Shown here: piece by piece, positions 1 to 64,000 of the stretch
Layout: every line of letters begins with the position of its first letter
How positions within the stretch are numbered: position 1 is the first letter of the stretch
Assembly (NCBI RefSeq): GCF_001017435.1
Contig: NZ_CP011371.1
Location: 310,001 to 374,000, forward strand
Source of the DNA: Caldimonas brevitalea
GTDB lineage: Bacteria > Pseudomonadota > Gammaproteobacteria > Burkholderiales > Burkholderiaceae_C
DNA: 64,000 nucleotides
Direction of reading: 5' to 3'
The notes under the pieces: generated by a model
What the model saw: the letters and a program-made list of their open reading frames with translations, nothing else
Told to the model about the DNA's origin: nothing
The model's database searches: none
Program-made: the position numbers and the translations under genes

Positions 1-2
1 GT

Positions 3-1292
3 GTGATCGCCAACGTCACGGCCGTGCATCCGACGCCGGCCAGCTATGCCTTTTTGCTCAACTCGGCCGGGCAGCTCATCGCCCATCCGGACGCGAAGCG
101 CACGCTGGGCCAGGTCAGCGAGATCGCGCCGGCGTTGACGCCCGAAACCTTGCAGGCACTGGCCGAGGCCCGGCAGCCGCTGCACACCGTGGTGCAGGGG
201 GTGCACAAGCTGCTCTACGCCGAACCGGTGGCCGGCACCGACTGGCGCCTGGTGGTGGCGCTCGACGAGCACGAGGCGAACGCCGGGCTGCGCAGCGTGA
301 TGGCCATCACCGCGTTTGCCCTGGTGAGCGTCGGTTGCGGGGCCGCGGCGGTGATGTGGATCGTCACCGGCAGCGCCTTCGCGCGGCTGCGGCAGGTGCG
401 CAACGCGATGCGGGACATCGGCTCGGGCAGCGGCGACCTGACCAAGCGCCTGCCAGCCGACGGCCGCGACGAGGTGGCGCAGATCGCCGCGTCGTTCAAC
501 GTGTTCGCCGACAAGATGAATGAGGTGCTGCTGCGCATCCGGGCCAGCAGCGAGTCGGTGCGCCTGGCCAGCGGCGAGATCGCCTCCGGCAACCAGGACC
601 TGTCGTCGCGCACCGAGCAGGCCGCCGCGAGCCTGCAGCAAACCGCGTCGTCGGTGCAGCAGCTGAATTCGGCGGTGCACGGCTCGGCGCAGGCCGCCCG
701 GCAGGCCAACGAGCTGGCGGTGTCGGCTGCGGGCGTGGCGTCCGAGGGCGGCACGCTGGTGTCGCAGGTGGTGGCGACGATGGAGGACATCAAGCAGTCG
801 TCCAGCCGCATTGCCGACATCATCGGCGTGATCGACGGCATCGCGTTCCAGACCAACATCCTGGCGCTCAATGCCGCGGTCGAAGCCGCCCGCGCAGGCG
901 AGCAGGGGCGCGGCTTCGCGGTGGTGGCCAGTGAGGTGCGCAGCCTGGCGCAGCGCGCCGCCCAGGCGGCCAAGGAGATCAAGACGCTGATCGTCACCTC
1001 GGTCGAGCGGGTCGAATCGGGCGCCGGCCTGGTCGGCAACGCCGGCACCACGATGACGCAGATCGTCGACAGCGTGCACCGGGTGGCCCAGATCATCGGC
1101 GAGATCTCGGCGGCCAGCCAGGAGCAAAGCGGTGGCATCGGCCAGGTCGACACGGCGGTGGCCCGCCTCGACCACATGACGCAGCAGAACGCCGCGCTGG
1201 TCGAGCAGTCGAGCGCGGCGGCCGCCAGCCTGCGCGAGCAGGCGAACCAGCTGGCCGAGGTGGTCGGCATGTTCCGGCTGACCACGACCTGA
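3..1292 (+). CDS. Methyl-accepting chemotaxis protein, 5' end outside window
   Basis: This is the C-terminal 429 residues of a transmembrane chemoreceptor. The first ~85 residues resemble the membrane-proximal half of a periplasmic Cache sensor ([16 protein letters not shown], then [14 protein letters not shown]). A transmembrane segment follows at about 98-122, then a HAMP linker at about 125-175 ([25 protein letters not shown]) and a long helical signalling domain. The conserved hairpin tip ([20 protein letters not shown]) lies near residues 280-300. The frame is open to the window edge and the first Cache half and first membrane segment are missing, so the gene starts upstream. The ligand cannot be inferred. 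No CheB/CheR-binding C-terminal pentapeptide is seen. Confidence 0.95.
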
Positions 1293-1313
1293 GCCGCGTC
1301 CGCGGCCGGCTGA

Positions 1314-1826
1314 TCAGATCGTCGGCGTCCGCTGCAGCTCCTGGATCGTCAGCTGCAGCAAACGTGCGTCGGCGCTGGCGCGGTGGCGCTGCATCGCGGT
1401 GCGCCGGGCGACTTCGGCCTTGACGCTGGGCCAGCGGCTCACCGCCTCCTCGCTCAGCAGCGAGCGGATGTTCTCCAGCCTGAAGCGGGGCTGCCGCCCC
1501 ACCGCGTCGTACAGCACGTGCAGCCAGGTGTAGTCGTGTCCCCAGCCGTCGCTGTAAACGCGACTGTTCGCCAGGTGCTGGTCGAGCATCTCGGTCACCA
1601 CCTCGGGGCTGCGCCCATAGCGTTCGACGGTGGCGCGGCTGATGCCGTGCACGGCTTCGGCGCTGGCATCCCAGCGTGTCCAGTGGGGCAGCGGCCGGAT
1701 CAGCGAGCAGAACGCCCGCCCGTCCGGCAGCACGAAGCCGACCTCGATCGGATAGCTGCCGGCGCCAAAGCCGCTGGCCTCGAAGTCGAGCACGGCGGGC
1801 AGTGACGGGGGCTTGGGCTCGGGCAT
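1314..1826 (-). CDS. DEDDh-type 3'-5' exonuclease family protein
   Basis: This is a small exonuclease of the DnaQ/RNase T superfamily. The Exo I motif is LDFEASGFG near the N-terminus (D and E metal ligands). A middle region (HDYTWLHVLYDAVG) would hold Exo II. The C-terminal HRASADA supplies the Exo III histidine and aspartate, the DEDDh arrangement. Only the nuclease domain is present, so it is not a polymerase epsilon subunit with a binding tail. I chose the ATG at 1826; an in-frame GTG two codons upstream is possible. It converges on the chemoreceptor and is divergent from thiL with about 70 bp between them. The substrate (DNA or RNA) cannot be told from sequence. Confidence 0.8.
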   Translation of the reverse strand: MPEPKPPSLPAVLDFEASGFGAGSYPIEVGFVLPDGRAFCSLIRPLPHWTRWDASAEAVHGISRATVERYGRSPEVVTEMLDQHLANSRVYSDGWGHDYTWLHVLYDAVGRQPRFRLENIRSLLSEEAVSRWPSVKAEVARRTAMQRHRASADARLLQLTIQELQRTPTI

Positions 1827-1896
1827 ACGCACTTTCCAGCAAGTTCTCTACCAAGCCCCTGGCGGGCCGCGGCCGGCGGTCGGCGACAATGCCCGC

Positions 1897-2859
1897 ATGA
1901 GCCTGGGCGAATTCGAACTCATCGAGCGATATTTCTCGCGGCCGGTGTCGCGCGCCGCACTCGGGGTCGGCGACGATTGTGCGCTGCTGGCGCCGCGCCC
2001 GGGCATGCAACTGGCCGTCTCCAGCGACCTGCTGGTGGAAGGCCGGCACTTTCTGTCGACCGTCGCACCCGATCGCCTCGGCCACAAGGCGCTGGCGGTG
2101 AACCTGTCCGACCTGGCCGCCTGCGGCGCCGAGCCCCTGGCCTTCACGCTCAGCCTGTCGCTGCCGCGCGCCGATCCCGAATGGCTGGAAGGTTTTGCCG
2201 CCGGACTGTTCGCGCTGGCCGACGCCCACGGCTGCGAACTGGTCGGCGGCGACACGACGCGCGGCCCACTGGTCCTCAACCTGACGGTCTTCGGCGAGGT
2301 GCCGGCCGGCCAGGCCTTGCTGCGCAGCGGCGCCCGCGCCGGCGACGACCTCTATGTGAGCGGCACCCTCGGTGATGCCCGCTTGGCGCTCGAAGTGTTC
2401 CGCGGCACCCTGACCGTGCCGAGCGGCGATTTCGAGCGGGTGCGCACCGCGATGGAGCGGCCGACGCCACGGGTGGCGCTGGGCCAGGCGCTGCGCGGCA
2501 TCGCGACGGGCGCGGTGGACTTGTCCGACGGCCTGGTCGGCGACCTCGGTCACGTGCTGCGCCGCTCGGGTGTCGGCGCCACGCTGTGGGCAGACGCCTT
2601 GCCGCGCAGCGCCGCGCTGCGCGCCTTGCCGCTGCGCTGGCAGCACCTGTGCACGCTGGCCGGCGGCGACGACTACGAATTGCTGTTCTCGGCGCCCGCC
2701 GCCCAGCGCGCCGCGGTACAGGACGCCGCCGCCCGCTGCGGTGTCGGCGTGACCCGCATCGGCCAGATCGACGCTGAGCCGGGCCTGCGCTGTGTCGATG
2801 CCGAGGGCCAGGCGCTGGATTTGCAGGTCCGGGCTTTCGATCACTTCCACAGCAGCTGA
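1897..2859 (+). CDS. thiL: Thiamine-monophosphate kinase
   Basis: ThiL phosphorylates thiamine monophosphate with ATP to give the coenzyme thiamine pyrophosphate. The 320-residue protein has the family hallmarks: an N-terminal GVGDDCALL metal/nucleotide loop, SSDLLVEGRHF, NLSDLAACGAEPLAF and VGGDTTRGP. A C-terminal AIRS-like half follows with DLSDGLVGDLGHVL and AGGDDYELLF. The frame is open further upstream, but homologues begin MxxGEFELIxRYF, which matches the ATG at 1897. pgpA starts 3 nt after the stop, so thiL-pgpA-pncC look like one transcription unit. Confidence 0.95.
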   Translation: MSLGEFELIERYFSRPVSRAALGVGDDCALLAPRPGMQLAVSSDLLVEGRHFLSTVAPDRLGHKALAVNLSDLAACGAEPLAFTLSLSLPRADPEWLEGFAAGLFALADAHGCELVGGDTTRGPLVLNLTVFGEVPAGQALLRSGARAGDDLYVSGTLGDARLALEVFRGTLTVPSGDFERVRTAMERPTPRVALGQALRGIATGAVDLSDGLVGDLGHVLRRSGVGATLWADALPRSAALRALPLRWQHLCTLAGGDDYELLFSAPAAQRAAVQDAAARCGVGVTRIGQIDAEPGLRCVDAEGQALDLQVRAFDHFHSS

Positions 2860-2862
2860 ACC

Positions 2863-3426
2863 ATGACCTTGTTACGCCCATCGTCGTTCGGGCCCGAGGT
2901 GGGCGGCGCTTCCGCCGCCCCCACGGTGCGTTTTCTCTGGTCGCATCCGGCCCACGCGATCGCGCTGGGCTTCGGCAGCGGGCTCAGCCCGGTGGCCCCG
3001 GGCACGGTCGGCACGCTGTGGGCCTGGCTCAGCTTCGTGGTGCTCGACCTGTGGCTGAGCGAGGCGCAATGGGCGGTGGTGCTGCCGGTCGCCCTGCTCG
3101 TCGGGTGGTGGGCGTGCAAGGTGACGGCGCAGCATTTGCGGGCCGCCGACCCCGGCCACATCGTCTGGGACGAGGTGGTGGCTTTCTGGCTGGTGCTGTG
3201 GCTGGTGACGCCGGGCGCCGCCAGCACCGAGGTCCGCACGGTCTGGGTCCAGCTGGCCGCCTTTTTGTGCTTCCGCTTTTTCGACGCCGCCAAGCCCGGC
3301 CCGGTGCGCTGGGCCGACCGCCGTTTCAAGGGCGAGGGCTGGAGCGGCAGCTTCGGCATTTTGTTCGACGATCTGGTCGCGGCCTTCTGCACCCTGCTCG
3401 TGTTTGCCCTGTGGCGGGCTTTGTGA
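2863..3426 (+). CDS. pgpA: Phosphatidylglycerophosphatase A
   Basis: PgpA removes the phosphate from phosphatidylglycerophosphate to make phosphatidylglycerol in the inner membrane. The 187-residue protein carries the family motifs GFGSGLSPVAPGTVGTLWAW, DPGHIVWDEVVAFW (acidic metal ligands) and DAAKPGPVRWADRRFKGEGW with FDDLVAAF at the C-terminus. Three or four hydrophobic segments are visible. The gene sits 3 nt after thiL, an arrangement common in betaproteobacteria, and slightly ahead of pncC. Confidence 0.95.
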   Translation: MTLLRPSSFGPEVGGASAAPTVRFLWSHPAHAIALGFGSGLSPVAPGTVGTLWAWLSFVVLDLWLSEAQWAVVLPVALLVGWWACKVTAQHLRAADPGHIVWDEVVAFWLVLWLVTPGAASTEVRTVWVQLAAFLCFRFFDAAKPGPVRWADRRFKGEGWSGSFGILFDDLVAAFCTLLVFALWRAL

Positions 3427-3457
3427 GCTGGCGGGCCTCGACACGGGAGAGACCTTG

Positions 3458-3982
3458 ATGATGGGCCCTTCGGCATCTGATGCGGCGGCGGCGTCCGTCG
3501 ACACCGACACGCTCGCGACCCAACTCGGCCTGGTCCTGGCCGCCCGCGGCCTGCGGCTGGTCACGGCCGAGTCGTGCACCGGCGGCCTGATCGCCGGCGC
3601 CTGCACGTCGGTGGCCGGCTCCAGCGACTGGTTCGAGCGGGGCTACGTCACCTATTCCAACGAGGCCAAGACCGAGCTGCTGGGCGTGCCGGCCGAGATG
3701 ATTGCGCGCCACGGCGCGGTCAGCCGCGAGGTGGCGATGGGCATGGCGATGGGCGCCTTGCAGCATGCGCGCGCGCAGGTGGCGGTGTCGGTGACCGGCA
3801 TCGCCGGCCCGGGCGGTGGCAGCGAGGCCAAGCCGGTCGGCACGGTGTGGTTCGGCTTCGGCCGCGGGGATGCGCCGGTTAGCGCCGAATGTGTGCGTTT
3901 CAAGGGCGATCGGCGTGAGGTGCGCAGCGGTGCGGTGCGCCACGCCTTGGCGCGTTTGTTGGCCATCGTCAGCAGCGACTGA
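3458..3982 (+). CDS. pncC: Nicotinamide-nucleotide amidohydrolase, CinA C-terminal family
   Basis: The protein corresponds to the stand-alone C-terminal domain of CinA, which deamidates nicotinamide mononucleotide in pyridine nucleotide recycling. Diagnostic motifs are TAESCTGGLIAG with the catalytic serine, GYVTYSNEAKTELLGVP and SVTGIAGPGGGSEAKPVGTVWFG. The N-terminal molybdopterin-binding domain of full CinA is absent, as in E. coli PncC. Two ATGs lie in tandem at 3458 and 3461, preceded by GGGAGAG at a good distance. A longer frame back to 3404 overlaps pgpA and is unlikely to be used. Confidence 0.9.
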   Translation: MMGPSASDAAAASVDTDTLATQLGLVLAARGLRLVTAESCTGGLIAGACTSVAGSSDWFERGYVTYSNEAKTELLGVPAEMIARHGAVSREVAMGMAMGALQHARAQVAVSVTGIAGPGGGSEAKPVGTVWFGFGRGDAPVSAECVRFKGDRREVRSGAVRHALARLLAIVSSD

Positions 3983-4010
3983 GCGCGGGCGGATCGGCCC
4001 GGCCCGGCGG

Positions 4011-5102
4011 TCAGGCGCGCAGGGCCAGCCAGCGCCCTTCGGCCTCGCGCGGGCTTTGTGGGGTGCCGACCGCTTCGACCGTCATCAACGCCAAGCGGCG
4101 CAAGGCGGCCCAGGGGTCGGACGGCCACTGCGGATGGCGCAGGCCTTTGACGAGGCCGTCGCAGATCTGGGCGGCATCGAGCAAAGCGTCGACACTCGTG
4201 TCCGACAGACGCGGCAGCACCCGCTCGAACAGCTTCTCCTTGACGCCCCAGATGCGCTGTTCGCGCAGCGCCATCGGCAGCGGACGCCCGGCGAGCATCG
4301 CGTCTTTCACGCGCTTGAGCGCCCGAATGTCTTCGGCCAGGGTCCAGTGCACCAGCACCGCAGCCTCGCCCTCGGCTTCCAGGCCGTCGAGCATGCGCAA
4401 CACACGGCTCACCTGGCCGGCCAGCACCGCCTCTGACAACTTGAACACGTCGTAGCGTGCGACGTTCAGCACCGCCACCTCGACCTGTTCGAAGCTCAGC
4501 TCGCCCGCCGGGTAGAGCAGGCCCAGCTTCTGGATCTCCTGGTGGGCGGCGAGCAGGTTGCCTTCCACCCGGTCTGCGAAGAAGGCCAGCGTGCGCTGCC
4601 CCGCTTCGCCGCCCTGCACGCGCTGCCCTTGCGCCGCCAGGCGCTGGGCGATCCAGGCCGGCAGCTGCTTGCGCTCGATCGGGTCGATGCGCACGGTGAC
4701 GCCGGCGCCGTCGAGCGCGGCGAACCAGCCGCTCGACTGGGTGGCCTTGTCCAGGCGCGGCAGCATCACGATGGTGACCAGGTCCTCGCCCAGATGTTGG
4801 CAGTAGCGCTGCAGCGCGTCGGATCCCTCTTTGCCGGGCTTGCCGCCCGGGATGCGGATCTCGATCAGACGCTTGTCGGCGAACAGACTCAGGGCCTGCG
4901 CTGCCCCCAGCAACTCGCCCCAATCGAAATGAGCGCCCACCACGTGGTGGACGGTGCGCTCATGGTGCCCGGCGGTGCGCGCGGCCGCACGGATGGCATC
5001 GCAGGCTTCCTGCACCAGCAGCGGCTCGTCGCCGTAAAGCGTGTAGAGCGGGCGCAGCTCACGTTGAAGGTGGGCGGCGAGCTGATCCAGGCGCAACTGC
5101 AT
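4011..5102 (-). CDS. holA: DNA polymerase III subunit delta
   Basis: This is the clamp-loader delta subunit, which opens the beta sliding clamp during loading. The 363-residue protein matches the family over its length: an N-terminal LYTLYGDEPLLVQEACDAIR start, RLIEIRIPGGKPGKEG and a C-terminal collar region ending DPWAALRRLALMTVEA. The start is placed at the ATG at 5102, which has GGAAGG seven bases upstream; a GTG one codon earlier also fits the frame. It follows lptE by 16 nt, in the conserved order leuS-lptE-holA. Confidence 0.93.
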   Translation of the reverse strand: MQLRLDQLAAHLQRELRPLYTLYGDEPLLVQEACDAIRAAARTAGHHERTVHHVVGAHFDWGELLGAAQALSLFADKRLIEIRIPGGKPGKEGSDALQRYCQHLGEDLVTIVMLPRLDKATQSSGWFAALDGAGVTVRIDPIERKQLPAWIAQRLAAQGQRVQGGEAGQRTLAFFADRVEGNLLAAHQEIQKLGLLYPAGELSFEQVEVAVLNVARYDVFKLSEAVLAGQVSRVLRMLDGLEAEGEAAVLVHWTLAEDIRALKRVKDAMLAGRPLPMALREQRIWGVKEKLFERVLPRLSDTSVDALLDAAQICDGLVKGLRHPQWPSDPWAALRRLALMTVEAVGTPQSPREAEGRWLALRA

Positions 5103-5118
5103 CACAACACCTTCCGGG

Positions 5119-5619
5119 TCACAACTTCGCTGCCGCCAGCCGCCGCATCAGCTGCTGGGTGATGTCCTGGCGCATTTCGCGCAGCACTTCGGCCTCTTCG
5201 CTCTCTTTGGCCAGCGCCGCGCTCTCGTTGTAGCTCAGCACCAGGTTCGGCTGGATCAGCGTCTCGGGGATCAGCTCGCGCCCGTCCGGGGTCCGCAGCC
5301 TGAAGCGCAGTCGTGCACGCACGGCGATCTCGCGCACCTGGCCGGTCGAGGTCTTGCCCGTCACGTAGCGATCGCTGCTGTCTTCGAATACCTCGAGTAC
5401 CACCTCGGCATCCTTGGACGCCTCCACCACACGCATGTCGGGCGCGGCGACCAGTTGGCGGCGCACTTCGATGCCGAGTTCGGAGCGCGGCGAGAAGCCG
5501 AGCTGGATGCTGCGGAAGGCGAAGCTCGGTGCGCCGCGCAGCTGGAAGCCGCAGGCCGACAGCAACAGCGGGGCCGCCACGGCACTCAGCCACAGGCGGC
5601 GCGACAGTCGGGCCGCCAC
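5119..5619 (-). CDS. lptE: LPS-assembly lipoprotein LptE
   Basis: LptE is the outer-membrane lipoprotein that plugs the LptD barrel and helps place lipopolysaccharide on the cell surface. The 166-residue protein begins with a basic n-region, a hydrophobic stretch and the lipobox LLSAC at about residues 19-23, followed by GFQLRG, the usual family start. The body (SYNESAALAKESEEAEVLREMRQDITQQLMRRL) matches the helical end of LptE. The gene begins 3 nt after the leuS stop and precedes holA. Confidence 0.92.
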   Translation of the reverse strand: MAARLSRRLWLSAVAAPLLLSACGFQLRGAPSFAFRSIQLGFSPRSELGIEVRRQLVAAPDMRVVEASKDAEVVLEVFEDSSDRYVTGKTSTGQVREIAVRARLRFRLRTPDGRELIPETLIQPNLVLSYNESAALAKESEEAEVLREMRQDITQQLMRRLAAAKL

Positions 5620-5622
5620 GCG

Positions 5623-9478
<3,856 letters not shown>

Positions 9479-9503
9479 CGTCCGGCGGCGTGTCGACGCG
9501 GCG

Positions 9504-10307
9504 TCAGGCCATGCCGAGCACGTGTTCCATCCCGAACAGGCCTTTTGCCTGGCCGGCCAGGAAGCGCACGGCGCGCAGGCTGCCCTGGGCGTAGGTGGCG
9601 CGGCTCGACGACTTGTGCGTGACCTCGATGCGCTCGCCGATGCCGGCAAACAGCACCGTGTGGTCGCCGATGATGTCGCCGCCGCGCACGGTGGCGAAGC
9701 CGATCGTCGAGGGGTCGCGTTCGCCGGTCACGCCTTCGCGGCCGTAGACGGCGCACTGCTTCAGGTCGCGTCCCAGCGCCTCGGCCACCACCTCGCCCAT
9801 CTTCAGGGCCGTGCCGCTCGGCGCGTCGACCTTGTGGCGGTGGTGTGCCTCGATGATTTCGATGTCGTAGCCCTGGCTCAGCGCGCGGGCCGCCACGTCG
9901 AGCAGCTTGAGCACCACGTTCACGCCGACGCTCATGTTGGGCGCCATCACGATCGCCACGTCGCGCGCGATCTCGGCGATTTCGGCCTTTTGCGCGTCGC
10001 TGAAGCCGGTAGTGCCGACCACCGCCTTGACGCCCAGCTCCCGGCACAACCGCAGGTGGGCCAGCGTGCCTTCCGGCCGGGTGAAGTCGATCAGGTAGTT
10101 GGCGTCGCGCAGACCAGTGCGCAGGTCGCTGGCGATCGCCACGCCGCTGTTGCGCCCGAGGAAGGCGCCGGCGTCCTGACCGACGGCCGGGCTGGTGGGC
10201 TGGTCGAGGGCGCCGGCGAGTTCGCAGTCTTCGGCGCCGAGCACGGTTTCGATCAGCAATCGACCCATGCGGCCGGAACAGCCGGCGATGGCAATGCGGT
10301 GGTTCAT
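9504..10307 (-). CDS. dapB: 4-hydroxy-tetrahydrodipicolinate reductase
   Basis: DapB reduces the DapA product to tetrahydrodipicolinate in the lysine and diaminopimelate pathway. The 267-residue protein has an N-terminal Rossmann motif ([14 protein letters not shown]) and [12 protein letters not shown]. The catalytic region is [22 protein letters not shown], with the paired histidines and the lysine expected for the family. It lies downstream of bamE and upstream of exbB, the usual betaproteobacterial order. Confidence 0.96.
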
Positions 10308-10363
10308 GAGCAGGCGCTCCAGTGGAAAGACGGTCGGGGTGCGGCGGCGGCGGCGCCGCCGCG

Positions 10364-10903
10364 TCAGGGTTCGAGCGGCGGGTAGGTGCGGGCCGGCGGC
10401 GGTGCCGGTTCGGCCTCGCCGGGCTGCGGCTTCGGCGTCGGCGTCGGCAAGGCCTGCAGCTGCTGTTCGGTCAACTCGAGCTGCGGCGTCTTGCCGCGCT
10501 TCTTGAAGGTGTCGATCGACGCGACGAACTGGGCCTCGGTGGGCAGCGCGTCGTCGGCTTCGAGCCGGCTCAGTTGCTCACCCTGGAAATGGGCCGTCAC
10601 GACACGCCGCTGCGGTTCTGCACCACTGCGGCGGATGGTGAAGATGTAGTCCCAACGGTCGGTGTGGAAGGCGTCGGTGAGCAGCGGCGACCCGAGGATG
10701 TCGCGCACCTGCGCACGGCTCATTCCGGGCTTGACGGCCGCGGCCATCTCGCGGGTCACGACGTTGCCTTGCACGACCTCGATGCGATAGGGCGTGACGA
10801 AGCCCAGAACGTTGTCGCTCGACTGCAGCGACCCACAGCCGCAAAGCGCGGCCGCTGCGGCCAGCGGGCCGACCAAGCGGCCCCAACGAATGATGGAATA
10901 CAT
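10364..10903 (-). CDS. bamE: Outer membrane protein assembly factor BamE (SmpA/OmlA)
   Basis: BamE is a lipoprotein of the BAM complex that inserts beta-barrel proteins into the outer membrane. The start [10 protein letters not shown] leads to a signal peptide and lipobox LCGCGS. Family motifs follow: [44 protein letters not shown] and [16 protein letters not shown] proline-rich tail ([17 protein letters not shown]) extends the C-terminus. The open frame reaches 11158, but that part overlaps fur on the other strand; the ATG at 10903 gives a proper signal peptide. The gene is divergent from fur with 109 bp between starts. Confidence 0.93.
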
Positions 10904-11012
10904 AGGGATATGGGTGCCGGCGCACGCTGAGCGCACGCAACCTCGATATGATTGACCGATTCTACCGGCAGGGCTTGCGCCGCCAGTCTTGCCCCGGCGC
11001 CAGGAGCCGCCC

Positions 11013-11465
11013 ATGACCAATGTCGATGAACTGAAAAGCAGCGGCCTGAAGGCCACCTTGCCCCGCCTGAAGATCCTGGAAGTGTTCCAGGCCGGCAAAC
11101 AGCGGCACATGACCGCCGAAGATGTGTACAAAGCGCTGCTGGCGGAGGGTTCGGACATCGGCCTCGCAACGGTCTACCGCGTATTGATGCAGTTCGAGCA
11201 GGCCGGTTTGCTGTCGCGCAACCACTTCGAGGCCGGCAAGGCGGTGTTCGAGCTCAACGAGGGCAAGCACCACGATCACTTGATCTGTGTGGTGTGCGGC
11301 CGCGTCGAAGAGTTCTACGACGCCGAGATCGAAAAACGCCAGCAGCAGATCGCCAAGGAGCGCGGCTACGAGCTGCAGGACCACTCGCTGTCGCTTTACG
11401 TGGTGTGCGGCCGCGAAGGCTGCCGGAGCCAGGGCCAGACCCACCCCCACCCGATCGACCGCTGA
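11013..11465 (+). CDS. fur: Ferric uptake regulator
   Basis: Fur is the iron-responsive DNA-binding repressor. The 150-residue protein has the N-terminal winged helix ([49 protein letters not shown]) and the metal-binding [16 protein letters not shown] segment with the CxxC pair. A second Cys pair is suggested by VVCGREGC near the C-terminus. The ATG at 11013 follows CAGGAG at 11001. The frame also contains an upstream GTG at 10989, less likely. fur divergent from bamE is a classic betaproteobacterial arrangement. I did not find a convincing Fur box in the 109-bp gap. Confidence 0.96.
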
Positions 11466-11495
11466 GCGGCGCGTCGCACGCCAGATGGCGCGGCG

Positions 11496-12446
11496 CTACT
11501 CGCCGCGCAGCATCGCCTGTTGGTGGCGTTCGATGAATTCCTTGTAGGTGTCGATGCCGCGCAGCTGCAGGATGCTGTTGCGCACCGCGGCCTCGACCAG
11601 CACGGCCAGGTTGCGGCCGGCGTCGACGGCGATCACGACCTTGCGCACCGGCACACCGAGGATGTCTTCGTACAGTGGCTCGTAGGGCAGGCGCTCGAAG
11701 TCGCGTTCCATCGTCTCCTTGCGCACCAGGTGGACGATCAGCTTCAGCCGCATCTTGCGACGCACCGCGGTCTCGCCGAAGATCGCCTTGATGTCCAGCA
11801 GGCCGATGCCGCGCACCTCGAGCAGGTTCAACAGCAGCTCGGGACAGCGCCCCTCGATCGCACTCTGCGACACCCGGTAGAGGTCGACCGCATCGTCGGC
11901 CACCAGGCCGTTGCCGCGCGAGATCAGCTCGAGACCGAGTTCGCTCTTGCCCAGACCCGACTCGCCGGTGAGCAGCACGCCCAGGCCCAGGATGTCCATG
12001 AACACGCCGTGGCGCGTGGTGCGCTCGGCAAAGTGCAGCGACAAATAGCTGCGCAGCACGTCGATCACGAAGCCGGCCGATTCCTCGGTCACGAACAGCG
12101 GAATTTCCGCCCGCTCGCACATCGCCACGAGTTGGTCGGGCGGGGTCTGCCCGTCGGCCACCACCAGCACGGGCGGCTCCAGCGTCACGATCCGCGAGAT
12201 GCGCCGCGCCTGATCCTCCGGGCTCGCGATCGACAGGTATTCGACCTCGCGGCGCCCGACGATCTGGACCCGATAGGGATGGATGTAGTTGAGGTAGCCG
12301 ACGAGGTCAGCGGCCGACTGCGCGTCGCGCACCGCCACTTCGTCGAAGCGCCGCTCTGGGTGGGCGTGGCCGGCGATCCAGTGCCATTTGAGGTCCGCGC
12401 GCTGGCCTTCGAACAAGGCCTCCGCGCTGATAACAGTGGGTTTCAA
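11496..12446 (-). CDS. hprK: HPr kinase/phosphorylase
   Basis: HprK phosphorylates and dephosphorylates HPr on serine, here probably the NPr-type HPr of the nitrogen PTS. The 316-residue protein has the N-terminal domain, a P-loop [20 protein letters not shown] at about 152-171 and the signature [24 protein letters not shown]-terminal region ([18 protein letters not shown]) completes it. It follows ptsN by 34 nt and converges on fur. Sugar-specific PTS components are absent, as is common for this group, where HprK-PtsN is regulatory. Confidence 0.95.
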
Positions 12447-12480
12447 GCGTCGCCGAGAGGTGAGAACGAGGATCGACCGC

Positions 12481-12951
12481 TTACGCGACCGACTTCAGGG
12501 GCTCCCAGTTCGAGATCAACTCGTGCACCTTGGCCGCGTCGGCTTCCGACTTCAGCCGCTCGCGCAGCTCACGGTCGGACAGCAGTTCAGCGATTTCGGA
12601 GAGGATCTCGAGGTGGCGCTGGGTCGCGGCTTCGGGCACCAGCAGGAAGATCAGCAGCAGCACCGGCTGGTCGTCCGGGGCGTCGAAAGGAATCGGCTGC
12701 TGCACGCGCAGCACCGCGGCTTGCGGGTTCTTCAGGCCTTTGATGCGGCCGTGCGGGATGGCCACGCCGTGTCCCAGCCCGGTGGAGCCCAGCCGTTCCC
12801 GGGCGAACAGGTTGTCCGTCACCGTGGCGCGCGCGATGGCGTGCTGGTTTTCAAACAACAAACCGGCCTGTTCGAAGGCCCGCTTCTTGCTAGTGGCGTC
12901 CACGTTCACCAGCACATTGCTGGCGGGGAGGATGGCGGCGAGACGGTTCAT
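12481..12951 (-). CDS. ptsN: Nitrogen-regulatory PTS IIA protein PtsN (EIIA-Ntr)
   Basis: PtsN accepts phosphate from NPr on a histidine and acts as a regulator of nitrogen, potassium and envelope functions. The 156-residue protein matches along its length: [22 protein letters not shown] holds the active histidine, followed by [35 protein letters not shown]. The ATG at 12951 (MNRLAAILP) agrees with homologue N-termini; a GTG three codons upstream is the alternative. A strong TATAAT and tandem 12-bp repeats lie 75-110 bp upstream. Confidence 0.93.
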
Positions 12952-13025
12952 CTGGGTCACGGCGCAAGGGGTGAAGCACCGGCAAGAGGGGCCGCCGGGG
13001 CTCGGGCCTGCGCGAAGGCAGTGAC

Positions 13026-13063
13026 AAAACGTTGCATAAAACGTTGCATTATAGGGAGCGAGG
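13026..13063 (-). promoter_or_regulatory. Candidate ptsN promoter with tandem 12-bp repeats
   Basis: Two immediately adjacent copies of AAAACGTTGCAT occupy 13026-13049. They run into ATTATAGGGAGCGAGG (13048-13063), which on the minus strand reads as a perfect TATAAT -10 element. Transcription toward ptsN would start near 13041, inside the repeats, giving a leader of about 90 nt. The repeats therefore sit where a regulator or an initial-transcript effect could act. The hpf stop lies at 13209, so ptsN probably has this promoter in addition to any read-through. Confidence 0.45.
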
Positions 13064-13208
13064 ATACCCTGCCGGGCCTCGGCCTCCTGGCGATGAGTTT
13101 GTCGATTGTGCTCCCCTTGTTGCGACGCAGCAAGCGGTGTGCGAAGTAGGAGTTACAAATCGAAAGCGGCCCGGAGGCCGCCCCTGAAACAGGGTATTGG
13201 AATTTGGC

Positions 13209-13562
13209 TTACTGCGGGCTTTCACCCGCTGAGCCGTCCATCCGCTTGATGGACTCGTGGTGGTGATCTTGCACGCGCCCCTTGTGCTTGACGACTTGGC
13301 GATCGAGGATGTCCATCAGCTGGTCGATCGCCGCGTACAGATCTTCGTGAGAGGTTTCACAGAAGATGTCCTTGCCCTTGACGTGAAGGTTGACCTCGGC
13401 CTTCTGGCGACGTTCCTTCTCCTTCAGCTTTTCAACGCTCAGTAACACGTTGATATCCACCACCTGATCGAAGTGCCGTGTGACCCGGTCCAGCTTCGTG
13501 AGCACGTACTCTCTCAAGGCCGGGGTGACTTCCAGGTGGTGGCCGCTGATCGTCAGATTCAT
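13209..13562 (-). CDS. hpf: Ribosome hibernation promoting factor (sigma-54 modulation family)
   Basis: Hpf binds the 30S subunit and promotes 100S dimers or inactive 70S ribosomes in stationary phase. The 117-residue protein starts [24 protein letters not shown] and contains [38 protein letters not shown], typical of the short form. The ATG at 13562 is preceded by an excellent AAAGGAGG. The leader upstream is strongly pyrimidine-rich on the coding strand (13600-13655). In many Burkholderiales rpoN lies directly upstream of hpf; here it does not. Confidence 0.94.
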
Positions 13563-13871
13563 AAGTCCTCCTTTCCGAGGGGGTTGCGGGGATGCTCTTA
13601 TGAGGGGAACACAGAGAGGGGAAGCAAGAAAGAGGGGGAGAGAAGAGGGGGCATCAGACGAGGCTTGTTGAACCCAGTGTGCCGCCGTCCTGCCCATGTG
13701 ACAAGCGTGTGGCGGGAATACCCGAAATGCCCTTGTCGGGCGTCAACAGACGCATCGTTTTGGGCCATCATGCACAGTTGCAGCAATAGCTGCACAGCGG
13801 ACGCATCTCGATCGAGACACATGCCCGGCACCGCACCGGGCCGGTGCTGTCCGCTGCTGCCCGGCGTGCCC
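13563..13871. other. Gene-free leader/intergenic stretch upstream of hpf
   Basis: I see no gene here; a 77-codon minus-strand frame has no recognisable start context or similarity. The hpf-proximal part holds a ~55-nt purine run on the plus strand (13600-13655), which becomes a CU-rich tract in the hpf transcript. Its core TTTCTTGCTTCC is on the minus strand at 13620-13631. A 6-bp inverted repeat (TGCAGC-AATA-GCTGCA) lies near 13782-13797. No sigma-54 type -24/-12 element was recognised. Confidence 0.5.
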
Positions 13872-14498
13872 TCAGCGGCGGTTCGGGTTCAGCTTGCGCA
13901 GCCCGGTGGCGGTGTCGACCGCCAAGGTCTGCAGCACTTCGATCAGCGCTTGCGCCTGTCCCTGGGGCGTATCGGTCTGGCTGTGCACCTCGAGGCGACG
14001 TTCGACCAGGGGCTGCGTGCGGGGCTGCAGCGAGGGGGATGCGAGCGTGATGCGCGCATCGGCGGTCAGCAAACGCTGGGCGCGCTGATAGTCGAGCGGC
14101 GCCAGGTCGACGTTCAGGCTGAGGTCGGCCACCCGGTCGGTGCAACTGCCTTCACAGATCGTCCAACCGGGCAGCGCCTGGCGCAGCGCGGCGATGAACT
14201 CGCGCGTCACCCCCACTTCGAAACGCTCGGCCCAATAGGTCTGCGGCCACTCGGCCAGCGTGCTGCTGTCGGCGCGGTAGCGCACCCGCCGCGTCAGCAA
14301 ATATTCCGGGACGGCGACGCGCCGCACGGCGAGCGCCAGGGCTTGTCCCGGGGCGGTGGCCGGGGGCGTCCGCAGCGTGGCGGGCGGCAGGGTCAGCAGC
14401 GTCGAGGGGGGCTTGTCGTTGGCGCAGCCGCCGGCCAGGGCGGCGAGCAGCAGCAGGCCGACGAGCGGACGGCAGGCGGGGCGGCGTACAGGTGTCAT
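13872..14498 (-). CDS. ABC-type transport auxiliary lipoprotein (PqiC-like)
   Basis: This is a 208-residue periplasmic lipoprotein with signal sequence and lipobox LAALAGGCAN at about residues 17-26. The body (LALAVRRVAVPEYLLTRRVRYRADSSTLAEWPQTYWAERFEVGVTREFIAAL) matches the family that accompanies MCE transporters, whose prototype is PqiC. Its ATG overlaps the stop of the MCE gene (ATGA). It is the last gene of a four-gene operon: permease, ATPase, MCE protein, lipoprotein. It probably anchors the MCE assembly to the outer membrane; this is inferred from the family. Confidence 0.82.
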   Translation of the reverse strand: MTPVRRPACRPLVGLLLLAALAGGCANDKPPSTLLTLPPATLRTPPATAPGQALALAVRRVAVPEYLLTRRVRYRADSSTLAEWPQTYWAERFEVGVTREFIAALRQALPGWTICEGSCTDRVADLSLNVDLAPLDYQRAQRLLTADARITLASPSLQPRTQPLVERRLEVHSQTDTPQGQAQALIEVLQTLAVDTATGLRKLNPNRR

Positions 14499-15460
14499 GG
14501 GCGGTCGGCGCCGAAGATGACGGCGTTGGGTTTTTCTTCGAGCAATTCGCTCCATTCGCGCAAACCGCGGGCGGCCTGCGACAGGTCGCGCACCGCGGAG
14601 TCCAGGTCGGCGCGCAGGGGGGCGCCGGGCGCCGTCAGCTCGGCGACGCGGTCCATCGCCAGCCGGGCCGACTCTGCTGCTTCGCGGGCGCCGCTCAACG
14701 TCGTCTGCAGCTCGGGCCGCGCCGCGAGCACGGTCTCGCGGGTCGCGTCCGACAGCTTGGCGACCGATGCGAGCGTGGCGGTGGCTTGCCCTTGCACCTG
14801 TTGCAGCGCGGTCGAGGCGACGTTCAGCGTCTTGCGTGCTTCTCCCGCGGTGCTGGCGATTTCCTTGCTGGACAGCTCCAGCGTGCTGCGCGTGCTGTCG
14901 AGCGTTGTCTGCAGCGATACCAGTGTGCGCCGCAAGTCCTGGACCGTTTCGCGCAGCGGCAGCTCGGCCACTTGATCCACCAGCGCGCCGAAGCGGTCGG
15001 CGACCGCCGGGATCTCCGGTTCGCGGTTCGACCCCATCTGGGTCGCCGGCGTGCCGGGCAGGAAATCGAGGTCGATCAATTTCTGGCCGGTCACGAAACT
15101 CTGGGCGACCATGCGCGCGCGCAGGCCACGGCGCACGAGGTCGGGCAGGTTGATGGCGGTGTCGGTGTCGGCATGGCCGAAACGGACGGCGTCTTCGCGC
15201 AGTGTGACCCGCACGGGGATGCGAGCATCGAGCGAGTTGTCGTCGACCTCGATCCCGATCGACTCCACCTGGCCCACGGGCACGCCGCGGAAGGTGACCG
15301 GCGCCCCGACATACAACCCTTTGACGCTGCCTTCGAAATAGATCACCGCACGCAACTGCTGCTGAAACAGGCTGCTGCCGCTGAGCCAGACGATGGTGAG
15401 GACGATCAGCACCAAGGCGCCGATGACGAAGCTGCCGACGAGCAATGCGTGACGTTTCAT
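14495..15460 (-). CDS. MCE-domain substrate-binding protein of lipid ABC transporter
   Basis: This 321-residue protein has one N-terminal transmembrane anchor (VGSFVIGALVLIVLTIVWLSG) and one MCE domain at about 40-120 (VIYFEGSVKGLYVGAPVTFRGVPVGQV). A long alpha-helical tail with regular heptads follows (residues ~165-300). MCE proteins form hexameric rings or tubes that carry hydrophobic lipids across the periplasm. The long helical tail suggests a needle-like form rather than the short MlaD disc. It overlaps its neighbours by 4 nt on each side. MlaC- and MlaB-like partners are absent, so calling it MlaD would overstate the case. Confidence 0.87.
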   Translation of the reverse strand: MKRHALLVGSFVIGALVLIVLTIVWLSGSSLFQQQLRAVIYFEGSVKGLYVGAPVTFRGVPVGQVESIGIEVDDNSLDARIPVRVTLREDAVRFGHADTDTAINLPDLVRRGLRARMVAQSFVTGQKLIDLDFLPGTPATQMGSNREPEIPAVADRFGALVDQVAELPLRETVQDLRRTLVSLQTTLDSTRSTLELSSKEIASTAGEARKTLNVASTALQQVQGQATATLASVAKLSDATRETVLAARPELQTTLSGAREAAESARLAMDRVAELTAPGAPLRADLDSAVRDLSQAARGLREWSELLEEKPNAVIFGADRP

Positions 15461-16242
15461 GTGGAAGCGGGGGCTGGAAGAGGCGCACCGGCGGGCGCCG
15501 CAGGTTCTTCTCGGCGCAGGAAAGCCCGCACCGTGGGATGCTGCGCATCATCGCGCAATTGCCGCGGGCTGCCGTGTGCGATGGGCTGCTTGCTGTCGGC
15601 ATCGAGAAAGATGCCGTCATCGGCGATGGCCAGCAGGCTGGGCAGTTCGTGGCTGACGATGACGACCGCCGCGCCGGTGCGTTCGCGCACGTCGAGGATC
15701 AAGTCGTCGAGCCGCTTGGAACTGATCGGGTCGAGGCCGGCCGACGGCTCGTCGAGAAACAGCAGCGGCACCTCCACCGCGATCGCCCGCGCCAGGCCGG
15801 CGCGTTTTTTCATGCCGCCACTGATGTCGGACGGGTAGTAGCTTTCGAATTGGCGCAGCCCCACCCATTCCAGCACCTCCCGGGCGCGCGCTTCGCGTTG
15901 CTCGCGGTTCAGGCGTGTGTGTTGTTCCAGCGGCAGGCAGACATTCTCGAGCAGGGTCATCGACGACCACAGCGCGGCGCTCTGGAACAGCATGCCGAAG
16001 CCGGCCCTGAGTTTCATCCGCTGTGCCTCGTCGCTGGCCCAGTAGTCGACGCCCTCGTAGTCGATATGGCCGGCGGCGGGCGCCAGCAAGCCGATCAGGT
16101 GCCGCAGCAGCGTGCTCTTGCCGCAGCCGCTGCCGCCCATGATGGCGAACACGGTGCCGCGTTCGATGCTGAACGAGATGTTGCGCTGGATCAGCCGGTC
16201 GCCGAAGCGCATTTCGAGGTCTCGCACGGTGAGCAGCGTCAT
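15457..16242 (-). CDS. ABC transporter ATP-binding protein (MlaF-like)
   Basis: This is the cytoplasmic ATPase that drives the MCE lipid transporter. The 261-residue protein shows Walker A MGGSGCGKSTLLRHLIG, signature YPSDISGGMKKRAGLARA, Walker B VPLLFLDEPSAGLD and the switch histidine in VIVSHELPSL. The ATG at 16242 (MTLLTVRDLEMRF) lies one base past the permease stop. Longer in-frame starts overlap the permease. Substrate and direction of transport are not determinable from sequence. Confidence 0.92.
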   Translation of the reverse strand: MTLLTVRDLEMRFGDRLIQRNISFSIERGTVFAIMGGSGCGKSTLLRHLIGLLAPAAGHIDYEGVDYWASDEAQRMKLRAGFGMLFQSAALWSSMTLLENVCLPLEQHTRLNREQREARAREVLEWVGLRQFESYYPSDISGGMKKRAGLARAIAVEVPLLFLDEPSAGLDPISSKRLDDLILDVRERTGAAVVIVSHELPSLLAIADDGIFLDADSKQPIAHGSPRQLRDDAQHPTVRAFLRREEPAAPAGAPLPAPAST

Positions 16243-16243
16243 C

Positions 16244-17008
16244 TCAAATCCCCAGCGCGTTGGCGCAGACGGCAAACACCGCGTCGAGCGCGATCACGCC
16301 AACGATGCTGAACACGACCGCTTGCGTGGTGGCGTTGCCGACACCGGCCGCATTGCGTTGCGCATAGAGGCCGAAGTAGCAGCCGGTTACGGCGACCAGC
16401 CCGCCGAACACGAAGGATTTGGCGAAGCCCAGGCCGAGGTGTTCCCAGCTGAGGGCTTCGAAGGTGCGCTCGAAATAGGCCGCCGGCGCCAGGTCGAGCA
16501 TGCCCGCGCCCACCAGCAAGCCGCCCACCAGGCCCGTCAAGCACGCGTACACATACAGCAGCGGCATCGCCATCAGCAGCGCCACCACGCGCGGCAGCAC
16601 CAGGTAGTCCACGGCATGCAGCCCGAGCACCTCGAGGGCGTCCACCTCTTCGTTGGTCTGCATGGTTGCCAGCTCGGCAGCAAATGCCGCGCCTGTGCGA
16701 CCGGCCATCACGACGGCCGTGATCACCGCGGCCATCTCGCGTGCCACGGCAATGCCGACCAGGTCCGCGACGAAGATGCCGGCACCGAACTTCATCAGCT
16801 GCACCGCGCCGACGAAGGCGAGGATGGAGCCGACCAGGAGATTGACGACCGTCACGATGGGCAGGGCGCGTGCGCTGCTGTCGGCCGCCGCCCGGGTCAA
16901 GTCGCGGGTGCGGAAACGCCAGCGGCCGCGCAGCAACGACGCGGCGGACAGCATCACGTGGCCGAGGAAGGCGACGGCGCGTAAGGGCAGTAGCGTAGCC
17001 AGGCGCAT
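16244..17008 (-). CDS. MlaE-family ABC transporter permease
   Basis: This is the integral membrane permease of the MCE transporter. The 254-residue protein has the MlaE/TTG2 signature around VAREMAAVITAVVMAGRTGAAFAAELATMQTNEEVDALEVLG, and five or so hydrophobic segments including a C-terminal AVVFSIVGVIALDAVFAVCANAL. The ATG at 17008 gives a normal family start; the frame continues upstream but runs into the serA control region. It is the first gene of the permease-ATPase-MCE-lipoprotein operon and is divergent from serA with 212 bp between starts. Confidence 0.9.
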   Translation of the reverse strand: MRLATLLPLRAVAFLGHVMLSAASLLRGRWRFRTRDLTRAAADSSARALPIVTVVNLLVGSILAFVGAVQLMKFGAGIFVADLVGIAVAREMAAVITAVVMAGRTGAAFAAELATMQTNEEVDALEVLGLHAVDYLVLPRVVALLMAMPLLYVYACLTGLVGGLLVGAGMLDLAPAAYFERTFEALSWEHLGLGFAKSFVFGGLVAVTGCYFGLYAQRNAAGVGNATTQAVVFSIVGVIALDAVFAVCANALGI

Positions 17009-17220
17009 GGTGCGCCATTGTGAGGGGTTTCGTTGACGGCTGCCCTCAGCGCGCCGGCGAGGCCGCTGCACAATCCCAAGGCACGCGCGCGGCAGGGCTT
17101 CCTGTGCGTGGGCTGGCAGGCCGGTGGGAGGGTCGGCACACTGCCGGGAAGCGCCGCCCCGGAACGGGAGGGCCGCCGCCGCTGAACCCTCACATGAACC
17201 ATTAAATAGGAACACACGCG

Positions 17221-18453
17221 ATGTCTGCACGCCTGTCGGTCCAAAAGGACAAACTGAAGTTCGTGTTGCTGGAAGGGATCCATCCGTCCGCCGTCGAAGC
17301 GCTGGCACGCGATGGCTACACGCAGGTCCACGCCCATGCGAAGGCGCTGGTCGGCGACGCCCTCGCGGAGGCGATCGGCGACGCGCACTTCGTCGGCATC
17401 CGCTCCCGCACCCAGCTCACCGCCGAGGTGCTCGACCGGGCCCCGAAGCTCACGGCCATCGGCGCCTTCTGCATCGGCACCAACCAGATCGACCTGCCGG
17501 CCGCCGCCAAGCGCGGCATTCCGGTGTTCAACGCGCCCTTTTCCAACACCCGCAGCGTGGCCGAACTGGTGTTGGCCGAGATGATCATGCTGATGCGCGG
17601 CATCCCCGAGAAGAACGCCATCCTGCACCGCGGCGGCTGGGTCAAGAGCGCGGCCAACTCCTACGAGGCGCGCGGCAAGACGCTGGGCATCGTCGGCTAC
17701 GGCCACATCGGCACGCAGATCGGGGTGCTGGCCGAACACCTGGGCATGCGGGTGGTGTTCTTCGACGTCGAAGCCAAGCTGCCCTTGGGCAACGCCCGCC
17801 AGGTCGCTTCGCTGCAGGAACTGCTGTCGACGGCGGACGTCGTGAGCCTGCACGTGCCCGAAACGCCCGCCACCCAGAACATGATCGGCGCGGCGCAGCT
17901 GGCGCAGATGAAGCCGGGCAGCTACCTCATCAACGCGTCGCGCGGCACGGTGGTCGACATCGATGCGCTGGTCGCCGCGCTCGATGCCAAACACCTGCTC
18001 GGGGCGGCGATCGATGTGTTCCCGGTCGAACCCCAGGGCAACGATGCCGGCTTCGATTCGCCGCTGACGCGCTTCGAGAACGTCATCCTGACGCCCCATA
18101 TCGGCGGCTCGACCCTGGAAGCCCAGGAAAGCATCGGGCGCGAGGTGGCGGCCAAGCTGATCCGCTACAGCAACAACGGCTCGACGGTCTCTGCCGTCAA
18201 TTTCCCGGAGGTGTCGTTGCCGGAGCACACCGGCAAGTGCCGGTTGCTGCACATCCACCACAACGTGCCCGGCGTGCTGGCGCGCATCAACGAGCGATTC
18301 TCGGAGGTGGGCATCAACATCGCCGCGCAGTACCTGCAGACCAACGAGCATGTCGGCTACGTCGTGGTCGACGTCGACGCCTCGGCCAGCGAGATCGCGC
18401 TGGGCAACCTGTGCTCGATCGAAGGCACGATCCGTTGCCGCATTCTCTATTGA
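17221..18453 (+). CDS. serA: D-3-phosphoglycerate dehydrogenase
   Basis: SerA oxidises 3-phosphoglycerate to phosphohydroxypyruvate, the first step of serine synthesis. At 410 residues it matches the E. coli-type short enzyme with a C-terminal ACT domain for serine feedback. Seen are the NAD-binding VGYGHIGTQIGVLAEHLG, catalytic Arg in NASRGTVVDIDAL, Glu in AIDVFPVEPQ and His in TPHIGGSTLEAQ. The ACT domain begins at about 335 (HIHHNVPGVLARINERFSEV). The spacing AGGAA-N9-ATG gives a modest ribosome site. It is divergent from the MCE transporter operon. Confidence 0.96.
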   Translation: MSARLSVQKDKLKFVLLEGIHPSAVEALARDGYTQVHAHAKALVGDALAEAIGDAHFVGIRSRTQLTAEVLDRAPKLTAIGAFCIGTNQIDLPAAAKRGIPVFNAPFSNTRSVAELVLAEMIMLMRGIPEKNAILHRGGWVKSAANSYEARGKTLGIVGYGHIGTQIGVLAEHLGMRVVFFDVEAKLPLGNARQVASLQELLSTADVVSLHVPETPATQNMIGAAQLAQMKPGSYLINASRGTVVDIDALVAALDAKHLLGAAIDVFPVEPQGNDAGFDSPLTRFENVILTPHIGGSTLEAQESIGREVAAKLIRYSNNGSTVSAVNFPEVSLPEHTGKCRLLHIHHNVPGVLARINERFSEVGINIAAQYLQTNEHVGYVVVDVDASASEIALGNLCSIEGTIRCRILY

Positions 18454-18475
18454 CCCGACGCGCGGAACCGACGCC

Positions 18476-19264
18476 GTGAAGCCGCCGGTCCGGCCCCGGC
18501 GCCCGCACCGCCCGCAGGGCTGGCGCGCGACCGCGTCCGAATGGCGCCGGCAGGTCGGACTGGGCCTGCGCCAGCGCCGGCGGCTGGCGCTCGGCCTGGC
18601 CCTTGCGGCGGTGGCCGCGGTGGCGGCGTCTGTCTTCCTGGTGCTCGCGGAGGCCGTGGTCGAGGGTGAGCCGCTGGCGATCGACCGCGCCTTGCTGCTG
18701 GCCTTGCGCAATCCGGCCGACCCCACCGACCCGCTGGGGCCGTGGTGGGTTGAATTGATGATGCGCGACATCACCGCGCTCGGCAGCACGGCAGTGCTGG
18801 CCTTGCTGGCGCTGTCGACGCTCGGCTACTTGCTGCTGCTCCGCAAATGGGGCACGGCGCTGATCGTGCTGTGTTCGGTGGCCGGGGGCGCCGGCGCCAG
18901 TCATGTTCTGAAACTGCTGGTGCAGCGGCCCCGCCCCGACCTGGTGCCGCACGGCGTGCCGGTGCTCACTTTGAGCTTTCCTAGCGGCCATGCCACGTCG
19001 TCCGCCGTGGTGTTCCTGACCCTCGGCGCCTTGCTGGCAAGCCTGCAGAGCAGCCGCAAGGCAGCTGTCTACATCCTTGCATCGGCGGCCAGCATCACAG
19101 CGCTGGTGGGGCTCAGCCGGGTCTACCTCGGGGTGCACTGGCCCAGCGACGTGCTGGCCGGCTGGGCGCTCGGGGCGGGTTGGGCGGCGGCCTGTTTGAT
19201 GGTGTCGCTGTGGCTGCGCGAGCGCAGCGGGCAGGCCTTGCCGGCGCAGACCGATCCCGCGTGA
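18476..19264 (+). CDS. PAP2-family phosphatase
   Basis: This is a membrane phosphatase of the type-2 phosphatidic acid phosphatase superfamily, acting on lipid phosphates such as undecaprenyl pyrophosphate or phosphatidate. The 262-residue protein has all three signature motifs: KLLVQRPRP, FPSGHATSS and SRVYLGVHWPSDVLAG, with the catalytic histidines present. Several transmembrane segments flank them. The basic N-terminus (RPRRPHRPQGWRATASEWRRQ) is cytoplasmic. The GTG at 18476 is chosen because the frame upstream of it lies within serA. The substrate is not determinable. Confidence 0.87.
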   Translation: MKPPVRPRRPHRPQGWRATASEWRRQVGLGLRQRRRLALGLALAAVAAVAASVFLVLAEAVVEGEPLAIDRALLLALRNPADPTDPLGPWWVELMMRDITALGSTAVLALLALSTLGYLLLLRKWGTALIVLCSVAGGAGASHVLKLLVQRPRPDLVPHGVPVLTLSFPSGHATSSAVVFLTLGALLASLQSSRKAAVYILASAASITALVGLSRVYLGVHWPSDVLAGWALGAGWAAACLMVSLWLRERSGQALPAQTDPA

Positions 19265-19431
19265 GGTGCTGGCACGGGGGGTGCTGGGCGTTCGATGGGG
19301 CCGTCGCCGGCGGCGCCGCGGAGAGCACAATCGGCCGGGTTTAGGGGCCCCTGGTGGCGCAAAGTCGGCGGGCACTGGAAAATCACGGTTTGATCCCCAA
19401 TTACCCAGGTCACCTTGGAGGCACCCCATCC

Positions 19432-19650
19432 ATGACCAAGACCGTCACCACCCGCATCAACGACGACGGCCTGCGCTACCGTTCGAAAACCGTCGGTTCT
19501 CCGTTCGCAAGCAAGGCCAACACCCGTTCGTGCTTCAAATGCGGCAAACACCGCACCCCGGATCAACTGCAGTCGAAGAAGTTGCTCGGCAAGACCGAGA
19601 TGGTCTGCAAGCCCTCCTGCAAGGAGCTGGCTGAAGCGCTCGGAGAGTGA
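19432..19650 (+). CDS. Small four-cysteine protein of unknown function
   Basis: This 72-residue protein has four cysteines: a CxxC pair (SCFKCGKHRT) and a second Cys pair (MVCKPSC) about 27 residues later. The spacing suggests one zinc site. It is basic and soluble, with no signal peptide. TTGGAGG lies upstream of the ATG. I recall near-identical conserved hypothetical proteins in related Burkholderiales, which is memory and not a search. Its TGA overlaps a GTG that opens the repeat-encoded leader ORF, so it may be translationally linked to the HExxH protein downstream. Function unknown. Confidence 0.75.
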   Translation: MTKTVTTRINDDGLRYRSKTVGSPFASKANTRSCFKCGKHRTPDQLQSKKLLGKTEMVCKPSCKELAEALGE

Positions 19651-19850
19651 GCGCGGGCCGCGCGAGCACCCGCCCGGCCGCCCGAAGGGGGCTCACACGC
19701 AGTGCGGAGCACGGAGGTACCCATGACTCCCGCCCGGCCGCCCGAAGGGGGCTCACACGCAGTGCGCAGCACGGAGGTACCCATGGACTCCCGCCCGGCC
19801 GCCCGAAGGAGGCTCGCACCGCAGTGCGCAGCACAAAGGTAATCCAATGA
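19647..19850 (+). CDS. Repeat-encoded leader ORF coupling two genes
   Basis: A 67-codon frame starts at a GTG overlapping the preceding stop (GTGA) and ends in a TGA overlapping the next gene's ATG (ATGA). It consists almost entirely of three copies of a ~60-bp repeat. Because copy spacings are 60 and 61 bp, the first two copies are read in one frame (RPAARRGLTRSA) and the last in another (EARTAVRSTKVIQ). That last peptide recurs at two other loci. It may serve only to carry ribosomes to the next start. Whether the peptide itself matters is unknown. Confidence 0.4.
   Translation: MSAGRASTRPAARRGLTRSAEHGGTHDSRPAARRGLTRSAQHGGTHGLPPGRPKEARTAVRSTKVIQ
19671..19850 (+). repeat. Dispersed start-codon repeat, three tandem copies
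   Basis: Units begin at 19671, 19731 and about 19791. Each has CGCCCGGCCGCCCGAAGG, then GGCTC, AGTGCGCAGCACGGAGG and a start triplet (CCATG or CAATG). The GGAGGT in copies 1 and 2 is a perfect Shine-Dalgarno sequence followed six or so bases later by ATG; copy 3 has the weaker AAAGGT. The same element occurs inverted at 34867-34932 and 56338-56466, each time ending at the start codon of a gene. Confidence 0.85.
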
Positions 19851-20362
19851 CACCGAGCCGCATGCTGCTCACCTGCTGGCGCTACGTGTGGGCAGCGCCG
19901 GCGAGCGCCGTGGGCCTGTTGCTGGCCCTGCCCTGCTGGGCTTGCGGCGGCGGGGCCGCCCTCGTCGACGGGGTGCTCGAAGTCGGCGGCGGTCGACTCT
20001 CGCGCTGGCAGCGCTGGCTGCCGCAACCGCTGCGTTTCTCGGCCATCACCTTCGGCCACGTCATTCTCGGCGTCGACCGCCTGGCCCTGAGCGCCTGCCG
20101 CCGCCACGAGCATGTGCATGTGCGCCAGTATGAACAGCTGGGCCTGCTGTTCTTCCCCCTCTATTTGGGCTCCAGCCTCTGGCAGCTGGTGCGCGGAGGC
20201 CACCCCTATTTCGACAACCGCTTCGAGCGGGAAGCGTACGGAACGCTGACCACGCCGCGCTCCGCCGCCGCATACGGGGTGGGCGCGGGCCACGGAGCAG
20301 CGGGCGCTGTGCGATCCCGCAGCCCGGGCGACGCGCCAGACGCGGATCGCGGCGCCGCGTAG
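19847..20362 (+). CDS. HExxH-motif protein of unknown function
   Basis: The 171-residue protein has a hydrophobic N-terminal stretch (residues ~9-35), then GHVILGVDRLALSACRRHEHVHVRQYEQLGLLFFPLYLGSSLW and GGHPYFDNRFEREAY. The HEHVH sequence fits an HExxH zinc-site consensus, and the glutamate in FEREAY could be a third ligand, but no peptidase family is recognised. I recall similar unnamed proteins with xHExVHVRQYE and DNxFExEAY. The tail after residue 130 is low-complexity. It begins at the ATG supplied by the last copy of the dispersed repeat. Confidence 0.7.
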   Translation: MTPSRMLLTCWRYVWAAPASAVGLLLALPCWACGGGAALVDGVLEVGGGRLSRWQRWLPQPLRFSAITFGHVILGVDRLALSACRRHEHVHVRQYEQLGLLFFPLYLGSSLWQLVRGGHPYFDNRFEREAYGTLTTPRSAAAYGVGAGHGAAGAVRSRSPGDAPDADRGAA

Positions 20363-20720
20363 GCGCGCAAGCGCCGCCGCGCGACCGCTGGGGTCGCTCT
20401 CTGGCGAAGCGTCTGGGTCGCGTCGGCCAGGCCTTCCGCGCGGGTGATCACTCACTCCTATTGCGCTGTCAGCACTGCCTGCCGGCGGCATGCCCCGCCC
20501 GGGCCCCGCCGGGCGACCTCCTCCAGGCGCTGCGTTGCGGCGCCGACGCCGCCCACCTTCAGCGCCATGCCGCGGCCGTGCACGATTCCTCGGAAAGCCG
20601 TTCCAGCTGCCGCGGGTGCGGCCTGGGAGGCCGCGGCGGGCGGTCGCCTGGCTAAAGTCCCTGCGCCCTATGCCGATAGCGCATCAGGGGGTGCGGACCC
20701 CCAGCCAACTTCCCTGCCCC
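20363..20720. other. Gene-free stretch upstream of the TonB receptor operon
   Basis: This 358-bp stretch contains no convincing gene. Its last 70 bp hold a sigma-28 promoter (20653-20679). The rest is GC-rich with short palindromic runs and no recognisable riboswitch; cobalamin-box features were looked for and not found. Confidence 0.5.
20653..20679 (+). promoter_or_regulatory. Sigma-28 (FliA) promoter for TonB-YfiR-GGDEF/EAL operon
   Basis: The sequence reads TAAAGTCC (20653-20660), 11 bases, then GCCGATAG (20672-20679). The established FliA consensus is TAAAGTTT-N11-GCCGATAA, so 13 of 16 positions match with exact spacing. Transcription would start about 20686, 35 bp before the ATG at 20721. 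This also argues against the upstream ATG at 20670, which lies inside the promoter. fliA itself is the next convergent gene downstream of the operon. Confidence 0.8.
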
Positions 20721-22727
20721 ATGTCCTCACGATCCACGTCGTACCCCGTGCGGACTCGTTTTCGCACCGGGCCGAATCCGGCGCCGCTGGCCCATGCGGC
20801 GCTGCTTGCCTGCGCGCTCGCGGCCGCGGCGCCGGGCGCCGCGGCCAGCGACGACCTGTCGCTGCTGGAGCAGCTCGTCACGCTCGAAGTGCAGTCGGTC
20901 TCAAAGTATCCACAGAGCACGCTGGACGCGCCGGCTCGCGTGACGGTGATCCGCCGCGAGGAGATCGCGGCCAAGGGCTACACCACCCTCGCGGACGTGC
21001 TGCAGGCCGTGCCCGGCGTCTATACCACCAGCGACCGTGGCGCCACTGCCATCGGCGTGCGCGGGCTGAACCGGCCGGGCGACTACAACGTGCGCACGTT
21101 GATGCTCATCGACGGCTATCGCGCCAACGACGTGGTGTTCGACCAAGTGATGGTGGAATACGACCAGCCCGTGCTGGCGCAGTGGATCAAACGGCTCGAA
21201 TTCATCGCCGGTCCGTCGTCGTCGATCTACGGCGGCAACGCCCTGTTTGGCACCGCCAACCTCGTGATGCTGGACGGCGCCGATGCACCGGGGCTGAAAG
21301 TCGAGGCCACCTCGGCCTCGTTCGGCACGCGCCGCATCGTGGGTCAGTACGGCACGGTGCTGTCGGGTGGCCAGGACGTGTTCGTCGGCATCGCCGCCTA
21401 CGGCAGCGACGGCGAGACCCTCTACCTGCCCAGTTATGGCAGCCCCGACAACCCGTCGGGCCGGGTGGCCGGGCTGGAAGACGCGCGCTACGCGGCGCTC
21501 TACAGCAAGTACAAGGACGGACCCTGGCGGGTCACGCTCGCAGGCAGCCGGCGCACCAAGGGGCAGGCGACTGCCCCCTATGAGACGGAGTTCGGGGTCG
21601 ACGGAACCGAATACATCGACACCACCGTGTTCGTCGACGGCCTCTGGGACCCGGGTGCGTCCGGCAGCTGGCATCCCCAGGCCCGGGTGTCCTTGAGCCA
21701 CTACCGCTACGACGGCCACTACGCCTATGCAGAGGCGGTAAAGAACGTCGACCGGCTCGAGGGTGACTGGCTCAACGCCGAATACCGCGCGACCTGGCGC
21801 GGTCGGCCCAACCACACGGTGGTGCTGGGCGTGGAGGGCCGCAAGGTGCTGCATGCGCGGCTGCGCAACTACGACGTCGACCCGCCTGCCAGCTATCTGG
21901 ACCACACCAGCCGGGGCGGCAGTGCCGGCGTGTTCGTGCAGGATCAATACCGCCTGGCCGAGCGCTGGACGCTGACCAGCGGGCTGCGCCTCGACACCGT
22001 CAACGGCGGTGGCGCCGAGTGGTCGCCGCGCGCCGCGCTGGTCTACCGGCCCGCCGAGGGCCAGGCGCTCAAGCTGATGGGTGGCCGCGCCTTCCGCAGC
22101 GGCAATCTGAACGAACGCTACTACGAAGACGGCGGCGTCACGCAGATTCCCAACCCGGGCCTCGACCGCGAGCATGTCAACACCGTCGAGCTGTCCTGGG
22201 AGCAGGCCCTCGACGACCGTACCCGCCTGGCGGCCAGCCTCTACCGCTACCAGGTCGACGGGATGATCGAGATGGAGCAGCTGCCCGAGGGCGTGTCCCA
22301 GTACCGCAACCAGCGCTCGGCGCACGCCGAAGGGCTGGAAGTGGAGCTGGAACACGCACGCGCGGGTGGCCTGCAGGTGCGCGGCAGCGCCGGCCTCCAC
22401 GATGCGAGATCGCACGGGGCGCGCCTCAGCAACTCACCTCGCTGGCTGGTGAAGGGCAGCCTGGTGGCGCCGCTGGGCCCCCATTTCGAAGGCGCACTGG
22501 AAATGCGCGCGATGGGGTTGCGGCTCACGCGCGAAGGCAAGGTGCCCGGCTATGTCGTGGGCAATGCCACGCTGCGCTACAAGCTCTCGACGCGCCACCA
22601 CGCACTGCTGCGCGTGACCAACCTGGGCGACGTCCGCTACGACGACCCCTCGACCCCGGCCCTGCTGGACGACCGCGTGCGCCAGCCGCGCCGGCAGATC
22701 GAGCTGACCTGGCAGTCGCGCTTCTGA
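20721..22727 (+). CDS. TonB-dependent outer membrane receptor
   Basis: This is a ~668-residue outer-membrane receptor with a signal peptide (HAALLACALAAAAPGAAA), a plug domain at about 60-180 (TVIRREEIAAKGYTTLADVLQAVPGVYTT, GVRGLNRPGDYNVRTLMLIDGYR, RLEFIAGPSSSIYGGNALFGTANLV) and a 22-strand-type barrel ending in an aromatic residue (TWQSRF). The mature start (LSLLEQLVTLEVQSVSKYPQ) resembles a receptor subgroup often found beside c-di-GMP enzymes. The substrate is not predictable; no siderophore genes are nearby. It is the first gene of an operon with a yfiR-like gene (14-nt gap) and a GGDEF/EAL gene. Confidence 0.9.
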   Translation: MSSRSTSYPVRTRFRTGPNPAPLAHAALLACALAAAAPGAAASDDLSLLEQLVTLEVQSVSKYPQSTLDAPARVTVIRREEIAAKGYTTLADVLQAVPGVYTTSDRGATAIGVRGLNRPGDYNVRTLMLIDGYRANDVVFDQVMVEYDQPVLAQWIKRLEFIAGPSSSIYGGNALFGTANLVMLDGADAPGLKVEATSASFGTRRIVGQYGTVLSGGQDVFVGIAAYGSDGETLYLPSYGSPDNPSGRVAGLEDARYAALYSKYKDGPWRVTLAGSRRTKGQATAPYETEFGVDGTEYIDTTVFVDGLWDPGASGSWHPQARVSLSHYRYDGHYAYAEAVKNVDRLEGDWLNAEYRATWRGRPNHTVVLGVEGRKVLHARLRNYDVDPPASYLDHTSRGGSAGVFVQDQYRLAERWTLTSGLRLDTVNGGGAEWSPRAALVYRPAEGQALKLMGGRAFRSGNLNERYYEDGGVTQIPNPGLDREHVNTVELSWEQALDDRTRLAASLYRYQVDGMIEMEQLPEGVSQYRNQRSAHAEGLEVELEHARAGGLQVRGSAGLHDARSHGARLSNSPRWLVKGSLVAPLGPHFEGALEMRAMGLRLTREGKVPGYVVGNATLRYKLSTRHHALLRVTNLGDVRYDDPSTPALLDDRVRQPRRQIELTWQSRF

Positions 22728-22741
22728 GCGGAGCCCCTGGC

Positions 22742-23266
22742 ATGACCGGTCCGCGCCTCCTCCTTTGCCTGTACCTGCTGCTGCTCGGCCCGAGCAGCGG
22801 CGGTGCGGTCATGGCGCAAGCGATCAGCGAGCCGGAACTGAAGGCGCAAATCGTCTACCGGGTGCTGTTGTTCGTGCAATGGCCCAGCGAGCGACTGACG
22901 CAGGGCCAGGCACTGGAGCTGTGCGTGTTCGAGGACGACGTGTTCGCCCAGGCCCTGACGCGGCTCGCGGGCCAGCACGTCAATGGCCGTGCCTTGCACG
23001 CCAGGCGAGCCGGGCCGGAGCAGGCGGCGAGCTGTCACATCGCCTATCTCGGGTCGCGCTCGCCATCGGCCGTGCCACCAGCCGGACGACCGGGGCTGCT
23101 GCTCGTCGGCGACCGGCTCGGGCTGATCGAGCAGGGGGCGATGCTCAACCTGCAGTCCGACAGCGGCCGGGTCGCCTTCGACGTCGGCCTGGGCGCGGCG
23201 CGTCGCGCCGGCATCGAGTTCAGTGCCAAGCTGTTGCGCTTGGCACGTTTCGTCAAAGACGACTGA
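22742..23266 (+). CDS. YfiR/DUF4154-family periplasmic protein
   Basis: This 174-residue protein has a signal peptide (LLLCLYLLLLGPSSGGAVMAQA) and matches the YfiR family: ELKAQIVYRVLLFVQWP near the N-terminus, then CHIAYLG, LLLVGDRLGLIEQGAMLNLQSDSGRVAFDVGLGAARRAGIEFSAKLLRLAR. In Pseudomonas YfiBNR, YfiR is a periplasmic repressor of the diguanylate cyclase YfiN. Here the neighbouring cyclase is encoded 12 nt downstream, which fits the same repressor-enzyme pairing. The OmpA-like YfiB lipoprotein is missing; the TonB receptor occupies its place. Confidence 0.85.
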   Translation: MTGPRLLLCLYLLLLGPSSGGAVMAQAISEPELKAQIVYRVLLFVQWPSERLTQGQALELCVFEDDVFAQALTRLAGQHVNGRALHARRAGPEQAASCHIAYLGSRSPSAVPPAGRPGLLLVGDRLGLIEQGAMLNLQSDSGRVAFDVGLGAARRAGIEFSAKLLRLARFVKDD

Positions 23267-23278
23267 TACAGATTCCCC

Positions 23279-25099
23279 ATGCGCACAGAGTCTTCCCGGC
23301 TGGTCAAGCACCGCGACGTGCTGATTGCCTGCATTGCGATGTTGGTGTCGGTGCTCCTGCTCACCGTGGTGCAATATCTCGAGCTGGACGCGCGCTTCCG
23401 GGCCGAGATGTCGACGCAGGCGAAGATCGTGGGCCAGAACAGCGGCGCCGCGCTGGTGTTCGACACCGTACCCGATGCGCAGGAGGTCTTGCTGACGCTG
23501 GATGCGGCGCCCGACGTGGTGTCGGCCGAACTGCTGCGGCAAAACGGCAGCGTGCTGTCGTCTTACCGGCGCAAGTCGGCCGAGCCGGGATGGCTGGGCC
23601 GCCTTGCGGGGCGAGCCACCGTCGCGCACGACGTCACGGTCAGCGGCGCCAGGGTCGGGCGGCTGGTGGTCGAGGGCGACCGCACCTCCATCCTGCACGA
23701 CCTGATCAAGTTCGGCGCCGCTGCGGCGTGCACCATCGGCATTGCGCTGTTGCTGTCTTCCTTCGTCTCGCGCGGCTTGCGCCAGCGGGTGCAGGCCGCG
23801 CAGGAACGCACCCGTTACCTTGCCCTGCACGACGCCTTGACCGGCCTGCCCAACCGCGCGTCTTTCCAGGAGCGCCTGGACGAGGCGGCTCAGCGGGCCG
23901 TCGCCGGCGCGGCGCAGCAGGCGGTGATGTTCATCGACGTCGACAACTTCAAGCAGATCAACGACCTCAACGGCCACGGCGGCGGCGATCGAGTGTTGCG
24001 CGAGGTGGCCGAGCGGCTGCAAAAGCTGGTGCGCCCGGGGGACGTCGTCGCGCGCATCGGGGGTGACGAATTCGCCGTGTTGCTGGAGGCGCCGGTGCAG
24101 CCGGCAGAAGCCGCGGCCCGCGTCGCGACCGACATCGTCGAGCGGGTGCCGCGACCGATCGACTTCGACGGCGAGAACCTGCGTGTCAGCGTGTCGGTCG
24201 GCATCGCCCTGCTGCCGCGCGACGCACGCAACGCGGACGATGCAATGCAGTGCGCCGACGCCGCGATGTACCAGGCCAAGCGCGAGGGCAAGGACGCGTT
24301 CCGGTTCTTCTCTTCCGCGCTCGGCGAGGAGATCCGCCGCCGCTCTTCACTCGAGGCCGACCTGCGGGTGGCGATCGGCGAAGGGCAGCTGGTGCTGCAC
24401 TACCAGCCGATCTTCGATGCCACCGGCCGCGCCGTCGGCATGGAAGGTCTGATGCGCTGGCGCCATCCGCAACGTGGCTGGGTGATGCCCGGCGACTTCA
24501 TTCCGCTGGCCGAGAGCACCGGCCTGATCGTCGAGCTCGGGCTGGCCGGGCTGCGGCGGGTGCGGGCCGACCTCGACGAATGGCGGCGTCAGGGATGGGC
24601 ACCGCCGCGCATCGCCTTGAACCTGGCGTCGACCCAGTTCAAACGCGAAACACACCGGCAGCGGTTTCTGGCCATGCTGAAGGAGCTGGGCCTGACGCCC
24701 GAAGAGATCGAGTTCGAGCTGACCGAAAGCACGGTGTTCGAGGACATCACCAGCCCTGACTCGGTGCTCGAATCTTTGCGCAGCCGGGGCTTCCGGCTGG
24801 CCATTGACGACTTCGGCACCGGCTACAGCTCGCTGAGCTATCTGCGTCGCCTGAAGTGCGGCAAGCTGAAGATCGACAAGGCCTTCGTGCGCGACATCTG
24901 CACCTCGCAGGAAGCGGCCCTGCTGATCCGCTCCATCATCGACGTCGCGCATGCGCTCGAGATGCAGGTGGTGGCCGAAGGTGTCGAGACCGAGGACGAG
25001 CGGGCCAAGCTGTTGTCGCTGGATTGCGACCTGCTGCAAGGCTATCTGATGGCCAAGCCGATGGCGCCGGAGGGCGTCAGGCAGTTGCTGCTGGGCTGA
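23279..25099 (+). CDS. CHASE8-like membrane sensor with GGDEF and EAL domains
   Basis: The 606-residue protein has transmembrane helices near 13-33 and 143-163 that enclose a periplasmic CHASE8-like sensor. GGDEF (~175-335) and EAL (~345-600) domains follow. The cyclase site is intact (RIGGDEFAVLL), and an RxxD inhibitory site (RPGD) sits five residues upstream. The EAL domain starts EGLMRW rather than EALLRW but keeps LNLAS, ELTES, DDFGTGYSSL, KIDKAFV, VAEGVETE and the LLQGY glutamine, so it is likely active. It could make or break c-di-GMP depending on signal. YfiR-like control is inferred from operon position. Confidence 0.92.
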   Translation: MRTESSRLVKHRDVLIACIAMLVSVLLLTVVQYLELDARFRAEMSTQAKIVGQNSGAALVFDTVPDAQEVLLTLDAAPDVVSAELLRQNGSVLSSYRRKSAEPGWLGRLAGRATVAHDVTVSGARVGRLVVEGDRTSILHDLIKFGAAAACTIGIALLLSSFVSRGLRQRVQAAQERTRYLALHDALTGLPNRASFQERLDEAAQRAVAGAAQQAVMFIDVDNFKQINDLNGHGGGDRVLREVAERLQKLVRPGDVVARIGGDEFAVLLEAPVQPAEAAARVATDIVERVPRPIDFDGENLRVSVSVGIALLPRDARNADDAMQCADAAMYQAKREGKDAFRFFSSALGEEIRRRSSLEADLRVAIGEGQLVLHYQPIFDATGRAVGMEGLMRWRHPQRGWVMPGDFIPLAESTGLIVELGLAGLRRVRADLDEWRRQGWAPPRIALNLASTQFKRETHRQRFLAMLKELGLTPEEIEFELTESTVFEDITSPDSVLESLRSRGFRLAIDDFGTGYSSLSYLRRLKCGKLKIDKAFVRDICTSQEAALLIRSIIDVAHALEMQVVAEGVETEDERAKLLSLDCDLLQGYLMAKPMAPEGVRQLLLG

Positions 25100-25157
25100 C
25101 ACCCGAGGGAGGGCGGCGCGCACGACGACGTGCCCCCGCGCCGTCGCCGGCGCCGGC

Positions 25158-25904
25158 TCACCAGTCGCGCAGCTTCACGCGCAGGCGCTGGAAGGCCTGG
25201 GCATGCAAGTGGCAGACGCGGGAGTCCGTCACGCCCAGCACGGCGCCGATGTCCTTCAGGCTCATGTCGTGTTCGTAGTACAGGCTCAGGGCCTGACGCT
25301 CGCGCTCGGGCAGCGTGTCGATGGCACGCACCAGCGCGGCATGCTTGCGGTAGTCGCTGACATGGCGCAGCGGGTCGGCCTCCGGGTCGGCGAACTGCTT
25401 CTCGAGCGGGCTGTTCTCGCCCTCGTCGTCGAACGAGGAGATTTCGTCGAGCGAGACGAACTGGGAGGTGCGCGCCTGCGCCATGATGTCCTGGTAGTCG
25501 TCCAGTCCGATGCCCATCTCGCGCGCCACTTCCGACGACAGCGGGGTGCGCCCGAGCTGCTGTTCCAGCTTGTGCGCCACGACACCGGCGGCGCGGTGCT
25601 GCCGCCGGGCGTCGCGGCTGATCCAGTCCCCTGCGCGCAACTCGTCCAGCATCGCACCGCGAATGCGCTGGGTGGCGAAGGCCTCGAACTGCGGCCCTTC
25701 GGGGTTCTCGCTGCGCGACAGCGCTTCGGTCAAGCCGATCATGCCGGCCTGGATCAGGTCGTCCAGCTCGACGTTGGCCGGCAGGCGCGAGATCAGTCGT
25801 TGGGCGATGCGCCGCACCATGGGGGCGTGCTGTCGGATGCTCGCGTCCAGGGCGGCACGGTCTTGGATTTTTTGGGCGGTGGCGGGCATCGGTGCGTTTT
25901 CCAT
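25158..25904 (-). CDS. fliA: RNA polymerase sigma factor FliA (sigma-28)
   Basis: FliA directs transcription of late flagellar and chemotaxis genes. The 248-residue protein has region 2 (LDDLIQAGMIGLTEALSR, FEAFATQRIRGAMLDELRAGDWISRDARRQ), region 3 (QLGRTPLSSEVAREMGI) and region 4 with its helix-turn-helix (LPERERQALSLYYEHDMSLKDIGAVLGVTDSRVCHLHAQAFQRL). The ATG at 25904 is used; one five codons further in is possible. No flhF, flhG or flagellar structural gene lies next to it, unlike the usual flhF-flhG-fliA order. It converges on the GGDEF/EAL operon that has a FliA-type promoter. Confidence 0.95.
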   Translation of the reverse strand: MENAPMPATAQKIQDRAALDASIRQHAPMVRRIAQRLISRLPANVELDDLIQAGMIGLTEALSRSENPEGPQFEAFATQRIRGAMLDELRAGDWISRDARRQHRAAGVVAHKLEQQLGRTPLSSEVAREMGIGLDDYQDIMAQARTSQFVSLDEISSFDDEGENSPLEKQFADPEADPLRHVSDYRKHAALVRAIDTLPERERQALSLYYEHDMSLKDIGAVLGVTDSRVCHLHAQAFQRLRVKLRDW

Positions 25905-25984
25905 GGCAAAGCCTGGGCTCTGCGCTGCTGGCGCAGTCCTCATTCGTCTCGTGGGTGGCAGGCCTGCAGCGTGCAGGCGCCGGA

Positions 25985-26200
25985 TCAAGCGGCCGTTTCG
26001 GGCAGCGCGCTCGCTGCGGTTTCGCGGACCGGAGCCTCCGGCGAGGCGGCCTGTCGGCCCCCTTCCTGGGACTGATCCAGCGGCCGGTACACACGGCTTT
26101 GCAGACGTGCCAGACGGTCGGAAAGCTGCACCGCTGCCAACACAGCCTGCGGGTCGGTCATGAGCGCGAAGGGGTTGGTCGCGTGATCGAGAGGCTGCAT
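25985..26200 (-). CDS. Small conserved protein upstream of fliA
   Basis: This 71-residue soluble protein starts MQPLDHATNPFALMTDPQAVLAAVQLSDRLARLQSRVYRPLD and ends in a disordered acidic/alanine tail. The start is supported by CAGGAG eight bases before the ATG at 26200. I recall short proteins with NPFAL..DP..VL.A...S.RL..L.SR..RPLD in flagellar regions of related bacteria, which is memory only. It lies 80 bp upstream of fliA on the same strand and may be co-transcribed with it. A partner or regulator role in motility is only a guess. Confidence 0.65.
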   Translation of the reverse strand: MQPLDHATNPFALMTDPQAVLAAVQLSDRLARLQSRVYRPLDQSQEGGRQAASPEAPVRETAASALPETAA

Positions 26201-26741
26201 GGTGGGTACTCCTGAATCCGTCTGCGGCATGTCGTGAACTTTAGTCATGGAAGCGTGGAAGCCACAGAGGCCGGGGGCTAATCGCAATGTCGGTAATTGT
26301 CTGACACGCTGACGGGCAAGGCATTGCTTGCGTCACGTTTTGCCCGACAAGGGCGGGCAAGGCGACGGCTTGCGAACGTTGCGAAGCGCCTGGACTCGGG
26401 TTGTCCCGTAGTTGTTCTTCAGATCAAAGGTAAATGCTTGCGGGGGCTAGCTTTTTGTTCCGATGCGAACGATCGGGTCGCGACCTTGCCCCATGCCGCG
26501 CTGCAGCCGCAGCGCGACAAAGTTCACGACTGACGGTGCGTCCGCGCAGCCCATCCCCTTGTAGGACAGCCGGTGCTGCTGCCGACACACGCCGACCGCG
26601 GCCCGTCTGCCACGAGGCCGCGGATGCTACACGATGCGGAGCAAGCGGGGACCCCGGCCTACGGTTGGCGGGCGTGTGTGAAGGGGCGGCGGCGCGTCGG
26701 CGACACGGGCCGCGGCACGGCGGCTCGATTGGCCGCGGGGC
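26201..26741. other. Gene-free intergenic region upstream of the fliA unit
   Basis: This 541-bp stretch shows no convincing gene. On the minus strand TAAAGTTC (26243-26236) is a good sigma-28 -35 element ahead of the 71-residue gene, but no GCCGATAA follows at 11 bases, so I do not call a promoter. The segment 26300-26460 is noticeably richer in A and T than its surroundings and contains a 7-bp inverted repeat (CGGGCAA ... TTGCCCG, about 26311-26345). Confidence 0.45.
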
Positions 26742-28547
26742 TCAGAGCGGCTGCGTCCGCGCGGTCAGCCAGGCGAGCGCGCGCCCTTGCAGGTGAGGCG
26801 CGACGCGTTGCCTCACCTCCGAGTGGTAGGCGTTGAGCCAGTCGGTCTCGCGGCGGTCCAGCAGGCCGGGCTCGATGCAACGTGTGTCGATGGGGCACAA
26901 GGTCAGCGTTTCGAAGCGCAGGTAGTCCCCGAACTCGGTCGAGCCCGCCGGCTGGTTGAGGGCCAGGTTCTCGATCCGGATGCCCCAGCGCCCGGGTCGG
27001 TAGAGGCCCGGCTCGATGGACGTCACCATGCCGGGCTCCATCGCCGTGTGCGGCTCCGGGGCGGCATGATAGGAGAGCACCTGCGGGCCTTCGTGGACGT
27101 TGAGGAAGTAGCCGACACCGTGGCCCGTGCCATGGCCGTAGTCCAGGCCTTCGGCCCACAAGGGCGCGCGTGCGATGGCGTCGAGCAGCGGCGAGCGGAT
27201 GCCGCGCGGAAAGCGTGCCTGCGACATCGCGATCATGGCCTTGAGCACCAGCGTGAAGTCACGCCGTTGCTCGGCCGACACGGTGCCGACCGGCACCACC
27301 CGCGTGATGTCGGTGGTCCCGCCCAGATACTGCCCGCCAGAGTCGATCAGCAGCAGCCCGTCGCCTTCGATCACCGCATGCGACCGCGGAGTGGCGCGGT
27401 AGTGCGGCATCGCGCCGTTGGCGTTGAAGCCTGCAATCGTCGCGAAGCTCGGGCTGACGAAACCCGGGCGGCGCGCGCGCGCCGCCGTGATCCGGGTGTC
27501 AATGTCCAGCTCGGTGAGGCGCTCGCGGCCCAAGGTGTCTTCGAACCAGGCAAAAAACTCGGCCAGGGCGGCCCCGTCGTGCGCCATCGTCTCGCGCAGG
27601 CAGGCGCTTTCCGCCTCGGTCTTGCGTGACTTGGCGTAGGTGGTCGGGTTGACCGCTTCGACCCGCCGCACCGACTCGGGCACTGCCTGCAGCAGCCCGA
27701 GGGTGACGCGGCGCGGGTCGATCAACAAGCTGCCGTCGAGTTGCGCGAGCCGGGCAGGGGCTTCCGCATAGGGAGCGGTGTGCACCCCATCGCGCGCCAG
27801 CGTGTCGCGCAAGGGCGCATCGACCTTGGCTTCGTCGAGGAACAAGACGGCCTGCTCGTGGCCGATCAGCGCGTGGGCGACGAACACCGGGTTGTAGGGC
27901 ACGTCGGCGCCTCGCAGGTTGAAGAGGTAGGCGATGTCGTCCAGCGTCGAGATGAAGTGCCAATCCGCGCCCTGCCGGCGCATCGCCTCGCGCAGGGCCG
28001 CCAGTTTCTCCACGCGGGACAGCGGCGCGTGCGGCGGCACATGCGCATAGACCGGCGGCGTCGGCAGGCCCGGGCGCTCGCGCCAGACCTGATCGACCAG
28101 GTCGAGGTCGGTGCGCAAGGAGACCTGCCTAGCGTTCAGGGCGGTGCGCAGTGCGCGGGCCGCGGCCAAGCCGAGCACCTGGGCGTCGACCGCCACCGTG
28201 TGCCCGGCCGGTATGTGCTCGGCGAGCCAGTCGACGTGGAGCTGGCTGCTGCCGGTCGGGATCTTCATCAGCTCGATGCCGGTGCCCGCCAGTTCCGCTT
28301 CCGCCTGGACCCAGTAGCGGCTGTCCACCCACAGCCCGGCAACCTCGGCCGTGACGATCAGCGTGGCCACCGACCCGGTGAAGCCGGACAACCACTCGCG
28401 CGCCTTCCAGCGCTCCGGCAAGTACTCGGACAGATGCGGATCGGCTGTCGGCACCACACAGGCGGCCACGCCTGCCTGCGCCATGGCCTCGCGCAGCAGC
28501 GCGAGACGCTGCCGGATCACGGAAGTCGTTGCAACGGCGGTATCCAT
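26742..28547 (-). CDS. M24-family Xaa-Pro aminopeptidase (three-domain type)
   Basis: This cytosolic metallopeptidase would remove N-terminal residues preceding proline. The 601-residue protein has two creatinase-like N-terminal domains and a C-terminal pita-bread domain, like eukaryotic aminopeptidase P1. The metal ligands are visible: LLIDSGGQYLGGTTDITR (two Asp), GHGTGHGVGYFLNVHEGP (His), MVTSIEPGLYRPGRWGIRIEN (Glu) and FETLTLCPID (Glu). The ATG at 28547 follows GAGGA at a good distance. It is divergent from corA and distinct from the shorter pepP at 52.4-53.8 kb. Confidence 0.93.
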   Translation of the reverse strand: MDTAVATTSVIRQRLALLREAMAQAGVAACVVPTADPHLSEYLPERWKAREWLSGFTGSVATLIVTAEVAGLWVDSRYWVQAEAELAGTGIELMKIPTGSSQLHVDWLAEHIPAGHTVAVDAQVLGLAAARALRTALNARQVSLRTDLDLVDQVWRERPGLPTPPVYAHVPPHAPLSRVEKLAALREAMRRQGADWHFISTLDDIAYLFNLRGADVPYNPVFVAHALIGHEQAVLFLDEAKVDAPLRDTLARDGVHTAPYAEAPARLAQLDGSLLIDPRRVTLGLLQAVPESVRRVEAVNPTTYAKSRKTEAESACLRETMAHDGAALAEFFAWFEDTLGRERLTELDIDTRITAARARRPGFVSPSFATIAGFNANGAMPHYRATPRSHAVIEGDGLLLIDSGGQYLGGTTDITRVVPVGTVSAEQRRDFTLVLKAMIAMSQARFPRGIRSPLLDAIARAPLWAEGLDYGHGTGHGVGYFLNVHEGPQVLSYHAAPEPHTAMEPGMVTSIEPGLYRPGRWGIRIENLALNQPAGSTEFGDYLRFETLTLCPIDTRCIEPGLLDRRETDWLNAYHSEVRQRVAPHLQGRALAWLTARTQPL

Positions 28548-28938
28548 CGTGGGTCCTCGAGTGTGAGCGGGTCGATCCATTCTAGGTTTGGCCGTCAGTA
28601 CCCGTAGTACCCGCCGCAGTACCCGCGCATCGCGAGAAAGATGCACGCGGCAGGCGTTTTCGATGCGGCCGGCGCGGCGCGGCGGTTTGCGAGGGCGCAA
28701 CGGCGGAGTGCATAATCTTGAGTCGCTTCGTGCAACGGAGCGCTACGGAGAATCGCCTTGGACAGTCACCCTCGGTGACCGTCTGCTCCCGCCAGGGGCG
28801 CCCGACCTTCGATGGGTCGCGGTGCTTGCCTACGCGTCGTGGGGTGAGACGGTCTTGTGTTTCCTGCTTCCCCCCTCACGCCCACCACACCGCGTCGGCC
28901 GATGCCCGGCTGCGGTTCCTGCCCTGGTTGGAGATGGC
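28548..28938 (+). other. Long corA leader with two hairpins
   Basis: This 390-bp divergent region has no gene. A sigma-70 promoter for corA is likely: TTGCGA (28687-28692), 18 bp, CATAAT (28711-28716), giving a leader of about 215 nt. At the predicted 5' end CGCTTCGT/ACGGAGCG (28724-28731, 28735-28742) forms an 8-bp hairpin with one wobble. A second hairpin spans 28761-28783 (GTCACC-CTC-GGTGAC, extended past an A/C mismatch). A pyrimidine tract (TTCCTGCTTCCCCCC, 28861-28875) follows, then GGAG and the ATG. No known riboswitch class was recognised. Confidence 0.45.
28687..28716 (+). promoter_or_regulatory. Candidate sigma-70 promoter for corA
   Basis: TTGCGA at 28687-28692 and CATAAT at 28711-28716 are separated by 18 bp, a close match to the housekeeping consensus. 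The predicted start near 28723 coincides with the foot of the first leader hairpin. Confidence 0.5.
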
Positions 28939-29901
28939 ATGCTCAATGTGTTCACGCTGGTCAACGGCCGGCTCTATCAGGAAGAGATCGACCGCCCCGA
29001 AACGCTGACGCGGCTGCAGCCCGTCTGGGTCGACCTCGAAGCGCCCACGCCCGAGGAAAAGGGCTGGATCGCCGGATGTTTCGGTGTACAAATTCCCGAC
29101 AACATCACCGGCGACGATCTCGAAGAGTCGGCGCGCTTTTATGAAGAAGACAACGGTGAGCTGCACATCCGCAGCGATTTCCTGATCGAGGACGACGACA
29201 CCTCGCGCAACGTGCGCGCGGCGTTCATCCTGCACAACAACGTGCTGTTCTCGATCCACGACGAGGACCTGCCGGTGTTCCGGCTGCTGCGCCTGCGCGG
29301 GCGCCGCATGCCGGGCCTCATCGAAGGTGCCAAGGACGTGCTGCTCAAGCTGTACGACATGGACGCCGAGTATTCGGCCGACTCGCTCGAAGGCATCTAC
29401 GACGCACTCGAAGCCGTCAGTGCCCAGGTGCTGAAGGCCGACGTGAGCGACACCGAGGCCGGCGAGGCGCTGGCCGCGATCGCCCGTTCGGAGGACTTGA
29501 ACGGCCGCATCCGCCGCAACGTGATGGACACGCGCCGCGCCGTCAGTTTCCTGATGCGCAGCCGGCTGCTGAACGCCGAGCAGTTCGAGGAAGCGCGCCA
29601 GATCATGCGCGACATCGATTCGCTCGATTCGCACACCGCTTTCCTGTTCGACAAGATCAACTTCCTGATGGACGCCACGGTCGGCTTCATCAACATCAAC
29701 CAGAACAAGATCATCCGCATCTTCTCGGTGGCCAGCGTCGCGCTGCTGCCGCCGACGCTGATCGCCAGCATCTACGGGATGAACTTCCAGCGCATGCCGG
29801 AGCTGAACTGGCAGTTCGGCTATCCGTTCTCGCTGGCGTTGATGGTCGGCTCGGTGGTCGCGCCGTTCTGGTACTTCCGGCACAAGGGGTGGCTGAAGTA
29901 G
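28939..29901 (+). CDS. corA: Magnesium/cobalt transporter CorA
   Basis: CorA is a pentameric inner-membrane channel for magnesium uptake. The 320-residue protein has the large N-terminal cytoplasmic funnel (residues 1-250) and two C-terminal helices. The first helix ends in the invariant GMN motif (ASIYGMNFQRMPEL); the second is FSLALMVGSVVAPFWYF, with a basic tail. The frame extends further upstream, but homologues begin MLNVFTL at the ATG at 28939, preceded by TTGGAG. Its long structured leader suggests post-initiation control. Confidence 0.95.
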   Translation: MLNVFTLVNGRLYQEEIDRPETLTRLQPVWVDLEAPTPEEKGWIAGCFGVQIPDNITGDDLEESARFYEEDNGELHIRSDFLIEDDDTSRNVRAAFILHNNVLFSIHDEDLPVFRLLRLRGRRMPGLIEGAKDVLLKLYDMDAEYSADSLEGIYDALEAVSAQVLKADVSDTEAGEALAAIARSEDLNGRIRRNVMDTRRAVSFLMRSRLLNAEQFEEARQIMRDIDSLDSHTAFLFDKINFLMDATVGFININQNKIIRIFSVASVALLPPTLIASIYGMNFQRMPELNWQFGYPFSLALMVGSVVAPFWYFRHKGWLK

Positions 29902-29988
29902 CGGGCGGCGCCCGGCGTCCGGTTCGCTGAGCGCCCTGCCCGGTGGCGCGGACGGGACGGGCGAACGTGTGCCGGGCCGCGGAAGGCG

Positions 29989-30975
29989 TCAGCCTTGCGC
30001 CAACACCGCCTCGGCCAGTGCGCTGCCGCTGAGCCAGGCGCGTTCCACACCTTCGGCGCCGTCCAGTGCATGCCACGCGTCGCCGCACACGCCCAGGTGC
30101 AGCTCGTCGTTCCACCCATACGGCTCGGCTCGTGGCGCACCGGTCCAGGCGTGGCGCCACAAATGCGTGGCCGAGTAGACCGGCCGCGCCAGCTTGGCGC
30201 TGAGCGCCGTGGCAAAGGCGTCGAGCAGGCGACGCGCAACATCGGCTGGGCGCGCATCCAGGTTGTTGGCGCTCCAGTAGGGCGAGGCTTGCAACACCCA
30301 GCGCGCGCCGACGCCGCTGACGGGCGCCCGTGCCGGCCGGTCGTCGTCGCGCCAGGCTGCACTGAGCACACCGCCGGCCGCGGCGAGTGCGGCAGGGTCG
30401 AGCCGCGCGGTCCGCAGCGGCAAGGGGCCCGGCCAGGCCACCATGGCCGTCCAGCACGGCTCGCTCTTCACTTCTCGTGCGGCCGCGGCCAGCGCCGGGT
30501 CGGCCGCCAGCAGCGTGACGGCGCGCTCGGCGGGCAGGGTCACCACCACGGCGTCGAAACACGGGTCGAGGCCCAGCGGCAGCGGGTTGTGCGTGCGCAA
30601 ACGCCAATGCGCCTGCTCGCGCTCGACGGCAGCGACATCGACCGGCAGGGCGAGCGTGCAGCCTTGGGCCAGGCGCTCCGGCAGCGACTGCATCGGGCCG
30701 GTCGTGACCCAGCGTTCAGGCGTTTGCGGGTCCGCCCCCACCCAGCCTTGCTCTGCCCAGGCGCGTACCTGAGCACAGAAGGTTGCGCCGACGGCCCCGA
30801 AGCCGTTGGCGCCATGGTCGAACACGCCGGCCGGGCTCGCGTGGCTGGCGCAGCGGCCGCCGGGCACGGGCTGCTGTTCGAACACGGTGACCGCCTGTCC
30901 GGCGTCTTGCAAGCGGCGCGCGCACGCGAGGCCGGCGAGGCCGGCGCCGATCACGGCAATACGTTGGCGTGTCAT
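29989..30975 (-). CDS. FAD-dependent oxidoreductase (renalase-like)
   Basis: The 328-residue flavoprotein starts with a dinucleotide-binding motif (IAVIGAGLAGLACARRLQDAGQAVTVFEQ) and PGGRCASH. It ends with GVCGDAWHALDGAEGVERAWLSGSALAEAV, the FAD-closing motif of the amine oxidase/renalase group. Its ATG overlaps the stop of the NTF2-like gene by 4 nt. It is the distal gene of the five-gene fatty-acid-modification cluster. The substrate is unknown. Confidence 0.82.
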   Translation of the reverse strand: MTRQRIAVIGAGLAGLACARRLQDAGQAVTVFEQQPVPGGRCASHASPAGVFDHGANGFGAVGATFCAQVRAWAEQGWVGADPQTPERWVTTGPMQSLPERLAQGCTLALPVDVAAVEREQAHWRLRTHNPLPLGLDPCFDAVVVTLPAERAVTLLAADPALAAAAREVKSEPCWTAMVAWPGPLPLRTARLDPAALAAAGGVLSAAWRDDDRPARAPVSGVGARWVLQASPYWSANNLDARPADVARRLLDAFATALSAKLARPVYSATHLWRHAWTGAPRAEPYGWNDELHLGVCGDAWHALDGAEGVERAWLSGSALAEAVLAQG

Positions 30976-31424
30976 GTCATCACCCGCTTCTTGAGCCAGC
31001 GCATCAAGCCGCCCACCAGGGGCAGCTTTTCGTACAACTCTTCGGCTGTGTCCCAGTAGTCGCGGTGCATGCAGATGCGCCCCTCGTCGTCGAACTGCAG
31101 GTGCGAGGCGCCGTGGACGGTTTGTGGCGTGGCCGGGTCGCGCTTGAAGCGGAACAGGAAGTCCCATGTCATGAAGCAGTTGCGGCCCTCGCAGACCACC
31201 TGTGCCAGCTTGAAGCGCGGCTCCAGCAGCACCTCGTACATGCGCCGGTAGACCTGCGCGATGCGCTCCAGCCCTTGCACCTCGTGGAAGGGGTCCTTGA
31301 AGCGGCAGTCGGCGGTGTAGACCTGGGCCAGCCCTTGCAGCTGCCCGGGATTCAAGGTTTCGAAGAAGTGAATCAGCCGGGCGACGTGCTGCGCCTGCCC
31401 GGGGTCGTGTGCGGAAGTGTGCAT
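30972..31424 (-). CDS. NTF2-like (SnoaL-fold) protein
   Basis: The 150-residue protein has the nuclear-transport-factor-2 fold pattern: FFETLNPGQLQGLAQVYTADCRFKDPFHEVQGLERIAQVYRRMYE, then CEGRNCFMTWDFLFRFK and HRDYWDTAEELYEKLPLVGGLMRWLKKRV. Related proteins lie next to CFA-synthase-like genes in many proteobacteria. They may bind a hydrophobic ligand or catalyse an isomerisation, but no reaction has been assigned that I know of. It is separated from the methyltransferase gene by 70 bp and overlaps the flavoprotein gene. Confidence 0.8.
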   Translation of the reverse strand: MHTSAHDPGQAQHVARLIHFFETLNPGQLQGLAQVYTADCRFKDPFHEVQGLERIAQVYRRMYEVLLEPRFKLAQVVCEGRNCFMTWDFLFRFKRDPATPQTVHGASHLQFDDEGRICMHRDYWDTAEELYEKLPLVGGLMRWLKKRVMT

Positions 31425-31494
31425 GCCGGAAGCTTACCGCCGGCGCCACGGCCTGCGGCGCCAAAGCCGTGCCGCGGCCAGGCGGCAGGCCGCC

Positions 31495-32712
31495 TCAGCT
31501 GGCTCGCTGCAGCGTGAACTGCATGACGCTGGTGTTGCGGTGGACGAAGGCGGCTTCGCAGTAGGCGAGGTAGAAGTTCCAGATGCGCATGAAACGGGTG
31601 TCGAACCCCAACCTCCGCACCTCCGGCTCCGCCGCGTGGAAGCGGTCGCGCCAGCATTGCAGCGTGCGCGCATAGTCGAGGCCGAAGTCGAGTTCGTTGA
31701 CGACGACAAAACCGGCCTTGCGAGCTTCGCGTCGGAACGCCTGGGGACAGGGCAGCAGGCCACCCGGGAAGATGTACTGCTGAATGAAGTCGGTGGAACG
31801 GCGATACCGGTCGAACAAATCGTCGCGGATGGTGATGGTCTGCAAGCAGGCCCGTCCACCGGGTTTCAGCAGTCGCCGCAGCGTGGCGAAGAATTCGCCC
31901 CAGTACTCGAGACCGACCGCTTCGAACATCTCGACCGAGCAGATCGCGTCGAAGGGCCCGTCGTCGATCTCGCGCCAGTCCTGCAAGCGCAGCTGGGCAG
32001 GGGCATCGGCGCCGAGGCGCTCGCGGGCATAGCGCAGCTGCTCGGCCGACAGCGTCACGCCCACCACCTGTGCGCCGAACTCGCGGCCGGCCAGCTCGGC
32101 CAGGGCGCCCCAGCCACAGCCGATGTCGAGCAGGCGCTGGCCGGGCGTCAGCCGGCACTCGCGCAAGGCGCGTCGCATCTTGGCCCACTGCGCCTGTTGG
32201 AGCGGTTGATCGGCGCCCGCCTCGAACCAGGCACCCGAATACGACATGGTGTCGTCGAGCCACAGGCGGTAGAACGCGTTGCCCAGGTCATAGTGGGCCT
32301 GCACGTTCTTGCGCGCACGCGACTTGGAATTGCGGTTGAGCAGGTGGCGCAAACGGTAGGCGGCCCGCCCCCACCGGCTGCCGTAAATGGCCGTCTCCAC
32401 GGCATTGCGGTTGGCCACCAGCAACTGCATCAGGCCGCTCAGGTCGGCGGTGCTCCATTCGCCGTCCAGGTAACTCTCGGCGAAGCCGATATCGCCCGAC
32501 TTGAGCGTGCGGCCGCAGGCGCGCCATGCGTGCACCGTGATGCTGGCGCGCGGCCCGCTGCCATTGCCGAAGCGCGCGGTGGCGCCGTCCGGCAGGTGCA
32601 ACTCCAGGGTGCCGGTGGCCAGACGGTCGAGCACCCGGAACACGGCGCGGGCCGACGCGGGCGGCCGCGGGCGGGGCTGGCCGGACAGGACCGACAGTGT
32701 GCTTCGGGTCAT
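31495..32712 (-). CDS. Cyclopropane-fatty-acyl-phospholipid synthase family methyltransferase
   Basis: This SAM-dependent enzyme methylates unsaturated acyl chains of phospholipids. The 405-residue protein has an N-terminal lipid-binding domain (SGDIGFAESYLDGEWSTADL), VQAHYDLGNAFYRLWLDDTMSYSGAWF, the SAM motif LLDIGCGWGALAELAGREFG, CSVEMFEAVG and QYIFPGGLLP, all typical of CFA synthases. Its ATG overlaps the DUF1365 stop (ATGA). The paralogue UfaM of Rhodobacter methylates without forming the ring. Cyclopropanation or methylation cannot be told apart here. Confidence 0.88.
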   Translation of the reverse strand: MTRSTLSVLSGQPRPRPPASARAVFRVLDRLATGTLELHLPDGATARFGNGSGPRASITVHAWRACGRTLKSGDIGFAESYLDGEWSTADLSGLMQLLVANRNAVETAIYGSRWGRAAYRLRHLLNRNSKSRARKNVQAHYDLGNAFYRLWLDDTMSYSGAWFEAGADQPLQQAQWAKMRRALRECRLTPGQRLLDIGCGWGALAELAGREFGAQVVGVTLSAEQLRYARERLGADAPAQLRLQDWREIDDGPFDAICSVEMFEAVGLEYWGEFFATLRRLLKPGGRACLQTITIRDDLFDRYRRSTDFIQQYIFPGGLLPCPQAFRREARKAGFVVVNELDFGLDYARTLQCWRDRFHAAEPEVRRLGFDTRFMRIWNFYLAYCEAAFVHRNTSVMQFTLQRAS

Positions 32713-33476
32713 CTCGACGGAGAGGCTTGCGGAGGTGGTGGCTTGGCGAAGAAGGGCACGCGCCGCGCCCACAGTCGCAGCGCCTGCCAATGGATGTGCA
32801 CGATGACACCGAGGGTCATCAACGGCGTGCCGAAGAACGCGCGGCGCACACTCGCGGGCGTCAATGGCACCAACGTGCCGCTCCAGCTGGTCAGCAGCAA
32901 GGGGCCGTCGGCGTCGTGATGGTCGACCCGCATCACGACACGGCCCGCGTCGCCCTCACCCGGTGACGTGCGCAGGAATCGAAAGCGGTAACGACCTTCG
33001 ACGCGGCAGAAGGGCGACACATGGAACACCTTGTCGGCCTGCAGCGTCTGCCCCGGCCGCAGCTCAGGGCCGGTCAACACATAACAATGGCGCTCGCCAA
33101 AGGTGTTGTTCACTTCGGCGACCAGGGCGGCCAGCGAGCCGTCGCAGCGCTCCGCATACCAGAAGCTGACCGGCTTGAAGGCGTAGCCGAGCACCCGTGG
33201 ATAGGTCTGCAGCCACACTTCGCCGTCGGCGTCGTGCACGCCGGCCTCGGCCAGCAAGGTGTCGAGCCAGCGCAACGCGTCGTCGCCGCCGTCGCCATGG
33301 TCACAGTCGTGGAAGGACAGGCAGGCAAAGCGATGGCGCGATGGCAGCGCGGCAGGCTGCCGTCGCATGGTGCGCATCGGCAGCATCAGGAAATAGCTCG
33401 AATAGGCGAAGGCGTGGTGCACCGGGCGCAAGCGGGTGTGGCGCACCTGGCCGAAGCCGATCAGGGGGCTGTGCAT
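32709..33476 (-). CDS. DUF1365 family protein
   Basis: The 255-residue protein belongs to DUF1365, regularly encoded beside CFA-type methyltransferases. Recognisable parts are GFGQVRHTRLRPVHHAFAYSSYFLMLPM, TYPRVLGYAFKPVSFWYAERCDG, VAEVNNTFGERHCYVL, ADKVFHVSPFCRVEGRYRFRF and PLMTLGVIVHIHWQALRLWARRVPF. Its ATG overlaps the upstream flavoprotein stop by one base (TGATG). A role in modified fatty acid synthesis is inferred from context; the chemistry is unknown. Confidence 0.88.
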   Translation of the reverse strand: MHSPLIGFGQVRHTRLRPVHHAFAYSSYFLMLPMRTMRRQPAALPSRHRFACLSFHDCDHGDGGDDALRWLDTLLAEAGVHDADGEVWLQTYPRVLGYAFKPVSFWYAERCDGSLAALVAEVNNTFGERHCYVLTGPELRPGQTLQADKVFHVSPFCRVEGRYRFRFLRTSPGEGDAGRVVMRVDHHDADGPLLLTSWSGTLVPLTPASVRRAFFGTPLMTLGVIVHIHWQALRLWARRVPFFAKPPPPQASPSR

Positions 33477-34870
33477 CACGCCGCCTGAAGCGCCCGGTCC
33501 GCTGGCGCCGGGTGTTGCCCCTCGTCCAGCAGTCGCTGCGCGACTTCGAGGCCCGAGCGCAGGCCGTCTTCGTGAAACCCGTAGCCGGTCCAGGCGCCGC
33601 AATACCAGGTGTGGCGCTGGCCTTGCAGGCGGGGCAGGTCTTGCTGGGCGTCGAAGGCCGCCAGGTCGAACACCGGGTGGGCGTAGTCGAACTCGGCCAG
33701 CACCCGCTCGAGCCGGGGTTCGCGCGCCGGGTTGAGGCTGACGATGACGGGGGTACGCACCGGCAAAGGCTGCAGGCGGTTCAGCAAATAGTGCAGACAC
33801 ACGGCCGCGCTTTCCTGCGAGCTGTCGGGCGCACGCTCGTAATTCCAAGCCGCCCACGCGCGGGGCCGCTGCGGCAGCACGCCCTCATCGGTGTGCAGGA
33901 CGGCGCGGTTGGCCTGGTAGCGGATGGCGCCGAGCACGCGGCGCTCGTCGTCACTCGCGTCGGCGAGCAGGCCGAGCGCTTGGTCCGCATGGCAGGCGAA
34001 CACCACCTCGTCGAAATGCTCGAGGCCGCGGTCGGTGAGCACCTCGACACGGCCTTGCAGGCTGGGCCGGCGGACCTGCAGCACCGGCGCCTGCAAACGT
34101 GCATCCGCCAGCGGCTCGACCAGTTTGCGCACGTAGTGCCGGGCGCCGCCGACCACGCTGTACCACTGCGGTCGGTCGACGAGCTGGATCAAGCCGTGGT
34201 TGTGACAGAACCGAACCATCGTCGCGACCGGAAAGCGCAGCATCTGGTCGGTCGGACACGACCAGATGCTGCCGAGCATCGGCAACAGGTACCAATCGCG
34301 GAACTCGGCGCTGTACCGCTCGTCGCGCAGGAAGTCGCTGAGCGGCTGCCGCAACTCGTGGTCGGCGCCGTGCCGGGCGAGCGCCGTGGCCCGGCGGTTG
34401 AAGCGGGCAATCTGCATCAGCATGCGGCAGAAGCCGGGACGCAGCAGGTTGCGCGGCTGTGCGAACACGCTGGCCAGGTCACGCCCGCCCCACTCGACGC
34501 CCGCGCCGGGCACCTGGACCGAAAACGACATTTCGGCCGGTGCCGTCTCGACCTGCAGTTGATCGAACAACCTGACCAGCCGCGGGTAGGTGCGGCGGTT
34601 GAAGACCAGGAAACCGGTGTCCACGCCGAAACAGACCGGGCCTTCGGGCGCGTCCAGCTGCACGTCCACCGTGTGGGCATGGCCGCCGAAATAGTCGTTC
34701 GCTTCGAACAGCGTGACAGCCAGGTGCGGCGCAAGGCGGTGCGCGGCGATCAAGCCGGAAATGCCTGAGCCGATGACGGCCACACGCGGCCTGGTCAAGG
34801 CGGTAGGGGGAGATACGTCCATGCCGGACAGCGCAGCGCGCGCCCCTTCGGGCCGCCGTGCGGCGATCAC
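33476..34870 (-). CDS. FAD-dependent amine oxidase-like protein of the fatty-acid cluster
   Basis: The flavoprotein has RVAVIGSGISGLIAAHRLAPHLAVTLFEANDYFGGHAHTVDV near the start and a C-terminal TWYCGAWTGYGFHEDGLRSGLEVAQRLL, matching the flavoproteins encoded with DUF1365 and CFA-like genes. Rhodobacter homologues (Ufa proteins) act in methylated and furan fatty acid synthesis. The GTG at 34870 is chosen because GGAGGT lies six bases upstream and an upstream repeat ORF ends in an overlapping TGA. An ATG at 34822 would give a protein starting MDVSPPTALTRP and cannot be excluded. Confidence 0.85.
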   Translation of the reverse strand: MIAARRPEGARAALSGMDVSPPTALTRPRVAVIGSGISGLIAAHRLAPHLAVTLFEANDYFGGHAHTVDVQLDAPEGPVCFGVDTGFLVFNRRTYPRLVRLFDQLQVETAPAEMSFSVQVPGAGVEWGGRDLASVFAQPRNLLRPGFCRMLMQIARFNRRATALARHGADHELRQPLSDFLRDERYSAEFRDWYLLPMLGSIWSCPTDQMLRFPVATMVRFCHNHGLIQLVDRPQWYSVVGGARHYVRKLVEPLADARLQAPVLQVRRPSLQGRVEVLTDRGLEHFDEVVFACHADQALGLLADASDDERRVLGAIRYQANRAVLHTDEGVLPQRPRAWAAWNYERAPDSSQESAAVCLHYLLNRLQPLPVRTPVIVSLNPAREPRLERVLAEFDYAHPVFDLAAFDAQQDLPRLQGQRHTWYCGAWTGYGFHEDGLRSGLEVAQRLLDEGQHPAPADRALQAA

Positions 34871-34932
34871 TGAGAAACCTCCGTGCTGCGCACTGCGGTA
34901 TGAGCCCCTTCGGGCGGCCGTGCGGGGCTCAT
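34867..34932 (-). repeat. Dispersed start-codon repeat with 21-codon leader ORF
   Basis: This is one inverted copy of the element described at 19671-19850. On the minus strand it reads ATGAGCCCCGCACGG..., encodes MSPARPPEGAHTAVRSTEV plus SQ, includes GGAGGT at 34882-34877, and stops in a TGA overlapping the GTG at 34870. A degenerate second start of the unit continues into the coding region (CGGCCCGAAGGGG near 34842-34856), so the N-terminus of the flavoprotein may be repeat-derived. Confidence 0.8.
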
Positions 34933-35716
34933 GCCCACCCGCTCCGGGACCCGGCGGCGTCCAGTTCTGCCGTCCTGCCCGGCACACCGGGCAGCGTCCC
35001 CGGGGCCGAGAAAGAAAGGCGCCGCGAAGCGTCCCAGGGCGAAGGAGGGAGGGAGGGAGGAGGAGGAAACGCGCCCTGAGCTTTCATCCGGCCGTGCCGG
35101 AAGGCTCCGCAGCGGAAATGCGACATGCTCCAGCACCAGGGGCAGCCGGCTCGGGCGCCCGGGGCGGAACATGTACGGATGCATCCGCAGCAGCCGTGGC
35201 CGTTGGAAACGCGTCCTGGACCGAAGTTCCATGCCCGTTGCGCCGACATACAAACGGTTGCGCTTTTCCTGCGTCGGCCTCGAGGTGAGGCTGTGGCAGG
35301 AGTGGAGGCGGTCATCGGTCTTGTCCCTTGGTGTTTTTGCAAAGTTTACACGGGCTGGTTTGGCCGCCTTTTCCAAGCCCAGGCAGGAGATCGGCATCGG
35401 TCGGGCGTGTCGATGCACCAAGGTGGTGCTGAATTGCCACGCATCCTCCAACAGCTTGTACGTTTCGTGCTGGCGACAAACCCCGCTTGTGAACAGGGAA
35501 ATCCAGTGGCGGCGCAGCCTTTTACTGCGCAATTCCCTGACTTCCGCGACAATCGGCGTTCGCCGCAGCCGGAACGGGCACGATTTCCGCTGAGGTGCCA
35601 GGGATAGACCAGAGGCCGACCGGCGCCCCGCGCGGTGATCCTCCATCCGCCCACTGCCGCTCACGGTCGTCCGTGACCCCGTCCACCTCACTTGCCGCTG
35701 CACAACAGGAATGCCC
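34933..35716. other. Gene-free stretch of about 780 bp
   Basis: None of the open frames here has family similarity, a ribosome site or a codon pattern like the neighbours. The stretch holds a GGAG-type simple repeat (35043-35066), which is a pyrimidine tract in the leader of the minus-strand flavoprotein operon. It also holds a less GC-rich zone from about 35310 to 35560 and a nested inverted repeat at 35494-35539 upstream of the ferritin-like gene. It could be a decayed gene, a pair of long leaders, or contain a small RNA. Confidence 0.45.
35494..35539. repeat. Nested inverted repeat
   Basis: The outer arms are CAGGGAA (35494-35500) and TTCCCTG (35533-35539). The inner arms are GCGCAG (35512-35517) and CTGCGC (35525-35530) with a 7-base loop. 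Together they form a possible bulged stem-loop about 180 bp upstream of the diiron protein gene. No T-tract follows, so it is not an ordinary terminator. Confidence 0.55.
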
Positions 35717-36583
35717 ATGCTGTATCCCGAGCTCTTCAAGCAACTGGAAGCCGTCCGCTGGAACATGGACCGGGACATTCCATGGGACCGTTTCGATGCC
35801 TCCATGCTCAGCGAGGAGCAGGCACAAACCATCAAGATGAACGCCATCACGGAGTGGGCGGCCTTGCCCGCGACCGAGATGTTCCTGCGCGACAACCGTG
35901 AAGACAGCGACTTCTCTGCGTTCATGAGCGTCTGGTTCTTCGAGGAGCAGAAACACTCGCTGGTGCTGATGGAATACCTGCGTCGCTTCCGCCCCGACCT
36001 CGTGCCGAGCGAGCAGGAACTGCACGAGGTGCGCTTCGAGTTCGACCCGGCTCCGGCGCTCGAGACCCTGATGCTGCATTTCTGCGGCGAGATCAGGCTC
36101 AACCACTGGTACCGGCGCGCCGCCGAATGGCACACGGAGCCGGTGATCAAGGCCATTTACGAAACCCTCGCGCGCGACGAAGCGCGGCATGGCGGAGCCT
36201 ACTTGCGCTACATGAAGCGCGCCATCGCCCGTTTTGGTGATGAAGCCAAGGCGGCGTTCGCCAAGGTCGGCGTGCTGATGGCCAGTGCGCGACGCACGGC
36301 GCAGGCCTTGCATCCCACCAACCTGCACGTCAACGAAAAGCTGTTCCCCCGCGACACCATCCAGAGCCGTTTGCCCAATCCCGAGTGGCTGGAACACTGG
36401 CTGGACAAGCAGATCCAGTTCGATTCCGTCTGGGAAAACAAGGTGGTCGAGCGCATCCTGCACAACATGAGCTTGCTGATGGAGCACAGCTTCAAGAGCG
36501 TTCAGGAATTGAACCGCTACCGCAAGCAGGTGACGGCCCAACTGGGCGCTGCCGGTCTGGGCGGCAAGCCGCAATCGGCTTGA
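35717..36583 (+). CDS. Ferritin-like diiron protein
   Basis: The 288-residue helical protein has two diiron-type motifs: ITEWAALPATE followed by FFEEQKHSLVLMEYL, and HFCGEIRLNHWYRRAAEW followed by ARDEARHGGAYLRY. These give the E, ExxH, E, ExxH ligand pattern of the ferritin/acyl-ACP desaturase superfamily. The ATG at 35717 has ACAGGA at a proper distance; the ATG two codons earlier does not. It is divergent from the fatty-acid cluster, so an oxygenase or desaturase role acting on acyl chains is possible but only inferred. Confidence 0.8.
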   Translation: MLYPELFKQLEAVRWNMDRDIPWDRFDASMLSEEQAQTIKMNAITEWAALPATEMFLRDNREDSDFSAFMSVWFFEEQKHSLVLMEYLRRFRPDLVPSEQELHEVRFEFDPAPALETLMLHFCGEIRLNHWYRRAAEWHTEPVIKAIYETLARDEARHGGAYLRYMKRAIARFGDEAKAAFAKVGVLMASARRTAQALHPTNLHVNEKLFPRDTIQSRLPNPEWLEHWLDKQIQFDSVWENKVVERILHNMSLLMEHSFKSVQELNRYRKQVTAQLGAAGLGGKPQSA

Positions 36584-36630
36584 GGCGAGCGCGGTGCGTG
36601 GTTCGCACCGCGGCGAGCAATGCTGATGAG

Positions 36631-36657
36631 AAAAGCGCCGCATGCGGCGCTTTTTTT
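36631..36657 (+). terminator. Intrinsic terminator after the diiron gene
   Basis: A perfect palindrome GCGCCGCATGCGGCGC (36635-36650) is flanked by AAAA on the left and seven T on the right. It terminates the plus-strand diiron gene. The four A on the left make it possibly bidirectional for the GST gene from the other side. Confidence 0.85.
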
Positions 36658-36717
36658 CTGTCCGGCGCGGGCGTCTGAAGGACACCCGGGGCCGGCGGAG
36701 TGCGGCCCGCGCTTTAT

Positions 36718-37362
36718 TTACTTCGCCGCGCTGCGGGCCTGGTCGGCCTTGCGATCGGCCGTCACCTTCTGTGCGCTGGGCCGTTCGCCGACCAGCTTGA
36801 CGTAGCCCTTCCAGTCGATGCCGTGCTCGACCAGCAGGTCGACACCGTAGACCGCCTTGGTGGCCATCGACAACAAGGGCAGGTGCACAAATGCGCTGCA
36901 ATCGGCCTGGGTGAAGGTGTCGCCTGCCACGTAAGGGGCGAACTTGGCCAGTTGCTTGAAGCCGACCAGGTGCTTGTCGAGCAGCTTGCGCACGCGGGCC
37001 TGCTGGCCTTCGCTGACGCTGCCGCCGAAGAAGGCTTGCGGGTACAGGTCGCGGACGACCAGTTCGAGGTGCAGGTCGAGGAAGGTGGTCAGCTCCCGTA
37101 CCTTGGCGGCGGCCCACGGGTCGGACGGCAGCAGCGCCGGGGTCGGCCAACGCGCCTCGATGTAGTCGAGGATGGCCTGGCTTTCGCAAAGTGGCCCGTG
37201 CTCGGTGCGGATGAACGGCACCTTGCCCAGTGGCGAGTCGCCCAGGATCTCGGGCAGCCCGGTCGCCACCCGGTATTCTTCGAAGGGCACGCCCTTTTCG
37301 AGCAGTGCGAGTTTGACCTTGTTGTAGTAGTTCGAGAGCGTGAATCCGCACAGTGTCAACAT
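36718..37362 (-). CDS. Glutathione S-transferase family protein
   Basis: The 214-residue cytosolic protein has a thioredoxin-like N-terminal domain (LTLCGFTLSNYYNKVKLALLEKGVPFEE, PLGKVPFIRTEHGPLCESQAILDYIEARWP, with the ES glutathione contact). An all-helical C-terminal domain follows (VAGDTFTQADCSAFVHLPLLSM). The substrate is unknown. The gene is monocistronic and divergent from the VOC gene with 132 bp between starts. Confidence 0.9.
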   Translation of the reverse strand: MLTLCGFTLSNYYNKVKLALLEKGVPFEEYRVATGLPEILGDSPLGKVPFIRTEHGPLCESQAILDYIEARWPTPALLPSDPWAAAKVRELTTFLDLHLELVVRDLYPQAFFGGSVSEGQQARVRKLLDKHLVGFKQLAKFAPYVAGDTFTQADCSAFVHLPLLSMATKAVYGVDLLVEHGIDWKGYVKLVGERPSAQKVTADRKADQARSAAK

Positions 37363-37494
37363 GCTGGTCTCCTGTCGTGGTCGAGTCGATCTCGGGCGAG
37401 TCTACGTGGCGCGCCCATCTCCTGCCTGTTGCCCCCGCGACAACAAGAGCGCCTCGCATAATGCCGTTCGCATCCACTCCTTGCCGGCGTCGAC

Positions 37495-37899
37495 ATGAAA
37501 CCCAAGCTCAGCCTCGTCACCCTCGGCGTGCGGGACCTCGCCCGTGCGCGCGCCTTCTATGAAACCGGGCTGGGCTGGCCGGCCCTGTCGCACAGCAACG
37601 AGCAGGTCGCCTTCTTCGAGGTGGGCGAGCGGCTGTGCCTGTCGCTGTTCGGCTGGGACGCCTTGGCCGAGGACGCCGGCGTGCCGGCCACCGGCGAGGG
37701 GTTCCGGGGCTTCAGCCTGGCCCACAACGTCGCCTCGCCGGCAGAAGTCGATGCGGTGCTGGCGCAGGCGGTCGTCGCCGGCGCGCGGCTGGTCAAGGCG
37801 GGACAGCCGGTTTTCTGGGGCGGCTACAGCGGCTACTTCCGTGACCCCGAGGGGGTGCTGTGGGAAGTTGCGCACAACCCCTATATGGATCTCACCTGA
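37495..37899 (+). CDS. VOC-family (glyoxalase-like) protein
   Basis: This 134-residue vicinal-oxygen-chelate protein has LSLVTLGVRDLARARAFYETGLGWP at the start and YSGYFRDPEGVLWEVAHNP at the end. The second glutamate is in place as a metal ligand. The first ligand position, commonly His, is not obvious, so metal binding is uncertain. The stop overlaps the start of the next small gene (TGATG). Confidence 0.87.
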   Translation: MKPKLSLVTLGVRDLARARAFYETGLGWPALSHSNEQVAFFEVGERLCLSLFGWDALAEDAGVPATGEGFRGFSLAHNVASPAEVDAVLAQAVVAGARLVKAGQPVFWGGYSGYFRDPEGVLWEVAHNPYMDLT

Positions 37900-38123
37900 T
37901 GGTCCTCGAGATCCTGTTCATCGGCGGGTTGTTGGGTCTCGGCCTGGTGGCGCTCCTGACCGGGCATCCGGTGGGCGCGCTGGTCTGTGGTGGGCTGGCG
38001 CTGTTGATGATCTGGTGGACTCGCCGTCGCCGCCCGCATCGTCGTCGCCACCGCGACGATGGTGAGGCGGGTGGCGGTGATTGGGAACTGCCGAGCTTGA
38101 GCGGTCTGGACGCTGACGACTGA
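37899..38123 (+). CDS. Small membrane protein of unknown function
   Basis: The 74-residue protein has two closely spaced hydrophobic helices (LEILFIGGLLGLGLVALLTGH and VGALVCGGLALLMIWW). A basic stretch RRRRPHRRRHRDD and an acidic tail follow, so the tail is probably cytoplasmic. The TGATG overlap with the VOC gene supports translation by coupling. I do not recognise a family. Confidence 0.6.
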   Translation: MVLEILFIGGLLGLGLVALLTGHPVGALVCGGLALLMIWWTRRRRPHRRRHRDDGEAGGGDWELPSLSGLDADD

Positions 38124-38140
38124 CGGCCGCCCGCTCGCCC

Positions 38141-38776
38141 TCAGCCCGACGTCGCCGGGAACCGTCGCAGCCGCCGCCACCCGAGCGCGACCAGTGCCGC
38201 TCCGCTGCCCGCCACCGCACCGGTGGCATGAGAGATCACGGCGACCGGGAAGCCCCAGCCGGGGTGCTCCTGGAGCGGAGCCACCCAGAAGTTCTCGCTG
38301 TGCAACTTGAAGGTCAGGCCTGCCGCCAGCGCTGCGCCGAGCAAACGCTGCCGGCGCACCGGCATCGCCAGCATGAACACCGCGGCCACGGCGGCGCCGG
38401 CATGCAGCACGCCCGACAGGCCGCCGTAGCGCATCAAGCCTGGCGCGAGCACCAGGCTGAGATGGGTCAGGGGCCATGCCGACAGCCAGGCCACCGCGGC
38501 CGCAGGCGGCAAGGCCACCGCACGGCCGAGCAGGGCCAGCAGCAGCAGGCCGGCCGCATTCGCCAGCAGGTGCAGGACCGACAGGTGCACGGCCACCGGC
38601 GTGAACCAGCGGGCCGGTTGCCCGGCCGTCTCGCGTGTCCACGCCAGGGTGTCGGGGGGGAGCGCCAGGCCGACCAGTGCCAGCACCGCGAGCAACGACG
38701 CCACCGCCTGCCAGGCTCGGCCCTGAGGCTGCGGCACAGCGGCACGCGGCGGCGGGGTCACGGTCCGGCCTCGCAT
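38141..38776 (-). CDS. rrtA: Rhombosortase (rhomboid-family intramembrane serine protease)
   Basis: Rhombosortases cleave proteins carrying a C-terminal GlyGly-CTERM signal during secretion. The 211-residue protein has six or so membrane segments, the serine motif RYGGLSGVLHAGAAV and a later ISHATGAVAG with the catalytic histidine, as in rhomboid Ser-His dyads. HLSVLHLLANAAGLLLLALLG corresponds to the first rhomboid motif. The ATG at 38776 lies 13 nt after the glnE stop, so the two may be co-transcribed. An S8 protease at 60.2-61.9 kb carries a plausible target tail. Confidence 0.82.
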   Translation of the reverse strand: MRGRTVTPPPRAAVPQPQGRAWQAVASLLAVLALVGLALPPDTLAWTRETAGQPARWFTPVAVHLSVLHLLANAAGLLLLALLGRAVALPPAAAVAWLSAWPLTHLSLVLAPGLMRYGGLSGVLHAGAAVAAVFMLAMPVRRQRLLGAALAAGLTFKLHSENFWVAPLQEHPGWGFPVAVISHATGAVAGSGAALVALGWRRLRRFPATSG

Positions 38777-38789
38777 GCCGGCGAGGTCG

Positions 38790-41540
38790 TCAGCCCCCGA
38801 ACACCGCGCGCCACAGCGTCTGCACCGCGGTGCGTTGCGCCGTCCAGGACTCGGGCGGGAACTGCGTGGCCTGCTCGTCCAGCCGCGCGCCGTGTTGGGC
38901 ACGGCGCAGGTCGCGGTAGGCATCGGCGGCCGCCGTCCCGACGCCGGCGGGCAGCAGCCCCGCCGCTTCGGCACGTTGCAGCAGGGCGATGTTGCCGACG
39001 TTGTCGTGCAGCTCGGGATGCGTGGCGCCATGGGCCAGCACCAGGTACTGCACGCTGAACTCGACGTCGACCATCGCACCCGGGCTGTACTTGACATCGA
39101 AACGATCGCCCTTGACCGGGTGCGCGTCGCGCACCTTCTCGCGCATCGATGTGATCTCGGCTTTCAGGGCCTGATGGTCGCGGGGCGCCGCAATGACGCT
39201 GCGCCGCACGGCCTCGAAACGAGAGGCGATGCGCGCATCGCCGGCACAGAACCGGGCGCGGGTGATCGCCTGGTGTTCCCAGGTCCAGGCCGTGTTGCTG
39301 CCGCGCCCGCTCTGGTAGGCCTCGAAGGCCTTCAGCGACGTGACCAGCAGCCCCGAGTTGCCGTTCGGCCGCAAGGCGGTGTCGATCTCGAACAGCTCGC
39401 CGGCCGAAGTGCGCAGCGTCAGCCAGGTGATCAGCTTGCGGGCGAAGGCGGCATAGGCCTCGGGCGCGCGTTCGTCGTCGTCATCGAACAGGAACACGAC
39501 GTCGAGGTCGCTGCCGTAGCCCAGCTCCTTGCCGCCCAGCTTGCCATAGGCGATGACGGCGAAGCAGGGCCGCTCGGTGTGGCGCTGTTTCAAGTGCGCC
39601 CAGGCCCAGCGCATCGTGCAGTCGACCGTCGCGTCGGCCAGCAGCGACAGGTCGTCGGCCACCTGTTCGACGCTGATGTGCCCTTCGACGTCGCGCACCA
39701 GCGTGCGGAACACCTCCGCGTGATGCGCGCGGCGCAGCGTGTCGAGCAACGCCTCCTCGTCGGCCTGCCCTGAGCGGGCCCAGGCGTCGTGGCGTTGTTC
39801 AAGGTCGCGCACGAAACCGTCGGGCTCGAAGCGGGTGTAGATCAAACGGGGATCGGCGAGTTCGTCGATCACCCCGGGGTGCCGCATCAGGTAGCGCATC
39901 GGCCAGCGTGCCAGCCCGAGCAGGCGCAGCAGCCGGTGGTGCACTTCCTGGCGTTCGAGCAGCAAGGCGACATAACTCTCGCGCCTCAGCAGTGGCTCGA
40001 CCCAATCGACGAAACGCACCGCCGCATCGATCGAGCACACCTTCTGGTCGACGGCCTGGGCCGACCTCAGGATCAGCTTGCCCAAACGCGATTTCGTCTC
40101 GTCGCGCAGCGCCCTGACGCGCGGCTGGTCCAGCCAGGGGCGCACCCGCTCGGCCAGCGCGGCCGGCAACTTCTCGAGCAAGGCCTCGCTGTCGAGCGCC
40201 GGCGTGGGCTGCCCGCAGGCGCGGCAGCCGCCCGGCTTGGGCGCTTGCCCGTCATGCAACAAGGCGTCGAACTCGAGCGCGACGAATTCGCGCGTTTCGC
40301 CCAGGCGTTCGAACAGTTCGCACGTGTCTTCGGTGCACCGCAGCCCCAGGCTGCGGGCGATCCAGCCCAGGTCCCCGTCGACAGTCGGCAGCAAATGGGT
40401 CTGCTGGTCGTCGAGGTACTGGATGCGGTGTTCGAGGCGGCGCAAGAAGGTGTAGGCCTCGGCCAGCTTGGCGGCCGTCTCGGGCTTCATCACGCCGACT
40501 GCGCTCAGCCGCTCAAGTGCCTTCAAGGTGGAGCGGGTGCGGATTTCGGGGTACTGGCCCCCGCGCACGACCTGCAGCAACTGCACGATGAACTCGATCT
40601 CGCGGATGCCGCCGCGCGACAGCTTGACGTCGTTGGCCCGCTCGGGCCGGCCCGCGGCGCGCCGCTGCGCTTCGTCGCGCACCCTGCGGTGCAGCACGCG
40701 CAGCCCTTCGAACACGCCGTAGTCCAGGTAGCGTCGGAACACGAAGGGAATGACGACGTCGCGCAGCTGCAGCGCGCGGCCCGACGTGACGGAGGCGCGC
40801 GGCGCCACGATCCGGCTTTTCAGCCAGGCAAACCGCTCCCATTCACGCCCCTGCACCAGGAAGTACTCTTCCAGCATCGCCAGGCTCACCACCGGCGGGC
40901 CGGAGTTGCCGTTGGGGCGCAAGGCCAGGTCGACCCGGAACACGAAGCCGTCCTCGGTGGTTTCGCCGATCAGGCCGTAGAGCGAGCGCGCGACCTGCGA
41001 GAAGTACTCGTGCGCACTGATGCGCCCGGTGCCGTCGGCGCGCCCCGCGGTCGAGCCGTCGTCTTCATAGACATAGATGAGGTCGATGTCGGATGACACG
41101 TTCAGCTCGCGCCCGCCGAGCTTGCCCATGCCCACCACCCAGAAGTCGATACGCTCACCCGCCTCGTTGAGAGGCGCGCCGTGGCGCTCGTCCTGTTCGG
41201 CGAAGGCGGCGACCAGGGCCCGGTCCAGCGTCACTTCGGCCAGCTCGGTCATCGCGCGTGCCACGTCGGTCATCGGCGCATCGGCCTCGATGTCGAGCGT
41301 GGCCAGCCGCTCCAGCGTCAGCTGCCGCGCGATCCGTAAGGCAGCGGGCAGCGGCCTGCCTTGGGCCGACAAGGTATCGATCAGCGCGCCGATACGTTCG
41401 CGGTCCGGCATGCCGGGCGGCAGCAGGCCCAGTTGCTCGGCGTAGCGACGTCGAACGCGTTGTACGAAGCGTGAATGCTCGGCCGGCGCTTGAGGCGCTT
41501 GGCCGGCATCGACGGGGGCGACATCTTCAGGGAAACCCAT
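38790..41540 (-). CDS. glnE: Glutamine synthetase adenylyltransferase/deadenylase
   Basis: GlnE adenylylates glutamine synthetase under nitrogen excess and removes the group when nitrogen is short, under PII control. The 916-residue protein has both nucleotidyltransferase domains. The N-terminal one, with VVGMGKLGGRELNVSSDIDLIYVYEDD, is the deadenylylase. The C-terminal one, with AYGKLGGKELGYGSDLDVVFLFDDDD, is the adenylylase. The GlnD-type middle region (RLEHRIQYLDDQQTHLLP) is also seen. Length is close to the E. coli protein (946). It is divergent from yhdP. Confidence 0.96.
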   Translation of the reverse strand: MGFPEDVAPVDAGQAPQAPAEHSRFVQRVRRRYAEQLGLLPPGMPDRERIGALIDTLSAQGRPLPAALRIARQLTLERLATLDIEADAPMTDVARAMTELAEVTLDRALVAAFAEQDERHGAPLNEAGERIDFWVVGMGKLGGRELNVSSDIDLIYVYEDDGSTAGRADGTGRISAHEYFSQVARSLYGLIGETTEDGFVFRVDLALRPNGNSGPPVVSLAMLEEYFLVQGREWERFAWLKSRIVAPRASVTSGRALQLRDVVIPFVFRRYLDYGVFEGLRVLHRRVRDEAQRRAAGRPERANDVKLSRGGIREIEFIVQLLQVVRGGQYPEIRTRSTLKALERLSAVGVMKPETAAKLAEAYTFLRRLEHRIQYLDDQQTHLLPTVDGDLGWIARSLGLRCTEDTCELFERLGETREFVALEFDALLHDGQAPKPGGCRACGQPTPALDSEALLEKLPAALAERVRPWLDQPRVRALRDETKSRLGKLILRSAQAVDQKVCSIDAAVRFVDWVEPLLRRESYVALLLERQEVHHRLLRLLGLARWPMRYLMRHPGVIDELADPRLIYTRFEPDGFVRDLEQRHDAWARSGQADEEALLDTLRRAHHAEVFRTLVRDVEGHISVEQVADDLSLLADATVDCTMRWAWAHLKQRHTERPCFAVIAYGKLGGKELGYGSDLDVVFLFDDDDERAPEAYAAFARKLITWLTLRTSAGELFEIDTALRPNGNSGLLVTSLKAFEAYQSGRGSNTAWTWEHQAITRARFCAGDARIASRFEAVRRSVIAAPRDHQALKAEITSMREKVRDAHPVKGDRFDVKYSPGAMVDVEFSVQYLVLAHGATHPELHDNVGNIALLQRAEAAGLLPAGVGTAAADAYRDLRRAQHGARLDEQATQFPPESWTAQRTAVQTLWRAVFGG

Positions 41541-41625
41541 AGCTTTGCTCCGGGTCTATGCTAGATTGGCCGCGCCTTTTTGTAGGGGCTGGCTCGAGTA
41601 CCACCCCTGTCCTCGCGAAGTCTTC

Positions 41626-44600
41626 ATGCCGTTTCTTCCCTCCCCGGCCTTGCTGGCGCCTACGTGGCGCCATCTGCGCACCCTCGTACGCGTGACCGCA
41701 AGCCTGGTGTTGTTGGCGTGGAGCCTGCTTCTTGTCGGCTGGCTCGTTTTGCACTGGGCGATTCTGCCGCGAATCGCGGAGTGGCGCCCGACGATAGAAC
41801 GCATCGCCACTCGATCGCTGGGGGTCGCGGTTCAAATCGGTGACATCCGTGTCGAATCTCACGGCTGGGTGCCCACCGTGAGACTGCGCGACGTGGTGGT
41901 GCGGGGGCCGGATGGGCGCGAGGCCTTGCGCCTGGCACGCGTCGACGCGTCGTTGTCGCCGACCTCGCTGCTGCCGTGGCGGCCCCAGTTTGAGCAGCTG
42001 CTGCTCGAGGCGCCGAGCCTGGAGGTGCGGCGTGATGCCGCGGGGCGTGTGTTCGTGGCCGGGCTCGAGATGCGCGGCGGCGGTGCGGAAGACGGCAACA
42101 CCGCCGCGGCCGACTGGTTCTTCAGTCAGCAGGAGTTTGCGATCCGTCACGGCCGGGTGCGCTGGGTCGATGAACAACGCCAGGCCCCGCCGCTGCAACT
42201 CGACGACGTGGACCTGGTGATCCGCAACGGTTCACGCCTGGGCTCGCGCCGGCACCATTGGCGCCTCGACGCGACGCCGCCGCCGGACTGGGGCCGCCGC
42301 TTCACGTTGCGCGGGCGCTTCACGCACGGCCTGCTGGCGCGCGCCGGCGACGTCGGGCGATGGAGCGGCAGTGCCTACGCCGAGTTGCCGCAGGCCGACG
42401 TGCAGCGGCTGCGTCGCCATGCCGACCTGCCGATCGACCTGCAGCAGGGGGCCGGGGCGGTGCGCGTGTGGGCCGATCTGCAGCGCGGCGAGTTGACGGC
42501 ACTCACCGCTGACCTGGCGCTGCGGTCGGTCGACGTGCGCCTGGGCCCCGATCTGCAGCCCCTGGTGCTGGAACAGCTCACCGGGCGCGTGTCGGGCCAG
42601 CGACAGGATCATGGCTGGGCCTTCGCGGCGCAGCGGCTGGCCTTTCGCACCGGGGACCAACAAGTGTGGCCGGCGTCGAACGGCACCATGCGCTGGCAGC
42701 GCCCTTCGCGCGGTCGCGCCGGCGACGGCGAACTGCGGGCCGACCGGCTCGACCTGGCCATCCTGGCGCAACTGGCCGGCAGCCTGCCCGTCGGTGCGCC
42801 GCTGCGGGCCCGGCTCGCCGAGTTGCGCCCGCAAGGGCAGGTGACGGGCTTGCATCTGCGCTGGCAAGGCGACGCCCAGTCGCCGTCGGCGTACCAGGCG
42901 CAAGGCCGCGTCGCCCGGCTGCACCTGGCCGCCGAACCGCTCGGGCCCACAGCCGCGACCGGCGGTCACCCGGGCCGTCCGGGCGTGGCAGGGGCCGAGG
43001 TCGAGTTCAAGCTGAGCGACCGGGGCGGCCAGGCCCAACTGAGCTTGAACCAGGGGCAGCTCAGCTTTCCCGGTGTGTTCGAAGACCCTGTGATCGGCTT
43101 CGACCAGCTGTCGGCTTCGCTCGAATGGCGCATCGAGCGGCGGCAGGCGGCGGCAGGCGCTGCTGCTGCTGCTGCGGCACCACCACCGCCGCAACTCGAG
43201 CTGCGCCTGCGCGAGGCACAGTTTGCCAATGCCGACGCCGCGGGCCGACTGAAGGCGACCTGGCGCACCGGTGAGGGTGGGGGCGGCCAGCGTGCGCGCC
43301 GGCTGCCGGGGGTGCTCGACCTGCAAGGCAACCTGACCCGCGCCGATGCGACGCGCGTCTGGCGCTACCTGCCGCTAGGCCTCGGCGCTCCCGTGCGGGA
43401 CTACGTGCGGCATGCGGTGGTGGCCGGCGGCGCGAGCGGCGTCGACTTCCTCGTCAAGGGCGACCTGGGCCGCTTTCCGTTCCACGATGCGCGGGAGGGC
43501 CAGTTCCGCATCGCGGCGCAGATCGACGACGCCACCTTTGCCTATGTCCCGCCCGAGGCGGGGCAGCCGGCGGCCTGGCCCGCCTTCACGCAGCTCAGCG
43601 GCCGTTTGATCTTCGATCGCACCGCAATGGAAATCCGCGAGGCGCGTGCGCGGGTGTTCGGCGTCGAGTTGACCCAAGTGCGCGGCGGTATTGCCAACCT
43701 GTATGCCGGCTCGGTGCTCGCACTCGACGGACAGGCGCGCGGCCCACTGCCCGATGCGCTGCGATTCATCAACGAAACGCCCATCGGCGACTGGACCGGC
43801 AAGGCGTTGGCAAGGGCCAGCGGCAGCGGCGAGCTGCAGCTGAAGCTGGGCCTGCAGATGCCGCTGCACGATCTCGACAAGACCGCGGTCAAGGGGACCG
43901 TGACGCTGCCGGGCAACGAGTTGCAGATCCACCCCGACACGCCGCCGCTGACCCAGGCGCGTGCGACGCTTCAGTTCACCGAGCAGGGCTTCACCATCCC
44001 GGCCGCCACCGCACGCTTGTTCGGCGGTGACGCCAGTTTCCACGGCGGCACCCAAAAGGACGGCACCTTGCGCTTTGCCGGTCAGGGCACGGCCACTGCC
44101 GAAGGCTTGCGCCGGGCGCAAGAGCCCAGCTGGTTGCCCTATCTGGGCGAGCACCTGAGCGGCCAGGCGGCCTATCAGCTCGGGCTCTCGGTGGTGCGCG
44201 GGCATCCCCAGCTCGAGATCACCAGCTCGCTGTCCGGCATGGGCATCGCGCTGCCAGCGCCGCTGCAGAAGCCGGCAGCGGCCAGCTGGCCGCTGCGCGT
44301 GCAGACCACCGCGCTCGCCCCCGCAGCACCTGCCGCCGCCGAAGGCCCGATGCGCGACCGGCTCACGGTCGACGTCGGCGACGTGCTGCATCTGCGCTAC
44401 GACCGCGAAACCGCCGCCGACGGCGCTTCGACACGTGTCGTCGCCGGCGGCATTGGCGTCAACCACGCCGCACCTGAGCCCGACAGCGGTGTGGTCGCGC
44501 TGATCCAGCACCCGAACCTCGACCTCGACGCCTGGCGCGCTGCCGCTGCCGGGCTCACCGGTGCGGGCGCCGCGCCGGCGGGCGGCGGTGGGGCGGCCGG

Positions 44601-45828
44601 GTCGGGCGACGCGGCGGCGGGGTACGCGCCGACCTTGGTGTCCTTGCGCGCGCAAGAGCTCAACGTCGACCAGCGCCGCCTGACCCATGTGGTGGCCGGC
44701 CTGTCGCAGCAGGCCGATGGTGGCTGGCGGGCCAATGTGCATGCCGACCAGCTCGACGGTTATCTCGAATACCGGCTGCCGCGGGGGTCGCGTGGCGAGG
44801 CGGGCGGGCGGGTGGTGGCGCGGCTGTCGCGCCTGTCGCTGCCCGAGAGCGCGGCGCGCGACGTCGAGGACCTGCTGGAACAGCAGCCCGGCGACCTGCC
44901 CGCGCTCGACATCGTCGTCAACGATTTCGACTTGCACGGCATCCGTCTCGGCCGCGTGGAAGTGGAAGCCAGCAACCGGCTCACCGGCGAGATACGCGAA
45001 TGGCGGCTGGAGCGCCTGGCGCTGGTGAACCCCGACGGCCGGCTCGACGCGACCGGCCATTGGCAGGGCGTGGCGGGCAGCACGGCACGCCGGCGAGCCG
45101 TGATCGACTTCCAGCTCGACATGGCCGACAGCGGCCGGCTCCTCGAACGCTTCGGGCTCGGGCAGGTGGTGCGCGGCGGCAAAGGTCGGCTCGACGGCGA
45201 GATCAGCTGGCTGGGTTCGCCGCTGGCACTCGACTATCCCAGCCTGAACGGACAGTTCAACGTCGAAGTCAACAAGGGCCAGTTCCTCAAGGCCGAACCG
45301 GGCATCGCCAAGCTGGCCGGCATCTTGAGCCTGCAGTCGCTGCCACGGCGATTGACACTCGACTTTCGCGATGTCTTCCAGGAAGGGTTCGCCTTCGATG
45401 CCTTCACCGGTGACGTCAAGATCGAGCAGGGCGTCGCCTCGAGCAACAACCTGCGGCTGCGCGGGGTCACCGCGGCCGTGTTGATGGAAGGGCGCGCGGA
45501 TATCGCACGTGAAACGCAAGACCTGCGCGTGGTGGTGGTGCCCGAAATCAACGCAGGCACCGCGTCGCTGGCCTATGCCGCGATCAACCCGGCGGTCGGG
45601 CTCGGCACCTTTCTGGCTCAGTGGTTCCTCCGCAAACCGCTGATGCAGGCGGGCACGCGGGAATTCCGGGTCACCGGTCCGTGGGCCGAGCCCAAGGTCG
45701 AGCCGGTGCAACGGCGGCCGCTGCAGCCCTTGCCCGCGGGGGCGGCCGGCGCCGTCTCGTGGCAGCAGCCCGCCGCGGTCGTCGAAGCGGCGCGTGCCGA
45801 TGCGCCTGCCCTGGCGGCTGGGCCTTGA
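41626..45828 (+). CDS. yhdP: YhdP family AsmA-like protein
   Basis: YhdP is a giant bridge-like protein that moves phospholipids between inner and outer membranes in proteobacteria. The ~1400-residue protein has one N-terminal transmembrane helix (VTASLVLLAWSLLLVGWLVLHWAIL), a repeating beta-groove body and a conserved AsmA C-terminal part (INAGTASLAYAAINPAVGLGTFLAQWFLRKPL). A GCT-repeat-coded alanine run (43159-43178) and a Gly-rich linker near 44570-44620 interrupt the body. The ATG at 41626 is preferred over one at 41545, whose extra peptide is unlike the family. A nitrilase gene follows. Confidence 0.92.
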   Translation: MPFLPSPALLAPTWRHLRTLVRVTASLVLLAWSLLLVGWLVLHWAILPRIAEWRPTIERIATRSLGVAVQIGDIRVESHGWVPTVRLRDVVVRGPDGREALRLARVDASLSPTSLLPWRPQFEQLLLEAPSLEVRRDAAGRVFVAGLEMRGGGAEDGNTAAADWFFSQQEFAIRHGRVRWVDEQRQAPPLQLDDVDLVIRNGSRLGSRRHHWRLDATPPPDWGRRFTLRGRFTHGLLARAGDVGRWSGSAYAELPQADVQRLRRHADLPIDLQQGAGAVRVWADLQRGELTALTADLALRSVDVRLGPDLQPLVLEQLTGRVSGQRQDHGWAFAAQRLAFRTGDQQVWPASNGTMRWQRPSRGRAGDGELRADRLDLAILAQLAGSLPVGAPLRARLAELRPQGQVTGLHLRWQGDAQSPSAYQAQGRVARLHLAAEPLGPTAATGGHPGRPGVAGAEVEFKLSDRGGQAQLSLNQGQLSFPGVFEDPVIGFDQLSASLEWRIERRQAAAGAAAAAAAPPPPQLELRLREAQFANADAAGRLKATWRTGEGGGGQRARRLPGVLDLQGNLTRADATRVWRYLPLGLGAPVRDYVRHAVVAGGASGVDFLVKGDLGRFPFHDAREGQFRIAAQIDDATFAYVPPEAGQPAAWPAFTQLSGRLIFDRTAMEIREARARVFGVELTQVRGGIANLYAGSVLALDGQARGPLPDALRFINETPIGDWTGKALARASGSGELQLKLGLQMPLHDLDKTAVKGTVTLPGNELQIHPDTPPLTQARATLQFTEQGFTIPAATARLFGGDASFHGGTQKDGTLRFAGQGTATAEGLRRAQEPSWLPYLGEHLSGQAAYQLGLSVVRGHPQLEITSSLSGMGIALPAPLQKPAAASWPLRVQTTALAPAAPAAAEGPMRDRLTVDVGDVLHLRYDRETAADGASTRVVAGGIGVNHAAPEPDSGVVALIQHPNLDLDAWRAAAAGLTGAGAAPAGGGGAAGSGDAAAGYAPTLVSLRAQELNVDQRRLTHVVAGLSQQADGGWRANVHADQLDGYLEYRLPRGSRGEAGGRVVARLSRLSLPESAARDVEDLLEQQPGDLPALDIVVNDFDLHGIRLGRVEVEASNRLTGEIREWRLERLALVNPDGRLDATGHWQGVAGSTARRRAVIDFQLDMADSGRLLERFGLGQVVRGGKGRLDGEISWLGSPLALDYPSLNGQFNVEVNKGQFLKAEPGIAKLAGILSLQSLPRRLTLDFRDVFQEGFAFDAFTGDVKIEQGVASSNNLRLRGVTAAVLMEGRADIARETQDLRVVVVPEINAGTASLAYAAINPAVGLGTFLAQWFLRKPLMQAGTREFRVTGPWAEPKVEPVQRRPLQPLPAGAAGAVSWQQPAAVVEAARADAPALAAGP

Positions 45829-45924
45829 CAGAGCGGGCCGCTTGGCTCGGCAGTCGAGCGCGCCGCCGGCGACGCGGCCTTGCTGCTACGCTGCCGTTCA
45901 GCCCACCCCTTCCAGGACAACGCC

Positions 45925-46752
45925 ATGAAGATCGCTGCCTTGCAAATGGTCTCCTCGTGTTCGCTACCGGACAACCTGGCGCGTGCGCGCGCCTTGATCG
46001 CGGCTGCGGCCGAGGCCGGCGCACGCCTGGTGGCCTTGCCCGAGAACTTCGCCTTCATGGGCCGCGACGACCGCGACAAGCTCGGCCTCGCCGAGCCGTT
46101 CGGTGACGGTCCGGCGCAGGCCATGCTGAGCGAGGCGGCCCGGCAGCATGGGTTGTGGGTGGTGGGTGGCTCCATCGCGGTCGCGACCGATGACCCCGAG
46201 CGGGTCGGCAACACGACGCTGGTCTATGACCCGCAAGGCGAGTGTGTGGCCCGCTACGACAAGATCCACCTGTTTTGTTTCGACGACGTCACCGCACAAG
46301 GTGCGCGCCGCTACGACGAGGCGCTGGTGTTGCGCGCCGGCGAGACGCCGACGGCCTTCGAGATGAGCGTGGACGGGCAGGCGTGGCGGGTGGGCTTGAG
46401 CATCTGCTACGACCTGCGCTTTCCGGAGCTGTACCGTCGGTTGATGACACCGCCTTGCGACCTGATCCTGGTGCCGTCTGCCTTCACCTACACCACCGGC
46501 CGTGTGCACTGGGAGTTGTTGCTGCGCGCTCGTGCGGTCGAAAACCAGTGCTACGTGATGGCGCCCGCGCAGGGCGGCGTGCATGAAAACGGCCGGCGCA
46601 CCTGGGGCCACAGTCTGATCGCCGACGCATGGGGCGAGGTGATCGCCTCGCACGACGAGGGCGAGGCGGTGGTGGTGGCCGACCTCGACCGCGACCACCT
46701 GGCACAGGTGCGCCAGCGCTTGCCGGCCTTGTCACACCGCCGGCTGGTCTGA
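45925..46752 (+). CDS. Nitrilase/omega-amidase family carbon-nitrogen hydrolase
   Basis: The 275-residue enzyme of the nitrilase superfamily has the catalytic triad Glu (ALPENFAFMG), Lys (RYDKIHLFCFD) and Cys (GLSICYDLRFPELYR). The closest known subgroup is the Nit1/Nit2-type amidase, which acts on deaminated glutathione or alpha-ketoglutaramate in metabolite repair. SD-like CAGGA precedes the ATG. It follows yhdP by 96 nt, an arrangement common in betaproteobacteria, where tldD often comes next; here a stress gene on the other strand does. Confidence 0.9.
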   Translation: MKIAALQMVSSCSLPDNLARARALIAAAAEAGARLVALPENFAFMGRDDRDKLGLAEPFGDGPAQAMLSEAARQHGLWVVGGSIAVATDDPERVGNTTLVYDPQGECVARYDKIHLFCFDDVTAQGARRYDEALVLRAGETPTAFEMSVDGQAWRVGLSICYDLRFPELYRRLMTPPCDLILVPSAFTYTTGRVHWELLLRARAVENQCYVMAPAQGGVHENGRRTWGHSLIADAWGEVIASHDEGEAVVVADLDRDHLAQVRQRLPALSHRRLV

Positions 46753-46755
46753 AAC

Positions 46756-47151
46756 TCAGCGGCGCCGGGAGGCGAGGAAGCCGATCAAGGCACCCGCGAT
46801 CAGGGCCACGGTGGCCACTTTCCACGGCTCTTCGTGCACATAGTCGTTGGTCGCGCTGGCGGTGTGCCGCACCCGCTGGCCGATGCCATGGCTGGCGTCG
46901 GCGACGGCCTCGCTGACCCGGTACAACGAGCTTTGCAGCCGTTCCTTCAACGCTTTGACATCGGGGGCGTCGCCCATTCTCGGATTCGACACCAGCTCCT
47001 CTACGTCGGCCTGCAGGCCGGCCCACTCGCGCTGCAGTGCGGAGGCACGCCGCTTCGTCGGCCACGCACTCGCACCCGGGTCCGCCATGCCACGCACACC
47101 GTCATGGTTGAGTTCGTCCGAAGATGGGTCTCCATAGGTATAGCTGGGCAT
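46756..47151 (-). CDS. DUF883 / ElaB-YqjD family membrane protein
   Basis: The 131-residue protein has a helical middle (LQREWAGLQADVEELVSNP, LKERLQSSLYRVSEAVADA) and a C-terminal anchor WKVATVALIAGALIGFLASRRR. YqjD and ElaB are stationary-phase membrane proteins that associate with ribosomes. The ATG at 47151 has AGGAG seven bases upstream. It starts the stress and two-component island. TGTTAGGC lies about 90 bp upstream of the start, resembling the TCTGTAGGC motif ahead of two other genes nearby. Confidence 0.82.
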   Translation of the reverse strand: MPSYTYGDPSSDELNHDGVRGMADPGASAWPTKRRASALQREWAGLQADVEELVSNPRMGDAPDVKALKERLQSSLYRVSEAVADASHGIGQRVRHTASATNDYVHEEPWKVATVALIAGALIGFLASRRR

Positions 47152-47340
47152 GTCGGTCTCCTGTGCTGCTGCGATCGTCACGGCGAGGGTTCAGGCAGCG
47201 CGCGGCCGCGCCGCCGGCCCTCGCGGCTGTACAACAAAAGATGTTAGGCAGGTGGTGACAACCGGATGGTCGGACGAGCGCTGCTCGCCGTGTCAGTCGT
47301 GTCCGACACGCTGCACCATCGCGACGGTGCCGGGCGACCA

Positions 47341-47787
47341 TCAGGCGCTTGGCGTGGGCGAGCGCAGCGCCTCCAGGGCCTGCGCCACCCGGTCGAACTC
47401 GTTCGACTTGTCGAAGAAGTGGTGTGCTCCGAGCGCCAGGCAGCGCTCGCGGATCGGGCGGGTGCTGGTGTTGGTGAGCACCAGCGTGAGCGGCCGCGGT
47501 TCCCGGCTCGACAGGGCCCGCAACACCGCGAAGCCGTTGCCTTCGCGCAGCTGGAGATCGACCACCACCGCGTCGAAGCGGTGCTGCTGCAGGGCGGCCA
47601 AGGCTTCCGCTTCGGTCTCGGCTTCGGCGCTGACTTCGAAACCTTCGCAGCTGGCGATCAGGTCGAGCAGACGTTCGCGGATCAGCCGCGAGTCTTCGAT
47701 GACCATCACTTGCAGGCGGCGCCCGCCTTGCTGATCAGGCGCAAGGGCGGACGACGCTGTATCACGGGTGGAGACCGACGCACTCAT
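47341..47787 (-). CDS. Single-domain response regulator
   Basis: The 148-residue protein is a receiver domain after a ~25-residue disordered N-terminus: VMVIEDSRLIRERLLDLIAS (acid pocket), VVVDLQLREGNGFAVL (phospho-Asp), LVLTNTSTRPIRERCLALGAHHFFDKSNEF (Thr/Lys switch). No output domain is present, so it acts through protein contacts, like CheY or a kinase-phosphorelay modulator. The ATG at 47787 is used. A sensor kinase and a NarL-type regulator are encoded nearby. Confidence 0.87.
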   Translation of the reverse strand: MSASVSTRDTASSALAPDQQGGRRLQVMVIEDSRLIRERLLDLIASCEGFEVSAEAETEAEALAALQQHRFDAVVVDLQLREGNGFAVLRALSSREPRPLTLVLTNTSTRPIRERCLALGAHHFFDKSNEFDRVAQALEALRSPTPSA

Positions 47788-47947
47788 CACGCAACGACTC
47801 GCTCTCTCTCTCTGCTCTGGAACCACTCCTAGCTTGGGTTGGAGAGTAGCGGCCGCCCCGGCCGATGTCTGTAGGCCGTTACCCGACGGTGCACCAAAGC
47901 GTTGCAGCCGCGCGACCCGCGCGGCGCATCGGCTGGCTTCGATCTCG

Positions 47948-48586
47948 CTATTGAATCAAGCCGTTCTTGACAGCGTAGTAGGTCAGTTCGGCGTTGCTGC
48001 CCAGTTGCAGCTTCTCGAGCAGGCGGCTGCGGTAGGTGCTCACCGTCTTCACACTGATGAACAATTCATCGGCGATCTGTGTGACCGACATGCCGCTTGC
48101 GAGCTTGCACAACACCTGGAATTCGCGCTCCGACAAGTCTTGGTGGGCCGGGCCGGCGCCTGGCTGGTCGAGCCGGCTGGCCACCAGGTCGGCGGCGGTG
48201 GGGCTGAGGTAGCGGCGGCCCTGCAGCACGACCCGGATCGCACGCAGGATCTCGTCGACGTCGGCGTCCTTCTTCAGGTACCCGTTGGCGCCGGCGCGCA
48301 GCAAGTTGATGGCGTACTGTTCTTCGGGGAACGCGCTGACGATCAGCACCGGGATGTCGCCGAGGTGGGTGCGGATGAGCCGGAGCGTGTCGACACCGGT
48401 GCGGTCGGGCAGCGAAATGTCGAGCAGCACGAGATCCCAGTTGCCCTCACGCAGCAATGCCAGCGCCTCGGCGCTCGTGGCCGCTTCGCCCGCGACATGA
48501 AGGTCGGGCTCGGCGTCGATCAACTGCTTGAGGCCGGCCCGGACGATCTGGTGATCGTCTGCCAGCAGGATGCGTTTGCGCTCCAT
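47948..48586 (-). CDS. NarL/FixJ-type response regulator
   Basis: The 212-residue protein has an N-terminal receiver (ILLADDHQIVRAGLKQLID, LVLLDISLPDRTGVDTLRLI, GYLKKDADVDEIL) and a C-terminal LuxR-type helix-turn-helix (LSEREFQVLCKLASGMSVTQIADELFISVKTVSTYRSRLLEKLQL). It is the natural partner of the HisKA_3 kinase encoded at 49.5-51 kb on the opposite strand. A strong terminator at 48691-48724 isolates it from the entericidin gene upstream. Confidence 0.93.
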   Translation of the reverse strand: MERKRILLADDHQIVRAGLKQLIDAEPDLHVAGEAATSAEALALLREGNWDLVLLDISLPDRTGVDTLRLIRTHLGDIPVLIVSAFPEEQYAINLLRAGANGYLKKDADVDEILRAIRVVLQGRRYLSPTAADLVASRLDQPGAGPAHQDLSEREFQVLCKLASGMSVTQIADELFISVKTVSTYRSRLLEKLQLGSNAELTYYAVKNGLIQ

Positions 48587-48690
48587 TTGAACCGCGAAGA
48601 GTGACTGCGAGAAGTCTGGCACAGCGCGGCCAAGGGCGTCAAAGGCCGGCTCCCGGCGCGCTGCTTGTACAGAGTGCGGGGAGGGGACGT

Positions 48691-48724
48691 AAAAAAGGAA
48701 GGCGGTGCAGGGCACTCGCCTTCC
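48691..48724 (-). terminator. Intrinsic terminator downstream of the entericidin-like gene
   Basis: On the minus strand GGAAGGCG, a 12-base loop, CGCCTTCC and then six T form a textbook terminator (stem arms 48724-48717 and 48704-48697, T-tract 48696-48691). A second 11-bp inverted repeat (48778-48788 with 48798-48808) lies just after the entericidin stop and may stabilise the mRNA end. Confidence 0.85.
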
Positions 48725-48814
48725 AGAACCGCTAAGACGTCAGCGTCGGCAGGTAAAGAAGGAGACCTGAGCGGTGAGCGTCTCACGCACCCGGGGCGCG
48801 TGAGACGCAAGTCT

Positions 48815-48967
48815 TTACATTTTTTTCTTGGTGTCCTCGGCTGAGTCCTGCAGTTTTTCGCCACCGCGTTCGACGTCCTTGCCGACGCCCTCGACGGTAT
48901 TGCAGGCGCTCATGGTGAAGGTTGCGGCCAGCACCGCGGACAGCAAAGTCAAAAGTCGGGTCTTCAT
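48815..48967 (-). CDS. Entericidin A/B-family small lipoprotein
   Basis: The 50-residue lipoprotein has signal peptide KTRLLTLLSAVLAATFTMSAC, with the lipidated Cys at about 22, and NTVEGVGKDVERGGEKLQDSAEDTKKK, matching entericidin family members (NTxxGxGkDxexxGexI). Entericidins are stress-induced lipoproteins of the cell envelope. AGGAGG precedes the ATG. It is followed by two hairpins, the second a strong terminator, so the transcript is very short and monocistronic. Confidence 0.85.
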   Translation of the reverse strand: MKTRLLTLLSAVLAATFTMSACNTVEGVGKDVERGGEKLQDSAEDTKKKM

Positions 48968-49139
48968 CACGTCCTCCTGAGTTGTGAATCTCGGTACCAC
49001 ATAAGTCTGGAATCGCGGTCCTCTTGGGTCTTCCCTGGGTGGGAGAGCTGTTGCACGGCACCGCGCACACCGGCGACAGCTTGCAGGTAACGCGGCGATC
49101 GGCATGAACGAGTGCCTCGACGCTTCGCCGCAGCGGGCA

Positions 49140-49307
49140 CTACCCGCCGCGTTTGAACAGGCCGATCAGGAACGAGATCACCGTCAGCGCGACAAACACG
49201 AAGAACAGGATCTTGGCGATACCGGCGGCGCCTGCGGCGATGCCGCCGAAACCGAACAAGGCCGCGACCAGTGCGATCACGAAGAACACGGCTGCGTAAT
49301 AGAGCAT
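49140..49307 (-). CDS. DUF1328 (YtjA-family) small membrane protein
   Basis: The 55-residue protein consists of two transmembrane helices ([30 protein letters not shown] and [23 protein letters not shown]). This is the complete DUF1328 pattern seen in stress-responsive membrane proteins. The ATG at 49307 has AGGAGG just upstream. TCTGTAGGC sits about 93 bp upstream at 49400-49408. It is divergent from the kinase gene with 149 bp between starts. Confidence 0.85.
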
Positions 49308-49456
49308 GGACACCTCCTCTTGTGTCTCGGGCTCGATGCCCTGATGGAAGGACACACCTCGATGTGATGGCTTCATGGTAGAAAGGCCTGGGGTCTGCCT
49401 CTGTAGGCTCGTCCCACGCGACGATGTCGGAAGCGTCTTACGTTTGAAGTACTGCC

Positions 49457-51022
49457 GTGAATTCGGTCCCTACCCCCCCTCCCCCTAACCCACGACCTCC
49501 ACGACCCTCGCGCTGGCACACGGTGCTCGCGCGTTTGCAGGCCGCCCGCGAAGAGGTCGAAGCCGCAGCCGCACGCTCGGGACAGGTGCCGGCCACGCTG
49601 TTGCGGCGACTCGCGGTGTTGAAGCTAGCGGTGCCGATCACGTTGATCCTCGGCAGCGCGATGTTGTGGGTGACCGAGCAAGGCTACCAACGGCTCGAGC
49701 GCATGTACGCCGACCTGAAGACCTCGCGGACCTTCACGCGCGAACTCAACAACCTGTCCTTCCTCGCGGCACGTGTCGACGCCACGCGCGCCGAATACCT
49801 GCTCGCCCGCGGCACCGACAACCTGGCCCGCCACCAAGGGGCGCTGCGCGAGATCGTCGTCACGCGTGAGCGGCTGGTCGGCAGCGCCGAGAGCAGCCTC
49901 GCGGTGGCCGAGATGGAGACGGTGTTGCGCTACATCGAAGCCGAGCGAGCCGAGTTGCAGCGCCTCGAAGCCTTGCAGCCCGGTGCGCCGCCTCAGCAGG
50001 TGGATGCCCAGCTGCGACCCAACCCGGTCGCCGATGGCACTTTGCGCGAAGCGCTGGGACGGCTGGTCGCGCATGAGCGTCAGCGACTCGACGTCGCCGA
50101 GGAGGCGGCCGCCACCGAGGTGCGCCGCCAGCGCTGGTGGTCGCTGCTGTCGATAGCCTTCGGCGTGTTGTTGCTGATCCTGCTGTTCCAGACCTACCGG
50201 ACCGAACTCGACGAAGAGCAGCGCATGGCGCAGCGTCTGCACGAAGAGCGCGACCGGCTGGAACGCGCGGTGCGCGAGCGCACCCGTGAACTGTCCGAGC
50301 TGGCGACCCACTTGCAGCATCTGGCCGAACAGGAGAAGGCCCGCCTGGCGCGCGAACTGCACGACGAACTGGGTGCCATCCTCACCGCCAGCAAGATGGA
50401 CGTCGGCATGCTGTTGCGCCGCCAGCTCGAGCCGAAAGAAGCCGCGGTGGAAAGCCTGCGGCGCCTGCAAGACACGCTGGAGCGCGGTGTCCAACTCAAG
50501 CGCCGCGTGATCGAAGGGCTGGTGCCCACCACCTTGCGCAATCTCGGGCTGACCGCCGCCCTCGAGGTGCTCGCCGAGGAGGTCGAGGCCATGTCCGGCC
50601 TGCGCATCGAACGCCAGCTGCCCGAAGACCTGGAGTGCGATGGCGACCGCAGCATCGCCGTCTACCGCATCGTCCAGGAAGCGCTGACCAACGTGCAGAA
50701 GCATGCGCGGGCGAGCCGCGTACAGCTGGCCATCGAGGTGCGCGAGGAGACGCTGCACCTGCAGCTCGCCGACGACGGCGTGGGCATCACGCCGGCCGGC
50801 ATGCGCAAGCTGAAGAGCCACGGGTTGCGCGGCATCAAGCACCGGGTCGATGCCTTCCACGGTCGGTTCCACATCGGCGCCGGCCCGCAGGGGGGTACCG
50901 TGCTGCACGTCGAGCTGCCGCTCAAGGACGTGCCGGAAGACGAGATCGACACCAGCGGCGACGATGGCCGCGGTCGCCCTGCGATGACCGCCGGGGTCGG
51001 CACGGCCTCCCGAGCGGCCTGA
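49457..51022 (+). CDS. Membrane sensor histidine kinase, NarX/DesK class
   Basis: The 521-residue protein has a basic cytoplasmic N-terminus, a transmembrane helix near 53-72, a helical periplasmic domain (~75-225), a second transmembrane helix ([21 protein letters not shown]), a coiled coil and a HisKA_3 box with the phospho-acceptor His302 ([19 protein letters not shown]). A C-terminal HATPase follows ([44 protein letters not shown]). The start is a GTG at 49457, without a clear ribosome site. The likely partner is the NarL-type regulator at 47.9-48.6 kb. The signal is unknown. Confidence 0.92.
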
Positions 51023-51102
51023 CGTCACCGGCCCGGGGCACGCGGGGTCGACGCAAAGCCGTGGCCCTCGCCGACACGACGGCCTGAGGGTCGCGGCGCG
51101 GC

Positions 51103-52281
51103 TCAGCGCCGCCCGAACATCATCTGCCGCGCCAACATCGACTTGGCGGGCCCGAGCCGCTGCAAGGCGGCCAGGCCCAGACCACGCGCGGTGCCGAGGC
51201 CCGGCCAGCGCCAGGTGAAACTGCGTGCGAGGAAGTCGGTCGTCGCGATGGTGCCCCAGCGGTCCGGCGCACGCTTCAGCTCGAGGCGGCGCAAGGCGCC
51301 GTCGACCGACTCGCTGCGACCGAGCTGCCGGACCAGTTCGAACGCATCGCGCAGCCCCAGGTTGAGGCCCTGGCCCGCCACCGGATGCAGCGTCTGTGCC
51401 GCATTGCCGATGCGCACCACCCGGCCCTGCACGAGGGTACGCTCGGCGTTGAGGCCGAGCCCGAAACGTTTGAGCGGCGTGATGCCGGTGACCCGCCCGG
51501 CCGCCGGATGGAACAGGTGATTGAGCACCGCGACGCGCTGTGTGTCGTCGAGCGAGGCCACCGGGTCCTCCTCGCTCGGCACGCACCAGATCAGCGCCGC
51601 GCGACCGGGGCCGAGCGGCAGCAAGGCGGCGGGCCCGTCCGGGGTGAAGCGTTCGAAGGCCATGCCGCCGGGCATGCCCTCGAGCGTGACCTGGCCCACC
51701 CACGCGGTCTGCCCATAGTCGTGCGCCAGCGCCTTGCGGGATTGCTCGGCGAACACGCCGCCTTCGGCGACGATGGCGAGGTCGAAGCGCTCGGCGATGT
51801 CGGCGTCGACTTCGACCGCACGGTCGAGCGGCTTCAACGACGCCACCTTGGTGCCGAAACGGCTCACGAGCCGCCCCGGTGCTGCGGCGCACGCCTCCAG
51901 CCAGGCCTGCTGCAGCGGCGCCACCAGCGCCCCGTAGCTCAGCACGGCGCCGAGCATCGGCACCCGTTCGGCGGCGGCGTCGATGCGCACCGTCGGCTCG
52001 CTCCAGCGCCCCGCCAGCGCGCCCGGCTGCTGCTGCGACACATGCACCGAGACGATCGGGTGCGCCACCTGCGACGGCCAGCGGCCCAGGCGCTGCAGCA
52101 GCTGCACGCTGCCGAGCGACAAGGCCAGCGTGCGCGGGTCGGCCGAGACGTCCTGCTCGACGCTGCGCGTGTCGAACACCGTCAGGCGGGCGCTCGGCAG
52201 CTCGCGCTGCGCCAGCAGCGCCAGGGCCAGCCCGGCCGGGCCGGCGCCGACGACGGCGATGTTCAGATCAGCAGCGGACAT
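51103..52281 (-). CDS. UbiH/UbiF/Coq6-family FAD monooxygenase
   Basis: This flavin monooxygenase hydroxylates the aromatic ring during ubiquinone synthesis. The 392-residue protein has the N-terminal NIAVVGAGPAGLALALLAQRE, the middle DLAIVAEGG motif and the C-terminal GRVVRIGNAAQTLHPVAGQGLNLGLRDAFELVRQLG, all diagnostic of the UbiH group. Which ring position it attacks cannot be assigned. The ATG at 52281 follows GGAGGA. It is downstream of pepP on the same strand, an order seen in many proteobacteria (pepP-ubiH). Confidence 0.88.
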   Translation of the reverse strand: MSAADLNIAVVGAGPAGLALALLAQRELPSARLTVFDTRSVEQDVSADPRTLALSLGSVQLLQRLGRWPSQVAHPIVSVHVSQQQPGALAGRWSEPTVRIDAAAERVPMLGAVLSYGALVAPLQQAWLEACAAAPGRLVSRFGTKVASLKPLDRAVEVDADIAERFDLAIVAEGGVFAEQSRKALAHDYGQTAWVGQVTLEGMPGGMAFERFTPDGPAALLPLGPGRAALIWCVPSEEDPVASLDDTQRVAVLNHLFHPAAGRVTGITPLKRFGLGLNAERTLVQGRVVRIGNAAQTLHPVAGQGLNLGLRDAFELVRQLGRSESVDGALRRLELKRAPDRWGTIATTDFLARSFTWRWPGLGTARGLGLAALQRLGPAKSMLARQMMFGRR

Positions 52282-52393
52282 GCGTTCCTCCGGGTCCTCG
52301 TCTTGGCGGTCGTGCATTATCGAAGCGGGCCGGCGCGGCGCGTCGCGCCCTGGCGCTGGTGGTGCGAGCGCCGCAACGCGCTCTCATCGGGGC

Positions 52394-53785
52394 TCATGCG
52401 TCTCGCATCAAGGCCTCGATCTCGTCGGCGGCCACCGGCACGTCGCGCGTCAGCAGCTCGCGGCCCTGCGGCGTCACCACCACGTCGTCTTCGATGCGGA
52501 TGCCCAGGTGCCAATAGCGCTCGGGCACCCCTTCGGCCGGCCGCACGTAGAGACCCGGCTCGACCGTGACCACCATGCCCGGCTGCAGGATGCGCGACGG
52601 CTTCTTGACCACCCGGCCGCCCATGCCGTCCGGCTGTTCGACCGGCGCTTCGTCGTCCTGCAGGTAGTTGCCGACGTCGTGCACGTCCATGCCGATCCAG
52701 TGCCCGGTGCCGTGCATGTAGAACTGCCGGTAGCTCGCCTTGTCGATCACGTCATCGACGCTGCCGTGCTGGTCGGCGTTCAGCAGGCCCACCTCGAGCA
52801 GGCCCTGCGAGAGCACCCGCAATGCTGATTGGTGCGCATCGCGCTGGCGCGCGCCCGGCCGGGTGGCGTCGATCGCGGCCGCCTGGGCCGCCAGCACGAT
52901 GTCGTACAGCTCGCGTTGCGCCGGGCTGAAGCGCCCGTCGACCGGGAAGGTGCGGGTGATGTCGCTGGCGTAGCCGTCCAGTTCGCAGCCGGCGTCGATC
53001 AAACACAGCTCGCCGGGTTTGAGCGGCGTGTCGCCGGCGGCATAGTGCAGCACGCAGGCGTTGGCGCCGGCCGCCACGATGCTCGGATAGGCCGGCGCCT
53101 GCGAGCCGTGGCGGCGAAACTCGTGCAGCAACTCGGCTTCGAGATGGTATTCGCGCCAGATCTTGCCGCCGCCCTCGCGCATCCAGCGCGCGCTTTGCTG
53201 CATGGCGCGCGCATGCGCGCGCGCCGAGATGGTGCCGGCGCGGCGCATCGTGGCCAGCTCGCCGCTGTCCTTGATCAACCGCATCTCGTCGAGCAGACGC
53301 GTCAGGTCGTGCAAGGCGGTGGGCGCCGCGACCCCCCGGCGCTCCCAGGCCCGCACCTGGGCCAGCCAGGTTTCCACCCGGTGCTCCAACCCGCTGTGCA
53401 CCCCGAACGGGAACCACACCGACGCCTGATTGCCCAGCAGCCGCGGCAGTTGTTCGTCGAGCGCCTCCACCGGCCACGCGGCGTCGACCCCCAACGCGCC
53501 TGGCGCCGCCTCCGGACCCAGACGGTAGCCGTCCCAGATCTCGCGTTCGGCGTCCTTCGGGCGGCAGAACAGCGTGCTGTGGCCGGACGCGTCGATCACC
53601 AGCCAGCTGTCCGGCTCGGCGAAGCCGGTCAGGTAATAGAAGTAGCTGTCGTGCCGAAAGGGGTAGGTGGTGTCGCGGTTGCGCAGGCGCTCGGGGGCGG
53701 TGGGCAGCAGTGCGGCGCCGCCGCCGGCGTCGCGTAGGGCCGCGCTGACGCGCTCGCGGCGTTGGGCATAAGTTGAGCGATCCAT
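52394..53785 (-). CDS. pepP: Aminopeptidase P (Xaa-Pro aminopeptidase, M24B)
   Basis: PepP removes the N-terminal residue when proline is second. The 463-residue enzyme has the short two-domain bacterial layout. Metal ligands are in CLIDAGCELDGYASDITRTFPVDG (two Asp), YMHGTGHWIGMDVHDVG (His), MVVTVEPGLYV (Glu) and GIRIEDDVVVTPQG (Glu). The start MDRSTYAQRRERVSAAL is normal for the family. It pairs with the UbiH-like gene and is divergent from the aldo/keto reductase with 130 bp between starts. Confidence 0.95.
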   Translation of the reverse strand: MDRSTYAQRRERVSAALRDAGGGAALLPTAPERLRNRDTTYPFRHDSYFYYLTGFAEPDSWLVIDASGHSTLFCRPKDAEREIWDGYRLGPEAAPGALGVDAAWPVEALDEQLPRLLGNQASVWFPFGVHSGLEHRVETWLAQVRAWERRGVAAPTALHDLTRLLDEMRLIKDSGELATMRRAGTISARAHARAMQQSARWMREGGGKIWREYHLEAELLHEFRRHGSQAPAYPSIVAAGANACVLHYAAGDTPLKPGELCLIDAGCELDGYASDITRTFPVDGRFSPAQRELYDIVLAAQAAAIDATRPGARQRDAHQSALRVLSQGLLEVGLLNADQHGSVDDVIDKASYRQFYMHGTGHWIGMDVHDVGNYLQDDEAPVEQPDGMGGRVVKKPSRILQPGMVVTVEPGLYVRPAEGVPERYWHLGIRIEDDVVVTPQGRELLTRDVPVAADEIEALMRDA

Positions 53786-53915
53786 AAGGGATGCAATCAG
53801 CCAGTAGTCTGCGCAGTCTATCGCCGCGGCAGCGCGGCGGTTGCGCTTTCGAAGGCCGCCGTGCGGGGGCCTCTTTTCCTTCCTGCTTCCTTCCTTCCAA
53901 GAAAGAGACGATGCG

Positions 53916-54887
53916 ATGCAATACCGCCGCCTTGGCCGCGCAGGCCTGCAAGTCAGCGAGTTGTCCTACGGTTCCTGGGTCACCTACGGCAACCAGATCG
54001 ACGTCAAGGCTGCACGCGAGTGCATGGCGGCCGCCTTCGATGCCGGCGTGAACTTCTTCGACAACGCGGAGGTGTATGCCGGCGGGCAAAGCGAGGTGGT
54101 GATGGGCGAGGCGCTCAAGGCCCTGGGCTGGCCGCGCATGAGCTACGTCGTGTCGACCAAGTTCTACTGGGGTTTGTCGGAAGGGCCGAACCAGAAGAAC
54201 ACGCTGAACCGCAAGTACTTGATGCAGGCGGTCGACGGCTCGCTGAAGCGATTGCAGCTGGACCACGTCGACCTCGTGTATTGCCACCGCCCCGACCCGG
54301 CCACGCCGCTCGAGGAAACGGTTTGGGCCATGAGCGACATGATCCGGCAGGGCAAGGCGCTCTATTGGGGCACCAGCGAGTGGAGCGCCGACGAGATCCG
54401 CGCGGCCTGGGAGATCGCGGAGCGCCACCACCTGCACAAGCCGGTGGTCGAACAGCCGCAATACCATCTGTTCCACCGCCGCCGCGTCGAGCAGGAATAC
54501 GCGCGCCTTTACGACGACATCGGCCTGGGCCTGACCACCTGGAGCCCGCTCGCCTCGGGGCTGTTGACCGGCAAGTACCGCAACGGCATTCCGTCCGACA
54601 GCCGGGGCGCGATGGACGGTATGGGCTTCTTGCGCGACCAGCTGACCGATGCGGCTCGCAACGAGGCGGTGGTCCGGCTGCAAGCTCTGGCCGAGGAACT
54701 GGGCGCGAGCGTGGCGCAGCTGGCGATTGCATGGTGCGCCAAGAACCCGCGTGTCAGCAGCGTGATCACCGGCGCGTCGCGCCTGCGCCAGCTGCAGGAC
54801 AACCTGAAGGCCGTCGACCTGCTGCCGAAACTCACGCCCGAGGTGCTGGCGCGCATCGACGATGCGAGCCGCGGTCTGGCGCGCTGA
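53916..54887 (+). CDS. Aldo/keto reductase (potassium-channel beta-subunit-like)
   Basis: The 323-residue NADPH-dependent reductase has the catalytic tetrad in [22 protein letters not shown] (Asp, Tyr), [10 protein letters not shown] (Lys) and [11 protein letters not shown] (His). The cofactor loop is visible ([31 protein letters not shown]). Sequence features place it near the Kv-beta and YghZ branch. The leader upstream contains a CCTTCC-rich pyrimidine tract (53871-53898). The ATG at 53916 follows AAAGAGA. The substrate is unknown. Confidence 0.92.
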
Positions 54888-54905
54888 GTCGACGCGCCAC
54901 CAGGT

Positions 54906-55604
54906 TCAATGGTGCGCGGCGGTGGCCTGTGGACGGGTGCGCCGCAGCGCCTTGAGACGCTCGCGCAACTCGCGCTCGGCGGCGTCCGGGCGCGGGCCGA
55001 CCTGGCGGCGCTGCTCGTTGGCACGGCGCCGGCGCAGCTCCTCCACTTGTTGCATTTGCAAGCGGATGAAGTTCGCGACGTCTTCCACACGGTCGAGGCC
55101 GCCCAGGCTGCAGGTGCGCGGCAGCTTGACGACCTTGCCGTCGTCGAGCGTCAGGCGCAGGGAGCAGACGCTCAGAGGGCCGAGCACCGGCTTCTCGTGC
55201 ACGTCGACACTGGCCAGCCGCGACACCGGCACGCGCCGCGCCGACTGGCGCCAGCCGCGCCGCCAGCTGACGAACTTGACGCTGGCGGCGGCACGTTCCC
55301 AGCGCCAGAGGTCCCAGCCGAGCGCGGCCAGCCAGGCCGGCACCGCGAGCAGCGCGGTGCGGATGTCGAACAGCATCGAGGCCCACAGTGCGCCGCCGGC
55401 GGTGCCCAGGGCCAGCCACAGCACGATGTTGTCGCGCTCGCCGGGGGTCCAGGCGCTGCGCTCGTAATAGACCGAATCGACGTGATCGCCCGACAGCGGT
55501 GCCGCCGACAGCTGGACCGCCCGGATGCCGCGGACCGTGAGCTGTTCGAGCAGGGCCGCGCCCGCCAGGCAGGCGGGCAACGCCAGCACCCACCCGAGGC
55601 TCAT
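54906..55604 (-). CDS. Membrane protein of unknown function next to nucleotidyltransferase
   Basis: The 232-residue protein has an N-terminal hydrophobic segment ([20 protein letters not shown]), a central pair of helices (IVLWLALGTAGGALWASMLFDIRTALLAVPAWLAALGWDLW), then a PH-like or beta region (VPVSRLASVDVHEKPVLGPLSVCSLRLTLDDGKVVKLPRTCSL) and a charged helical tail. The pattern resembles small bacterial PH-domain or DUF2244-type proteins but I cannot assign a family. The ATG overlaps the preceding stop (ATGA), so it is co-translated with the nucleotidyltransferase. Confidence 0.65.
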   Translation of the reverse strand: MSLGWVLALPACLAGAALLEQLTVRGIRAVQLSAAPLSGDHVDSVYYERSAWTPGERDNIVLWLALGTAGGALWASMLFDIRTALLAVPAWLAALGWDLWRWERAAASVKFVSWRRGWRQSARRVPVSRLASVDVHEKPVLGPLSVCSLRLTLDDGKVVKLPRTCSLGGLDRVEDVANFIRLQMQQVEELRRRRANEQRRQVGPRPDAAERELRERLKALRRTRPQATAAHH

Positions 55605-56341
55605 GACGGCTGCCCGGCGCCGGGGCGGGCGTCGGGCTCCGATGCGTTGAGGGCCGCGAGCTGGGCCGGCGTGCCGACGTTCTCCCAGCGCCCGGCATAG
55701 CGGGTCACGCCGATGCGGCGCGAGCGCATCGCGTCGTACAGCAGCGGGCCGAGCGGCGCCTTGGTGCCGGCCGGCACGTGGCGGACCAGGTCGGCATGCA
55801 ACAGCGCCAGGTTGCTGTAGGTCCAGCGCTGGCCGTCGGGCCCCACGCCGTCGGCCAGACCCATGCCGTCGGCGTCGATGCCGAAGTCGCCCTTGGGATG
55901 GAAGCTCGGGTTGGGCACCAGCCACAGCTGCCCGAGCCGGTCGCTGGCGGCGAAGCCGCGTGCGAGGTCGGCGTCGAAGCGGAAGTCGGGGGCGTGGATG
56001 TCGCCCGACACGACCCAGAAGCGCTCGCCCAGCCAGGGCAGCGCCTTGGCGATGCCACCGGCCGTCTCGAGGGCGCCGCCGTGGTCGCGGCCCTCCATCG
56101 AGTAGTGCAGCCGCAGGCCCCAGCGCGAGCCGTCGCCCAGCGCCGCCGGAATCTGCTCTTCCAGCCAGGCGGTGTTGATCACGACCTCGCGCACGCCGTC
56201 GCGGGCCAGGGCTTCGAGATGCCACACGATCAATGGCTTGCCGTGCACCGGGAGCAGAGGCTTGGGGGTCTGGTCGGTGAGCGGGCGCATGCGTTCGCCG
56301 CGTCCCGCCGCCAGCACGATGGCCTTCAGGTTGCCGCTCAC
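55601..56341 (-). CDS. MurU-like nucleotidyltransferase
   Basis: The 246-residue enzyme of the NTP-transferase family has KAIVLAAGRGERMRPLTDQTPKPLLPVHGKPLIVWHLEAL at the N-terminus, VNTAWLEEQI and WVVSGDIHAPDF. It is closest to MurU, which activates N-acetylmuramate-1-phosphate to UDP-MurNAc in cell-wall recycling. The usual partner kinase AmgK is not adjacent; an unknown membrane protein follows instead. The GTG start is preceded by GGAGGT that belongs to the dispersed repeat, and the repeat ORF's TGA overlaps the GTG. Confidence 0.85.
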   Translation of the reverse strand: MSGNLKAIVLAAGRGERMRPLTDQTPKPLLPVHGKPLIVWHLEALARDGVREVVINTAWLEEQIPAALGDGSRWGLRLHYSMEGRDHGGALETAGGIAKALPWLGERFWVVSGDIHAPDFRFDADLARGFAASDRLGQLWLVPNPSFHPKGDFGIDADGMGLADGVGPDGQRWTYSNLALLHADLVRHVPAGTKAPLGPLLYDAMRSRRIGVTRYAGRWENVGTPAQLAALNASEPDARPGAGQPS

Positions 56342-56466
56342 TGGGTCACCTCCGTGCTGCGCACTGTGGTGCGAGCCCCTTCGGGCGGCCGGGCGGGGGC
56401 CGATTGGACAACCTCCGTGCTGCGCACTGCGGTGCGAGCCCCTACGGACGGCCGGGCGGGGCTCAT
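56338..56466 (-). repeat. Dispersed start-codon repeat, two copies with 42-codon leader ORF
   Basis: Two units (about 56402-56466 and 56338-56401) form one open frame starting at the ATG at 56466. It encodes SPARPSVGARTAVRSTEV and then APARPPEGARTTVRSTEV with short joins, and it stops in the TGA at 56340-56338. That stop overlaps the GTG of the nucleotidyltransferase by the four bases GTGA. Each unit contains GGAGGT. The arrangement is the same as at 34867-34932 and 19671-19850. Confidence 0.85.
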
Positions 56467-56729
56467 GGCGCGATGCCCCGCAGGGACGACCAGCAGCGCG
56501 AGCGCTCGCTCACGGAGGGCGGCGGCGCCCGGTGCACGAGGCGCGGCCGGGGGCATGACTTCGAAGGACGGCAGGTCATGATCAACAACAAGATTTCAAT
56601 CCGATGCTCGGTTGGATGCCGATTATCGGCGCGCCTTTACAATCCCGGCTTCCTCTCAACCCCTACGAGCCCCCGTTTTTCCGTGTGGATGCAACGCGTT
56701 GCGGGGGCCGGATCTTGAACAGGTTCCGC
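56467..56729 (+). promoter_or_regulatory. tkt upstream region with perfect palindrome and -10 box
   Basis: The 263-bp stretch has no gene. A perfect 13-bp palindrome GCCGATTATCGGC lies at 56618-56630, followed seven bases later by TACAAT (56638-56643), a good -10 element. TTGGAT at 56612-56617 is a possible but widely spaced -35. The palindrome sits between these boxes, where a repressor or activator could control tkt. No sigma-28 -35 element matches the GCCGAT at this position. Confidence 0.45.
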
Positions 56730-58742
<2,013 letters not shown>

Positions 58743-58826
58743 GCGCCGGGGCGCGTCGTGCTGCGGCCGGCGGGCCGCGGCACGACGGGCCCGGTCGAGG
58801 TTTCCCATCATCAAAGGAGAATAGAC

Positions 58827-59837
58827 ATGACCATCAAGGTTGCCATCAACGGCTACGGCCGTATCGGCCGCAACGTTCTGCGCGCGCACTATGAAGGCGG
58901 CAAGAAGCACGACATCGAGATCGTCGCAATCAACGACCTGGGCGATCCCAAGACCAATGCGCACCTGACCAAGTACGACACCGCGCACGGCCCCTTCCCC
59001 GGCGACGTCAGCGTCGAGGGCGATTACATGATCGTCAACGGCGACAAGATCCGCGTGCTGGCCAACCGCAACCCGGCCGAGCTGCCCTGGGGCGAGCTGG
59101 GTGTCGACGTCGTGATGGAGTGCACCGGCTTCTTCACCACCAAGGAAAAGGCGGGCGCCCACCTGAAGGGCGGCGCCAAGAAGGTCATCATCTCCGCGCC
59201 CGGCGGCAAGGATGTCGACGCGACCATCGTGTTCGGCGTCAACCACAAGGTGCTGAAGGCCAGCGACACGGTCATCTCCAACGCCAGCTGCACCACCAAC
59301 TGCCTGGCCCCGTTGGTCAAGCCGCTGCACGAAAAGATCGGCCTGGAAACCGGCCTGATGACCACGGTGCACGCCTACACCAACGACCAGGTGCTGACCG
59401 ACGTCTACCACGAAGACCTGCGCCGCGCCCGTAGCGCCACGCAGAGCATGATCCCGACCAAGACCGGCGCGGCTGCCGCGGTCGGCCTGGTGCTGCCCGA
59501 GCTGAATGGCAAGCTCGACGGCTTCGCGATCCGCGTGCCGACCATCAACGTGTCGATCGTCGACCTGAGCTTCGTCGCCAAGCGCGACACCACCGTCGAA
59601 GAAGTGAACCAGATTGTGAAGGCCGCTTCCGAAGGTGAGCTGAAGGGCATCCTCGGCTACAACACCGCACCGCTGGTCAGCGTCGACTTCAACCACAACC
59701 CGGCTTCGAGCACCTTCGACGCGACGCTGACCAAGGTCAGCGGCCGGCTCGTGAAGGTGTCGAGCTGGTACGACAACGAGTGGGGCTTCAGCAACCGCAT
59801 GCTGGACACCACGGTCGCCCTGATGGCGGCCAAGTAA
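58827..59837 (+). CDS. gapA: Glyceraldehyde-3-phosphate dehydrogenase, type I
   Basis: GAPDH oxidises glyceraldehyde-3-phosphate to 1,3-bisphosphoglycerate in central carbon metabolism. The 336-residue protein has [18 protein letters not shown], the catalytic [13 protein letters not shown] with the active cysteine, [10 protein letters not shown] (His) and [21 protein letters not shown] precedes the ATG at a good distance. It shares the tkt transcription unit or has its own promoter in the 84-bp gap; no terminator is seen between them. Confidence 0.97.
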
Positions 59838-60185
59838 AGCCGGTCGGGACGCCGGGCGCCGCGACCGGCGCAGCGTCCCTTCCGGCCGCGGGCGGCGGGG
59901 CCCCTGCCGTGGTGCGGCGAGCGGCCCGGCCCGCGCTGTCTGTCGCTTGGACACCACGTGTGTCACAGCGTGCATCCGCCTCTGCGCCGCCCCCGGTGCG
60001 CCGGACGCCAGGTGGGCGCGTACTCACCGCCTTTGCCGGCAAGCCGGCGCGCGGGCAGCCTTGCTGCAGCTGTGCAGCATCTCCTGAGACTGTTCACAGT
60101 GACCGCTGCGCCGCCGCTGCCGCATCACCACGGCACTTGGGGTAGGGCTTCTCTGACCCGCCCCGATCGCACAGATAATGGGGGC
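59838..60185. other. Gene-free stretch between gapA and the S8 protease
   Basis: This 348-bp stretch is GC-rich and holds no convincing gene or terminator. AGATAATG just before the ATG at 60186 could be a -10 element for an almost leaderless protease transcript, but no -35 fits, so I leave it uncalled. Confidence 0.45.
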
Positions 60186-61853
60186 ATGCGCTTCCTCAGT
60201 CCATTCCTGTCCGTGGCGGCCTTGTGCGCCCTGTCGCTGTCGCCCGCTTCCGCCGCGCCTGCGGCGCCCGACGCCGGCCTCGCCTACGGTGTGTTGGTCA
60301 AACTCAAATCTTCCGACGCCACCACGCTGGTGGGCCGCGAAGCGCCGCTGGCGCAACGGGAACGGCTCGCTGCCGCCTTTCGCGGCAAGTCTTTTTCGCT
60401 GGGTGAAGTGAGCCCCCTCGACGCCGAGGCGCACGTGGTGCGCTGGGCCCGGCCGTTGAGCCGCGTCGAGGCCGACCGGCTGGTACAGGAGCTGCGCCAG
60501 GACCCGAACGTCGAATGGGCGGCACCCAACGTGCGCGAACGCCGCCTGCAGGCGGCCCCCAACGACCCCTATTTCAACAGTCGCCAATGGTGGCTGAGCA
60601 CCGCGCCTGACATCGGGTCGCGCGGCGTGCCCAACATCGCGCGCTCCTGGGGCGTGCCCGCCCCCGGCGCGGCGACCGTCGCAGTGCTCGACACCGGCCT
60701 CGTCCGCAACCACGAGGACCTGCTCGGCACCCGCTTCGACACCGGCTACGACCTGGTCAGCAACGGCGACGGCCTGGCCGGCGACGGCGACGGCCGCGAC
60801 GCCGACTTCAACGATCCGGGGGATGGTGTTGTGGCCGACCAGTGCGCCGATGGCAGCGCCCCGGAAGACAGCTCCTGGCACGGCACCAAGATCGCCGGCA
60901 TCATCGGCGCCAACAGCGACAACGGCGTTGGCGTGGCCGGTGCGAACTGGGGCGCCCGGGTGGTGTCGGTTCGCATCGCGGGCAAGTGCGGAGCGCTGGT
61001 CAGCGACATCATCGCCGGCATGCGCTGGGCCGCCGGCCTCAAGGTCGACAACCTGCCGCTCAACCCGCACCCGGCCCGCATCATCAACCTCAGCTTCGGC
61101 GGGTCCGAGACCGACTGCGAGCCTTACCGTCTGACCATCGACGATTTGCACCGGGCAGGCGCGGTGATCATTGCCGCCGGCGGCAATGAAGACGGCCGGG
61201 TGTCGCGTCCCGCGCGTTGTGCCGGCGTGCTGGCTGTCGGTGCGGTGAACCGCGACGGTTTCAAAGCGACCTACGCAAACCTCGGCCCGCAGATCGACAT
61301 CACCACGGTGGGGGGTGACTCGAAGAACAGCGGGCGCCTTGGCCCCACCGTGGGCGACGACGGTCTGTACACCGCCTCGAAGGACGAACCCAGCGAGACC
61401 GATGGCGGCGACCCGAAATACGGCTTTGTCTTCGGCACCAGCTTCTCGACCCCGGTGGTGGCCGGCGTCGCGTCTCGCATGCTGGCGGTGAACCCGCAGT
61501 TGACCATCGACCAGCTGGTGCACGGCTTGCAAAGCACCAGCCGCCCGCACGTGACGTCAGGTGTGGCCGAACTGCAGCAATGCAGCGTCGACGCGCCGCA
61601 AGGCCGCTGCTATTGCACCACGGCGACCTGCGGTGCCGGCCTGCTCGATGCCGAGGCGGCGATGGCCTATGCAAAGGCGCCTGCTGCGTCCCCGCCCACC
61701 TTCTATACGCCCGGCTCGGGAGACGGTGACGGCGGCGGCGGTGGTGATGACGATGGCGGCGGCGGTGGTGCTCTCGACGCACGCTGGCTGTTGGGCCTGG
61801 CGGCCATCGCGTGGCTGGCGCGGTTCGGCCGCGGCCTGCGCCGGCGCACCTGA
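60186..61853 (+). CDS. Secreted S8 (subtilisin-family) protease with GlyGly-CTERM-like tail
   Basis: The 555-residue exported protease has a signal peptide (SVAALCALSLSPASA), an I9-like propeptide (~30-120) and a subtilisin domain. The catalytic triad is Asp169 (VAVLDTGL), His232 (SWHGTKIAG) and Ser419 (GTSFSTP), with oxyanion Asn334 (AAGGNEDG). The C-terminus has a Gly/Asp-rich linker (from ~505), GGGGGALDARWLLGLAAIAWLARF and a basic end RGLRRRT. This Gly-Gly, membrane helix, Arg pattern is that of GlyGly-CTERM sorting signals. A rhombosortase is encoded at 38.1-38.8 kb. Confidence 0.93.
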   Translation: MRFLSPFLSVAALCALSLSPASAAPAAPDAGLAYGVLVKLKSSDATTLVGREAPLAQRERLAAAFRGKSFSLGEVSPLDAEAHVVRWARPLSRVEADRLVQELRQDPNVEWAAPNVRERRLQAAPNDPYFNSRQWWLSTAPDIGSRGVPNIARSWGVPAPGAATVAVLDTGLVRNHEDLLGTRFDTGYDLVSNGDGLAGDGDGRDADFNDPGDGVVADQCADGSAPEDSSWHGTKIAGIIGANSDNGVGVAGANWGARVVSVRIAGKCGALVSDIIAGMRWAAGLKVDNLPLNPHPARIINLSFGGSETDCEPYRLTIDDLHRAGAVIIAAGGNEDGRVSRPARCAGVLAVGAVNRDGFKATYANLGPQIDITTVGGDSKNSGRLGPTVGDDGLYTASKDEPSETDGGDPKYGFVFGTSFSTPVVAGVASRMLAVNPQLTIDQLVHGLQSTSRPHVTSGVAELQQCSVDAPQGRCYCTTATCGAGLLDAEAAMAYAKAPAASPPTFYTPGSGDGDGGGGGDDDGGGGGALDARWLLGLAAIAWLARFGRGLRRRT

Positions 61854-62104
61854 ACGCTGTTCTTCCGTACCGGGTGAGCCGCCTGCCGCCCCGGCGGTGA
61901 AGGGGGCACAGGCGTTCATGGCGCTGTCCTTGGCGCGCCAAGCGGGCCAGTCCCCGTCGCAGCCCAGCAGCGGTGAGCAGCCCCAGCGGCGCCGCCCTCA
62001 CCGGGCCCTGCGCTGTCGCTCACCCACCGCCCCATGCATGCCGGGGGGCGTCCACTCGTTTCGTCAGGTCCGGCCGGTGGGTCAACACCCGTCCGCCGGT
62101 GGCT

Positions 62105-62860
62105 TCACGCCGGCGGCGCTGCGTCGGCGCGGCACTCGGTGAAGGCGCGCGCAGGGGCAGTCCCTTTCAGCCGGTTGCGCAGCCGCGCCTGCAACGCGTC
62201 GCCCCCGTCTCGCAAGCGCACGAAATAGCTGGCAATCGACGGCGTGATGGTCACGACGCGTGCTGTCCGCAGGCCTTTGGCGGCCACCTCGCCCAGCCTG
62301 GCATCGGCTTCGCGCTTGTCGGTGTAGCGGCCCAGCGACAACCCGGGTTCGAAGCCGGGCGAGCTGCGCAACTCCTCCGACGCCAGGCCCAGCGCGCGCA
62401 GCTCCGACTGCCGTTGCTGCAGCGCTTCGCGCGACGGGAAGCGGCCGATGTAGACCAGGAACACCCCCGGCTTTTCGCGCCGTTGCGGACTCCATTCGCC
62501 CGCCGGCAATTCGGCGTCGAGCACAGTCTTGACGCGCGCCATCTCGGTTTCGGTGTACGGGCCGGCTTCGACACAGCGGCCGGCGGCGGGTAATGGGCCC
62601 GTGGGCGCGGCCGTGCCTGACACCTCGGGTGGGTGCGCTGCGACAGTCTGGAGGGACGCGTCGGCGGGCGCCGCCACCGCCCCTCGTCGCTCGGGCTTGG
62701 CAGCGGGCAGGCGGATCGCCTCGGGTCGCACCTGCTCGCGCAGCCGTTCGGGTTCCCGCTCGTCCGCCGGGGCACCTGCCACCGCGGCGAGATGGCCGCC
62801 GCGCCAGGCGTAGAAGCCGAGGTTGGCGATCAACAGCAGCAACACCAGCAGTCTCAGCAT
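62105..62860 (-). CDS. SPOR-like repeat membrane protein
   Basis: The 251-residue protein has one N-terminal membrane helix (LRLLVLLLLIANLGFYAW), a proline/alanine-rich linker and a C-terminal region with features of SPOR domains (VEAGPYTETEMARVKTVLD, VFLVYIGRFPSREALQQRQSELRALGL, LSLGRYTDKREADARLGEVAAKGLRTARVV). SPOR domains bind denuded peptidoglycan at division sites. Its ATG overlaps the birA stop by seven bases (ATGCTGA), so it is translated from the birA message. Confidence 0.8.
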   Translation of the reverse strand: MLRLLVLLLLIANLGFYAWRGGHLAAVAGAPADEREPERLREQVRPEAIRLPAAKPERRGAVAAPADASLQTVAAHPPEVSGTAAPTGPLPAAGRCVEAGPYTETEMARVKTVLDAELPAGEWSPQRREKPGVFLVYIGRFPSREALQQRQSELRALGLASEELRSSPGFEPGLSLGRYTDKREADARLGEVAAKGLRTARVVTITPSIASYFVRLRDGGDALQARLRNRLKGTAPARAFTECRADAAPPA

Positions 62861-63639
62861 GGCCTGACGCTCACTTCGCCGCTTTCCAGGGTTTTGGTCT
62901 CGCCGGCGGGTGTTCGCACCCGCAAAGCGCCATGGCCGTCGACCCCGATCGCCGTGCCGACGGGCACGTCCGCATGGGTGGTGGTGATGGCGACGCCGTC
63001 GAGCAGGTCGCGTTGCGCGAACCCGGCCGCAAAGGCGGTGTAGCCTTCGCGCTCGAAACGCAGCAGCGCCGTCAGCAAGGGCAGCGCGACACGGGCCAGG
63101 GTGTCGGGCGCGGCGGCGTCCGGTTGGAGTTCGGCCAGCGCCGCCACCGGGTTGCGCGGGTCGGGCACCTCGACCGGCCGCACGTTCAGCCCGACGCCGA
63201 TGACCGCATAGCGGCCCGGCCCGGGCCCCGAACTGGAGGTCTCGATCAGGATGCCGCCCAGCTTGCGCCCCGCGCCCGGGCCGTCCCGCAGCCACAAGTC
63301 GTTGGGCCACTTCAGCGCCAACTGCGGATGCAGCGCGTCGGCCAGCGCAACGCCGACCGCCAGCGACAGGCCCGACCAGCTCTGCGGCGTGAGCGACAGC
63401 CCCAGCGAGAACGTCAGCGACGCGCCCGGCGCCGACGCCCAGCGGCGTCCCTGCCGCCCGCGCCCGGCGGTCTGGTGCTCGGCGACCAGCAGACAGGCGG
63501 CGGTGTCGCCGGCGCGGGCGCGTTCGAGCAAATGGGTGTTGGTCGAGCCGATCTCGGCGACCGCCTCGATGCTGATGTCGGGGCGCAGCGGCGACAGCTG
63601 TTCCCAGATCGTCTCGCAAGGCCAATGCAGCGTGGTCAT
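62854..63639 (-). CDS. birA: Biotin-[acetyl-CoA carboxylase] ligase
   Basis: BirA attaches biotin to the carboxylase carrier protein. The 261-residue protein has IGSTNTHLLERA, VAEHQTAGRGRQGRRWASAPGASLTFSLGL, LKWPNDLWL and VGVGLNV in the catalytic domain, with a C-terminal SH3-like cap. The N-terminal helix-turn-helix of the E. coli protein is missing, so it is a group I enzyme without repressor function. It is upstream of the SPOR-like gene and may share a promoter with it. Confidence 0.95.
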   Translation of the reverse strand: MTTLHWPCETIWEQLSPLRPDISIEAVAEIGSTNTHLLERARAGDTAACLLVAEHQTAGRGRQGRRWASAPGASLTFSLGLSLTPQSWSGLSLAVGVALADALHPQLALKWPNDLWLRDGPGAGRKLGGILIETSSSGPGPGRYAVIGVGLNVRPVEVPDPRNPVAALAELQPDAAAPDTLARVALPLLTALLRFEREGYTAFAAGFAQRDLLDGVAITTTHADVPVGTAIGVDGHGALRVRTPAGETKTLESGEVSVRPC

Positions 63640-63697
63640 GATGCGGGGGCCAAGGCGGTGTGGCGGCAGGTCGGTGCAGGCCCTCGCATGCGGCGGC

Positions 63698-64000
63698 TCA
63701 GCGTTTGGGCGCCAGCATCGTGCCGCGGCACTTCTTGCTGCCGCAGTAGCAGGCGTATTCCTGCTTCAGCTTGGGCGTGTAGCGCGCGTCGATCACCAGG
63801 CCGTAATCGAAGAACAGTTCCTCGCCGGTGGCGATGTCGCGCAGCGCCTTGATGAACACGCGGCCGTCGACCTCCTCGGCTTCGCAGTTCGGCTCACAGG
63901 CGTGATTGATCCAGCGCGAGGAATTGCCGTTGTACTTCCCGTCGATCACATGTTTGTCGTCGATGTGGAAGTAGAACGTGTGGTTGGGATTGTCGGGGTC
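63698..64000 (-). CDS. SET-domain protein, 5' end outside window
   Basis: The C-terminal 100 residues of a SET-domain protein are in the window. NPNHTFYFHIDDKHVIDGKYNG, WINHACEPNCEAEEV (NHxCxPN cofactor/active-site motif) and GEELFFDYGLVI are seen, followed by a post-SET cysteine cluster (YACYCGSKKCRGTML). These domains transfer methyl groups from SAM to lysine. The frame is open to the edge. Bacterial versions of unknown target occur in many proteobacteria. Confidence 0.88.
   Translation of the reverse strand, partial: DPDNPNHTFYFHIDDKHVIDGKYNGNSSRWINHACEPNCEAEEVDGRVFIKALRDIATGEELFFDYGLVIDARYTPKLKQEYACYCGSKKCRGTMLAPKR

Follow-up and report, generated by a model that had tools for sequence, protein, structure and literature searches.

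A hairpin-forming repeat at coupled start codons of Burkholderiales, best read as a MIRU-like mobile element

We analyzed a 64,000-nucleotide stretch (the window, bases 310001-374000) of the 6.48 Mb single-contig genome of Caldimonas brevitalea. On its minus strand, a tandem array of two short repeat units lies directly ahead of a 246-aa ORF which matches the NCBIfam model for MurU (N-acetylmuramate alpha-1-phosphate uridylyltransferase) narrowly over the cut-off (254.5 bits vs 250) and PF00483 in a Pfam search. The features of this locus are as follows.

56405..56466, minus strand: unit 1, 62 nt, located by pattern search and translation
56466-56464, minus strand: ATG start of unit 1
About 56464-56458 and 56442-56436, minus strand: arms of stem I of unit 1, followed by a hairpin
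56416-56411, minus strand: Shine-Dalgarno (SD) sequence GGAGGT of unit 1, followed by a 6-nt spacer
56342..56404, minus strand: unit 2, 63 nt, with SD GGAGGT at 56353-56348 and spacer GACCCA
56338..56466, minus strand: 42-codon open frame formed by the two units, TGA at 56340-56338
55601..56341, minus strand: murU, GTG start at 56341-56339 (NCBIfam NF045761, Pfam PF00483)

Translation of the minus strand from 56466 to 56338 yields MSPARPSVGARTAVRSTEVVQSAPARPPEGARTTVRSTEVTQ and a stop codon. The array TGA and the murU GTG overlap by 4 nt, with GGAGGT positioned 6 nt ahead. The original prediction of a 42-codon frame of two units whose TGA overlaps the GTG start is thus seen in the sequence and its translation, and the Glu-Val codons (GAGGTT and GAGGTG) do overlap the GGAGGT motif as proposed. 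Compared with unit 1, unit 2 carries ATCGGC in place of ATGAGC and one extra C; the internal stop is thereby lost while the frame is kept, so that the array still ends in a coupled stop and start. Its total length of 125 nt equals 2 mod 3. The murU locus belongs to a minority where no upstream gene overlaps the array: the transketolase gene tkt is oriented divergently, and the sole upstream frame that terminates at the left TGA is a doubtful one of 57 codons.

The complete unit is 62 nt long (65 nt in other genera) and reads ATGAGC(N)CCGCCCGGCCGCCCGAAGG(N)GCTC, followed by GCACCGCA-GTGC-GNA-GCAC, GGAGGT, N6 and (A/G)TGA. The left ATGA usually doubles as the stop of the upstream gene, the right ATGA or GTGA is the start of the downstream gene, and a mini-cistron of 21 or 22 codons with a 4-nt overlap to each neighbor extends between the two ends. 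Two further copies are found in the window.

19662..19850, plus strand: three-unit array, cores at 19687-19718, 19747-19778 and 19809-19840; the left end of the first unit is uncertain, and ATGACA at 19847 starts a 171-aa ORF
34871..34932, minus strand: single 62-nt unit, core at 34877-34908, followed by a GTGATC start

The ORF behind the single unit begins with VIAARRPEGARAAL, apparently another unit in decay that is now read in frame. Genome-wide, the core pattern with up to 3 mismatches matched 79 times, compared with one match for a reversed-pattern control. For comparative analysis, 138 clusters were collected from 51 stretches around matches in this genome and from 81 named loci with an exact pattern match in GTDB genomes (Variovorax, Aquabacterium, Ramlibacter, Albitalea, Methylibium, Hydrogenophaga, Rhodoferax, Rhizobacter and others). 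Conservation is inflated at about unit positions 13-44, by which the named loci were picked; the unit ends, the spacer, the start codon and stem positions 7 and 27 are independent of this choice. A left end was not required for inclusion and some weak or spurious matches were kept (e.g. L036, L068, L106, L112 and L132). Several loci of this genome (L044, L058, L061, L069, L077 and L080) carry half units, mostly the hairpin and SD half before a start codon, as though the SD part outlasted the rest of a decaying unit.

Stem I covaries. Among 27 units its pair 7-27 is C-G in 10, G-C in 10, A-U in 2 and unpaired in 5. These 27 units were hand-picked for diversity within a greedy set of 60 from 96 distinct canonical units, and in their MAFFT alignment 13 cells were changed on both sides of a pair, compared with 6.0 after shuffling (0 of 500 shuffles as high), while two of five measures did not exceed the shuffles (double-change pairs 129/500, pair types 156/500). 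A second alignment of 111 distinct sequences gave 66 such cells vs 18.2 (0/500), with at most 10 for slid versions of the structure; this alignment was fitted to the model structure, which biases the count in favor of that structure. The last hairpin and an alternative GCAC/GTGC pairing compete for one strand and are about equally conserved (96.3 and 94.4% of cells, respectively). The loop of the last hairpin is GNA in 85 of the 96 canonical units with all four bases occurring at N. GNA loops with a C-G closing pair are unusually stable in DNA. At the peptide level, codon 3 (mostly P, A or T) varies jointly with its stem partner at the synonymous site of codon 9. A 47-nt short form at about 1710-1765 of locus L137 (plus strand) has stem I directly followed by GCACGGAGGT, its length again being 2 mod 3 (by eye); a deletion between two GCAC repeats may have produced it.

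The position of the units relative to genes is narrowly defined. In 116 of 138 clusters RTGA follows GGAGGT at exactly 6 nt (ATGA 101, GTGA 15), and in this genome an RTGA-type start lies 3-9 nt past GGAGGT in 44 of 52. Where a start codon stands at this distance, it is followed by A in 116 of 121 cases, while bases 5 and 6 vary with GC being the commonest (66). Both a readable left end and a start were available for 105 clusters; in 28 of the 138 the units were half, decayed or shortened, leaving no full left end to read, and 5 lacked a nearby start codon. We counted upstream frames that were closed by the left TGA, spanned 100 codons or more and had a GC3 of 0.65 or higher: 80 of the 105 clusters had one, compared with 7 and 5 for the other two frames, and a downstream ORF by the same thresholds is present in 89. 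The downstream frame is shorter than 100 codons in 16, two of which are cut by the end of the stretch. Reading the chain from the left start, we found an xTGA 4-nt overlap in 90 clusters, TGATG in 6, in-frame fusion in 6 and other arrangements in 3. Open frames are frequent by chance in short GC-rich DNA, so openness alone proves little. Of 19 arrays with atypical lengths, 14 were coupled, 4 fused and one neither. As background, a rough count of ORFs away from units gave a 4-nt overlap at 18 of 483 gene ends, or at 18 of the 184 with a co-directional neighbor; overlapping gene pairs of any overlap length are reported at close to 15% in most groups (PMC6728339). The bias towards start codons, proposed earlier as a check, is strong. 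Insertion at gene starts as originally described does hold, although the site is narrower, namely RTGA with a left TGA that mostly ends a coding-like upstream frame.

Orthologous gene starts were compared for murU, murG and prmC and then for seven further genes in the relatives G001, G002 and G004. At 10 of 10 starts the unit was absent from at least one relative, which answers the question of whether orthologous loci always carry it and, together with the start-codon bias, supports the suggestion of a mobile or amplifying element. Base-exact empty sites with a single ATGA were found between ftsW and murG, at the junction after lysS and at the pdxA start: the relatives run from the upstream sequence straight into one ATGA, and the present genome has ATGA-unit(s)-ATGA. 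RTGA thus occurs at both ends of a filled site and once in an empty one. Its first base can differ between the ends, and orthologous starts vary between ATG, GTG and TTG. After lysS the unit is reduced to 48 nt and joins the gene in frame, without coupling. In case of the eamA-like gene (L075), the relatives have another upstream gene; the start is empty, yet the junction is a different one. The murU, murG, ftsW, prmC, prfA, cobS, lysS, pdxA and transketolase genes scored over NCBIfam cut-offs and tcdA under its cut-off; the gene after lysS encodes a Pyridox_oxase_2 (PF12766) protein whose identity as pdxH is not confirmed.

The prmC site is filled in both this genome and G002, and decayed units were recognized by eye at murU in G004 (19 of 25 core bases) and before pdxA in G002. 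Since some positions share the unit with relatives, not every insertion is recent, and old and younger insertions are probably both present. By eye, no remnants were seen in the relatives' stretches at murG, cobS, the lysS junction, L053 and L043. Among eight same-genus relatives only G002 matched the core pattern with up to 2 mismatches (52 matches, compared with 68 here). At the lysS junction, G002 and Aquabacterium sp. A7-Y share the same sequence (L269 and L085, respectively), which suggests that this strain falls in the GTDB genus of the host.

A second repeat type stands before a murG-like start at about 6380-6470 of L086 and about 1395-1495 of L207 (both plus strand), in two other genomes; it holds CCCCCTTGGGGGGCAGCGAGGACACGC or near variants and terminates in AGTGCCGAGCGTGGGGGC, and the L207 copy opens with stem I of the 62-nt unit. 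In several relatives (L195, L197, L198, L202 and L208) the stretch directly 5' of murG resembles other GC-rich repeat insertions. The murG upstream junction may be a hot spot for repeats.

Units from other genera fall into subfamilies. From 47 matches in 20 other genomes, 44 units were measured after removal of one cut-off and two weak matches (three of the 44 are short because the match edge fell beside RTGA): 23 were 65 nt long, 8 were 62 nt, 5 were 63 nt, 3 each were 60 and 61 nt, and one each 64 and 66 nt, so that 31 of 44 lengths equal 2 mod 3. Spacings between neighboring units in the 138 clusters were 62 nt in 32 of 64, 63 nt in 20, 60 nt in 4 and other values in the rest. In the 65-nt form, both stem arms and the loop are longer by one base each. 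Its DNA remains similar, yet translation of the peptide middle shifts to a different frame (SPRPAVPKGA vs SPARPPEGA), with the frame restored at the end. This 3-nt length difference combined with the frame change suggests that selection keeps the structure and the coupled frame and not the peptide, which is itself probably unimportant. In 5 of the 8 units of 60 or 63 nt, the reading frame continues without a stop into a downstream frame of 176 codons or more; such units may explain why the original prediction mentions the peptide at annotated N-termini in related genomes. In L308-L311 and L315, a subfamily of 60/63-nt units, distinguished by its middle hairpin, is fused in frame to the downstream ORF and extends its N-terminus.

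A covariance model of the unit matched 131 of 200 host-family genomes (E <= 0.001) and 95 of 141 genera, with a best E of 1e-6 or lower in 103 of the 131; counts per genome refer to the matches listed (best ~26 scored). In an order-wide draw of 200 genomes, 10 matched at 1e-6, 7 of them outside the host family. Weak tandem matches with 63-nt spacing were seen in family f30 of the order (G396:C101:2720-2848), along with single matches in two more f30 genomes; a distant relative or a transfer would both be possible sources. Among 72,556 plasmid records one matched, from Variovorax sp. SRS16, with an annotated CDS 4 nt past the matched stretch. A search of phage records for the unit gave no match. 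Units of one array differed less (0.067) than units of different arrays (0.166) (0 of 1000 permutations), which fits growth of arrays in place by local duplication.

Taken as a whole, these observations likely reflect a non-autonomous, hairpin-forming interspersed repeat that was inserted at RTGA starts with coupling preserved. An alternative history would start from an ancient element passed on vertically, with copies disappearing one site at a time by exact deletion between their flanking RTGA repeats instead of new insertions. Deletions between short direct repeats can be precise, and the shared prmC site, the decayed copies at murU and before pdxA, and two weak covariance-model matches in G001 (best E 2.7e-5) would all suit such a scenario. 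It is nevertheless unlikely given the remnant-free junctions of the relatives and the restriction of core matches to G002 among the eight. Could the unit instead be a cis-regulatory leader, i.e. a regulator-binding hairpin or a leader-peptide attenuator recruited at particular genes? Covarying hairpins right before a strong SD and a conserved short ORF are what one would look for in a leader. However, the downstream functions are unlike one another (murU, murG, prmC, pdxA, cobS, an ABC ATPase, an EamA transporter and others), the relatives manage without the unit at the same gene starts, and a search of 5 loci against Rfam returned no match at gathering score, with only 3 chance-level matches at murU (E 1.3 to 2.4); we regard a leader as very improbable. 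Least probable is a mobile microprotein gene with the peptide MSPARPPEGARTAVRSTEVxQ as its selected product. The reading frame is indeed kept, and five protein-database matches of 40-42 aa exist, none of them named, but the 65-nt subfamily reads the first half in another frame from similar DNA and codon 3 changes in step with its synonymous stem partner in codon 9.

Candidate movers were searched by Pfam family (Y1_Tnp PF01797, reverse transcriptase PF00078, IS110 PF01548). REP elements are linked with a Y1 transposase, and the unit resembles them in being short, hairpin-forming, interspersed and tandem; Y1_Tnp matches occur in 146 of 200 host-family genomes. A REP element moved by a RAYT (Y1 HUH) transposase is still highly doubtful, since PF01797 has 0 matches in the present genome, which is one of 20 without it among 49 genomes with at least 10 scored element matches, and the association between Y1 and the element is negative (Fisher p 0.016; element counts among the matches listed, best ~26). 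REPs as described in PMC3733652 are likewise short hairpin repeats of high copy number, yet of 20-40 bp and tagged by GTAG or CGTC. In the 62-nt consensus, whose ends are RTGAGC and NNNCCA, no such tag on a 20-40 bp palindrome was seen by eye. The ends are also not inverted copies of each other in the 27-unit alignment (by eye), i.e. MITE-type terminal inverted repeats were not found. The other two families were searched in 21 genomes, comprising G002 and 20 element-rich genomes without Y1. Reverse transcriptase was rejected as the mover because PF00078 had no match in 10 of them, the present genome included, and IS110 transposase because PF01548 had none in 7. Two modest PF01548 matches do occur in the present genome (best 35.2 bits vs a cut-off of 29).

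Our best reading is a MIRU-like, coupling-preserving mobile repeat of Burkholderiales. For the mycobacterial MIRUs, Supply et al. 1997 reportedly name DTGA target sites. MIRUs are described as short, apparently mobile repeats that insert at start codons and whose internal ORF is coupled to the gene at -4 nt, probably with minimal impact on expression (PMC12548453). Two of these traits recur here, the 4-nt overlap of the internal ORF with the next gene start in 90 of 105 clusters and start-codon insertion with filled and empty sites at 10 of 10 gene starts. The likeness concerns described behavior; the Burkholderiales unit differs in host, covarying hairpins and 62/65-nt subfamilies. The earlier remark that no published description was known stands in part: in a search of open-licence literature we recognized no description of this unit family (ARPPEGART occurred in 0 papers), but comparable behavior is on record for MIRUs. 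The nearest named betaproteobacterial repeat we found in print, compared by description alone, is the Beta-proteobacterial repeat element (BRE), which is likewise GC-rich, interspersed, often tandem and variable in copy number among strains, and is known from several Comamonadaceae hosts (PMC3110155). Some BRE copies are reported to extend a few bases into the end of an ORF, an arrangement compatible with a coupled overlap. By its description BRE differs in being 75-91 bp long in Bordetella and usually intergenic, and the section on it in PMC3110155 gives no coupling, RTGA site or function. No Bordetella, Polaromonas or Delftia title was among the 81 exact-pattern loci, which is weak evidence. 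Rickettsia palindromic elements can also be read as protein within host genes, but they are about 150 bp long and lie inside genes (PMC10969869), in contrast to a unit at gene starts that is fused in 6 of 105 clusters. Bicistronic design cassettes similarly use a short translated leader to feed ribosomes to the next gene (PMC12548453, PMC5995908); these are engineered and not mobile.

We propose that the element targets RTGA start codons, above all 4-nt stop/start overlaps within operons, and would leave one RTGA at each end. With the unit in place, the upstream gene would continue to stop at the left TGA. Ribosomes would restart on the left ATG, read the 21- to 22-codon mini-cistron through the hairpins, stop at the TGA over the right start codon and restart there with help of the element-borne GGAGGT. 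Intergenic distances of ~20 nt nearly abolished coupling in six gene pairs from H. volcanii and E. coli (PMC10666635), so an untranslated insert of 62 nt should uncouple a gene pair. As the unit forms an open cistron, overlaps its neighbors by 4 nt on either side and brings its own SD, ribosomes could be passed on, and downstream expression would presumably be maintained. Insertion might hence be nearly silent or might even strengthen initiation, and arrays would then lengthen through local duplication. More tentatively, and with less than even confidence, coupling-preserving mini-cistron repeats may represent a general class that arose independently at least twice (MIRU and Burkholderiales), with a mover that recognizes RTGA and hairpins without Y1 or reverse transcriptase and is host-encoded or acts on single-stranded DNA.

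In conclusion, our analysis suggests that repeats can use the translational coupling at ATGA overlaps as a landing site, here on a large scale and in a second group of bacteria. In the host family, some of the annotated N-termini and small ORFs may be repeat DNA and should be treated with caution. The unit represents a natural, portable coupled start cassette, and pairs of filled and empty sites make both the coupling and the mechanism of transposition directly testable.
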